Part shown: in pieces, positions 1 to 64,000 of the stretch
Layout: each line of letters begins with the position of its first letter
Numbering within the stretch: position 1 is the first letter of the stretch
DNA from: Apostichopus japonicus
Taxonomy: Eukaryota; Echinodermata; Holothuroidea; Aspidochirotida; Stichopodidae
Assembly: GCF_037975245.1 (NCBI RefSeq)
Contig: NC_092580.1
Location: 24,135,001 to 24,199,000, forward strand
Direction: 5' to 3'
DNA length: 64,000 nt
Program-made: the position numbers and the translations under genes
Notes under the pieces: model-generated
Database searches by the model: none
Seen by the model: only the letters and a program-made list of their open reading frames with translations
Told to the model about the DNA's origin: nothing

Positions 1-1818
1 TATCTATGTATCATGCGTGTCATATTCCCATAACGTTGCCGAGAAGGGCTTTTACATCGCCACCGTCTCAACAACAGTAGAGACAGATAATCCCGAGAAG
101 GAATTAGAACCAGGGCTGAAACTGCTGGGACCAATCTCAGAAAAATTTGTGTCCGTTAGCTCTCTCTTTGAGCCTATAGATGATGGCTCTGAAAGCAAGG
201 TTCGGAAACTTATCAGTTTTTTTGAAGGCATAGGCGTAGGAGCTGGGGGGGCTGCAGCCTCCCCAACCAATTTTTTTTGGTGAAAATTCGGGCAATATGC
301 TTAGAATTTTTCGGGCACCTACTGGAAGAATAATAATTTGCAATGTGTTTTTCATTTTTTTGGTGAAAATTCGGCAATATGCTGAGAATTATTTGGGCAT
401 CTACTGAAAGAATAATAATTTGCAATGTGTTTTTCAATATTTTGGTGAAAATTCGGGCAATATGCTGAGAATTTTTTCGGGCACCTACTGCAAGAATAAT
501 AATTTGCATTTTTTTTCCAATTTTTTTTGGTGAAAATTTTTTGCAATATGCTGAGAATTTTGCATGCACCTACCAGTGGCAGAGCGTCCATACAGTCAAA
601 GGGGGCGGATGCCCCCCTGACGGACTCAAATGGACTGCTGGCGCCCTTTCAGCTTTTTACCACTTTTTACTTATTCGTGATTATTGACTCAGCTCTTTTA
701 TTGCGCTCTCAAATACCTATTGACATTTGTCACATTTTGTTGGTGCAATTTTCTGACAAATGGCGATGACACCTATTTATTCTTCGTTTATCTGCAAATT
801 AGCAAGGCCCGGAAAGGGTCATTTCCGGCGATCTAGGGAGTAACTTTACTCAAAAAATTTCTGTACGCTCCGCGCCAACCTGTGCGCCCCTACTGTACAG
901 ACCATTCTCTCCCCCCGCCCCCCCCGACCAATACCCCCTAGCTCTGCCACTGGCACCTAGTGAAAGATGAAGAATTTGCAATGTGTTTTTCAATGGTTAA
1001 ACTTATATTATTATTATTATCATTATTGTTGTAACAACTTCCCCAATAATTCTAACCAATATGGAAAGGTAATAACACGGAAAATGATTTTATGTTATTG
1101 GCAGGTGATGTAATAACTGATGGATGCCTATATGATATTTTTGGTTATATTTTTCGGGCAAGTCGTTACAGCCCCCCCAAATCAAATGAGGCTCCTACGC
1201 CAATGCTCGAAGGGGATGATGAAGCCCAAGACCTAAGACCCAAGAAGAAATATAAAATAAATATTGTGCAATTCCCCATCTTGACAGCTTCTTGTGTTGC
1301 TCAGATATAAAGTTGTTCTGAAATGGAATGGTTTAATGGATTTGTTACAGTTCCAAATCCTTGATTTTAAAGAAAAGCAACAGCTGTTATTGCTCCAGTC
1401 TGTGAATTGACATTGAAATTATGGAACTGTACTGTCATCTAAATAAAATGAATATAATCTACAAATATTCTAGATATAAACTGCTTTGAAGCTGGGAGTT
1501 TTGGTCGATGTGTTTCATTCCACAAGCTCTTTCTATATATTGGTAAATTTCAGACTTCCCGTTCTGTCATATTTCTGTTGATGTAGTTTGCTACAAACGT
1601 TGACTTAGTATTAGCCTGCCCCCTTAAATTTTTTATGCTGGAGATATATCTAATGTTCTCTTTCTTGTTCCCCCCAGATTTTCATTTCTTCTTCCTTTGA
1701 TGCAACCACTCACTTTGAGACAACTTGTGACGACATCGTGTCCATGTACAAGAGGATCACAGGAACGGACTTTGACTTCAGTAAGATGAAGTCGACGGTT
1801 GATTCCGTGGAAGGTTAA
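1..1818 (+). CDS. GDI: Rab GDP-dissociation inhibitor, 3' end (last two exons)
   Basis: The gene runs in from the left edge; two coding exons are present: 2-199 (in frame from base 2) and 1678-1818, ending in TAA at 1816-1818. They join in phase 0 (donor GTTCGG at 200, acceptor CCCCCAG at 1672-1677) to give the last 112 residues of a GDI. Recognisable blocks are [35 protein letters not shown] and [14 protein letters not shown], all in the order known from alpha and beta GDI. The family extracts prenylated, GDP-bound Rab proteins from membranes and keeps them soluble in the cytosol. The N-terminal Rab-binding platform lies outside the window. The final residues are divergent, as in other GDIs. 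The 1.48-kb last intron holds a minisatellite and a nested transposon. Invertebrates usually have one GDI, so no paralogue number is given. Confidence 0.93.
275..1000. repeat. Minisatellite of ~82-85 bp in the last GDI intron, interrupted by a transposon
   Basis: A unit starting TGGTGAAAATTCGG, running through CAATATGCTGAGAATT and a CACCTACTG block to AATTTGCAATGTGTTTTTCA, begins near 279, 361, 443 and 528, so the period is 82-85 bp. The fourth copy breaks off at the CACCTAC block near 573 and resumes at 953-1000, because a transposon-like insertion sits inside it. The array starts about 75 bases after the exon's donor but does not contain exon sequence. Confidence 0.8.
574..952. mobile_element. 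hAT-like non-autonomous element inserted in the GDI intron minisatellite
   Basis: The left end CAGTGGCAGAGC (574) is the reverse complement of the right end GCTCTGCCACTG (941-952). The flanks are GCACCTAC (566-573) and GCACCTAG (953-960), an 8-bp target duplication with one mismatch. Terminal CAGTGGC and 8-bp duplications are typical of hAT transposons. The 379-bp interior has no transposase ORF, so it would depend on an enzyme made elsewhere. Restoring the flanks rejoins a minisatellite unit, which independently marks the insertion point. Confidence 0.72.
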
Positions 1819-4800
1819 ACAGTTACAGCACTTTACCACTGATTTCATTCTTAGCTCTATACTCGTAAGTATCTCAGTGCACCAAGTTGCTCTTACGCTC
1901 CTTGCCCTCTACTCCTACTGCTCTGTATGTAGCTTGTCGGGGTAGGTGGTTTACAATAGTCTGGGAATCATCGATCCAGTATCGCATCGCAGACTGCTAC
2001 ACAATATGAGCAAATAGCTACACAGATGCAAAGATGTATAGCAGTCTCGTACATAGGAACCATTGTACTTTATTCTGTAGAACCTTCAAAATGGCTGCAC
2101 AGAAGTTGAACACTAAGTTATTCCTTAAGTAGCGGGGTATTTTGTGTGCATTTTATCGTATCATAGTTGATTCAGCTTAAAATACACACATTGCTCTGTC
2201 ACATTGTGCAATGAAGAACATTTTTCAAAGGATTTAATTTTTTTTATCAAGATGTATGCCTCTCCCCCCCCCCCCAAAAAAAAAAGAGAAGAGATTTTCT
2301 AGTGAATTCATATTGAGGTAGCTCATTTACCTTTGTAAAAAAGAAACATCCATGAAACGAAATACCTGTTAGCAAAGCAAATGTTGCTGCATAATTCTTT
2401 TCTTTTCTTTCAGGTCAGCTTTGAATGAGTGATTGATTATTCATGAGTCTGTGAGAAGCCTGTCACCAAGTTAGTTAAAGGTTCCTGTCTTTATGCCTAT
2501 ACGGTGATCCCACCTCCCTAGTCATACAAACACAAAAAAAAGTACCACAGACCTGTGAAATTGCTGTATTAATTAATATAGCATGGGAGATTAATCATTT
2601 GTTCTTATCATTATTAATTGTCATTTATCTTTGTATTTTGGTGGGCACTTCTCTAGGATTACCAATAAGAGTATGAAGTTAAAAGAGTGTAAGCTTAAAA
2701 AGTCGTATCCAGTCATTTGATTAGATGTTGAGCACAAATATTGATATACAATTAGGTTCTCCAATTAATCATCACCTCCTGAATTTAACAGATTAACTGA
2801 TTAAACCGAGTAAACATTAAATTGAGTAAACATATGAATAGTGAACAGGAACGAGCCCCCCTTTCGGGGTGGCTGTGTATGTCGTTGTAAAAGCTTATTT
2901 TCCTACTTTTTTCTTCTTTCAATTTTTTGTCTAGGAAACATGTGTAAAGTGCAAATATGCTGAGTGACCAATTGTTTATAGAGTTTGGTAGGATTTAGAT
3001 GTTTGCTTAAGATTTCAGTCTGAATTCTTAAGCATTTGGTGGTGCGTAATTCCCGGGATATCTTCAAAAGAACCTGTTCAAATGTGTATCAGGTTAATTT
3101 TTTTTTCTTCTTATCACTTACTCAGTACATGCTTCCTGTGTTATCATGTGTAATCGTTAAACATTAGATATATGCATGCAGCTGTAATTAATGGGAGGAC
3201 AAGATGAAAGCAGTCTCTCGGTTTTCAAATGCCAAGAATGGGGGTTCTCATCTTCTTGCTTGGAACCTGGAAGTACTAGAACACAGTTTTGCAATATTCA
3301 CCTGCTTTCATTTTACAAATTAAAATGCCAAGTCTATATGTTTAATTGTGTCTGATATATATATATATATATATATCACCAGTCATAGGGGTGCAATGCA
3401 CAGATAGGAAAGGACAATTTTGATCACCTAAGTTACCGATTCCATAAAACTGATGGAACAATTTATTTCTGCTGATTTGGTGACAGCTTTTTTCCTTGTG
3501 TGTGCAGCATAGAACTTTTGTATTAATTTAAATGCTTAGGGTGGATGACAAGTGTCTGTGTCTTAAGATGAGATTGAAATTATAGAGGAAACTAAAGGAT
3601 AAAGAAAACAAACAAAATTGAGAAATATATTGGCGAGTATCATTTCAGTGTGGTAGACAGTGCGTGATATGATACATTTAGTAGCTGGAGCTCAGTCCAA
3701 TCCAATTGGTACGTGCAACCAAGTCCACAACCAAATCTGTTAGAAACTACTGATGGGTCAGATAGGTGGAAAAGGTAGAATGTGTAATCTTATTACCGTG
3801 TAAGTCTCTCGTTTTGCAACATACAATGTTGTAGTAAAAATCTAATGAAAGTTTCTTGCCAGTGAGGGAGGGCCAGTGATGCAAATTTGAGCGAAGTTGT
3901 TAAATTTAAATGAAGTTGAAAACTGCATTTAAACTCTAGCTTCCTAGAATGTGAATCATTTGAAGGCTGCACCAATCAAGCAGCTGACTGTAATCAACAA
4001 TTAGTTGTTTTTCTTCCCTCTTTTCATTAACTTTTACTGAAAATTTGTAGACTCCCAGGTATGAATGAGATGTCAATAACTGTACACTAACAGGCAATAC
4101 AATTGCTATGTGCATTTTCCCTCAGTCGTCAAGAAGAATGCTTTCCTTCATTTGTATATTAATCTTTCTTGGTGTTGGATCAAACAGTTGCTAAGTCTTA
4201 AAATTTGAAATAATACAAGAATTTACAGGTGTACTGGGGCTCTTCACAATATATTTGTTATCATTATGGTACTACTGGACTAAACTATTTTCCGCTTTTG
4301 TTTATGGAAGTGGTTCTTGGCAACTGGATATTGAGTCATTCCGTTCAAATGTAAAGTTATTTGATCATAGAAGCTAAATTTATCTGGTGTCTGATTATCG
4401 GGTGAAATTGACCTCTACATGTTTCAACGATAATTTAAAAGCAGTCATCGTTGGATCGTAATATCAGATATGATGACTTATACCTGTTCTGGAAGGTTTG
4501 GGATGGGGGAGCTGCTTGGCAGAGAGACTTATCGTCTGAACACTCACGAAATGTTGGGATTTAGTAGAATTGTGTCAATGCACAATTTAAGAATGTGTTT
4601 AACTTATCCTTTATTGTGGGCATCTGATGTTAATTATGGCAGCTGGTGAGACTGCACAATTGGATCAGGTCAGAGCAAAGTGTCAAATTTTTCGGGGTCA
4701 CAAAATAAATCAGGATCGAACCTTGCAATTGAGCAAATGATGTGTTTGTGTTCGAAAGAGAAGGACATTCTTTGTAACCTTCCTCACAGGTACTGTTTTA

Positions 4801-5853
4801 CTTTTATCATTTTAAGAGATAGCTAACAAAATTATTTCTGGCTTGTAGCCTTGGAAGCAACATATGAAGCAAATAACATTGCCTTGCTACTTTGCCTGAC
4901 ACAGAAGAATTTGAGACATGGGGGAGAATTCTTTATTGAAAATAAATGTGTTTGCTTAGAGGAATGGCATCCAAAGTATCCATGGCAGATCTTATAGTTG
5001 AAGGCAGTGCAGCAATTTGTGAGCTATCTTGCGCATCGGCTTTCTGATTGTGAGCGAAAGAAATTGAATGTTACCCTGCCAATCATGATTAAAATAGACT
5101 TCTGTATTAAATGAATGGTTTCCTTTATTCTTTGTTTCAATCATTAATCTGTGTAACGAAGTTAGTAGTCTTCATGTTGCAAATATGTGAATGCGAATAA
5201 AAAGTTCAAAGTCAGAATTTGTGTCATTCATTAATTTTAGGTTGGTGTCACTTTATCCAGAGAAATAATTATAAATCATTGCATTAGCTTTGATTAACGT
5301 AGGAAAGTTGCTTTGGGTGGTATCCAAATAGTAGGTCTGTCCCTTGAGCACACTGTTGAATGAATGATTTATTGGTGTGTACTTTTTGCCAGGAGGTTGA
5401 ATCTGTAGTTGTTGTTTCCATTTCTTTCCTCTCACAAAATGAAAATATGTTATGATGCTGTAGAAGTCAAAAAGGATAGAAAATTTGACAAAGGCATAGC
5501 TGTGGGACGAACGTGTGGCTTTGATGGCTTGTAGGTAGGGGTGCAACCATATTTAAGTCCAGGGAATTTACACATCTCCCCCAGGAACAAACATGGTAGC
5601 TTTTATCCCAATTGACAAAAGGACTTACAAAATAGTACATAAATCCATTGCATGTATGTACAGTAACTAAACAGTGCTTCGATTGTTTCAAATTTAGCAC
5701 AAATTTGCATCCAAGCAATCTCCATTTGAAAAAAATTGCTCCATTAGATCAACTTAACCCCCATCCCATAGAATTTAAGATGACCTGGAGGGATCATTCC
5801 ACAGTATGGTCAGGTGACTGGCTCTCAGGCATTATTCACATATTATTTAACCA
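1819..5853. other. GDI 3' UTR and intergenic DNA
   Basis: No conserved coding exon was recognised. The start must be the GDI 3' UTR. AATAAA motifs occur at about 4700, 4940 and 5195, but the cleavage site cannot be placed. Simple sequence includes a C/A tract near 2262-2284 and a TA run at 3355-3376. A small hairpin with a GC-rich stem lies near 2853-2873. Open frames here are short and show no family motifs. Confidence 0.5.
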
Positions 5854-6000
5854 AATAAAACAAAACCTGTTAGTGAACTGCTTAAACACGAAAGAGAATG
5901 CATAAAAGTAAGTGGACCTGACGTTTCGATCCTAGCAGGATCTTCATCAGAGGCTGAAGAAGAGCCTGCTATGATCGAAACGTCAGGCCCACTTACTTTT
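5854..6000. mobile_element. Palindromic SINE-like element with 16-bp target duplication
   Basis: The flanks ACATATTATTTAACCA at 5838-5853 and 6001-6016 are identical, giving a long target duplication typical of LINE-mobilised inserts. The element starts AATAAAACAAAACCTG. Its last ~95 bases form a foldback: about 36 bases starting AAAAGTAAGTGGACCTGACG (from 5905) are complementary, with few mismatches, to the final 36 bases ending at 6000. A related copy lies at 52029-52155, aligning from the AATAAAA start through the CCTAGCAGGATCTTC core. Confidence 0.75.
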
Positions 6001-6559
6001 ACATATTATTTAACCAGTCTGAAAGAGAGACATAACATCTTACTTCTCCCCCTCTCTTCTAAAAGAATTGCCTGCTTATAGATCATTCTCTGAAACCGCT
6101 TTATCCGTTTGAATTATGCAGTAAAAGAAAGGCTGACTCCTTGCAGTGCATAGTTCGCGTTCAATAGTGAGATCCTTCTGCTGCAAAAATAAAAATAGGG
6201 AGTAAACGTAGAATATACCAGTTGCACGATCTAATCAGCGTTTGGGCCTTGCTCAACCCTCAACAGTATAGATCTATCGTCAGAAATCTTCCTGAAATAT
6301 AGTGTGAAGTATGTTTCTATTTCTCTTTAGGTATAATTGATATCATTTCAAACACAAATCGCTAATTTGCGATGGAAAGTGCAACGAAGTAGGCCTCCAT
6401 CTGTACCAACTTTGGCTAGGCTAGGTTACATTTAGTTAGGCTACACTACAGTAACCTAGGCCTCAACTGTATCTCTGTTAATATCTGTAGCTAGTGCTGT
6501 ACTGTACCATAGCCTAGTCTAGGAAGTAGTAAAGGCCTACGTTAAGAAAAGGTGTTGCT

Positions 6560-7260
6560 GTTTTCCGATCAGTAACTATAATAATGATATCAAGCTCTAA
6601 GAAGTAAGATTAGCCTGCATAGCTTCTTAACACCATCATAATAGCTCTTTATGTAAACACTGAGTGGAAATATGTTCATGTCTTCAGTGTAGTTAATCAT
6701 ACAGCGTTCACACAAAGACCCTCATACAAAAAAAAAAAAAAATAGGTGGCAAGCATTGCTAGACCTATGATGGATGATGCATGATAGTGTGCTGTAGTTG
6801 GGGTCTAGATACAGCAGACCGTTAATTGCAGAATACCCCTCAACACAAGGCTCCGCATTGGGTGCATGCACAATTGCACTCCTAATGATGTGGCCAAAAC
6901 AGCATATAAAACATTGAACTTCTTGGAATTTCTCCTCATATTGAACTTCCCTATGCATAATTTTAGTTTCAAGTAGGTCTCATACTGTAGACATAATTAT
7001 AACAATGTAATAATGGGTTGTTCTTAAAAGAAATGGCAATGAAAAAAAATGAACAAACCATCCTGATGATGCAGCCACAACAGCATAATACATTGTATAT
7101 ACTTAGTTTTATTTTTGGCATTCTCCTCATATTGAACTTGCCTAGATGTATCTATGAACAGACAGTGTAGCCTAGACAGTGTAACCACAACAGCATGATA
7201 TATAGTTGATACATTGGACTTAATATATTTTTGGCATTTCTCTGTATTGTAATAGACTCC
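6560..7260. repeat. Dispersed repeat with internal degenerate duplications
   Basis: About 6611-6700 (TTAGCCTGCATAGCTTCTTAACACC onward) matches 54068-54150, and 6780-6830 (CATGATAGTGTGCT with ATACAGCAGACC) matches 54222-54260, so a longer element is present twice in the window. Next to it, a motif with CCACAACAGCAT and TTTCTCCTCATATTGAACTT recurs degenerately near 6890-6955, 7065-7142 and 7185-7245. No terminal repeats or coding capacity were found. Confidence 0.5.
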
Positions 7261-8321
7261 CTATATTGCAGCCGTATCTACTGTAACCTCCTTAAAGGCT
7301 GTTGCTGCAAAGTTGCGGGGTATTCTGGAATTACTCCCATTCTTACATCTTCAGCAAATTGCGCTCAGTGCCAATTCTTCATGGTGTAATCATTGGATTT
7401 ACGCCTATGGATGTAACATTAGTCTACAGTAGTTCGGCTACTCAGTATTTTGTGTACTCTGTAGCCTAATGGTAAACCTAACCTACCTCAATGTTAGTAT
7501 CCTAAACACAAAATGATCATGGAATCATGATCATGTTTTTGGCCTAGGCAAGGCCTTAGTTAGACCTGTGTGAGGTATGATCATGTACGCCTTACTATTA
7601 AACCTATTCCTAACTGTTAGTATGATGCCAGGTTAAAGCATTAATATTCTTGACGATGACAATGATGACTAAGATCTTTCTGAGTGGTTTAGTTCTAATG
7701 TCCTTCAGTTATGTCATTTCATTTGATGTTTTGGCCAGATTTCGCTAGAAATAGAAAGAACTATACTTGTAAAGGTCGGGAGTAAACCTACCCAAAGAAT
7801 GCATTGAAGTTTACTGTATAATCCACTATATTATGGGTGTAATTAATCCCTCAAAGTCTCAAAATACTAAATTGATGTTAACGTTTGTAAGCAAGAGGGC
7901 CATCCTAATTTGCCAGACAATCTGGTAAATAGCTATCACCTTACCTACCACATTCTGTGAAGGATTGACAAGGCATGCTATAGGCTACATCACCATAGCT
8001 CTGTATCAATTTCAAAGAATAAATGAACTCATAATCTTTGTTTGAGTGAACATACATTTTAAAGTAGATTTTCAATAGTGCATGACTTGATGAGAAACTC
8101 CAGAACCAGCAACCCAATGCAAAATGCAACTTAAAAGCAAGTAATCTTATAGCATAGCCAGTACAGTAGCTGCCTGAGAAAACTATGTTTCCAAGTAATG
8201 TCACTAAAATCCTCAAATCATTATTGCCTTATAAATTACCCGTTTATAATATGCTGTGAATTGGCAATCCATGTCTTCACTAACTTATTTGTTTTTCCTT
8301 TCTGTGTGTTATTTATCAAAG

Positions 8322-11300
8322 ATGGCCGCTAGATCCAAGTACAAATGGCAAAAACTCCCACCCATGCCAACTCGCAGAGTTTACTCAACTGTCATCGAAG
8401 CGGATGGACTTCTATTCGTGATCGGTGGGTGCGATGCCAGAGGGGATGCTCTGGATGTATTTGAATGCTACATTCCCAAAAAGAAGAAATGGATGAGGCT
8501 ACTGAATATACCAACCAAGAGGGCAGCTCCGGCGGTCGTAGCCATAGAGAAACAGATAGTCGTCATAGGGGGTCTTGGTGGAGCAAATGATCCTACAGAT
8601 GCAGTGGAAGTCTATGATATTGGAAAAAAGTGTTGGATCACCGATAAAAAGAATATGGGAGAGGAACTACAAGGAGTGACCGCTGTGGTTCATCGTAAGT
8701 TGGAGAAAATATGATTATGTGTCCTTCAAAATTAAAATATCTGTTCTAAATTCAAATCTCAATGAAATAATATATTGCAGCAAATGGCGAGAACTTCCTA
8801 CTATCGTCGATGCCAAATTCTAAATAAGTCAATCATTATTCACTTTAACTTCACATATGGTATAATTCATATAAACAATTAATATACCAACTTATCCCGT
8901 TAATCAGATATCCTCTGTTAGTTCTGGACCACTCTTATTATTGTATTCTTTGCATTTACATGACTACATCTGTAGTACTTTTTTCTTTATTTTCTTTTCC
9001 TTCCCCAGGAAATAAACCATTAGTTGTAGGTGGTATGAGAAGAGATAGTAATCCAACTGAAAAGTGTAGTGTCTTGGACTTGGAAGAAAATTGCTGGAAG
9101 GAATTACCAGACATACTCACACCAAGATATGCTGCTAGTGTTCACCTAAATGGTGATAAAATATATGTATTAGGTATGTTAAAATTGAATGCTTCATATA
9201 CAACAAAAACCCTGTTGATTATTATTAAGAATATTTAGCCACATCAAATCGTGCTTTTTGTTCTTTAGTATAAAGTACAAAAGTACCTTCATTAGTTTAT
9301 GAAGAGTTCCTCGAATTTGTAGTATAGGGCTTATAGTTCATTAAAGTCAAACTGAGACAAAAGAAAACATAGAAAATCGAGTTAAATAGAGAATAACAGA
9401 CAGGCATGTTAATTAAAATATCGAACAATTTAACGAGAGACAGCCGGATGACTGGGTTGCTGGAGATGAGGGTTTTAGGATATAAGCTGTGCATAGAAGG
9501 GTTAGTCATTGCCTTCTTGAAAAGTTAATTGACCAAACACTTTCTGTTTTTTTAACTTTTTACCCCTGTATTGCCACAAATTACTCTTACCAGTTATGAC
9601 AATGCATCTGTAATAGCAGACGTAAAATGCAATGTAGTGAGTCTGCTTGTATTGAAATTTTAACCGTATGTTGTTAGTTCTGCATTAATGCCCTCAGTGC
9701 TCTGTGTGATCATGTTTTGTATAATCATTTGTGAACAGTTTTCAGATGAAGATTTATCAATTACCAGAGAGTATACAGTAGGGTTCCTTGGAAATTCAAA
9801 TGTTGTTGCTTGGTGAACCAAATTTTCACCTTCATAACCCTCCAGTGGTGCATACGATGGCCTTATTGTCTTGAAGGTTGTAACTTAAAATTAAAACTTG
9901 TATAATGATTAATATACATCACTGGTTACTCATGAAAGCTGCCAGCCTGGGGATTTTGCTGGGTACTGGCTGAACAGAGGCATTCAAGGTGAAAGGTTAT
10001 CAAAGATAATATGATATCACTGTAAGAGCTTCTACCATGAGGATCTCTGCATCAATCATTGAGTGCTCATTTTGCAGTTTATTTGCATCAATTGCAGAAA
10101 CTAGAATCAAACAGTTATTCACTGTCTGTAGGTTTTCAAATTTTCATGGCCATTGGCTCGCAGTGAAAACAAAAAGGACTCGTTATTAATAGTAAAACAC
10201 ATTTTTTTGTTTAATCGATATTAGATAATGAATGCCCCTGTACATGTTGAATTTTCAGGTGGTAGACAAGGCAAGTTACCCTGTGCAAGCTTAGAGATGA
10301 TGGATTTATCCGTCAAGCCCAGCCCTTCCTGGACGACACTAAAGGATATACCAGTAGCGGGGGTTTTCCCAGCTTTCGTGATGACAGACAGCAAGTTTTA
10401 CGTCTTAGGCGGTCTGAAGAAGAAAGTCATCGAGGGATTCCACGATGAATTCCAAGAGTATGATGTTGAAAAAGGTGATTAGATTCTTGTTTTTGCAAGG
10501 CCCCTTCCTTCCTGAAAAACAAATATCGCATTTTGAAACCAAGAGTTATCCAGAGAGTCCATTATAGAATGTAATTACCAAAACATGTAAGTACTGATGT
10601 ATTTACTTGTTCCAGGTTTGGTAAAGTGACATCCTGAGACAGTACCATTGAAGCTAAAAATATAACATAGAGTTTATATCAATTGCCTGAGAACCTATCA
10701 TTAAAAAAAAAATCACTGGTGTTTTCTATTTCCGTTACCTCTTGAGTATGTATAGTTCTTATGTTGACTATACAGTAAATGCAGAATTAAAAGCTTTAGA
10801 AAAAATTTGCTGATTTTTGTTTGCTTTCTTGAATATGCTCTTAGAGTGTGCCTAGAGTATGTATGTCCCACAAAGGGAAAGTACTTTGAGACTACCTGTA
10901 AACTACTTCTCCAAGTTTGAATGTGAGGGGTCGTTGTTAGATTTTCTAGCATATTGAGGATGGATGGGGCTGGGGACAGTGGGGTGGTGATGGTGTGGAG
11001 GAGGGAAAAGTGCTGCCCGTTTGCAAAACCCTGTCAATGAGGCTGGCTGGACATTTTGCAAAAAATAAAGATGAAATGTCGTATATATTATTAGGGCACT
11101 TTGTACTGGGACCTATACTCGTTATTATAAGCAATATTTCATGATTACTGATGAGTATTGTGCATGTAGAACTTGCTTCTACTTTACCACCCATATAATG
11201 TATTAGTATCATTTATTTTCACAGAAGTCACATCCTTTAAGTTTTGAAGTCCCTGATTACATACAAAAAACTAATTGTGGACTGTAAGATCAATCTTTGT

Positions 11301-12505
11301 GTCCACAGTTGGTTGAGGTAGTTTGCTGGATTAATTTTTGTCCTTTCTGCTTTTATTTCCAATCATCCAGTTGGAAACGCTTCATTAGCCCATTGTCAGA
11401 TATGTCTGCTAACCTAGTCCATTCAATTTCTATTTGTAAGGTATTTTCTTATTACGTACTTTCTGCTCAGTTTTTCTTCTTATGTCTGCTCCCCCTTTAG
11501 ATGAATGGAATCAACTCACTGTCTTGCCTAGAGGACGATCTGATTTTGGGGCAGGGATGATTGATGGAAAGATCATTATTGTTGGTGGTATAAGTGAGTA
11601 TACTATTTAGAAATCATAATTGTAAAGATAGATAGATATTTATTCAGCCACTGGATAGAATATTTACAATGGAAATTGGATGAAAACAGGAGCTCAAGCG
11701 AAAACAATGAAACGATTAAGACAATAAATAAAAATGTTAACAATTCGTATGACTAGGTAAAGGATATAAAAGGGTACTATGTATACTGCTCATGATATGA
11801 AAAGAGTATTCAGAGGTAAAAAAGTATAACAAATATAGCATATTACACAATAAGAAGCAGTGGCTAAAATGTGAAGGCAAGACTAGAACCAATCAGCAAT
11901 TGAAAAGGATCATCAATTGAAAGCTCATCATATTTGATAGTATAAGTAAGTATCCTTATAGAATAGTTTTGATGTTGGCTGTTTGTCCTCTTAGCTTCAA
12001 CTTCAAAAATCATATTTTCAGATTGCAGAAAATGATCTCCAACTTGAATGAAGATTTTTGCCTCTTCTTGAAAATAGAAAACATGTTTAATCCTTTCAAG
12101 GCATAATTTTATCTGATAATGCACAACTAAATAAATACTGTATAAATACTGTTAAATTACAATATTCTATAATGAAAACCAGAGTCTTGCATATGAAAGG
12201 TGAAACCTTGAAAATTGCTACAAAAGTACGAGGAATTCTTTTCCCTGTTCCTTTATATTTATCGCTGCAATGCACTAACACCGACTAACTCCAAGCAATG
12301 TCATGTATTTGCAGCTTCTATGAAGACCCCACTCACCGATGTGGCTGTTTATGAACCAGAGGAAAAGAAATGGGTGAATCAGGTAGACATTCCCACCGCC
12401 AGGGGCTCGGGTAGCAGCTACACCTACCAGGGAAAGTTGATGATAGTTGGAGGCTTCACAGTCAGTGGTCTCAGCAATGCTGTCGAAATGGTCGGTCCCA
12501 GCTGA
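8322..12505 (+). CDS. KLHDC8: Kelch repeat protein of the KLHDC8A/B type, complete
   Basis: Five coding exons, 8322-8694, 9009-9173, 10259-10474, 11501-11593 and 12315-12505 (stop 12503-12505), join in frame to 345 residues, close to the ~350 of vertebrate KLHDC8A/B. Seven Gly-Gly kelch motifs are visible, each followed by the spaced aromatic and Trp pattern: IGGCDARG, IGGLGGAN, VGGMRRDS, LGGRQGK, LGGLKKK, VGGITS and VGGFTVSG. This fits a single seven-bladed beta-propeller with no BTB or F-box domain. The opening KWQKLPPMPTRRVY block and the final GLSNAVE block are diagnostic for KLHDC8. The ATG follows an ATCAAAG acceptor-like sequence with a pyrimidine tract, so 5' UTR exon(s) probably lie upstream. 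Family members are cytoplasmic and poorly characterised; no enzymatic role is implied. All donors and acceptors are GT-AG. Introns of 0.3-1.1 kb hold nothing else recognised. Confidence 0.93.
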
Positions 12506-13160
12506 GAATAAGGTTATTTACTACAAATTGAAATATCAGGGCAGTTAACTTGGAAGTCTGTGACCTTTGAACCTTTCACTGGGAATGGGTTGAGTCGTGC
12601 ATGAAATGTATTTGTGATTGAATTTCATTATTTGATCCATGAAAAATATGATGATGGTAATGACTTGTTTTATCTTCAGCACAAAAAACAAACAAACACA
12701 GATGATGAAGTAGCAAATTAAACCATCGGATTGAAATGGCAGTAAATAAATATTTTTATGTGTATTTTCTCTCTTACATACAACAAGGTTAAGTTCTATA
12801 CTGTAGATTATGTTTGAATGTGATCTATTTAAAAAATTTTGTATCTAAGGCCAGTAGGGATCAGTCTGGTAGTTGTAAATAAAATAAAAAAGGGACATTT
12901 TAAAAGCAAGTTCTTTAAAACCAAGAATAGGCATAGGATAGTTAGGGTTAACTAATACATTAACAAGATACGATGGTATCATGTTGCCATATTAGATCAA
13001 CTGGTCAAAGTATATATATATATGGGAACAAGATTAGGTTTTGTCGTTCACATATTTGTGATTTTAATTTTCTCAGTTCATCAAAAAATGTTTGATAGAA
13101 CATTTTATATATTACTGATTGTAATATTTTCCACTTAATCTTCAATTTTCAGTCATATAT
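12506..13160. other. KLHDC8 3' UTR and downstream DNA
   Basis: AT-rich DNA follows the stop codon. AATAAA motifs at about 12745 and 12880 are plausible poly(A) signals for the kelch gene; the second is followed by A-rich sequence. A short TA run lies near 13012-13022. No coding exon was recognised. Confidence 0.5.
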
Positions 13161-13184
13161 GATATGTTCTGTTCATCTGTTGAC

Positions 13185-13790
13185 ATACAGTCATTGGTTT
13201 TCCATGAGGAGTGCTATGGCATACTACTGTTCTACTCTATACTGCCAGTGGTCATGCATAGAAAGTACTCATGACACACTAACAGTTGTCATCCTTAGAG
13301 AGTACTCCTTGACACACTCTCAGTGGTCATCAATGGAGATTACTCATGAAACACTGCCATTGGTCATCCTTAGGGAGTACTCCTTGACATACTGCCAGTG
13401 GTCATCCATGAAAGGTACTCATGACACACTAACAGTGATCATCTTTAGAGAGTACTTCTTAACACACTAACAGTGGTCATCCATAGTGAGTACTCCTTGA
13501 CACACTGCCAGTGGTCATCCTTAGAGAGTACTCGTTGACATACTGCCAGGGGTCATCCATGAAAGGTACTCATGACACATTAACAGTGATCATCTTTAGA
13601 GAGTACTCCTTAACACACTAACAGTGGTCATCCATAGTGAGTACTCCTTGACACACTGCCAGTGGTCATCCATAGCTAGTACTCACGCACACTGCCAGTG
13701 ACCATGCACAAAGAATGTCAAAGACACAGTCATTGGTCATTGGCCAGCAGTGGTCATCCATGGAAAGTACATACGGTATGCTACCAGAGG
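13185..13790. repeat. Minisatellite downstream of KLHDC8, ~36-39 bp unit
   Basis: The unit alternates CAGTGGTCATCC, a TAGAGAGTACTC or TAGTGAGTACTC block, and TGACACACTGC. It recurs about 15 times with 5-20% variation. Neighbouring units pair into a higher-order period of roughly 75 bp (CATGAAAGGTACTCATGACAC alternating with TTAGAGAGTACTCCTTGACAC). GAGTACTC inside each unit is a perfect 8-bp palindrome. Open frames across the array come from the repeat and are not treated as genes. Confidence 0.8.
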
Positions 13791-13799
13791 TCATCTCTG

Positions 13800-16700
13800 T
13801 AAACAGAAGTGGTAACAAACTGACTGAAATCGATTGAAATACAACTCATATTTATTGATTGAACCAAGTAGATATTGTGGATATTGCTTTTAGCTTGTTA
13901 TTACAAATCTAGGACAGGGAAGAAAAAACTTCATGTAATACTCATTGTCACATGGTTATGTTTTATAATCAGGACACCCATCTGAAAGGTGGAAAAGGAG
14001 GTCATTAAAGGTTGTGAGAGGACTATTAAGATGAACCATGTTTATAATTTGTTCATTTTAGAATACTAAAATGAAAAGAAGTGTGAGTGGGAGGTAGGGC
14101 GACCCTCTCTTCAAAAAAAGTTGAATAATGCCGATACAAAAGAGCTGTTAGATAGACAGAGAAGGTATTCAGGCTGATTGCAGATTCCAAAGGAAGAGGC
14201 TCTCTTTGTACTACTTAAACTGGTATATCACAAAATAATTATCTCTATTATACTACTCTACAGGTACAATCGCAATGTATTGTATCGATTTATGTACTGA
14301 CTTAGAACCAGAGGCTGGAAAGCATTCATACGAGCGCATGCATATTTTGAAGTGTGTCTGTGAAGTGTAGGGTTGAAATATTTTTTTACCCCAAAATGAT
14401 CATATTAAAATGTCAATGTTTTTTAGGAGGCTTACAAAACAGGACAAGTTTGAGGCCTTTATGCCCATAACTGTCACATGTAAGAGGTTTAATTTTTAAC
14501 TAACAGATTATTCAAGGTGTGCACACAACTCCTTAGTAACACCTTAGAGGCTTTAGCTAGAAATATGTATTGAGGCTATTTTATACATCTCAAAGAGTAG
14601 AGGCTGTTTAGGTATTATGAATATACTCATGTAGTTAATTATATTACATCATATAGAATCTTTGTAAAATTGATGCAGTCTATGCACTATTCATATTAAA
14701 TTTGCAGATACATACAAAGTGAATCCAGGGAAGAATTTAGTGTTCAAATTTTGTATAGCCCTTTTGACGGCTCTGAATTTTGTCTCCTATAAAGTATAAT
14801 GGTTCCTGTTTACAAAGCTGCCCTAAATTGCTCTACAGCGTTGGACTTGAATAGCAATTTGACCTTCTTGGCTAAGATCATGTGTAGTATCTGTTCCCTT
14901 TCGTCTTTCGAGGGGAATGGTGATGCACACCCGGCGATAATCACACAGTCACAGTCCTGATCCAAGGGGACTGGGGTTGAGAGCGGATTAGTCGTTCGGT
15001 AGTTTGGTTTTCGTGCCCAGGTTCTTTCCTGGGCAACTTTTTCTTAAAAAGTAGCAATTTGAACATGCTACATAGCACTTTGCAATGTGGTAACAGCTAA
15101 ATTATTCCCTGGAATCTGATCACTGGAAGAAGATGAAGTGACATGATACATGTAATGTTTTATAGAAGTTTTATCAATAATACAAACAGGATTGTGAAAT
15201 TTGAGACATTCTTCTCCTTTTGTCGTCTTTGATGTAATTTAAGTAGCAGATATGAAATATACGCTCATTTCTGCTTTACTGAATCAGGATTGTAATTACT
15301 CTTCCGCCAGCAAAGAATCAGCATATTTATCCCCATATAGCCTGTTGTCTCAGTGTTATGTCTCATGCTGTATATTAGATCAACAGCTTCTCAGTTCAGA
15401 AACTGTCTGCCTAACCATTTTAGGAGGGATGGTTGTGATTTTTGTACTTTTGGGGGGGGGGGGGCTTTGGGAATATCGTAATATGACAAATAATGGCCAG
15501 CTTAGAATCTAGTAAACTTAATGAGTCTGCAAGTTGATTACATGCTGTTCTTACCTTATACATGCTCTGATATACCTACATATAAGATATGTATATACAA
15601 TGATTTGGAAGTGCCAACCCCTAATGGGGATAAAACTTGGATAACTAAACAAAGAATGAACTTGAAGATTTGTAACAGAAACCTGAAGGTTTTACAAAAC
15701 GTTCTAAATTCATCAGTGTTGGCCCCAATTTTCAGCCTGCTAAAATGAGAAGTTTCAAAATTATTTTCTTAGAGGCTCCGGTCTTCCACGTTATTCACAG
15801 CCAGTAAGGAGTGTGAAGATCGAGAAATTGTCTCAGTCTGGGTAATTTGTTTTAGAGTGACAGTGAAAAGCTTGCTTCAACTTCACCATGGGTGACCATT
15901 ATCTGAGTTTCTAGCATATTTTGGAGCAATATTGATGACCTCCCAAGTACAACCATCAGATACGTATGCAAACAGTTATACGTTATTATAACAATTTGAT
16001 CATAATTTTGCCATAATAACCTAGTTGGGTATGTGAAAGACTAACCAGACGAGAAGTGACAAACTTTCCATACTAAACACTGAAACAACCAAAGAGTCGA
16101 AAACAAGTTAATTTTCATGAGAAAAGGTAAGTTTATTCAAGGTGATTTCACAAAGGTTGACTATATTCTATAAAAGTACAACAGATAAATATATAAACAA
16201 CATCAGCTTCTCCAAACTACAGTTTTGACGAAATCCAGATGAAAAATCTTGTACGCCTGTACACTTTGAAGTAAATCGCTCAGAAACAAAATATATGGTT
16301 AGAAACCTTCAACTTGTAAATTTAACCTACTTTAGGGTGAATACAGATAAACTTTAACATCTGAACAAAAGACAAATCCCAAAACGGAGAATAGATGAAA
16401 ATAAAGCTAGATATTCTTACTAATGTTGTATTCTAGCCTTTATCATCATCAAAATATAATTCTGTAACCAATAATTGGAACATTAATATTATAGAATATT
16501 ACAAAATCCAACAGTAATATATGAGCAAGCCAATATGTCTTTGTCAAATTTCAACAATTGGACAGCCGTCTATCCAAAGTTTATGGATATTTAGGCCATT
16601 GACTGTTGGATACTAATTGTACAGACCCAAAATTTTAATGTAACCCATAACAGTAGCTCTTGAATAACTATCCTGCCTGCACCCAGGAAGCAGCCATTGC

Positions 16701-17733
16701 TACATCACACTTAATAAGAAACCACAGCAACTGCTAAAAATAGTACATAGCTAACCCAATGTAATTCCAAATACTGTATTTAATTTACAAACTTGCTCTA
16801 AACTAACATAAAACAATATGGTATTCCTATAGAGTTTAGTATAAAACATTGCACTGTCATAAATAAATATTTATTTAGCAGTACTGCTACCTCACAAACT
16901 GAAACTGAGAAACATAAACAATGAGAAAAGCTAAATAATTTGAATGTTTTAAGAATAAAAATGGTAAATATCAACAAGGCTTACTACAAGGGCATCTAAT
17001 TAATCTAAATAATATTAAAAGGATTGTTAAATACTCGGCCAGGCTCACTTGAAGGTTGTATTGATAAACCGACGTAACATATATATCCCATATATATATC
17101 CCATATATGTATATATCTATATCCCATATTTATATAGATATGGGATATATATATAAAGTTATAATTATTTAGATATATAGGGTCTATAGATAATCTGTGT
17201 GATTCACAATGATAGTGAGATACTCACACTGACTGCTACAAATGTGACATAGCCCACTGTCCCACACGGAGAGGATTTCTGTTAGCAAATATTGAATGAG
17301 ATGTCATCTAAACAATTGACAAAGCAATTGTCACAAAGCTATTTTACATTAGGGTATCAGTTTCAGATATTTTATCAAATACAGGAAGTAATACCAACAT
17401 TATGATTGCAATTGTTCAAAGTTAGGAATCCTTTTAGATCTTTGCACCACATTGAACATTAATCATCAAGTCATAAATGATAAAGTTCAATTCTTTAAAG
17501 TGCCATTGCCCAATACATTATTTCTTATCGATAGTTTAAATGAATGTGATTTTTGTTTTCAATTTTGTTAACTTCTATATTATTTGGAATAAATCTTCAC
17601 CATTTGCTAATGAACTATATTGATATGTAATTCTGGTATGACAAATTTACCAATGTTCAATATGGCAAACTGCTATGGTATGATAGACCACTAGCCTCTG
17701 TGAAAGATGGAGAATTAACTGCTAGCTGTAAAC
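13800..17733. other. Intergenic DNA between the convergent KLHDC8 and CDK20 genes
   Basis: No conserved exon was recognised. The right part should hold the CDK20 3' UTR, which runs leftwards from 17733. Visible items are a G tract at 15451-15463, a dispersed repeat at about 14920-15050, and an AT-rich palindrome at 17077-17157 built from ATATCCCATAT and ATATGGGATAT that could form a cruciform. Open frames at 15252-15748 show no family motifs. Confidence 0.5.
14920..15050. repeat. Dispersed repeat, second copy near 59110-59215
   Basis: The 3' part, TTTGGTTTTCGTGCCCAGG then TTCTTTCCTGGGCAACTTT, aligns with TTTGTTTTCATGCCTTGG then TTCATTCCTGGGTGACTTT at 59167-59205. Weaker similarity extends to the left through a GGGG-rich stretch. 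It may be a SINE, but its ends are not defined. Confidence 0.35.
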
Positions 17734-20700
17734 TCAAGACAGGTACATAGCTACAGCCTGAGGATCTATCAAGGTTTGCTCCAGAGGGACATCGATGTTG
17801 TATTCTTTGGCCTGCTGTGCCCTCTGTCTAACCCTCTTCCCGCCTCTCGGAATCGGTAGCTCAGAATGATGAGCTGGCAGGGGCTCAGTGAAGAAGTATG
17901 GATGAAGGAGAGCCTGAAGGAAGAACATAAAAATATATTGAAAGTCAAATTCACAAAGGTTCTGATGAATCTACAAAGAAATGAAAGAATTCAAGTTCAT
18001 ATATCAAAGAATCTGCCCACTAGCCATTAGCTGCAACTGTTAACCTGCCATCTATGATCTGGGCTGTGATACAGGTTTTCTCAGTTGATCTACCTCACTG
18101 ACGAGTCATATCCTTGTTTATATAGTCATATATATTAACAGAACAAGTTGTAAGAAAAGCACTAAATTGTTTCACTATTATTGCATTTATAAGCTGTTGG
18201 AATATCAACCTTGGTTATAACTTAACCAGATTCATGAAATTACTTTTAACAAATCGGAAACAATATGTATGAGCTACTTTGAGCAAATCTTAAATGTTAC
18301 AAGCACAGCATTCTGGCATCGTTTGGAAGTTCATTAGCGGTTGATATGAAGAGAGTAATAACAGTCATGATGTAGTAGTTTCTATCATTTTACCTCTTTG
18401 GCCGATATCCTCTGCTTTGATGGATACACAAGGAATCGTTTCAGGAGATCAACAGCCTGCAAATGAGAAATTATTTTTGCTTTCTGTTAATTACTGAAAT
18501 ATAAAAAGTTGGTGTTAATTATTATTATAAATTATTTAAAAAAATTATTATAAATTTCCATGCAAATTAATTCTGTTGGGAAATGGCTTGCAGAAAGTTG
18601 TAAGACATTTTGGAATTTGTTTTTCAGAAACAGCAATTTTAGTTTACAGTTTTCAAGTTTTATGTCATGAAAGATAAATTACAGCATCTCACTTCATTTT
18701 TGGGTAGAACTGAGGCCCTTACAGCAGGATTCTTGTGGAGTCACTGACTGCAGCATTTGTATTATGACTATCAGGGGAAAAATTGATAAATGGACTCTTG
18801 TCTGTTTAATTTTGAGTGAGGCCTCTACTATAGACATGACTCACAACAATACGAACGCAGGAAGTCTACCTAAAACATGAAAACAAAAACACAGCAGTAA
18901 TTTATATCTTTGCATTTTGATTGCAGTGTAACTAAGCTCCTCTCAAATGACTCAGAGCTACTAAAATGTTTGTTAATTTGAGAAACAGGGAGTGTTAGCT
19001 CAGTGGTTAACGCTGGTACCTTCCAATCATAACATAAGGTTCCCGGTTCGAGTCACTTCAAAATTAATGTATGTTGTTGACAATTGACAGTTCATAATCA
19101 TGGACATTAAATATGAATGTAAGAGACAGCTTGCAGCTTTGATGAGCCAAATGAGGCTTCTTCGCGAGTTCCTGCTTGCAGGAGGATCTAAAATACATAC
19201 ATACATACACACATACATACACACATACAAACAAGGGTAATACGGGTCATCAGATTGAATCATCAAACTTTTCACATTTTCCTATTGGTAACCCTCATGG
19301 AATTTCTTTCCTCCATGAAAAATTTCAATCGTCATTCCTGACACTTATTAAATCTGGGTTTAACTACAAAGATTACAATGCTGAGAACTATTGAAAATGT
19401 TTCACAAGTTAAAGCATTCTAACATACTGAGTAATCTAGACAGCATTAAAGTTTCGAGTGGTCTCAGTATATGTAAAAGCAGTACCTGGGCTGATGCATC
19501 TGGAACTATCTCTTCCAGTGGAATCGCTGGATTCTCGGGGAAGGTGATCTTATTGTAATCTGGAAGGTCTTTCATACCCTAAAAAGAGATTTAAACATTT
19601 AATACCACATGAGATTAGGTATGATGATTTTTATTTCTTAATAGCAACCTTGATTATGAAGTGTGATTTATAAACAATTATGTCAATATATCCTTCACAT
19701 GCAATATGTGGTTGCTTATCATCATAGAATAATTGTATTCTACAGAGTGACAACAGGGTAAGCATTCCATGTTGTATAAACAGCGATAGCAGTATCAAGT
19801 ACAATTCCAGCGACCAAAATAATCACATCATTAGAAGCAATAGTAGCAAGAAACTTGATCTAGGCATCAAAACCATTTGCAGCTTCAAGCATTTTCAAGA
19901 TTCTCATGAAGCATTGATGAAGTTTTCCCCTTTTTGGCACTTCCAATCATCAGAATAATCATTAAATATTGTCCTCTTTAGAAGAATACAAATAACAATC
20001 ATTAAATAGTTTACAGGTTTTCAGTATTGCCCCCAAATATGCTAGAAAGTCAAATTAGTAGTCACTGCTACTGCAGTTCAAACTTCAACAAGCTGGTTAT
20101 AACTACTCTCAGAGCAGGTTTCCTTTCCATCTGGGACATTCTCGACTATCTAATTGAGTGTTTTGACAATTTATGAGAATAATGTGGATGGTGAGAAATG
20201 CTACTTTTGAAAACTATTACCAACTCCAGCATTTAAAACAGTTTGGAGAAACACTGGTAATTTTAACGAATTGAATTGTATAATTGAGTATTCAATAAAG
20301 TAACATTAGCTGGTAGAATTTGTTACCATTTTCATCTCATTTTAATTTCAAATAAGAAAGCATAAGATATCATACATTATATACTTTTGCCTTTCTTTGG
20401 TCAGAGCTTCAACAAATGGCCGTTTCTAGCTTCCATGCCGTTACATGCCCTATACTTAGTGTAACAGATATATATAGCAGTACTGTGCACAAACACATTC
20501 ACTCTTGCATGAAGTTAGTTTGATAGCTCCACTTACTGGCCATGTCTTTTCTGTTGGTGTCCCAAGCACTCTTCGCACGCAACACAACTGTTCAATGTCT
20601 GACTCCCCGGGGAAGAGTGGAGAATTGTTCAGCAGTTCACCAAAAATACATCCAACAGCCCTGGTAAAATAAATAAGTAAATATATGCAATAACATGAGG

Positions 20701-23700
20701 AGGGGTGTGAGGGAGAATGGGTGCTCTAATGTATATTGGATAGGTTAGATATGAAGGTAAATATCATTGTGAATCCATCGGACTGCTCCAAAGTTGCTTT
20801 GATTCACTCCTTCTGACAAAATGAAGTTATTTACAGATCAAAAACAGATTGCTAACAGTAAGTTGAACACGTCTCTTGCATGGGATAAACACACCTTTGT
20901 GGTAAAGTTAACAGTCACTAGTACCCATGGTGACATACACTGAGTATGGCAGTCTTCACTGATTCTTTTGTACTACCAGAAATACTTCTATTTCACTTTC
21001 TAGTCTGTTTAACAGAAACCACAAAGTCTACTTAACCAGTTTGAGTTTCTCCCGTATCTGTATACACTTGTTGGTAAAGAATGGCAGAGAGGAGGCCTAG
21101 AAACTACCTTGGTGAATTGATGTCCTGTTCATAGAATCCACAGTATACATTTTTCAAGAAAAAACAAGTTTTTTTGCTAAGATATGAATCATACTTACCA
21201 CAAGTCTACTCCTTCATCATATTTTCTGGCTCCATACAGCAACTCTGGAGCTCTGTACCACCTGGCAAAATAAATGCAAAAATTATAATCAAATAGTTAA
21301 GCAAATAATAATACATGTCAACACAGAGACTTTATCCGCACAGCATTTTGCTCATAATTTCTACATACTTTCTACTGACTTTGATTGAGCACTCACCGTG
21401 TCGCAACCTGGTGACTATGCTGTCTACCATCATCCATGATTCTACATACTGTCTACTGACTATGATTGAGCACTCACCGTGTTGCAAACTGGTGACTATA
21501 CTGTCTACCATCATCCATGATTCTACATACTGTCTACTGACTATGATTGAGCACTCACCGTGTTGCAACCTGGTGACTATACTGTCTACCATCATCCATG
21601 ATTCTACATACTGTCTACTGACTTTGATTGAGCACTCACCGTGCCGTAACCTGATGACTATACTGTCTACCATCATCCATGATTCTACACACTGTCTACT
21701 GACTTTGATTGAGCACTCACCGTGTAGCAACCTGATGACTATACTGTCTACCATCATCCATGATTCTACATACTGTCTACTGACTTTGATTGAGCACTCA
21801 CCGTGCCGTAACCTGATGACTATACTGTCTACCATCATCCATGATTCTACATACTGTCTACTGACTTTGAATTGAGCACTCACCGTGTTGCAACCTGATG
21901 ACTATACTGTCTACCATCATCCATGATTCTACATACTGTCTACTGACTTTGAATTGAGCACTCACCGTGTCGCAACCTGGTGACTATACTGTCTACCATC
22001 ATCCATGATTCTACACACTGTCTACTGACTTTGATTGAGCACTCACCGTGTTGCAACCTGGTGACTATACTGTCAACCATCATCCATGATTCTACATACT
22101 GTCTACTGACTTTGATTGAGCACTGACCGTGTAGCAACCTGGTTACTATACTGTCTACCATCATCCATGATTCTACATACTGTCTACTGACTTTGATTGA
22201 GTACTCACCGTGTTGCAACCTGGTGACTATACTGTCTCCCATCATCCATGATTCTACATACTGTCTACTGACTTTGATTGAGCACTCACCGTGTCGCAAC
22301 CTGGTGACTATACTGTCTACCATCATCCATGATTCTACATACTGTCTACTGACTTTGATTGAGCACTCACCGTGTCGCAACCTGGTGACTATACTGTCTA
22401 CCATCATCCATGATTCTACATACTGTCTACTGACTTTGATTGAGTACTCACCGTGTTGCAACCTGGTGACTATACTGTCTCCCGTCATCGTTGCTGAAGA
22501 TTCTAGCCAGTCCAAAATCTGCTATTTTAAGGTGACCTCTCTCACTGATCAAAAGGTTAGCTGGTTTCAAATCCTGAAGATAAAGGAAAGAATATTAACT
22601 GTACAAACATTGTTGCAAAGTTAATAGCAACAGTAAATAATCCTTATCATTGCACCAGAAAAGTATAAAGAAACATATTTTATTACAACAGGCAAAAATT
22701 TGGCTTCACATTATGCTGAATGTAGTTCCTTTAAAAAAAACTGCCTGGCAAACAGTAAATAATACTCAACCATAATAGGATGTATTCAGCATATGATGAG
22801 AAAATGGGATATATGACATTCCATACATCAATTTACTTTTGAAGAAATAAAGTTTTACCTACTTACTTACTTCCATAAGAAAAACTAGTATCTCTGAGTA
22901 TGTGGAAATATTATATAGTTTGTTATATAGTGCTTATAATATTGTAACACTTTCCTCTGTGAGTAGCGGCGACCAGCCGATTCAGGGTTCTTGGCCTAAG
23001 ATGTAGTATTGTAATTGGCCAGAGAATGAAGATGAACACAAAATAAATCCAGAGAGGTGATGGTATTTTTAACAGCGATATATTGAAAGGAAACTTATTA
23101 CAGCATGGTTAAGTGTCTTATACTGGATATGTGGTACAAACTTGAGGCTACGTGGCCCTGAAGCCTACCATCAAGAGTGTTTTGTCCAACAGCAACCAGA
23201 ATAGACTGGCCTGTCCCTCCCAGGTAATGCATTCTATATAAATCCCTTAACAATACATGGAAAAACCACATGTATACAATGATGAACTTTATCTAGCAAC
23301 TTAGCTTAAGACATAATACACAAATACTGCAGTGCATTCCTACCTTCCCCAAGCAATTGTACTCCTTTACAGAGATGAATGTGATCACATGAGTATCCCT
23401 AGAAAATATCAGTATCCCCAAAAAATGAGTATCCCTAGAAAATATGTGTGTTACATCACAATCCCAGGATAAGCCTGACACCACATGCCGATCCATAGGA
23501 GCAGCCCCTGAAAGCCATAATCTGCCAACAATTACAACTGGTTTACTTAATGCCAGGAGAGATAACCCCTATATAATTCCAAGGGGATTTAAACTACCAC
23601 AATGGTTCCACACAGAACTCTTATTACATCACAACTTTACAGTAACAGCATTACACTTTATTTAAAATATATTTAAAATAATCTTCTATAGTTTCTTAAC

Positions 23701-25998
23701 TTTTCTTTACTTAGTTATTGTAACTTGTGGATTTATTTTTGAGTAATTGATTTGAAAATAGACCTCACCCTGTGCATGATGGAGTTCTCATGGCAGTATG
23801 CAACCCCCTTGAGCAGCATCAGCATGTAGCTTTTAACCTGAGCTTCTGTCAGGGGTAACTTGGATTCTCTCAGGACCTCACTAAGATCAGACAGCATGAA
23901 GTCAAACACAAGGACAAACCCTGTTCCGTGCGGAAAGACATCTCGCAGTGTAACAACCTGTTTGATGAACAGTTACAATTTTATGCTGACGGTTTTCATC
24001 TAACATTGATGGTATCAAACATGAACATAGTTTTATAATAAATCGGCGAGTGAAAAGGTTGGTTTATTTATCAAAGATGTGTCAAAGAGAAGGAATCAAC
24101 CATAGCAATTATTTGCATTAATAAATGAGATGTGCTAAACAGAGCAGGTAGATCAGATTGAAGAACAATTCAAGGTAGATTTTGACATACCTCCAACAGA
24201 GTTTCAGGTAATGACTAAATTTAGAAGTTTGGATCTAACATTTTATTTACTCCATAAAATTTGGAACAAACACAGCACAGTACACACACAGCACACATTC
24301 AAACTGTAATTTAAACATTATTACAAATATATTCTAGATTTTAATGAAAGAAATGACCCAAATATGTGAAAACTTAAACACTTGTGTGACGCCACTTATT
24401 TTATTTACTTTATTTAAGAATCACACAGAGTACTGAAATAATCAAAATTTAGTCTATTTTCTCAGTTTTCTCATAACCAATATTTAATAAAGACTAAGTT
24501 TCTCGATCTTGCAGAAAATTGGAAAACTATAAACTAAAATTTAAGAAAAATAGATATCAATCAGAATCAAACAAAAAATGATATGCTACATATGTTGAAG
24601 TCAGAGAAATGCTTGTTCATCATTTTTTATGCTTTATGTCGTTTTGAAAGCAATTTGTTCCATTTAGTGGTAGGCAATTGTTCACATTATTCTAAGCAGT
24701 ACAAATGAGAAAATACTACTGATGTTTGAAGAAACAGAAACACCCTTTCTGTCAAGTCCTTCTATTTTGTGTAACAGCCTAATCGTTGTTTGTACCAGAG
24801 AGTTGTTATGGAACTCCCTGTTTGAACTAGAAGCTATACATGTCATGTGTGTACACAAAACTATACCAAAGGTTGATCCCCAAAAGTGTTTACAATATAT
24901 GCACATTCCTTGTGTTGGTATAAACCAACGTGATGAAACAAACTCTCACATTGCACATATGAAATGCATGGTTTGATATGAGAAAAGAATTTAAGCAAAG
25001 GATTTTGTTTCACTTTTATTTTTACAATTTATACAATCTCTGCTACCTCTGTAAAGTCTTATCACATATCCACATCATTTAACATACTCACGTGTTGGCT
25101 TTCCTCAATTTCCTGAAGAGCCTTTATTTCTCTGCAAAGAAGAGGAAATGAAACTACTGTATATCTAGAGAAACATTCATAGACTAATTCAGACATGCAT
25201 TCATACCATTAAAAGAATGCTATTAAATAGAGTAACTAAAACATGAGATGAACTACCTTTGAAAGATGAGGCTTATTCTTTTTCTATCTTGTCCCCTCAC
25301 TCCTTCATCCTGCCCCATTCTCCCACCCACCTTTCACCACCCCACCCTTGCCCCTCCGATCCTTAGTTTGCTTTCCTTCTGTTTTTTTTTCTGTGTTTTT
25401 TGTAAAGCATGTTTTACTGATGTACTTTGCCAACAATATTGATTGAATAAAGTACCTTAATGCTGTATTGGGAATTCCTTCATCAAGTTTTCTAAGAGGA
25501 ACTTTCTTCAGAGCTACTTCTTCCCCAGTCTGAAATGAAAGAAACATTATAAGATGCAATATTATTTTTTATTAAACAAACTAATGAAAAGGATGCAACA
25601 TGTACTGTAAATTCCTGCCAGTTCACATATCTAATGAACTTCGAAGCGGTAATTTGCATACATCATGTAAACATGCCCCAATAGTAAAAGAAATTCTTAA
25701 AAAGGAAATACGATTTGAAACTTTAAATTGCACCAGGAAACATAGTCCATACTGTTTACAGAGGACATAATTGGAAGAACTATGTGTCACAAATTCCTTG
25801 ACCACAGAAATGAAATGTTGTGTCTTCAGAATGGGACTGAAGACTTTAATACAGTTCTCGTGTGTGAAGTTGCAAGATGTCACATTAATGGCAGTGTATC
25901 TAAAGATGTACATAACATGTTACCTGAATATGTTTGGCTTTGAATACAATTCCATGTGCTCCTTCACCAATTCTTCCCAATATTGTGTATTGCTCCAT
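17734..25998 (-). CDS. CDK20: Cyclin-dependent kinase 20 (cell cycle-related kinase), complete
   Basis: Ten exons in transcript order, 25998-25924, 25529-25456, 25131-25092, 23957-23769, 22573-22452, 21261-21199, 20660-20537, 19578-19486, 18456-18394 and 17913-17734, join in frame to 340 residues (human CDK20 has 346). The start [16 protein letters not shown] includes the Gly-rich loop (GEGAHG, 11-16). The catalytic Lys is at 33 (VALKK), the cyclin-binding helix reads PNTALRE (45-51), the catalytic loop HRDLKPAN has Asp127, and DFG is at 145-147. VATRWYRAPE follows. The C-terminal [13 protein letters not shown] is a CDK20 signature. The kinase is known to activate the MAK/ICK ciliary kinases and to act in cilium-dependent Hedgehog signalling and the cell cycle. 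All catalytic residues are present, so it should be active. The exon-5 donor (GTGAGT, 22451) is the first of about 14 near-identical donors in a minisatellite. Intron 8 (18457-19485) carries a tRNA-type SINE. Confidence 0.95.
18988..19234 (+). mobile_element. tRNA-derived SINE with ATAC-repeat tail
   Basis: The head GGGAGTGTTAGCTCAGTGGT reads as a tRNA 5' half with a polymerase III A box (TAGCTCAGTGGTTAACGC). A B box (GGTTCGAGTC) follows at about 19043, at a tRNA-like distance. The anticodon region does not fold as a normal arm, so this is not a functional tRNA. After a tRNA-unrelated body with CGCGAGTTCCTGCTTGCAGGAGG, the element ends in an (ATAC)n tract at 19191-19234. It lies in CDK20 intron 8, antisense to the gene. 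No clear target duplication was found. Confidence 0.72.
21369..22495 (-). repeat. 81-bp minisatellite made of the CDK20 exon 5-intron 5 junction
   Basis: A unit of 81 bp (82 in two places) recurs with its splice-donor block (plus-strand CACCG) ending at 21396, 21477, 21558, 21639, 21720, 21801, 21883, 21965, 22046, 22127, 22208, 22289, 22370 and 22451. The last is the real exon-5 donor. On the minus strand each unit carries about 36 bases matching the exon 5 end (GACAGTATAGTCACCAGGTT then GCAACACG), the donor GTGAGT, and about 43 intronic bases. One copy (22127) has GTCAGT instead. The first unit next to the exon (about 22230) shares the exon's CTCCC variant, suggesting growth outward from the exon. 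81 is a multiple of 3, so long open frames cross the array on both strands; they are repeat artefacts. Confidence 0.93.
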
Positions 25999-26404
25999 TT
26001 GATACTAAATAAACACTCCTGTAGATGATATTCAAATGAGAAAAGAAAAATTGAAAATATTCCCTTTGAACCTTAATATGTTACATTTTTTATGTTCCTT
26101 TTCACCAAAGATAAACTAAGACAAAACATGGGGAAAATGTCTTGCAGAATCACAAACTTAACAAAGATAACATTTCCAAACGTTGAGATATCAAAAGAAT
26201 GTTCAATATCAAACTAGTGTAATTTTCAATATTGGTAGTTAATGATATATTTTTATACGAAATGTAGCATGTTTCAGAGACTTTACTTAGGCAATATTTG
26301 GACACCATCACATGAAATATGTCGTCAAGCCCAAAAATTATACTGGAAAGAGCAAAGGCATTTTGTGTAGAACCAGATTCAGACCGGTGCTATATATGGG
26401 ATTG

Positions 26405-26500
26405 CCAACAACTAAGGGCTGGATACAGTAGCTCTGTTGGTAGGCCAAAGACTTGAAATCCTGTGGTCACTGGTTCCAACCACGGGCTAACCAAAACTAT
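26405..26500 (+). mobile_element. Possible tRNA-derived SINE head
   Basis: TAGCTCTGTTGGTAG at about 26429 resembles a polymerase III A box, and TGGTTCCAACCACGGG at about 26471 resembles a B box, spaced as in a tRNA. The body and tail are not clear and no target duplication was found, so this is tentative. Confidence 0.35.
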
Positions 26501-27094
26501 CTTTGCTCTTTCCCCCTCCCCTTTTGAATATTTTTGGAATCCTGGTGATGCCTACATGTAAAATGGTGGCACTTAGAAAGGCTTTTGTCACCCAAAATTT
26601 TCTGATAATATGCATTTTTTTGTGTGTAACATCAATAAATTGAATAGTAATGCTAACGTAATGATGGTTGCTAAGTCAAAATTTGTTGCAATTTTTTTGA
26701 TGTAGCCTATACTTGACAATTACAATGCAGGTTTTTTGGACGCTTGCGCGGGTCAGCGGGTTTGGGTGTTAGAATGCGGGTCAAACCTGCGAAATGCGGG
26801 TCAGTTGGGAGCTCTGCATAAGTTAAATAACCAAACAAAAACTTACTGCAAACTTAAAACAAACATGAAACTTGAAAGAGCAAGGAAATTATTGGCAAGA
26901 AATGGATTTTATTTGACTCTTTCACGACTTTCCATTGATTTGACAAAGCAGGTGATAGCTTAAATAATTGACGTGTAGGGAAAAAAGAATAGCGAAGTGG
27001 AATGATGGGTTTATGTGGAGTGAATTGCAGGTGAGTGTATTTCATATGGTTCAACAAGTTTTCTTCAATGGGGGTATTGCTTTTTAATTACAAA

Positions 27095-27357
27095 GTGGCT
27101 ATTTTACGACTAGTCGTAACAATTCCCTTTTGCGTATGCGCAGTTGCTATAACGTGGCTATTTTTACGACTAGGAGTTCTATTTTTACGACAGGAGTAAC
27201 AATAATTTCCGGTTAGGGTTAGGATTGGATTTAGGGGTTAGAGTTAGGGTCAGGGTTACCCCTACTACATGCGCAGTTGCTTTATTTACTTTGAATTCGC
27301 CGATGTCGTAAGAATAGTTTATAACTAATTGTTACGACTAGTCGTAAGAATAGCCAC
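27095..27357. mobile_element. MITE with ~30-bp inverted ends and a telomere-like interior
   Basis: The left end GTGGCTATTTTACGACTAGT continuing CGTAACAATT is the inverted complement, with one indel, of the right end AATTGTTACGACTAGTCGTA continuing AGAATAGCCAC. Each end contains the palindrome ACGACTAGTCGT. The 9-bp word TTTTAATTA occurs four bases outside each end (27082-27090 and 27362-27370) and may be the target duplication, a length seen with Mutator-like elements. The interior has further TTTTTACGAC blocks and a GGTTAGGGTTAGG-type stretch (27211-27260). There is no transposase. Confidence 0.7.
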
Positions 27358-28183
27358 GGCCTTTTAATTAGTCCAAAACTTACATCATGCCTCATTTAAT
27401 CATGGATGTATAAAGAATTGATACTTAAGTCAACAAATCAATCAATTGCTTAACCTCTGTTGTTGGCAAATGTATGGAACGTATTATTAGGCACTGCCTA
27501 ATTTCCCATCTAGATGGAAACAGTTTGAGTGTCAAATTATCAATTTGGCTTTGGTAGAACTTTCGCGTAACTAGGCTTACCACTAACGAGTGACCGAAGA
27601 GTACGAACAAGTCCAGGGTAAGCCACCTACAGTTCTCACGTAACACTGAACGTGATCTTGAATTTAAAATAACAACTGAAGAAATATTGTCACGTTGTCT
27701 CGCAGATAACCTGAGGACCTCAAATATTCAAAATCTACGTTCATCACGCTACTTTGTTTCATCGACTGTATCGTCAACAGTCCCTTTCCATTACGTTGTT
27801 GTGCTTCGAAACCATATAGAATTCCTTATTTCCTGCTACTGCGGTTCGCACACCGAATTCTGTGGGCAAACCGCGCTCAGTAACAGTGCAGTATACATAT
27901 CTCTATGTGATCGCGTTGAACTGAAAGGTTATTACACATAAGTCACATATACAAGGCTTTTCAAATGGTATGCACATAGGCCTAGCCTACTTTGGCAACT
28001 TACAGCGTAAACATACGTACCACAGTACGGAAGCTGGAAGAAGTGAAGAATGTATGTACGTAATAGTACTACTTCTTCTAAGTAAGCTAGTACAATACTA
28101 GGCTATGATTTTACAAACGGTTTAACTGGTATAGGTAATACACACAGACATGAAACCCTGATTTTTTTTTCTCGGAACTACGA

Positions 28184-31100
28184 ATGAATGGCCAAATGGA
28201 AGTACCAATGGCTGGCGGATTAGCGGCCAAGAGAGGTGGAGGACTCCCTAAATTAAGGGAATTACTACGGAGACAGAGAAGGGATTCAGATGTAAGTACT
28301 AAGTTTAACATTGACCTTGGCTTATTTGGGTTAGGCCTAGGGCCTAAAGTTAGTTAAGCTACTGGTACTGCAGGTTTTGATCACATTTCCTATCAAACCT
28401 CAGAGAGTCAGAAAGAAATATAGTTACAACTTCTATTGCATATTCGCCTATTGGAACCTACATCACTGAGCCGCCAAGGCGCAGGTGCGATTATCAGACA
28501 GTCACTGACTGAGTAAGGATTAAGCCTACAGTAGCATATTTTTCAGGTTAAATGCCCTTTCACCACTGCAACTGGGCCTTCACATCATGATAGAGGCTTG
28601 GTGGAGCTTTGGGAAATAATTTCCTTACATGTGTAGCCAACAATAATTATAATTAAGTAAAAGAAAATTCTAGAATGGAAGAGTGTTTGATGGCCAGTCT
28701 AGCCTATCTGTACTAGTAGATCGTTCTGTGTAGCCATTTGAAATAATTTTTGATTGATAACATTTAGCCATAACACATCCCTGTTCAGAATAATAATAAA
28801 AGGTGTATGTCTATGGGAAGAGATTATTCAATTGCTTAACAACTTTCCTATTTGCATAGTGTATATATGTTTTTTTTTTTAAATGTCAATATTTGTATGT
28901 ATCTCATTTGCAAAATATCCTTTAATGAGAATCTTCTTCTTCTGTTTTTCAGAGTCAAAACGATTCACCAGACCTTGATTTTGTTTATTATGATAGCGAT
29001 ACATACACTTCAGAAATAGCAGGTAAGTCACCAATCCAGAGATCATTAGCAATTGCAATATGCTGAAACCTAATTCCCAAAGGTTTTATCCCCACTTACT
29101 CCCAGATGTTTAAAAATACTACTTTAGATTATTTTCTCAGTGAGGTAAAGATCCTTGTACTGAAGTACAGCAGTAGTAAATTGATGACTAAAGCTGACCA
29201 TTTTAAGTGTTTTAACATATTTTTTTAGAGAGAAAAGAAGACAAATTCTAATGAACTCATAATGAAGATCTTCTTTAAAAGCAAAAATCATATTGTTGAG
29301 GTATAGAAGTTTGAAGTGAAGAAAAAGCCCTCCCAAGAATGTTCTCTATAGCATTATAGATTTTTGCAAAAAAGTAATTCTTAAGCTTAGTCAACAACCA
29401 CCCTGACAATCATACGCAAAATAAATGTCTTTTTTCATCTTTTCTATTGCAGAGTTTTACAGCTACACAGAAGAAGGTGAATTTTCACTGGGACAAAAAT
29501 GTTTTGAAGAGGACTTCCATTGTTATGGTAAGTGTATCAGCTTAGAGACCCATTCAAAAATTACACAACTCAAGGATTCATGATTAAATTACTTGAGAGA
29601 AGGGCGATAAACTTCAACTACTCCCATTTTGTCTCAATCTCAGCTCCCGTACAAATATACAAAAAAAAAACAGAAAATTATTTACAAATTATGAGGATAT
29701 GTATGCCTATCGCAGGAATTATGATCTGAGGTAGGTCTTGCAATGATGACATCCAAGCAGGATAGTATGGGTCTTTCATAATTTCAGCACGTTCCTACAT
29801 GAAATTTACACAGGGGATGATATTGTACTTCATGGACGCATTTGGGCAATAATAGTGCATAAGTTGGGACACATCTCACACACTCTGTGGTACTGAACTG
29901 GCATGTTGGTTGGTTAGTGTGCATTAGTAGAGGGGTTACAGTAGAGCACCACAAGAGTATGTTATAAACTTGGGGGTTGGTGGTCAAATAGTAAATTTTG
30001 TGTGAATTTGTCAGCTAAAAAGTGTGTCACAAAGTCCTCATAAAGTGTAGGGCCAATAACTCTTTACTTTGATTGTGCGACATTGATGCGATATCCACAC
30101 ACATTTGAAAAGTCTTTGCTTTGCTTTTAAATTTAGAATAACACATTTGAGATTACTTTTTTTATATCATTGAAAGTTCAGGTTGAATGGGGTGTTTTTA
30201 TTCCTTCTTCTTCTTTCATAGATGTGGAAAAATGGAGCCAGTTAGACGATGAAAGGAAAGAAGTTCATATATTTAAATTATTAAATAACGTAGAGAGTGC
30301 AAAGAGAGCTACAAGAATGAAGGCGGCCCGTGCAATCCTGTATTTAGCCCAAGGTATTATACAGAATGCATGTATGTTTATCTTGATAAACAGGGAATTT
30401 CATGAATTAAAAAAGTACTATGTTGATAGGAGTGGATCTAGTGAAGGGGTATTCCCCCAACCCCCCCCTCCCCATCCTGAAAAAATTTTGGCACTAGCAA
30501 TTAGCCACAAATTTATAATTTTGTTCATCACAAGCTACATAGTTACCATTGTATTCTTATGCCGGCTATTTCAGTAATAATATCAGTATTTACCAAAACT
30601 TCCCTCCTGGGACTTGACCCTTCCTTTTGAGAAATCCTTGATCCGCTACTGGTTACATTCCTTCCAGCAAGTTTTCATTTCACTTTATAATTTTACCAAA
30701 TCTGCTCTTTGCTTGGTAAAACAATGTAGGACTGAGGCCATTCTTCTGTCAGTGAAACTGCAAACTTACTTTGCAAAAAAAAAAAAAAAAAATGCATTGT
30801 AATGTCTCTTGGGACCAAATGGTTGATTAAGAAGGTTCCATTGCTGCTGAATAAGTTTCCTTTATGTATGATGTACATGTACAGTATGCTTTCCTTCACG
30901 GCTGTAGTCTCTAGTCGTTGCCTTCAGACATTCTTCTCTTAATCCTAATCTGATGACCAGTTACTCTCTGTGGATATTGTTACATCCTGAAGATCATTGG
31001 TTATACTAAGTTGCACTATGGATATAGTCATCAACATCACTGGCATGTTAATACGAGAGAGGAGTTAGGTAGAAAACAAAAAGTTTAAAGTTCTAATAAA

Positions 31101-34100
31101 ACTGTTGTATATTCTGGTTCTAAATATTACAAATTTCAATACATTAATAATGGAATGAGACATTCAATCTTGACATGTAGAAGTCCAGCATTTCTCAGGT
31201 AAGCACCATTTAATAATTATCTCTCCATACTCTCTCTCAGTTTGTATTTTGTCTCTATTTTACAGGAGTATTTGGAGAGTGTTCCTCGGAGGAGGATCAA
31301 GTACGGTGGTGCAGGGACAACGTCTTCCTCTTTTACAAATGTGGGGTCTTCTCTACGTTTGTTGAACTGCTATGTATGGAAGCGGAGTAAGTGTGATTGG
31401 GGTGTCTATCATTACATCAGTTGAATACACTTAATTAAATAAAAACGTTTGCTGTTTATATACACCATTGTAAATTGATATGAAATATATATCTATAATC
31501 TTATTTACTGTCGGTAACACCTAAGCTTTTCTAATCCACTCTTTTTCTTTCACCTTTAAAATAAAATTAAGTAGTATGTATACAGAGCATAATAGAAGGA
31601 GTGGGGAGGGTGGGGTGGGGTAACCCTCACAGCATGGATTGATGCACAATTACCAATGACTTAAATATCTGACTGCACTAATCATATGGTCTAATAAAAT
31701 AAACAATTTTTCTGTTTGTATAAAATGTTACTGTACATGATTGAAGTGTGTTTTTTAAATGTTTGATGGAGTTTAGTTTTATTGCTTCTGTACTATTTAA
31801 GGACATTCTCAGATAATATGGTTTCTCCCTTCAGAAATTCCTTTGCAGCATCGACAGCTCTTCGTAAACCAGCTGTTTCAATTGTGGACAGCACTGACTT
31901 GAGGTATGTCACGTTTCATTTCTCGCATTGACTTAATGACTTATTAATATCTTTAAGGTGTCGCAAATGTCTCTAAAAAGTATTTAAAGTGTCCTCAAAT
32001 ACATGTAATGTTGGATTTTCATAAATTGGGAGGGTTTTTATCTACCTCTGGACTAACAACTAGTATTTTACTGATCATTTAGATTTAGTCACCTGTATGC
32101 CATTGTAGTTCGGGAGTAATTATTCCATTATGGACCCCAATATGCCTAATGTTATAACTTCTCTCACATGTTTTTAGCTGTATTGATGTTCAAACTGTTT
32201 GATTCCCTTGTACCCATTACTCCCCACCCCCTCATACCAGCTACAAGCCTGAAACTAGGATGTGTCCTCTTGATTAGTAACTGGATTGATTAAATAAGGT
32301 CTCCAGCAAGAAAACTTAATGTGACATCAGCCATGACACTACAAAAAGTTTGAGTGTTGATGAGGGTGTGCTTTGACAACTTGCAGTAGAGTTGCCATAG
32401 TTACTAGTTTTAAATTTGTTTATCAGTCATTGATATGTTTTTCTTTTGTCTTGTCCACAGAGTGGTGATGAGCATTATGTATATTATGATTGTTACCATA
32501 AACACAGAAGATGATAATGACCCAGAAGAATACAAAACAGCCAAAGCACAATTCAGGATGGAATTAGGTGAGTAAATTGTCATGACATCAGTATAAATGA
32601 ATATTCATTAAGGCAATGAAATCGCTCTTTTGGATTGGTTTATGTACAAGTTTGTAAATATGGTCATGAATGTTCAAGCACAAAGGTCACTCATCCTGGT
32701 AAAAGTTTTGGACACAAAGTTATTTAGTTCTGTTATTAGAAGAAACATAAACTTTAAGGAAATAGTGGTATTACAAGAAAAAAAAGGTTGGTAATTGATT
32801 GGCAGTTTTATTTGATTATTAATGATATTTTAAAGTATTACAATTGATATTGAACCGTTACCAATAGTGTTTTAGTAACTTCTTGACCTGTAGTTTAACT
32901 TAAGAACAACGGTATTCCACTCTTGTTTGTAAACTTTTTCATCTGGTTACAAGTAATGTTAATTCCTAGTTCCAATAGTAAATCTCTAAAGGGGCCATGA
33001 AGTGATAAAATAGCTGCTAAATAAGCATGCAGTGTCGATAAAGTTACAAAAACAAAGTTAATAGCATTTCTTAGATAGTACATGATGTTGATAAATTTGT
33101 GACAATCTTTGTATTTGAAAATGTTTTCATGATAAACATGACCTGAGTGAGGCAGTTTTCAATACTTTTTGGTACTATCAACCAATAATCTTTTCGAAAA
33201 TATGTAAGAACAAACACTGTGTGTAACGTGTAATGCATGGATTTCTAAAGTTATTTTTATAAAGTATCTCATTTCTTGTCACAGCTCAACCAGTGCACAG
33301 TGATGATTCTCTTGCTATCATTCTGTTCGTAATGGTCACCAAGTTCTGCAGTGGACACGCTCCTCATTTTCCGATCAAGAAGATCCTTTTACTTCTGTGG
33401 AAGACCGTGATGGTGAGTCTGAAATCTGATAGAAATAAATCACTTGTTGACTTTTGAGGGAAAGTTTAAGGTAGCTAGTGAATGTAAAAGAAACTTTCTT
33501 ATATATTAACCTGATTTTATTTCACCTGTTAGGTGACTGTGTTGAAATTCCCATGACAGCAGAGATAAATCTTTGTTGTGGATTTATATATTGTATGTGT
33601 ATAATTTAAGAGATTTAGTTAATACATGGTGGTGTTTCAGGAATTCCTTGAGAGTGATGGTAGCATAACAGGCCATTCTGGTAAGTTAGCTTTCATATAA
33701 ACAGTAGAATCAGTATGGACCCACATCTCAGAATCATTATATTTTAACCAACTACTATTAGTTCACTGTGTAGTTTGTCTTACATGGATGTGTTTGTGGT
33801 AACTTCACTAGAGTTATTAGAGAGCATCTAGTGCAGGGGTTCCCTAACTGGGGTGCATGAATCCCCAAGGGGTGCGTGAGTCCATCCTGGGGGGTTCATG
33901 AGACGTTTCTGAAAGTCAAAACTAGAGTACTTTTTGTTGAACTAAAATCTGATATATCATATAATTTAGTAATGTACAAAAGTTGGACAAACTCTTTTCG
34001 CCTACCATACGCATATGTTGCCATAGTAGTATCGTGCATGAGATAAATAACTGAATTATGAAACAGACATAGGCCGCATGATTTTGGTGAAGTTGGTGTA

Positions 34101-37100
34101 CACATGACAATACGTCATGAAGATAAAGAGCTGATCTGGTCTTGAAGTTTCCAAATAAATATTTGTTCATCTCTTGTTTTTTTTCATTACAATATTACAC
34201 AATGAACTTGATCTTTTACAAAGCACTGTTATGCGTATTATAGTATAATAATGACTCAGATCGTGTCTCGAAAAGTTGGGGGTTCGTGGAAAACTCTGAC
34301 ATCCACAGGGGATTTGTGTGGGGATAAAGTTAGATAAACCCTGATCTAGTGTGTCAGCTGTTGAACTGTGTGGTGATCCCAAATTTGGGAGAGGTGGCAA
34401 CAAGTTACAATTGCCACTTTATTTGTGAGCAGCTTAGTGCAAAGGGAAAGTGTGAGTTGTGAGTGTCTAGCTAGCTCCAAACGTTGTAGTCAGTTCTGCA
34501 GAGTTTAATTCGTAGGAGAGTAAGATTGAATATTGCTAGTTTTACTAACGTTAAGATAAAAACATTATTCCACTAATTAAAGACTGTAGTGTGAAGTAAA
34601 GTTGAGGTTAAAGGAGATGATGAAGAATCAGATGAACCTATTTTTATTGTAGATCAATGTTATCCCAAATTTGATTTGTATCTATTCTAGTATTCACTGG
34701 GCACCTTGAATGACTATAACACCATGAAGAGAGCTGCAAGGGAGAAAGCAGGACTTCAGCCTATCCCTGAAGAGACAATGGAAATAGCAAGGAATATGAG
34801 AGCCTCCTCACCCCCCACAGGGGTAGGGGACATCCTTGATCCACAGAAGAGGGGTACAAAAGGCAGCAAAAGGGTGTGTGTATATATGTGTACAGCTTTG
34901 TTGTGCATTAATTACCACTTCTGTGTGCAAGTTGCATAACAAGATTTGAGTTGAATTTTATTTTAATTTCAGTCAACGTTTGAATATTTATTAATTAATC
35001 ATTGATGGTAACAGTGGAGAGCAAAACTCTTGATTAATTTTGCTATTTACAATTTGATATTGGTTACTTTTGCTTGCTTGAATAGAAAAAAATTTGATTG
35101 AATTTGTTTGGTAGATATGTATATCCTGTCTTATTTGATCAATTGCTCTCAATGTCTGAATAATGCTTCAAGGTTTGGTGATCAAATACACTTTTTTGCA
35201 TTAGTGTGCAATAACATGCCTGTCATATTATCATTTAATATGTCCTATTATTGCAGAGATTTTCAAGTCCATTAGGAAGGCAACGAAATGAAAGTTTAAA
35301 GCCACTTTACATAGTTGTATGCAGACTTATGCTCTAAAAAGGACCTATTTATCCTGCACACTTGCCGGTTGTACATGATGACATTTGTTTTGTTGTGATC
35401 CTTCCATGGTGATTTTTATATTGAACATTGCCAAGTTGCAAACATTGGGTTGTGACCACTAAATTATTTCCTGAACGTGCTCCTCTCGTACCTGTGTAAG
35501 TTTTACTCTGTACTTCCAGCTTCCATAGCTAGCGCTGTTTGGTAGCCTTCGGCAGTACACCATCGACCACCCACCTCTACCTGCCCCACCCTTTCCTCCC
35601 CAGAGCCACCAACTACCCTTTCATCGTTCCACCGTCATTATAACATGCTACATGTAAGGAATTCTACTTTGGAATACTGAACTCCTTATTTTATGCTTGT
35701 ACTGTAGAGCCTTGTGAAACAGAATGGTATAGATGAGCCAATGCCTGGCGAATCCGACAATGGCGATGAAGATGATGAGAACGGAAAGGATGAAAATAGT
35801 GATGAAGATGAGGAGGTCGACATGAGACCGCCAGATACACCAAGAGAACCCAGGATATTACCATGGACTCCAAAAGTCAGGTAGGTTAACACAGTACCAG
35901 AAGTATCAGTAATACAGGTTTGTGGTCTTAGCATGGAGTGATAAAACATGTGGAGTGTATCGTGAAGTTATACCTTTGTAGTTTGGCCTAAGAAGTATGT
36001 CCAAGGATCACTCTCCTCTGCTCCCTGTCTCTCTTCTCCTCCTCCTCCTCCTCCTGCTCCTCCTCCTCCTCCTCCTCCTCCTCCTCCTCCTCCTCCTCCT
36101 CCCAGTGGAATATGGAACTTTAAGACACAAAGGAAATGGTCAGAACTAATGACAATTTCTCTTTATGAGGAGTCACTAATCACCTATGAAAAAGATGTTT
36201 TGAATGTAGGCTTTTGATCAACTGTATGTTACTACATGTATTCGAAATTGCTTTTCATCATTGAAGTATTTGGATGTTTTATTTGTTGTTTCTCCTTACA
36301 GAGAGAAAGAATTGGATAATTTTCTGGACCACACAAGAGCAAAATTTGTTGGTTATCAAGTTGGAAAGTAAGAACTTTTGTCCTCAATGTCATCCCATCT
36401 GCTGAAGTTTTTAATTGTTAAATAAGCTTTGTTTATTTACCTGTGATGTATAAAAAGCAGCAATCAAGAATTGTTGTCTAGTAAGGTAGCCTGTAAGTGT
36501 CACCTACCCTTCGGGTCTTGAAATAGAATATTCTGAGAGACTTTCTATACATAACAGACATGATGTAAAGCTGCTTTTTGCGTTCACAGCTCGTCAACAG
36601 CAGATTTAGCCCAATCTGTTTGTTCTACATTCTGCTGTTACAAGAGATGTAAGGAGAAAACAAATAGCTTTATCAGTTTTTTTTTCCTTTAAGCTTTTAA
36701 TTAGGAGTTAACTTCACAGGTTTGCAATATAAACTGCAAGTTTTCTAATGAAACAGTGAAATATTACACCAGAGTTGCAAGACCAAAATTTGTCTGTATT
36801 GGATTAATCAGTCAATTATTTGCTTATTACCAGCAGCAAGATTGTGCTTGACACATAGGTCCCCTTTTTCTTGGAATCCAGAAAGTGAGGTAGGCTGGTT
36901 AAAGGTATTTCTTTTCTTTTCCTTTAGTGATAGAGAATCTCTTGCTGGTTTACCACAACCGATCCACGAGGGTGTCAGTGTATTAAAGAAAGTAAGTGTA
37001 AATTTTGCAACAGAACATTAGGTTTTTTATGTTTGAAAACGTCATGAAAATATTTGGTATCAACTCCGTGAGCATATATGCTCATGTCGGTTTGTTTACC

Positions 37101-40100
37101 CAAACGATTTACTATATAGCCATTATATATTGCCATTAAATTTGATTTGGCATAGTTCAGGATTTTTTGTTTAAAGGTAATTACCAACTCATGTGTTAGC
37201 TCAACTTGAATAGGACCTTTCATGAACTTTGGTAACAAGATAGTGACCATGCAGTGTCAAAGGTCATCTCAGAGTGAATTTTGAAACACTAAAATAATGT
37301 AAATGCCTCCCTACATTGTCTTGATAAACCTCATTTTCACACTACCCTGTGATGACATCATCTGTTGTGAATGCTTTGAGAATGTGATCACAAGGAAATG
37401 AGTGTCTTTGGTAGTTGGCTGTTGTAGGCTTTCCTCTGTGTGGAGGTTAATGGTATAAATGAATGAATTGATATAAATATATTCCACATACATTATTTTC
37501 CATAAATACAAACACTGTTTTCACTGTTCATTTTCCAGCATGTTTACATATCTCTCTCTGAATTGCAAATCAAGAAAGAGGAAGAAATTAATGAACATCC
37601 ACTATCAATGGTGAGTGAATACACCTGTAACCAGTTATGTGAGTGAATACACCTGTAACCAGTTAGGTGTGAGTGAATACACCTGTAACCAGTTAGGTGT
37701 GAGTGAATACACCTGTAACCAGTTAGGTGTGAGTGAATACATCTGGTACCAGTTAGGTGTGAGTGAATACACCTGTAACCAGTTAGGTGTGAGTGAATAC
37801 ACCTGTAACCAGTTAGGTGTGAGTGAGTACCTATAACCAGTTAGGTGTGAGTGAATGCATCTGTAACCAGTTAGTTGTGAGTGAATACACTTGTAACCAG
37901 TTAGGTGTGAGTGAATTCACCTGTTACCAGTTAGGTGTGAGTGAATACACTTGTAACCAGTTAGGTGTGATGGAATACACCTGTAACCAGTTAGGTGTGA
38001 GTGAATACACATGTAACCAGTTAGGTGTGAGTGAATACACCTGTAACCAGTTAGGTGTGAGTGAATATACATGTAACCAGTTAGGTGTGAGTGAATACAC
38101 CTGTAACCAGTTAGGTGTGAGTGAATACACCTGTAACCAGTAAGGTGTGAGTGAATACACCTGTAAACAGGTGTGAGTGAATACACCTGAAACCAACTGA
38201 AAATAGAATTCAGTCCAGAAAGACAGGACAAAGTCAAGCTGGTACTGTCAAACTATTACTCCTTCTTGGTTATGACCAACAGATGAATGCAGTTGTAAAT
38301 AGATGTGTAGTTAATGGAATAATAATATTGTACACATTTTACTGAGCAAAATCTATGAAAATGTACTTCACCATTTCTATTAAGAATCACCAGCCTGATT
38401 TTTTTGACTGGATTATGTTCTTGAGAGAATCTTGACCCTGCATTTTACACCATTTTACCAAGACGAATCTTTTAAGATGTACGCTACAGTGTCTGTTAAG
38501 TTTTGACCAGGATTCATCTGATTCTGTTACTGGACTCTGTTAACTTGAAATCCAGACCCTGCTGTCAGGATTTTTTTTTTCCCTAATGCTTTACTTGTTT
38601 GTTTCAGGCTGAAGAGACTATACCTAACAATCCCACTGAGATCCTTTACCAGGCTATGTTAGCCAACTTGCCACAGTATATGGTAAGAAACACAGCGTAT
38701 ATGGATCCTTGATTTGTAGTTATGAAAAAAGGTGTAGTAGTAGTATAATCGTGTGTGTTTAGTAAAATGCTTAATTATGTTTTAAGAAGTATATTTTAAG
38801 GTCACTGCAATGTAGAAAGAGAAGACAATTTGTTAAGATTATCAGCCAAGATCTGCCTACGAAAATTGTTTGTAAAGGCCTAAGTGGTATATATAACTGA
38901 CTAGTCATTTTGTAGAATATGTTAGTGAGTGCATGGGATATTTGTGGGCATGGGTATGCATACTATATAACTTTACTATATACACCCCTGGCAGAATTCA
39001 ACCAAATCATGTTTGCATTGCTTACATTGCATTACATATCATGCTTACATATCATGCTTACATATATGTTGAAGCTGCATTTTGTGTTAAGGTGGTAGCA
39101 TACATGACATGTTTAGAGGAACAAGTTCGTCCAAACACAGAAATTTATGTGGTTTACATGCAGTCTATCAAAGTCATACCAGAAATGTTGAAATTAGGCA
39201 CAGTATTTGCCAATGAAGCAAAAGAAGACATTGTATTTATTTGAGGTTTGCATTAGATGTTATTTAAGAGAGAGCAAGTAATTGTAACCAAAGACATCCA
39301 ATCATGTGGAATTTGGACATGGCTTAGCCAGAGCACAGACAAATTTACATCAAAAACTCAACATGTACCTTCAATGATGCATTTCAAAGCTAATTTGATG
39401 CTAGCTGGTTAGGGGTGGGGGTGTTGTGGGGGGAGCTGCTGAACTAGTCAAGCATCTCACCTGCAAGCTCCTTTTCGATGGATAAACCCATAACTCATGG
39501 CAATGTAACATTTGTTTCACAGAAATGGCTAAAATTGCATGTAATGAAATGTCGAAGGGCGAGGGAGTTATGTCTCCACTAAATACGTTGCTAGTTTCAA
39601 CAAGTGTAGACTTTGTCATATGTAGTGAATATGCAAATCAAACTGAATGAGGTTAGTTTATGGTTTTGTACATTCTTGTATGGATAGAAGAATCTGTACT
39701 TATTCCTGGACCTGTGCAAAGTTTTCTAAAGTTCCTGATTGGTTAAAGAGGAGTTAGATTGATTTGCCATTCATTTCTTGTAGATATCCCTCCTCAAGAT
39801 CCTTCTAGCCGCTGCACCGACATCAAAGGCCAAAACAGATTCTATCAACATCTTGGCTGATGTTTTGCCGGAAGAAATGCCGTAAGTGTCAGAGTTTGCC
39901 ATCTTGAAGGTAGAACTGATCTTCAATGTTTTTTGTTTTATCCCTACCAGTGAATTTACTTGTTTTGTGCTAAATGCTAATCTACTAACAAGAACCTTTG
40001 TATGAAATGACATAAATATGAGATGGCTTGAGAAATAAGATTCTGCTTCGATCCAATGTCTAAACCTCTGACTTTATTATTTACCTTGTTATATTTTTGT

Positions 40101-43100
40101 TATATTTTGTATATTCTTGTTTGTCACAGAATTACAGTTCCGCAGTCGATGAAGCTTGGTATTGATGTAAACAGACACAAAGAGATCATTGTGAAAGCTA
40201 TCTCAGCTCTGCTCTTGTTGCTACTGAAACATTTCAAACTCAACCATGTTTATCAGGTAAAGTGCTAAGAGAAAGACAAGAATCTATAATTATTAATTGC
40301 ATAGGAATAGAAAAAAACCATGATACTTCCACTATAGACTTAATAAGTTAAAGTATCTTTAAATGCTCTATGAAAAAAAGAAAACAACACTTGAATCATA
40401 CCGCGAAAGTGTCCATTAGCTATAGGTTGCATCCCAAAACCCACCGTTTGTACTGAACGTTTTTTCTGAAGGTTTTTTCAGTTGGTTGGTTGAGTGATCA
40501 GTCCCATCTTTTCGCACCTTTGTTGAGCTGCCTATCCATCTATTATGCAACTCATCACACAGCTAGTAGCCATATCAGTTTTAGTGCAGTGCATGTATTC
40601 TTCTGCATGCTATACGGTCACAATAATAATGTAACAATAAAGTTGATAATGCGAATGTTTTATAGATTTGCATGGTGTAAATCTATCAAACTTCCGCATT
40701 AGTAAAAAAATATGTTTGGGAAGAAGAAAAAATCCTGAACTTCTAGTACCTAGAACCTAGAGTATCTAGAACCTCCACAAACTCATCTCTGCAAAATATG
40801 TGTAACTAAAACCTGCAGCAGATTAATAGCTATAATCGAGATGGCTATATGCGCTGCACATGTTGTTTGTGTAATTCTACGGTAGTATCAAACAATAGCA
40901 ATCTCTTACAAGCTGTTCTGGCAAAAATGATGGGCAGTTCAAGGCAGACATGGCAAGGTGTGAACAAATCAACTCTTCCAAACTCACCGATCCCAGAGAT
41001 AAAGTTTCAGTAAGTTGAGGTCAAGAGAGCTGAAAAATGCAACCTATGGTTGATGGGCTAACTCTCGTCATATTTAATGAAACCTTTGTAAGGAGTTGAG
41101 TTGAGAATTCTTTGGTATAGGGCACACCCTGATTGATTTTATTGAAATGCATTTGGTAACTAAAGAATCTTAACAATCTTTATACTACATTTTTTTTTTG
41201 TCAGTTTGAGTTCATGAGCCAGCATCTAGTGTTTGCCAACTGTATCCCATTGGTGTTGAAGTTCTTCAATCAAAACATCCAGAGTCACATAGCAACAAAG
41301 AACAGGTAAATCATGTAAAAGTAGTAGAATTTTTCAGTGAATCAGGCCTGACCCAAGGGGGGAAGGGGGCATGGGGGTATAGCCTCAAGGCCTGTGGTCA
41401 TATTACTTGGCCCAGGAACAAAAGAGGATGAAGAATACTGTATTCTCAGTTTATACTTAAGGAAACTTGATGTGATGTAATTGACCTCATAATTGGCCCT
41501 GCATCGACCAGATCACAGTCAATGAAGAGGTACTACATCATGATTAGAAGAGATCTTTTTACTCTAGAAATTTGTTGCTTTGTATCAGAGTATGGTCATT
41601 TGTTGAACATGTTTTACTTCCTTAGGGATGACAGCTTAAAAGTGTCAGGATTGTAAAACTATTCTATTTTGGTTCTGGTTGGATTTAATGGTGCAAATTT
41701 TTGGTGTACTGCATCTTACCTCATGTGTATCTAATTTATCACTTGCTAATATAAAGATCTTTCATCAGAAGGATACTTAAGTGATATCCATTAAATCCTT
41801 GAAAGAATGTCTTATAAAAGTCACTGATGTGTTATTTTTATTTTATTGTTTCTACCAAATTGGATGACACACCAAATATCAATATATTATATATTTGCAA
41901 TATAACTTGATTGGGTGGTGATATGTTACACAGTTCAATTTGTTTGCCTTTTTGTTTTGTTTGGTTCAAAAAGTTCTTGCATGATTCCATTATTTCTGTA
42001 AAATCACTCAGTAAATGTTTAGATGGGTAACCATGGGTAACCGTGTGCCAATAACTCTTACAGGAAAATTATGCACTTAGGGGGTAAAGCATGTCAGTGG
42101 TTGTTAATTGTAACCCTATACCTACCAAGGATTACATGTAGATAACTGTGGCCATCGTGTTGATGTGCTTTCATTTGATTGAAAATTGTGTATTCTCCTT
42201 TATTCATCTTTATTTCTCTGACTTTTCTATATATTATTTTCGTCAGCATTCATCTCATTGACTTTCCCTTCTGCGTCATTGGTGATCAACCAGAATTAAC
42301 AGCAGATAGCTTGGTATGTACTGTTAACGCACATTTATGCTTAATAATTTACTTTATAATCAAGAGTTAATTTTCCAAACTGAACATAAAAAAAAGTGAC
42401 TGCTAAAGTTGCTACTTCTACATGATGTCAATCCAGGATGTCATTTAATGTAAAAAGAGTAAAAATGTAAAAAGTATAGGATAGTTGGACCACATTGAAA
42501 TATCCCCTGTGTGATTTGCCTACCAGGTAAGGAATCATTCTCATGGTCTGGTAAACAGATGATGGGAACATATAGTGAGTTATCAAATTACATAGATAAG
42601 TTTCTGAGAATATTTGTTTTTACATTAATTTCCCAGGAGGCTGGTGATAGTGAAGTTTTTTGTTGGCGAAATGTCTTCGCTTGCATAAACCTTCTGCGTA
42701 TCCTGAACAAGTTAACAAAGTGGAAGCACTCAAGAACAATGGTGAGTATGATAAAACCGAAGCAGTTTATATGTGATTGTTTTGTGTACCAACCAATTAG
42801 GTCAGCAACAGTAACATACTTACCTAACCATCAGTGTTTAAGTATTATATACTTACATTGGGCCTATACAAGGCTAGGTCTACAATAGTTAATAAAATAT
42901 GGTGTGATTTATTTAGATGTGTCCATAGTAACTAAGCTAGGTCTAGATTTTCAGGTACATGGACATACTTTTTATTTTTACTACCAAATGGTAATCATGT
43001 TTTTTTCTCTTTTTTTATGGCTTCCTTATGTTATAATTTCAGCAGGTTTCCTACTCTGGCAGCTTTGGTGAAATCTTCTAAGCTATTTGTTAATTAGTCT

Positions 43101-44503
43101 AGTCGTTATAATATGGTGGTTGTTACCCAATAATGGCAGATATTGACATTGTGCAGTTCAAGCTGTGGGGTTTATGGCCAAACAGGTGGACAGGATGTCA
43201 CTCAGTTTCATAACTAGGAGCTTGCTTCCTCAGAGGATGATGAATTAGATGTGTGTTGTTTTGTTATAGGACACTGGAGAGAGTGCACCCTTGCCTTGCA
43301 TCCACCCTTAATTTGTGTCATGGGTATCGGTACAGAGCCTTTGTGTTCATGGATACCAGTTTCACCATGCTGTCGTATTCTAATGAAATATTCAGCATCA
43401 AATGGGGGAGATGTAGGTTTAAGTCATCCTGGAACTAACATTGCTGTATGCTTCCATCCTCAATTGTTGCATGGTAAAGTCAAGAGGGAGATCAAGATCA
43501 TGTAACTGATCCGGCCCATTGCAGCCGTTATGATCACTGTTTGTACATGATAGATAAATATAACCACCACATTTCTTTCTTCTTTCATTTCTCAGATGCT
43601 GGTGGTATTTAAATCAGCTCCCATTCTCAAGAGAGCCTTGAAGGTCAAACAGCCGTTGATGCAGTTGTACGTCCTCAAACTTCTAAAAGTTCAAACGAAG
43701 TACCTTGGAAGACAGTGGAGGAAGAGTAACATGAAAACAATGTCTGCAATCTACTCCAAAGTACGACACAGACTCAACGATGATTGGGTCTTCGGAAATG
43801 GTAATTTTTGAGATTTTTTGCGGCTGCTCATGGAAGTTATTTTGGCTTTTAAGGTAGCTTCTTGACACACAGTGCAATAAAACTTAATGGTTTGTTGCAT
43901 GAATGGTAAATCATGCTTTTCAAGCCACAAGTAAGGATGGTACTTTGCAAGTTACAAGAATCATCAGTTTGCTTATGCCTTACAATATTCTTCTAACAGC
44001 TATATATATTCGACAAATTTGAATATAAGGATTGGACAATACATTTGTTGACTAGTTCATTCATAACGGTACACTAGTTATGAGCATTCGTTTCTTGGAA
44101 AGGGTAAAATATATCTGTTGCATAAATGTCACACATAGGTAGCTACAAATGATGTTGTGTAAAAATCTCGTAGATTTCACTATAATACACTCAAAAGGTT
44201 CAGGAAATGAAAGTTATGATTTTCCCTTTTTCAGACATGGATGCAAGGCCATGGGACTTCCAAGCAGAGGAGTGTGCCCTCAGAGCTTGCGTGGACCGTT
44301 TCAACTCCAGGCGTTACGAACAGAGTAGTCCCGGCAAAGACCCTGAACTGGAGGCTGTTGATAATAATTTACAAAGTGTACTGGGTCATTGCCTAGAACT
44401 TAGCGAGGAATTCAAGAGGTTCTACGAAGTTTGGTTGGACAGAGAAGTGTTTTCAACCCAGATTGATTGGGATCTTCTGCTAAAAGACAATATTATAGTT
44501 TAA
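28184..44503 (+). CDS. STRIP1/2: Striatin-interacting protein (STRIP1/2, FAM40 family), complete
   Basis: Twenty-one exons: 28184-28291, 28953-29022, 29453-29527, 30222-30353, 31266-31386, 31835-31903, 32461-32567, 33285-33412, 34691-34873, 35708-35880, 36302-36367, 36928-36991, 37539-37610, 38608-38682, 39784-39881, 40130-40256, 41205-41305, 42247-42313, 42637-42741, 43596-43800 and 44235-44503. All join in frame to 804 residues (human STRIP1 has 837). The N-terminal N1221-type domain shows [10 protein letters not shown] and [13 protein letters not shown]. After an Asp/Glu-rich linker (about residues 340-370), the DUF3402-type C-terminal domain has [51 protein letters not shown] and [17 protein letters not shown] is a core scaffold of STRIPAK, which couples PP2A to germinal-centre kinases such as MST and acts in Hippo signalling, cell shape and trafficking. 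ATG 28184 is chosen because the overlapping ATG at 28188 stops after about 11 codons. Intron 8 has a hAT insert and intron 13 starts with a minisatellite. Confidence 0.95.
33834..34343. mobile_element. hAT-like non-autonomous element in STRIP intron 8
   Basis: Identical 8-bp flanks ATCTAGTG lie at 33826-33833 and 34344-34351. The left end CAGGGGTTCCCTAACTGGGG and the inverted right end CAGGGTTTATCTAACTTTAT share CAGGG and CTAACT at matching positions, the common CAGGGGTTC-type hAT terminus. Internal GGGGTGC and GGGGTTCATG blocks near both ends are also characteristic. The 510-bp element has no transposase ORF and the ends have drifted, so it is probably old. Confidence 0.78.
36030..36103. repeat. 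(CTC)n microsatellite in STRIP intron 10
   Basis: A near-perfect run of CTC/TCC triplets with one CTG interruption covers about 70 bases after the exon ending at 35880. It is an all-pyrimidine tract on the coding strand. Confidence 0.9.
37611..38190 (+). repeat. ~30-bp minisatellite starting at the STRIP exon-13 splice donor
   Basis: Exon 13 ends at 37610 and its donor is the first base of the array. The unit GTGAGTGAATACACCTGTAA then CCAGTTAGGT is repeated about 19 times. Starts at 37611, 37639, 37669, 37699, 37729, 37759 and 37789 show the 28-30 bp period. Most copies keep GTGAGT; one reads GTGATGG near 37966. The array ends near 38190 in a shortened copy. The STRIP frame closes soon after the donor (TGA in the second unit), so the array is intronic. 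Open frames across it on both strands come from the repeat. Confidence 0.93.
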
Positions 44504-46800
44504 GGGAAAGCCCTGAATCATTGCGACTTACGTATAAGGAGGTGAGACTGGAAGACTTAAGAGACAAGCAATGGAAGAGGTGTCCTTTAATGTCATCTAT
44601 GGATTTGTTAGCAGTTTATTCCTGCAACTGAAGGTCCCAGTCGTGAAGTGAATAGAAGAGGAAAACACTCGAAAATTGGAGCATTTCAAGGATTGTTGAA
44701 GAAGAAAAAGGGGTGTTACTCGTTGACCCACGTACCATGGTTGGCAGCACGGACTCAAATAACCTTTCTTCCAGTCATTGCTTGGATGAGCTTTGACCTG
44801 AATTCACAAAACTTTGTCTATTTTCTTCCTCATCTATTTCCGAGTATGAATGAGTTTGCTTTCGTAAGAAATGAGAGGGAGGTTATTGACTGAACAAAAG
44901 AATGGGCTGAATATTAAACTTGATTTGGTTAATCGTTGATGCATCAATATGGATGGTAGGGACCAACCTCTCTGATTGCTTACATAATCTATGGATATCT
45001 CTGCTATATGTATTTTGGCTAATAGGATTATATTTATATGTAATAAAAATAATCATTTGTGTCTTCAGCATTAGTTGACATGAGGTTCTTCAGTTTCTCA
45101 GTGTGAGATCAATGTATCTCTTAAAGAGTGTGAATTGAGAGAAGGAATCATAGAAGATTGTAATGGATCAAATTTACATCATGAAGTTAAAAAGAAATGG
45201 TGTGATGTTTCTCGGTTTACATAACAGCTCTCCTATCAACTAGATATATGTGTAGACACAGAAGGCACAATTTGTGCTTTCATAGTTATTTGTTCTTGAT
45301 TGAAATTCTGTGTATCAGATGATTTCTGAAAACGAAACATTGTTTGCTCTCAAATGATAATGTGCTTCCCTTCAAGGTCATAACAAAGTATTACCCTTAG
45401 CTTGCTCATTAGAGCTGAAACCTTTCTAAAAGCATACTGTCTCTAAGATTCTACCCTTCTAAGTTTGTCTCAGACTTTGATGAGTGCTAAGAGGGAAACT
45501 CTCTTAACAAGAAAAACTATTTTATGGCTGTAAAGAGATGTTCAATGATGAAGTTTGACATAAGTGACAATTATTTGACTTGTTAGCATACCTAGTGGGT
45601 ATATACCAGTGACCTTTCAACTGCATTAGTTACGGGTCACCTTAAACAAGTTTAAATATAACATTGACTTGATGCTCACTACCAATGTTCTTCCACAGAA
45701 TGTACCACAGTTCTTAATAATTGGTTTTCATCAGAGTGTATTGTCTGCCAGTTGTGTGCTCATATGTAATGTATGATGTGTCCAGATTCTGTGGGAGACT
45801 ATTCTTCATTGTGTGCATATTAATGGACAGATACTTTTCTTCATAGATAAGTTTGGATTTGACTCTCAAAATTGAGGCTTTTTTTTCCCTGCCTAAATTC
45901 AACTCATCCTTAAAAGTTTGTGGTTGTGTGTTGTTCTCAACTATTAAAGAACATGCAAAAAGTGTCAAAATGTTTTCTAAAAACATTTAGTTTACCCTGA
46001 GATTGGCCATGAAAGAGCAAAAGTAAATTTTGGATGATGGCCTTCATATAAAGTAACCATTTTGGTCTTTGAATATCTGTTGACGCTATCTGCTGTTCAC
46101 CCTAACTTATTCATGACAATAATAATTTTGATCCCAGTGGTTGTACCTTTTTGTTGCAATAAATAGACAGATGTTGTTCCTTTTCATAGGATGGGTAACT
46201 ATACTGGACTAACCCCAACCTCTATTCCATCCTGGTAATGGCATAAAGCCCTCATGTTTGTATTTCTTCCTGTCTTTGTAGAGAATGAATTAAATATGTA
46301 TGTTGTGTATTGAGTATGATGTCACTGTAAATAAATCATCACTCTTATTTATAAATGTTTGATCACTTGTTATTATTTATCTCAGGAAGTTAAAGCTCTG
46401 GCGAACCTCCAGAGCGTAACCAACAATCACCTTGTGAGGTGTACAGTCTGCCAAGAACAAAATGATGTGATAAACTTCTATGGGAATTGTTTTTATTGGC
46501 AAGCTATAATACTGTGCATGGTTTCAAGTAGTTGTAAAAAGAAATTGCAAGTTGATTTAAGTCAGGTATAAAAAGTCATTATTTTATTGCAGAAGATAAA
46601 ATAAATACAGATATGAAATTTGAAGGCGTATAATTTTAACCTATTCTTGTGCTGCAATAATGTTGGGCATTGCAGAGAATTTGGCTTAAATTATTTTCCA
46701 AGTCAGAGGAAATAAAAATCCAAATTGTTGGTACTTTGTTGTTAAAAAGCAAATTTACCAACACTGCAGTCATGATAACGTGCATTTTGCAAGCGCTTGT
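44504..46800 (+). other. STRIP 3' UTR and downstream DNA
   Basis: No coding exon follows the TAA. Candidate poly(A) signals AATAAA occur at about 45042, 46158 and 46331, the last after a TGTA-rich stretch. A long 3' UTR of up to about 1.85 kb is possible but cannot be proved here. Confidence 0.45.
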
Positions 46801-48167
46801 GACGTGCCTTATTACTGAAACCTAACGCCGATAAACCTCATAGTATCTCCGTGAGCCCTCGCATACATTGGTTACGACCTTTGACCGACCTTGATGGTAA
46901 ATAGCAACCGACCAGCGCTGCAGCGAGAGGCTTTGCCACCGCTACCGTACATAAACTGTACCAACAATATTCCCATTGTAACATGTATGTTGTGAATGTA
47001 GTTCGTTAAGTTTTTAATTAACTTGTAGGTCTTCGAAAAGAACTGCTTTATCCTTTGTCGAAATGGTCATCGTATAAAAATTGTCTGAAGTCAAGCCGAG
47101 AAGTCGCGTTCCAGCAGCAGTGTTTGAAATTTAACTTTTTTTTGCGTTAACTAACGCTACGACTTCGCTACAATAAAACCTGTCCTGAAAGCCGTTCGAC
47201 TTTCCTGTACGAATGTCTTCAGCCTCCGGCCCAGTTACACTACATCAATGTTGGAAATGGATCAATCGTAAGTTGGCCCTAATACTGTAACTGTGTAAGA
47301 CTTCAGTAGTACCTTGAGTAGGCTAACATTAGGTGTGAAAATTGGATGATATTGAATCAAACAACATACCTTGTTTTGTTGGATAAAATATTTGGGAAAC
47401 AAACCCACAAATTGATATAGCCTATTAAAGTGGGAATTCAGCCATGTATTGTGCAAATTCTCAGCAAATTTACGGTCGGTGTGAGAGGAGGTGGGGTGGG
47501 GACGATACCCAACAAGATTGATTTTTCCAGAGGTGATATTTCTATAGATTATAGCAATGAGTACTGCTCCCAACTATTACAGTACCTTAGTCTGCATGTC
47601 ATGCATATAACAGGTCAACAAAATTTGAAAATCTGCATATGTCAAGATTTTTTATGTTAGATTACACATGTATTCATTTCAGCAAGTGATTCATCTTTGC
47701 CCATCTACTGGATGAAAATGGTCCAGTCATTCCCCTTGCTCCCTGTCAAATAGACACAATCAATGGGAAAAAAACCTAACTAAAAGGTGATTTGTATTTA
47801 CTAAAATTTCTGCATGCTTTAGTTGCTAAATGATGTTACATTTTTTCAAGGTTTAATTACTTTCATGGAGGTTCTAACCATGAGACTTGGCATTCCCAGA
47901 CCGTGATCGGGGTGCACTTGAAAAATGAAATATTACCAATATTTACTGTGCGATAAAATGCTTTGATGCTCCCAGTAAGATACTTGGACAGTTTTAATCT
48001 TTTATACAACATTTGGATCTCCATTACAGAACCTTCAAATTTATGGCAAAGTTTTATTTCTACTTTTACAGATGAAATCTAAAGGACAGTGGCCTGAACA
48101 ATTTGGAGGCAGCAATTTAAGATTGTCAAGCTGGCTGCAAAACTCTTATTGCAACTCAGAAAAATAA
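46800..48167 (+). promoter_or_regulatory. SMKR1 promoter and 5' UTR exons (predicted)
   Basis: Between about 46790 and 47260 CpG dinucleotides are denser than in the flanks, as expected of a promoter. A likely first noncoding exon ends at 47266 before GTAAGTTGG (donor 47267). A second noncoding exon starts after TTTTACAG at 48071 and runs into the start codon at 48168. The ATG near 47213 opens a reading frame that stops soon after this splice (it would be an upstream ORF), so it is not the protein start. Confidence 0.45.
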
Positions 48168-49029
48168 ATGGTAAGTTTCATAATACTGTTTTTCTTCATG
48201 TTATTGACTTGGATGTTGGCTTTAGAACTTGGAAAATATGCCATCACCCACTCAACCTCTAGTCTTTTATTCTCTCATATACACAACATACATATTATAA
48301 CTTATGTCCACATGAAATCACATGTAGAGCTCTAAGAAAAGAGAAGAAAAGAAAGAAAACGAATAGACTACCACCCAACTTCTGTATTTTATCATAATTT
48401 TTTAAAGCAAAACCTTTTTCAATTTTTTTTATACCTTTTACTAAGTTTGAGAAGCAAATTCAGGTGAAAAATTGTAAACATATGTTTGTTTGGAAATGAA
48501 CTGTTTTATTAATTTGTGTCTTACTGTTATCAAATCCTGTATTCAAGGTTTTGCTAATCCACAACATGGATTTGTTGAACCCTCAACATAAGTTTCAAAT
48601 TTTGTATTAGATTATTCATTGTGGAATAAATTAGTAAAATTTTACTAATTGTACGATTGGCTTAACATTCGGTTGAAAAGTGCTATTAATCTATCTAAGT
48701 TTTCAAATATTGCCATTTTATATCCTAACTTTTATGGTGGTTTTTCTTGTGTATTCCAGGGTGGAAAGAAAGGATTTTCAAAAAGTGCCAAAGCACTACC
48801 GAGAGGCAGGAGTAAAAGTCCAGGAGGGAAAAAAGGTAAAAGGAAAACAAAGTCAGTATCTCCAGCTCCCAAGAAACCAGTAGATTTACTTAGCCCTGCT
48901 GCTATGACTAATGCTTACTACATTGCCCATGGAGCTCAGGAATTCCTTGAAGTCAGAGGATTTGGATGGCCAGATGCCTCAAAAAAGAAGAAGAAGGGTA
49001 AAGGGAAGGGTAAGAAGAAGAAGAAATGA
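48168..49029 (+). CDS. SMKR1: Small lysine-rich protein 1 (SMKR1), complete
   Basis: The coding sequence is ATG at 48168-48170, directly followed by donor GTAAGT, then exon 48760-49029 (acceptor TATTCCAG, stop TGA 49027-49029): 90 residues. The core [20 protein letters not shown] followed by [13 protein letters not shown] matches the single conserved block of vertebrate SMKR1 (LSPAAM, YYIAH, RGF-WP). Basic tails lie on both sides: an N-terminal GGKKGF and [15 protein letters not shown] region and a C-terminal run of Lys and Gly. No signal peptide or membrane segment is seen. The function of the family is unknown; the Lys-rich ends could act as nuclear or RNA/DNA-binding tails, which is inference. 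The human protein is shorter (about 65 aa), mainly because the N-terminal basic part is longer here. The gene lies between STRIP and NRF1 on the same strand, as in human, which supports orthology. Confidence 0.85.
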
Positions 49030-52028
49030 ACTCTGGACAGAAAAAAACAACAACAATTGTTTCAGTACTCAGTGTGACCATACTGTATCTTTGTCTTGTT
49101 TTCGTACGGAAAGGAAACATGTCATATGTAACCACAAGTAGCTGTTGTACTAGTAATTTCTTTTACCATATCCATGGACAAGTGAAAAACATTTTGTGCT
49201 GGCAAACCTGAGATTTAACAATTTGTCCATTTCTTAAGAACATTTGAACAGCTGAGGGGTTACCAAATGTTTGTGATCTTTCATATGACAATGTCTCTGT
49301 GTAATGGTAACATAAAAGTCATCAGCATTGGCTCAAATATATTAGACAATCAAATGGTGAGCACTTGTGCTCTAACTTCAACAAACATTTTACTACCACA
49401 CTGCAAATATGTTTCCAACCTGAAATATTTAATTTGTCTAATATAACACTCATTAATGCCTTCAAGTCATTTGGAGATGCAGATCCACCAGGAAAGTACT
49501 TTTCCAAACAAAACAAAAATGTTTTAGCAAGCTAAAATTTGGACCAAACTCTGCAAGAAGATCAGGTAACTACAGGGTTTATTTGCTTGTTACTTTCAAT
49601 GCAAAATTAAAGGTTGGGATAGTGTACGGTATTTCACTTATTGTGCAACAGTTCACATTGACTGCATACTGTGAACAATCATAATGTACAGGTAAATCTC
49701 TCCATGTGTGCTATTGTAATATCATTACTTACAGGGTAAATGCAAAAGGAACATTAATTTTATTTGTTGTTCCCGGTGTGTGAGATATTTTTTTTTTTAT
49801 TGAAACAAATTGAAGGCAAATTCTATGCAAAGTTTGAAGCAATAACCTACTGTAAACTTGTTTCTTAAGTCTTCCTGCATAGACAGAATCCACTCCCTTC
49901 CACATTTTATACCTTAGAATACTTGTGCATTCAGTGTAGAGTTTTGTTAATTGATCTCAAATGTGTTGAATCAATTTTGAAATAACTATAGTGTTTTAGA
50001 ATTCTAGGGAATGCCTTTTTAGTCTACCATAAGAGAGTTTTCACTTTTTTCAACACTGGACGGACAACATCCCCCAGTATGATTGTTAATTTTGATATTT
50101 AATTTTGGAAGGTTAAGCTAAGTCAAATGTTTATCCAATTTGATTTGGTTGCTGGTTTAGTGACATTTACTCAGCAGTGATGTACAATCATTAATAATGT
50201 TGGGCAAAGTTCAATGTACTAAAAGCGCTTTCTGGAAACCCAGCAAATTGTCAAACTAAGTAATCTTCTCTCAGTGAGATAAAAGTATTAAAATTTGTTC
50301 ATAAATTGAACTTTAAAGGATTTGTCTTTCTCTACAAGCCTGAAAACAAGCAAGTACCAGTGGCGGAATGCCCTCAATCAATTGCCTAACTATGCCCTGA
50401 GGAAATATACCAGGAACTGATTTGGTGCTGAGTACTGGCCAGTCAATCAACCACTCTCCAACACAATTTTCTTATGAAAGCAAAAGAAAAAAAGGAGTAA
50501 ATCATACATGTTAACTTGTTGCTGCATTATATATAGTTTATATGTACATCAAAATAGGTAAACATGATGGATTACAGAAAAATGCTACTAAATGGCCTAT
50601 AGTTTATACACTCAAAGGCTTATCAGCAGAACCAGGAGCCACTCTTCACAGAGAGTGGCCCCCAGTCATTGAAACCTTAATTTTACTCTGACCACAGGAT
50701 TCTAGTGATCAATTCTTTTATAAAAAGTTGTTTCTCTATTATCTTCCAACCGGATGGTAACCACAATTTCATGTTCCATTTTAATAACATTTATGCAATT
50801 TTTCAAGTGTGCTGTGGTTGTTAGCAACTGTAGAGTGCAGATTTAATGATTGTCACAAAAGTCTTTGTAAGAAAATTCATTCCTAGTTCATATTGAACTT
50901 GTTGAAAAAATAGAGATGAAACTTCTGATTTGTTGAAAAAATAGAGATAACATTTCTGATTTTCTTAACATTATTTTTCTTTTGTAGAAATTTATTGGTT
51001 TATATTGAACCGCTTTTTTGCCCTTCTTTTTCTTGTGGTGCTGGACAATCTTTTGAAACTTGCATGGCCCTCATTAATGCCAGATGGAACCTTTCTCAAT
51101 TAAAATGGATAGTTTGAGGTACAAACTTTAACTTTTCATAAAGAATTACAGTTCTGTGTGCTGCATGTATAATTATACAACCTTTGAAGTGTGGTTGTAT
51201 TTTTAGTACATCCATGCTTCAATTTTAAAATGTGGTCTTCTCAGTATTCAGTTTGGAAGAATATAAATGATATAAATATGTACATTTTGATCTCAGCATT
51301 TTTTCTTCAGAGTTGTGAATCATTCATTGTGTAAGCATTCTCCAATTTCTTATCAATTTATTAAACAAATTTATTCTCATGCACATATAATTTCGAAGTC
51401 AACCTCCATGACTCTGGGGGGGGGGGGGAGAGGGAGGTGTCTTCCATTTAAAATTCAGGTAGAAACCCTGTCATTGTTGTACCAACATTGGCAACTACAG
51501 CTTCGAAGTAAGGATTTCTAACATAGTACTGAGAATGAAGTAATGCTCTCCCCCACCCTCCCTCTCCCCTCAACCACTTTCTCTCTTGGCACCACTTTAC
51601 TCTCAGTCACTCATCCAACTTCACAATACCTCTAGGAATGAGACATCTGCTGATCTTAAAGCCAAACTATTTCACAATGCCATGTGGACACAAGTAATCT
51701 TCAATGGACTCTGGTAAACCATTCATAGTACATTGTACAAGTATTTAAGTGTCAACTGCTTTTCTGGTAACTAAGCTTCTAAACTCTATGTATATTGGTT
51801 GCTATTCAAAGTAAATTTAGGGTAGACATTCATCGATTATCTTTTGTTAAATCTTTGTTCCTTTGTAAACATTGTAATTGACCAGCAAGTCAATGGGCAA
51901 CATGAAGTTAACCTTTGATTGTTCATGCAATTGTTCTTCTGCTTACATTTGGGATTAAATCCACTGAAATGAAACTGTCAGGCTGTAGCTATCTGAAATA
52001 TTACATTCTTCTCACAGGATGTTACACA
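49030..52028. other. SMKR1 3' UTR and intergenic DNA
   Basis: AT-rich sequence with no recognised exon. A possible poly(A) signal variant ATTAAA lies near 49604. A G tract occurs at 51417-51428. A lone CAGTGGCGGAATGCC near 50358 resembles a hAT end, but no partner end was found. Confidence 0.45.
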
Positions 52029-52155
52029 AAATAAAATAACACTGTTAGCAAACTGCTTACCACTAGAGAGCCTGTGTAAGAGAATGTGTAAAAGTAAGTT
52101 GGCCTGACGTTTCTATCCTAGCAGGATCTTCTTCAAAGGCTAAATGCACAGCTAA
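52029..52155 (+). mobile_element. Second copy of the SINE-like element seen at 5854-6000
   Basis: AATAAAATAACACTGTTAGC, AGAGAATG-GTAAAAGTAAGT and CCTAGCAGGATCTTC align in order with the first copy from its start through the foldback core. The right arm of the palindrome is missing; after CAAAGGCTAAATGCACAG the sequence is unrelated. No target duplication was identified. Confidence 0.6.
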
Positions 52156-52363
52156 TTAAGCCACTCCCATTAGTTTCTGCTTATGCAAACTGAAGATATG
52201 TAGCTGATGCCAGTGCTGCAAAGTCAAAATTTTATTTTGTTAAAATTTGTTTTATCTTGATTATAAGTTGTCTTCGTCACTAACAATTAGTGTTGATCAG
52301 CAAGTAAGAACAAAATGTATATATCTAACCTTGTGCATGCACTGACAATTATCAGATCCACAC

Positions 52364-53090
52364 TAGGGATGCACCGGATCCAAATTTTTGGATCCGGCCG
52401 GAACCGGATTTTGCCGTAGATGAAATCTTGCCGGATAAAATCCGGCCGGAACCGGATTTTTTCATTACACAAAAGAAAATCATTAATAAGAAGTAGAAGT
52501 ATGAAACAAGGAGCAAATCTTAGGTGAGGTATACGCATATTATAAAGAAGGTGGTTTTTGTGGAATTTAAAAAAATTCAGACGTATTTAACAATAAAAGA
52601 GATTGTTTCACACATAAATATTCAGAGAAAACATGAATGCCAACAATAATGGGAAAGTAAAGATTCATTGGAACAGTATTTTGACTGATAAGTATATGAA
52701 TGGTCTATTTTAACTGCACAATACTAAACTGATGAAGGCTGCAAGAAATGATTTCACTGCAAACTGTACTTGTTGTACATAGCTTCATATTATTACAGTA
52801 GTTGTATTACTTTGATTGATCTTTAGAAACAGTGGGTCAGACCATTGAGAAAATTAAATTGAACATGTTAAACCTAATTTTTTTCTTACTTTGAATGTTT
52901 TTATTAAATTTTTGGAAATAGTTTACATTGATTTAATTTAATACCAACACCTTTTTAAGGAATAATTCAGGCCAGATTTTGAAAAAGATCCGACCGGATA
53001 TTTTTCAAAATCCGGCCGGAACCGGAACCGGATAATTCCTCACTATCCGGCCGGATAGTCCGGCCGGACCGGATATCCGGTGCATCCCTA
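52364..53090. mobile_element. hAT-like non-autonomous element rich in CCGGCCGGA motifs
   Basis: The ends are TAGGGATGCACCGGAT and its inverted form ATCCGGTGCATCCCTA. The 8-bp flanks ATCCACAC at 52356-52363 and 53091-53098 are identical. The GGATGCACCG terminus is a widespread hAT signature. Inside each end, CCGGCCGGA and GGAACCGGAT motifs repeat several times (52395-52460 and 52990-53080) as subterminal repeats, a usual arrangement for transposase binding. The 727-bp element has an AT-rich interior and no transposase. Confidence 0.88.
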
Positions 53091-53159
53091 ATCCACACCC
53101 CCGGCCTTGAAATCCTGTGCACGCTACAGGCATCGCACTCTCTTTATGGCAAGACCTTT

Positions 53160-54060
53160 TAACATTTACCTCCTTATTCTACTTAAGTAGAATTATAATT
53201 CCACTCAAGTAGAATACAATTAAGCTGAAGTAAAATTAATTTCACTTAAGTAGAATTGGAGTTTGCTTAATTGTAATCCACTTTATCGGAATGCACATTT
53301 GCTTTTTGTCTATATCGTATTATTCTTAAGTAAAATTCAATTTAGCTCAAGCTTAATTGAATTAAGCTTAAGTAAAATACAATCCTGCTTAAGTAAAATG
53401 CAATTTCACTTTAGTAAAATTGCTGTTCTACTTAAGCAAAATGGCTTCTCAATTTTACTTAAGCAAAACTGCATTTTGATGATTTTAGTGAAATAGAATT
53501 CAGCTTAAGTGAAATGTGATTGGTCAATCTGTTTGCTACTCATTGCGTCACTTTCTGCGAAGTCTGAATGCGAGCTGCTTTGTAGTTGCCAGTAGCCTCT
53601 CCTCTCTGTTGAATTTCCATTTTCTGTAGCATGCAATTGAATCTGTTCAATATATTTAAGTAGGTTGCTAATGGACTCACACACCTCATGGGTATTTGAT
53701 TGCATGCAACCTATCGCTGATGCTGACAAAGTTTTCTTGACATGACAGAAGTCTATATTGAGGTCCTGGAAGTTATTGTTCCCTTGCATTAACTGCAAGA
53801 CCACATTTTGCACTGTGTTTATGACACTTGAGAGAATTTGGTCACATTGTAAACCAGAAAGATCTGTAGAACTAGAAGCGAAAGCCATGTTGTAATACTG
53901 CAGCATGCAAAGCATTGACGAATAATCCTTCAATTTCATTTCAGCTATATTGTATTTTACTTAGGTAGAATTGAATTTTACTTTAAAAAAATGCAATATA
54001 TTTAGCCTAAGTGCATTGCTATTCTACTTAAGTAGAATTCAATTTAGCTTTTTTATATTA
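53160..54060. repeat. Degenerate array of palindromic CTTAAGTAGAATT units around an ORF
   Basis: Units close to ACTTAAGTAGAATTcaATTT recur with a period of about 20-24 bp from 53165 to 53515 and again at 53950-54045. Many contain the palindrome TACTTAAGTA. Between the two blocks lies a 435-bp stretch without the motif that carries an open frame. The layout looks like one array split by, or enclosing, a distinct segment. Confidence 0.65.
53505..53939 (-). CDS. Unrecognised 144-codon ORF inside the CTTAAG array
   Basis: An uninterrupted frame of 144 codons runs on the minus strand from ATG at 53939, almost exactly filling the gap in the array. I do not recognise the protein. It is polar and Ser/Gln/Asn-rich with probable amphipathic helices (SSVINTVQNVVLQLMQ; ESISNLLKYIEQIQ) and five Cys. 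A second Met (MAFASSS) about 18 codons in is an alternative start. No zinc-finger, DDE or reverse transcriptase motif is visible. It could be a terminal exon, a fragment of a mobile-element gene, or chance. Confidence 0.3.
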   Translation of the reverse strand: MKLKDYSSMLCMLQYYNMAFASSSTDLSGLQCDQILSSVINTVQNVVLQLMQGNNNFQDLNIDFCHVKKTLSASAIGCMQSNTHEVCESISNLLKYIEQIQLHATENGNSTERRGYWQLQSSSHSDFAESDAMSSKQIDQSHFT

Positions 54061-54270
54061 TGACAATTAGCCTGTATATAAGCTTCTTAACACCATTATA
54101 GGCTCTTTGTGTAATACTGTGTGGAAACATGTTCATGTCTACAGACTAATTGTTAAACAGAGGTCATTTTACGACCAAGGCAGGTCGAATACGTAATCTC
54201 AAGAAACTTTTCCATGATAGCGCGCTATAGTCTATACAGCAGACCTTTCAGTAAAATACAACTTATAGGA
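54060..54270. repeat. Second copy of the dispersed repeat at 6560-6850
   Basis: TTAGCCTGTATATAAGCTTC onward (54068-54150) and CATGATAGCGCGCTATAG with ATACAGCAGACC (54222-54260) match the earlier copy in the same order and orientation, about 80% by eye. No ends were defined. Confidence 0.5.
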
Positions 54271-54699
54271 ATAAGGAGGTAAAAGTTAAATCGGCTTTCC
54301 ATACTCTCTTGTCCAACACACTATGTTAAGAATGTCTTGAAATTCATTAGTTGCCGCCTGACATCGACTTATCCACCACTTATTTCTGACAAAATGATGG
54401 ACTAATGATTCTAATTCTAAGTATTCTTAATACTTGCGTATTGTTCTCTTTCTTGCATGTTTTGAAATAACTGTACAATAATAGCAACCTGTTTCGAGGT
54501 TTGACATCACCTGTGCACTAAGAAAATTCTCTCAATCCTGTGTTGCGTATCCTATGAAGTAAGTAAAAACGGCGGTGAAGACGACCGATTTATCTTTGTT
54601 CTATTACATGTCTTAGACATTAATTGGACAAATTATTACTAAAAATCAACGTTCCATAAGTGTCCTAATGCTCAACTAAATGGGGATAGTATTCTTTAT

Positions 54700-57488
54700 T
54701 CAAACTAATGAAAATATTGTTGATTATCAAAAATCTCCTATGCGGATGCAAATCTGTAGAGGCAAAGCTTGACGTCATACATACTGCTCAGATATGTAGA
54801 TTTCGTAGACCATCTGCGCAGGTAGGGAACCTTACAATTCGTGGTAAGTATGATCTAATTTGACATGGCTTTTGCATTTTGCATGATATTTAGGATCGTT
54901 TATGAATTCGGCAGTTCCTTAAAGTACACGTAAGCTTTTGAAATAACACATATCGTCGATATTTGTGGAATAAGTTGCCCATTTCATACTGCGCAGGCTC
55001 GTGGTTTCCGATCGCCTTCATGTTCACTGCACAGTGTATTATATATGGAGCCTATACGGTGTGTGTATATGTTAACCATGGCTGGAGCAACTAAGATTAA
55101 GAATACCTACTCCTTTAGTTTCTTTGAGAAAGACTTACTGTCGAGTAGGCGCCATATCTATTGGATTTATTATAACCGTATTAATAAAAGCAGAGTTTAT
55201 GTGATGTTCAAGTAGGTGTACTCTCACACAATTTTTGTTCTAACAATCAAACCGCCTGCATCAGCCATTTTACACGAACTTAGGGCCTCGTATCATACAT
55301 ATTTTCAACAGAGACGTGATAACACTGTCACCACTATCAGTTACAGAAATTGGGCGATTTAATGCCGTCCGTTGATCGAAGCCACCGTAAGAATCATAGA
55401 AATATCCTGGCGTTCATATTATGTCGGTATCATTTGTTAAGAGGCTTTAATCTTGAATTTTAATCGGCTTCAAGTTTACCGACTGCGCAGGTGTAGCAAA
55501 CTTTCTCGGGAGCTTGCGCTGTCGTTGTACTGTGTACGCAGTCGCACGTTGAAACATAAGCATAGGTTGTGTAGCCTACCGTTATAAAAAAAATTCTTTA
55601 CTGGGATCCTGTTATTAGGCATGCGCGGCAGTAAAATACACGTACATATCAATACCAAGAATTTACAAGTACAATGAGGCTAGTTGCGAGCTGAGAAACC
55701 ACATTAACACGTGCTAGTTCTCTTTACATATCTAGGCCCACATGGGGCAATTGAGTAGTAGTAGACTAGTATGGTACACAGCATTTGGCAATCAAAAACT
55801 GAAATTGGCTCTACTTGACAGCTACAGTACTTCAATAATCCTTATGGAAGAAGATCAAATGGCTTTGCAGTCTTCAGAATCAGAGAAATTAATGGCAGTG
55901 ACTGAGGAGATGGCCTGGGCTGATATAATTATTCAAAAACTTGCCTGTCCTTATGCCTATTCAATTTCAAGTCCAACAGTCATGCCAGGCTTGCACATGA
56001 AAGGTGTAGGATAGCTTAGTGTTAGGCTAGTACTTGGCTACAGGCTGTAGTTGCTGAAAGTTACATAGGAACTGATCTTAAAGGATTGCTGATACGGTGA
56101 GCCCACTTTTTATTACAGTCAGGTCTTTGGCCCAAGTCTAGGCACTATGTATGGGCCTAGCTATACACAGCCTAACTAAAGTGTTGCATGGTTTAAAACT
56201 AGTGTTTACACAGGTCTGAAAACCAAGAACCGGGTACCCGAAAGATGTTACCCGTTGGGTATCCGGGTACGTGGAAAAGATTGTTTACCCTCTTGTATCG
56301 CGATTTTCAAGAAATTACATACAGGATGCCATACTAAATGAATTATATTCTCCACTGACAATGTTTTCATGTTCAAATAGGTGTAAGATAAGGTATAAAA
56401 CCTTCCTCAATAATTTCTATTTGCTTTTGTTTCTTTCATTAAGTTTATCTCGTTAATAACTTCATTATAATTATCATCGCACTGCCGCCGCTGATTATCT
56501 TTGCTCTTCACCTCAGGCTCTATTGGGCTAGACCATATATTTATCCAATTTGGCTCTTAAACAGTTTTTACTACTATCTATTATGCAGGCCCAGGGTTCA
56601 CATGAACCGCGAAATTTGAATGCATTTGGATTTATAAGTGTTTATTAAAAAGCCACTTAAGATTTTCATTCATTAGTTAGGTTATCCTGTCTATAGTCCA
56701 TTAGTAACATCTCGTAAATTTCCTAGTCAGTCTTTCCTTCTATGAAATAGCGAATGTAAAATTAATTATTGCGAGAATTCTTTCAATTTCTTCCACATGG
56801 TAGCCAAAACCACACTAAGTCAATGGGGAAATCTAGCCTAACTATCTATCTATTTGCTGAAATTGTAACACAGTTATAACATATACATAGAGTACTAACA
56901 TTATTGCTGTTATCTTCGACCACATGGTAGCCTTACACTACACTACACTAAGTCCATGGGAAAAACCTTGCCTAACCATAGGTTTGCAATAAAATATCAC
57001 ACTTGCGTAGGATTCAGGTAATTAATTAGGAACCGGGTAGTATTGTGTCTGGTGGGAACCCGGATACCCCGTGCAAACATTATTTTAAACCAAAGTAAAC
57101 CTGGCTCAATTAAAGTAGACTGAATTGTAGTTCAGACAAGATTGGGGAATTGTACATAGTCTTTAATGTTCATGTTGATAAGTGTTTGAATGGGGCACCC
57201 ACCCGACGTGATACTACCCCGTTCCTAATTTATTACCCGAATCCTACGCAAAGTGTGATTTTTTGTTGTTGGCATGTGTTGAAATGTGTTCCAGATTTGT
57301 AAAGTAGTGTACATTAACTCCGAGACTCATGAAAAAGGACGAAAGTATTTTTGCCTCTAAATTTGTGTGGAAACTCCCTCATTTACACGGTCTGTGAAAT
57401 AATAGGTTGTCAAATCTTTTTATTTCTCAAATGGTACTGATAGGTTCCAGATTTCAGAAAACTGCATGCAAGTTAAAGCGTTTTCAAG
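54700..57488 (+). promoter_or_regulatory. Region upstream of NRF1: probable promoter and 5' UTR, with NRF1-type half sites
   Basis: CpG is enriched from about 54780 to 55640. The palindrome TGCGCA, the half-site core of NRF1-type factors, occurs at 54815-54820, 54990-54995 and 55484-55489, and GCATGCGC lies at 55619-55626. The probable acceptor for the first coding exon is ATTTCAG near 57450. The transcription start cannot be fixed. An ORF at 55742-56014 has no recognised family and is not called a gene. Confidence 0.4.
56994..57265. repeat. Inverted repeat with ~65-bp arms
   Basis: The arm 56994-57058 (ATATCACACTTGCGTAGGAT, then AATTAGGAACCGGGTAGTAT) is complementary to 57196-57265, read in reverse, with scattered mismatches; the loop is about 135 bases. 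Related GGGTACCCG and GGGTATCCGGGTAC motifs lie at 56230-56275 and GAACCCGGATACCCC at 57056-57070, so a larger foldback element of about 1 kb may be present. No target duplication was found. Confidence 0.5.
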
Positions 57489-60400
57489 ATGATGTCCATA
57501 ACAGAAGATGTGAGTGAACCGTCTTCTCCAGACACACCCTTTGATGATTCTGACCTACTCAACCCTGCAGTGACGGATGATGTTACAGCTCAGCTTGCTG
57601 CAGCGGGTATGTTATAACAGCAGCACTGATCTTATATTGAGAGTAAAAGCTCCCCTCATATAAGTAGTTTGCATTTGTGTAGATAGTGACTAGTTGGGCT
57701 GTAATATTTTCTTGTCTCAATGTATTGTTGAATATTGGCAACAAGTTTAATGGTTTGTAAAAAAAAAAAACAGTTTGAATCCCCACTGCTACTGAGTATC
57801 TAAGAAGACAAATAAAACTACAGACTGAGGTGGGGATGAAAAATGTTACCCATGTGGCAGGATCAGCTGAAAGTTTATTATTCAGAAGAAATAGGAGACA
57901 TCTAACTTGCAAAGCTTTCAAATAGTAGCACAAAACATTGACAGTAACCAAGCCATACATAAGTTCAAGAAAGACATGTGTACAGTAATATTTGAACATG
58001 AAACAAAAAGTGAAGTGGAATCTTTGAATGTAATCCCATACCAATGTACTATATAGCATCAAATTTGACTAAATGTAGATGACGTGGTTACACAAAATTT
58101 CAATTTTGAATCAGTTTTTGGGAACTCTCAAATATTGCTTCTTTCCAGGTACAATTGGAGTAGCAGCAGCAGCTGCCATAGCAACAGGAAAGAAGAGGAA
58201 GCGCCCCCATTCCTTTGAAACAAATCCATCAATACGGAAGAGAATCCAGAAGAGGCTGTTGAGGTAAGTTTTTGTGTCACGGTTTATGGGTTGCACCTCT
58301 TCAGTGGGACCTTTGTTTTATAGGTAGTTTTAGCATTCATAGATGTAGAATTGCACTATACAACTTGTTGCTGCTTGATGCATCTAGGTGTATATCATAG
58401 GTCCTTTCAATGTTATCAGAGTCTCATAATACAATGTCATTGATCCTCTTGATTTTTTGGCCGTGATCTCCATTGGGCGAAATAGGAATGAAGTTTCAAC
58501 AAAATCAGGGACTTTGACAAATTGATTTTTCAGGCTGAACACTATATGTAAAAGAAAGAGTACAGTGAAATTGCTGCAGTGCTCATTGTTTCAACCATCT
58601 GTTTGAATGTTATTTCTTTGTTTCAAAACTCAGGAAATTGAAGAATGTGATTGATGAATACACAACGAGAGTTGGCCAGCAAGCAGTTGTCCTTTGTTGC
58701 ACGCCAGGAAAGACCGAAAATAACTTCAAGGTTTTTGGAGCTGCCCCTCTGGAGAATGTGGTTAGTTCCCTCATTGTATGTGTCACATTGTTGATGGCCA
58801 TTGAGAAGAGAACAGTCACAGCTATGGTTCTGGTCTAGCTTCTTTCGCAGCACAATTATTCATTAATGAAATAACTGGGCTATGTGCATCTATGAGGACA
58901 ATAATAATATTGAAATAGGATGATCTGGTAGGAATGAAGTTGAAAGAAGCTGATTTCTGTATTTCTTCATTGTTCTTAATAAGTCTGGCTTTTTCCCTTG
59001 TAATTTCTATCTAGTGACTGGATATTTGAGTAACATTGTATGTGCTGTACTGTAGTTTGTTCATGCAGCAACAGGCCGTGATATGCTTCAGGGAGCACAT
59101 TATATCACCAACATGTCTCAATAAGGCTTCATGTGGGAGTGGGGGGGTGGGATGGGGCTGAGATGTTTGTTTTCATGCCTTGGTTCATTCCTGGGTGACT
59201 TTACTTTGAATGTTACTTGAAATGATTCTCTGAGGTGTACATGATGTTTATTTCTAGTAGATCCTTCTGACTCAGTCTACTCAACTGATATCATGGAGAT
59301 ATTTTACGTTACGACTGATACACCTCTCATTCTGACTTAAACATACAAAGAAAAGACGCACCATGAATGATACCTTTACAATGTCCTCCCTAAGCAGGGA
59401 ATAATTAATTGTTCAAATGTAATGAGGCAGTTTTGAGGGCTTTTAGTCTGATATGAATTGAAACCCATCCCATGTACAAGAACTGCTGTACATTTGAGCA
59501 TCTATATAGCAACCTGACCATTGCTATGCAATACTGGATAAATTATTCGATGTTAGTAACAGTCTTTAAAGTTTGCTTTCAAGCCTGCCTGCTATGCCTT
59601 GAGCAGTCTTAGACCTCCAGTAGTTAATTGTAGTCTTCCTGATTCTTATGCAAGCAGAATGTAAGAAAACTCTTGTTTGTCCTTTCAAGTTTTCTTGAAG
59701 CCAATATTTGCATCAAGTTATTGTTAAGGATAGTAATATTTGCCGTAACTTTTCCTTAAAAGATTCGCAACATGAAGCCTAGCGTTATGAATGACCTACA
59801 AGAAGCGCTAAATCACCAAGCACCAAAGCAAGATAGGGACAACCCCAACCAATTTGAGCTACCTCCACTCGTGATAGAAGGCATCCCAACTCCTGTGGAT
59901 AAAATGACCCAGGCCCAGCTGAGGGCTTTCATACCACTGATGCTTAAGTACTCGACCGGTCGAGGTAAACCAGGGTGGGGCAAAGAGAGCTGTCGACCGG
60001 CCTGGTGGCCGTCAGACCTACCCTGGGCCAATGTGAGAAGTGATGTGCGATCTGACGAAGACAAAACCAAGGTAACATGATAAATTGAGCGTGTCTGAAT
60101 CTAAAAAAGTGAAAATAAGTTAATGTGCAGCAACATGGTCTGGCCATGGCTATGCTGAGATTTAATGCACGTTTGTATAGAGACAAAGGTGCAGATGATG
60201 ATATTCGCTGATATGTTGAATGTTTCATGTAAGTTTCAGGATTGTCTGATGCACCTGTCATCTTTACTATTTATTTTGTTTGTATTGATGGTCCTCTTGG
60301 GGGAAGAGGAGGGGTCGGGGTTGACATAATTACATGTGTAGAGAAGGAAACCTGTCACCAAGTTGCTTTCGATTTGATGATGTGGTTTGGAATCATTCGA

Positions 60401-62995
60401 CAAAGGTACTTCATTAAATATTTCCAACCTTGCAAGGAGCCGGCGTTAACTTTTCCTGGTGATATCTACCACCGTGTTTGTAGTGCTGTTAGTGTATTGG
60501 GCATTGTTTTAAGTGACTATGAGGAAACAGTAAGCTTTCTATCTGTAATGTAATCAGTGTGCATGAAAATTCATGGACAACAGAGTTTCTTTGCCCTAAC
60601 ACTCTTTCCTGTCTGGCATGTAAGGTCTCCTGGACACACGCGCTACGTACCATTGTCAAGAACTGTTATAAGCACCATGCAAGAGAGGACTTGCTGCCAG
60701 AGTTTAGTGAGGATAAAGACAAGGACCAACAGCTACAGCATACTAGCCTTCTACCAACGCACACAGTGGTACAGACAGTCGCCAATGATGATGGCACATT
60801 CTCACTTATTCAAGTTGATACAGGGAATACTGTGGCTACCTTGACAGATGTGACAGTAAGTACTCAATGTTGCCATGCCCACTTTTATCCATCCAAAGTT
60901 GTCACTGTTAGCATACTGAACTTATGTGTGTACAAACTTGGGCACACCTTGATGTTAGTGTTGACATTTGCTATCATGTACCCCTGTAAATGGTTCCCTG
61001 AAACAGCAATGTTTTTATCTTTAAAACTACATCTCATGATTGCCAAAGAATGAATGACTATCATCTGAGCTGTGTTAACATCTAATATTCTAGTTGAGTA
61101 GTTCTATTATAAATCAAATTAGTTGGATATAAATTGATTTTTTGACAAACTATTTCTGTTTGCTTGAAAGTAGAATTTAAAGTGCAACATATCCCAGAGA
61201 CTACACATAATGCTGTTTTTTTTGTGTTTTTCTTTTGGCTTCTGAACTATGCCTCATAGCTCTTGTGCTTTCTGTTACATTTCAGCAAGTACAACAACTG
61301 CAAGCGATGCAAGGCATCCAGCTACAACCTATTCAAATACAACAGCCTGCCACCCAAGGAGTACAGACACTTGCCGAGGTGGCCTCACAACAAGGAGTTG
61401 TAACACAGGTATGTAGGACCTTGTTGTATAACCCAAGAAGTAGTACACAAAGTGCTGAGATTCATGTTGTGTTCAAGCCACTTAAGGGTTGTTTGTCCTT
61501 AAAGCCTGGGTTTACTATACACAAGATAAATAGCAGGCATGATGATAATGCACAATGATAGCATTATCAACAGGCACACATCCTGGTTTCTAATGACAAA
61601 TATGTGACAAATGAATAATAATTATATAACACATGTCTAGGGATTCTTGTTGAGTTAAATGCTTTAACCTCTTGAGCACTATTTATGGATTGTTCGATGC
61701 TGTGGACAATTCATTAGGCAGTGAGAGGAACAGAAAAATGGAAGCTAGAAGACCATTAGCATCTCTCTGTGGTGCTTGTGGACTCAGTGAACCAACAAAC
61801 CTTTTAGTAAACATCTCCATCATATGGTTACGTTGATGTATTCTAACTAAATATCTAAGTTATAATCTATACGTGATGTAAGGATGAGGCCTTTAGTTTG
61901 TGAATTTTTTTCCCCATTTTAATAGACACATTTTTTTATTATTGAAAAACAGCCATATTTCATATATAAATATCATTAATTGATAAAAGAGCAAAGTCCT
62001 TCAATACATTGCTTCAATGTCATTCAGTTTTTAATTGCTTTACCACTGCACTTACAGACTGTTAGCAGTATGAAACATCTACATATTCTGTATTCCATTG
62101 ACAGCATGAAGTATGTGACAAATTTAGGAAAGTTCAGTGACCTGTTACTATACAGCTCATTGATTTTTGGTAGGCTGCTAGACTTTCAAAAGTAGTTTTC
62201 CAAAGTTTCATTTCAAATAGAAGAAAGAACGCTCCAAGTTGTTGTTCATTCTGTGAAATTGAACAAGTACTGCAGAAAATGTGTTGTGTGATTAGATATC
62301 TTTGGAATGAACTGCTAAATCCTGTTGTTATTGATGATGATAAAGCACATTGTCTGTATCTACTGACCTAAGAAGTCAGTTTTGTGCTGTTCTAGTCACA
62401 GATGGTGTTTACCAATGTCAATGATCTAGGTAATCAACTGGATCGATTATCAGTGTTAATGAGACCTCTCTCTTGGTGATATCTGTTTGAGATTCAGGGC
62501 ACTGGTTATGAGGAGTATTGAAAGAGTGTTAATAAGTGTTAGAGCTTTAATACCAAATGTTACATAACATAATATATGTGCAAAAACTGATGCCTGACTT
62601 GGTGGCATAAGTCTTCTCTGTCGGATTTTGTCAGGTTAACAATCACATAATATATTATGATGAGAAACTTCTGTTCCACTGGAATTAGCCCCTTCTTGTA
62701 AAGAATGAGCATATTAAACTTGGGTGGATCAACAAGTTAAGATGGACAAGGGCTTGTTCTACAAATTGAATGCTGATATGTGAGAGTTTGTGTGTTTAAT
62801 GGGGATGCATGATGTGGCTTTAATATATGATTTATTTTTTTCCCCCGTCTCTGCAGGTATCCCAGTCAGTCCCAGTTACTGTCCAGCTAACGGGGCCTCA
62901 GAGAGTAGCCACCCTGGCTACTGCTACCTTGCCTGCTGGTACACAGATTATGCTGTCAAACGGTACAGTCGGTACCATCTCTGCCATGTCTGAAG
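57489..62995 (+). CDS. NRF1: Nuclear respiratory factor 1 (NRF1 / P3A2 / EWG family), 5' part
   Basis: Seven coding exons, 57489-57606, 58149-58263, 58634-58760, 59763-60071, 60625-60855, 61286-61408 and 62857-62995, join in frame to 387 residues; the last donor (phase 1) leads outside the window. ATG 57489 is preceded by an in-frame TAA at 57474. Order of landmarks: acidic PSSPDTPFDDSDLLN; Ala-rich stretch and nuclear localisation signal GKKRKRP; RKRIQKRLLRKL; DEYTTRVGQQA; FKVFGAAPLENV; KMTQAQLRAFIPLMLKYSTG; RGKPGWGKESC; WANVRSDVRSDEDK; and SWTHALRTIVKNCYK. These form the NRF1 DNA-binding and dimerisation region, which binds GC-rich palindromes around TGCGCA. The Gln/Thr-rich exons after it are the activation domain. 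NRF1 drives nuclear genes for mitochondrial function and cell growth; sea urchin P3A2 and fly EWG belong to the same family. The N terminus is about 35 residues shorter than human. Confidence 0.95.
61666..61799. repeat. Direct repeat in NRF1 intron, copy 1
   Basis: About 134 bases from AACCTCTTGAGCA to GAACCAACAAA recur at 63374-63506 in the same orientation with only a few differences. The two copies lie in the introns on either side of the exon 62857-62995. Confidence 0.88.
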
Positions 62996-64000
62996 GTAAG
63001 GTTGTCTCCAATCTTTACAAAAACATCTTCCTAGAAGCATTGTGGAAATCTACTGAACTTGGCGTTTTGATCTTAGTTACACAACTTAATTTGATTGAAA
63101 GTATTGCTATCTGCATATGTCTTTTGTAGGAGTATATAATTTATGTTTGACTTTGGTTGAAAGTGTTTTGTAAACCTTGTGACATGCAGTTTGGATAATT
63201 ATAAGTTTATAACTACCGTTTGGAGGGTTTGAAATTACCTCTCCACTATGAATCATTCCACTATCAGAACATTAATGGGTGTCTGTGTGTTTGTGATGTT
63301 TTTAGTTTTGTTGATTCTGAATGGTGGTAGTTGAACAATCATCTGTGCAATATTGTTGGGTAGTTTTTTTTCAAACCTCTTGAGCATCATTTATGGATTG
63401 TTTCATGCCATAGACAATTCATTAGGCAGTGAGAGGAACAGAAAATGGAAGCTAGAAGACCATTAGCATCTCTCTGTGGTGCTTGTGGACTCAGTGAACC
63501 AACAAATTTAGATTACAACTCCTTCATTATGGAAAGATACAGATTACTATGAAACTTTAAAAACACTGCCACTACGAACTTGAAAACTTAAGATGTAATT
63601 CATATGCTGCACACAAAGTGAGAATGAAGCCTTTTACTTCTCTGTAGCTTTTGATTTCTGATACGTTTTTAAATATCCACAATTGACATATATCAATGCT
63701 TGGTTATGCAATATTCAGTGCTTTTACCACTACATGTATACTTATTAGTCTGTGACTCTGACAAAGCAGTTACAGCAGGTGTTTGTACTTACAAAATTGA
63801 TAAGTATTTCTCATATCCTCCCCTCCCTTCCCTCCCCCATGAGAGTGCCAGATGTTGCCTCCCTGCTGACAATGCAATGTTAACACACCTTTTCTTGAGC
63901 ATGTCATTATGTGATGTTGTCAGTATGGACAATGCTGATGGATGATTCAGATTGAAAGCTTACTGGAGCTGGTCAAATGGAGCGCTCCAACATGTCTACA
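62996..64000 (+). other. NRF1 intron running off the window
   Basis: After the donor GTAAGG at 62996 no further NRF1 exon was recognised before the window ends. A pyrimidine-rich stretch (CCTCCCCTCCCTTCCCTCCC) lies near 63818. Confidence 0.6.
63374..63506. repeat. Direct repeat in NRF1 intron, copy 2
   Basis: Near-identical partner of 61666-61799, 1.7 kb downstream. The stretch TTCATTAGGCAGTGAGAGGA and everything after it are almost unchanged between the copies, which suggests a recent duplication or a young dispersed repeat. Confidence 0.88.

Follow-up and report, generated by a model that had tools for sequence, protein, structure and literature searches.

The name mirages was given to tandem repeats lying over exon-intron boundaries in the Adh3 gene of amphioxus (as cited in PMC3087553 and PMC3902484). 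Further amphioxus mirages are described in the globin genes BflGb6 and BflGb9 (PMC3087553) and in PGBD5, with troponin C also named (PMC3902484). According to these two papers, the units are 10-160 bp long, splice signals are present in many copies, the arrays are unstable in length and regular splicing is undisturbed (PMC3087553, PMC3902484). A mirage-based model of intron gain was put forward for the globins (PMC3087553). In human segmental duplications, internal tandem repeats at exon-intron boundaries are reported to be able to alter splicing (PMC2812944), tandem genomic duplication is described as an accepted route to introns (PMC3443670), and U1 bound downstream of the natural donor is reported to enhance exon 11 of human PAH (PMC5933811).

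The window analyzed here is a stretch of 64,000 nucleotides from the sea cucumber Apostichopus japonicus, and it holds an array of 14 donor copies in the CDK20 gene. When this array was compared with the amphioxus mirages, several shared characters were observed. The CDK20 unit consists of an exon end, the junction and an intron start (38 + 43 nt), GT is kept in all 14 copies, the gene is intact with its own junction at the array end, and the inner copies are concerted while the edge copy is diverged. The CDK20 array is found in an echinoderm whereas the mirages belong to a cephalochordate, and it is known from sequence alone. Copy numbers in the five clear donor arrays of this study range from 11 to about 20, compared with 3 and 6 in the two haplotypes described for amphioxus BflGb6. 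No case of an exon-intron boundary minisatellite in echinoderms was found in the open-access literature searched. We consider the CDK20 array a mirage-type structure and, as far as that literature shows, echinoderms a new phylum for mirages.

The human boundary repeats are likewise minisatellites at exon-intron borders; they are described with copy-number differences between paralogs and with transcript evidence, whereas the CDK20 array is seen in DNA only (PMC2812944). The intron gain described in PMC3443670 also involves a tandem duplication carrying splice signals. There, the new intron lies between two AGGT copies, while in CDK20 an existing donor is copied inside an ordinary intron. PAH and CDK20 both have extra U1 sites at the intron start, an intronic motif with a reported effect in PAH (PMC5933811) and 13 putative sites in CDK20.

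The CDK20 gene and its array of 14 donors

The window contains an intact CDK20 gene on the minus strand, in which all introns are GT-AG. The features of the gene and of the array are as follows.

17734..25998, minus strand: CDK20 coding region of 10 exons and 340 aa (spliced ORF)
22452..22573, minus strand: CDK20 exon 5, 122 nt, phase remainder CG (spliced ORF; Pkinase match, E-value 1.3e-09)
21262..22451, minus strand: CDK20 intron 5, 1190 nt (GT-AG borders)
21199..21261, minus strand: CDK20 exon 6 (spliced ORF)
22446..22451, minus strand: authentic 5' splice site GTGAGT, read as ACG/GTGAGT (the reading frame carries on into exon 6)
21354..22489, minus strand: 14-unit array, the last 38 nt of exon 5 plus 43 nt of intron 5 starting with the donor (TRF, donor positions, copy alignment and genome search)
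22122..22127, minus strand: the sole altered decoy donor, GTCAGT (U1 duplex -6.3 versus -10.5 to -10.8 kcal/mol)
21391..21396, minus strand: intron-most decoy donor, GTGAGT, within the most diverged copy (donor positions and copy alignment)

The gene identity and the exon 5 junction proposed by the first-pass annotation were borne out by the 340-aa spliced ORF and by its 67 % identity (227/339) to human CDK20. The name CDK20 depends on this comparison, because a PDB search with the kinase protein placed CDK7 on top and none of the best 60 of 2720 matches was named CDK20.

TRF called the repeat at 21359-22489 (period 81, 13.9 copies, 95 % matches, score 2027), and 14 donors were located. The G of each GT on the minus strand lies at 22451 (the real donor), 22370, 22289, 22208, 22127 (GTCAGT), 22046 and 21965 for donors 1 to 7, and at 21883, 21801, 21720, 21639, 21558, 21477 and 21396 for donors 8 to 14. 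Donor-to-donor spacing is 81 bp in eleven cases and 82 bp in two. These results agree with the earlier claims of about 14 tandem copies with their own donors, of an 81-bp unit, and of thirteen copies after the real junction that all keep GT with a single GTCAGT (GTGAGT is present in 13/14). As for the make-up of the unit, about 43 intronic bases had been proposed and were recovered (43 nt, or 44 in two copies), but the exonic part measures 38 nt and not about 36. The gene's own junction sits at one end of the array, and the ORF runs intact through copy 1. The sequence GACGGGAGACAG tags the true exon 5 end and GATGGTAGACAG tags most decoys.

When the whole genome (671,581,487 bases in 35 contigs) was searched at the DNA level with the CDK20 unit, 14 matches were listed, every one of them at the CDK20 locus, and there is therefore no sign of a dispersed element. 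Chance origin of the repeat structure is not an issue.

Subtraction of 13 spacings for the 13 extra copies reduces intron 5 to about 135 nt. About 90 nt are left between the array end and the exon 6 acceptor. Intron 5 itself could be the product of a tandem duplication of which the repeats are the remains, as tandem duplication is accepted as an intron source (PMC3443670) and a mirage model exists for globins (PMC3087553). However, no copy of the unit extends up to the acceptor at 21262 or into exon 6 (the last of the 14 listed matches ends at 21359), and the acceptor, an ordinary TTTTGCCAG, lies beyond the array. Splice sites of intron 5 that are both copies of one duplicated segment were not found, as the unit matches stop short of the acceptor, and we consider such an intron-gain intermediate very unlikely.

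A separate, complex minisatellite with periods of 38, 75, 113 and 151 bp was observed at 13239-13700, lying 3' of the CDK20 coding region.

Variation among the CDK20 copies

A one-base insertion was taken out of copies 7 and 8 before the copies were compared. Relative to the consensus, copies 2-13 carry 25 differences, of which 19 fall in the 38 exonic positions, one in the donor and five elsewhere. Among the 81 nine-base windows of the unit, 31 are as invariant as the donor 9-mer. Conservation of the donors beyond the rest of the unit was thus not found with nine-base windows, a test of low power given 25 differences in copies 2-13. The exonic parts of the decoys carry missense changes and copy 6 has one stop; the residues of copy 1 are those of the commonest copies.

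The inner copies 2-13 share 0.93-1.00 identity among themselves. Copies 2, 3 and 7 are identical once the insertion is removed, as are copies 9 and 11. Divergence is greatest in copy 14 at the edge, with 0.86-0.91 identity to the other copies. Inner homogeneity together with a diverged edge is ordinary minisatellite turnover, as described for mirages; selection acting on the donors was not apparent, although the conservation test has little power. Copy 4 has the variants of the exon copy and 99 % identity to copy 1. Exchange between decoys and the true exon end may therefore go on, and this would not obviously be harmless.

Copy-number errors are common in tandem arrays, and an amphioxus mirage is reported to have had an aberrant draft version (PMC3087553). 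A repeat collapsed or expanded during assembly is nevertheless an extremely unlikely explanation here, since many CDK20 copies bear their own variants, similar arrays are present at other loci and the published A. japonicus assembly is described as built from HiFi reads. The arrays at other loci are described below. HiFi reads are longer than a 1.1-kb array.

Splicing capacity of the donors

U1 pairing is about equal in 13 of the 14 donors (-10.5 to -10.8 kcal/mol), with -6.3 kcal/mol for GTCAGT. Within exon 5 and intron 5, the real donor ranks with the best U1 matches, and 12/13 decoys lie within 0.3 kcal/mol of it. Decoys other than GTCAGT could compete, because their U1 match equals that of the real donor.

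When donors 22370, 22289 and 21396 were translated, TGA followed directly after the exon 5 Arg (residue 167), as the first-pass annotation had predicted; the same stop is expected for every decoy because the first junction is common to all. The stop lies 77 nt ahead of the next exon junction for donor 22370 and 1051 nt ahead for donor 21396, the two decoys measured. The usual rule is that a stop codon far enough ahead of an exon junction leads to mRNA decay. By this rule decay is predicted rather than protein, and decoy use would give no useful truncated kinase. The truncated isoforms suggested earlier are therefore unsupported.

The same figures fit a splicing dampener, in which some transcripts use donors 2-14, end in TGA after Arg167 and undergo nonsense-mediated decay, so that array length sets the CDK20 level. 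Minisatellites have reportedly been linked to alternative splicing in C. elegans, which would be in keeping with this. So would the human repeats at exon-intron boundaries that can change splicing (PMC2812944). We still hold a dampener to be unlikely, as conservation of the donors does not rise above that of the unit around them, and as amplified donors occur in other genes too, with the decoys of one of them (STRIP, below) weaker than its real donor.

It is improbable that the array serves as a landing site where decoy-bound U1, without splicing, strengthens the definition of exon 5. The PAH case provides a precedent (PMC5933811), and about 1.1 kb holds 12 decoy sites about equal to the real donor plus one weaker site. 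However, the real donor is already among the best matches, the donors again do not stand out from the unit by their conservation, and neither AATAAA nor ATTAAA, which U1 could suppress, was found in intron 5. This last result also leaves the U1-array role proposed earlier with no such motif in the intron to protect.

Pseudo-exons within the array were rejected. No good acceptor was found inside the array, the best candidate having 10/20 pyrimidines compared with 14/20 in the true acceptor.

Neighbouring units are predicted to fold together (z -2.75; 3/200 shuffles as good). At the short span, the first donor ranked first or second of the 14 in predicted accessibility; at both longer spans it ranked between lowest and fourth lowest. 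As no consistent gain in accessibility was observed for the first donor, we rejected the idea that the decoys are hidden by RNA structure. By eye, the donor GGTGA of most units within 22208-22489 (minus strand) can pair with TCACC or TCATC of the exon part, and some units there contain the palindrome GTTGCAAC.

A second array in the STRIP gene

The window contains another donor-anchored array, on the plus strand.

37539..37610, plus strand: STRIP exon ending at the amplified donor, ATG/GTGAGT (STRIP1 match 7k36_I, E-value 1.7e-27, when joined with the next two exons)
37611..38195, plus strand: donor-anchored array with a 30-bp unit starting GTGAGTGAATACACCTGTAACC, 19.8 copies (TRF)

The intron that holds this array spans 37611-38607. 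The gene was called from the three joined exons (E-value 1.7e-27 to human STRIP1) and an upstream exon (E-value 1.4e-06), and Pfam matches to N1221 and DUF3402 flank the array exon, one on either side. The peptide of 37539..37610 by itself gave no match in PDB or Pfam. When the frame is read on through the STRIP donor, a stop follows 11 codons later. Of the 19 GTGAGTG sites counted, the first paired with U1 at -10.0, 16 at -7.3 and two at -6.3, and the STRIP decoys are thus weaker than the real STRIP donor. A (CTC)22 tract is also present at 36036-36102, probably in a STRIP intron.

Donor arrays at sampled exons

A sample of 157 exon loci was drawn from three protein families (77 kinase, 19 AAA and 61 kinesin loci), in which some regions overlap. 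The 77 kinase regions were picked by eye from 134 matches, those left out being mostly longer and some paralogous or overlapping; all 19 AAA matches were taken, and the kinesin loci are the first 61 of 126 matches. For the array coverage given further below, TRF arrays were counted from a period of 20, 2.8 copies and a score of 100 upward.

Arrays with a score of at least 100 overlapped the matched exon part at 3/157 loci (L018, L019 and L055), all on the donor side, the donors being presumed from the frame and the match ends. This rate has a 95 % interval of 0.4-5.5 % and becomes 2/156 with paralogs counted once. When these regions were refetched at greater length, the CDK-like exon of L018 (refetched as L164) gave 70 bp x 12.0, its paralog L019 (L165) gave 70 bp x 11.0, and the kinase exon of L055 (L166; FELLTG followed by R/GTAATC) gave 42 bp x 19.3. 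An array starting just past the donor of a kinesin exon (L126, refetched as L167) was not counted, as its first unit is too degenerate.

The two CDK-like arrays (871-1705 in L164 and 869-1633 in L165, both on the reverse complement of the locus) lie about 3.3 Mb apart on one contig. Aligned stretches of these paralogous regions are about 92-94 % identical and the arrays differ by one copy, so a donor-spanning array can persist and change length. As to length variation, CDK20 is represented by a single haplotype; at this other locus the two paralogs hold 12.0 and 11.0 copies.

No array with a score of at least 100 lay over the upstream edge of the matched exon part (0/157, upper bound 2.3 %). 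In L007, 4 bases of a weak T-rich 10-bp tract (score 53) extend over that edge. In L117 (560-877, reverse complement), a 168-bp two-copy duplication runs across the acceptor of a kinesin exon into the beginning of that next exon, and is the acceptor-side counterpart of the donor arrays.

Judged from these sequences, CDK20 is not the sole gene with an amplified donor in the A. japonicus genome, and the sample suggests that donor-spanning arrays are not rare in it.

Genome-wide controls

We also considered donors as a hot spot for arrays. This was rejected, as arrays across the 157 loci covered 1.9 % of the 10 nt directly following the matched exon part and 6.0 % deeper in the intron, at 201-380 nt. 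On the upstream side, the two corresponding values were 0 % and 2.5 %. In the whole genome, three GTGAGT in tandem were found 8087 times compared with 7471 for the reversed pattern (8 % more), where the hexamer control overlaps its own pattern and the first matches, those listed, come largely from a few long arrays. Two CAGGTRAGT in tandem were found 181 times compared with 176 for the reversed pattern. As the patterns are barely above their reversed controls, the raw matches do not point clearly to donor motifs being enriched in arrays across the genome.

Most simply read, the introns of this genome are rich in minisatellites, and arrays taking in a donor are tolerated, with acceptor-spanning ones rarer. 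The donor/acceptor asymmetry is suggestive only. A decoy or U1-array function, as first proposed for CDK20, gains no support: the donors are not conserved above the unit, arrays are not denser beside exons, and they occur in other genes as well.

Possible donor arrays with CAGGTRAGT in many units of about 40-54 bp were noted at C1:4703609-4705359, C2:23925275-23926664, C2:28048938-28050349 and C9:2047527-2048662. The 16,099-base mitochondrial contig has the order cox1-nad4L-cox2-atp6-cox3-nad3-nad4-nad5-nad6(-)-cob-nad1-nad2, with the names beyond cox1 read from frames; this order fits that of sea urchins and sea cucumbers.

Discussion

The CDK20 array is probably a nearly neutral minisatellite of the mirage type that lies across a donor by chance, and the donor next to the exon is probably the one in use. 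A tandem duplication across the CDK20 5' splice site would have started it, and slippage or unequal exchange would then have made it grow. The exon-adjacent donor would be paired with the exon 5 acceptor by exon definition (122 nt, as against up to about 1,180 nt for donor 14), and the 13 decoys would depart with the excised intron 5. Use of the first donor leans here on general knowledge of exon definition, because neither U1 pairing nor accessibility consistently favours it. The few mis-spliced mRNAs would end in TGA after Arg167 and then be degraded, and the array would be close to neutral.

A broader proposal is that donor arrays occur at roughly 2 % of sea cucumber donors and go with either an unusually strict exon-adjacent rule or a length-variable tuning of mRNA. 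We regard this proposal as doubtful. If the sample rate of 3/157 held, arrays would lie at a great many junctions; and if the proposal were true, a strict donor rule or tuner arrays would form a genome-wide class of natural splice-competition experiments.

Artificial constructs are the usual means of studying how the spliceosome chooses among equally strong donors. CDK20, with 14 donors in a common context of 38 exonic and 43 intronic nt, is a natural test of donor choice, and donor usage would be readable from RNA because many copies are marked by variants. The L164/L165 paralog pair offers a way to date the persistence of an array. If junctions of this kind are not rare, false alternative donors would have to be reckoned with in gene prediction and short-read mapping, and the mirages of amphioxus would extend to echinoderms.
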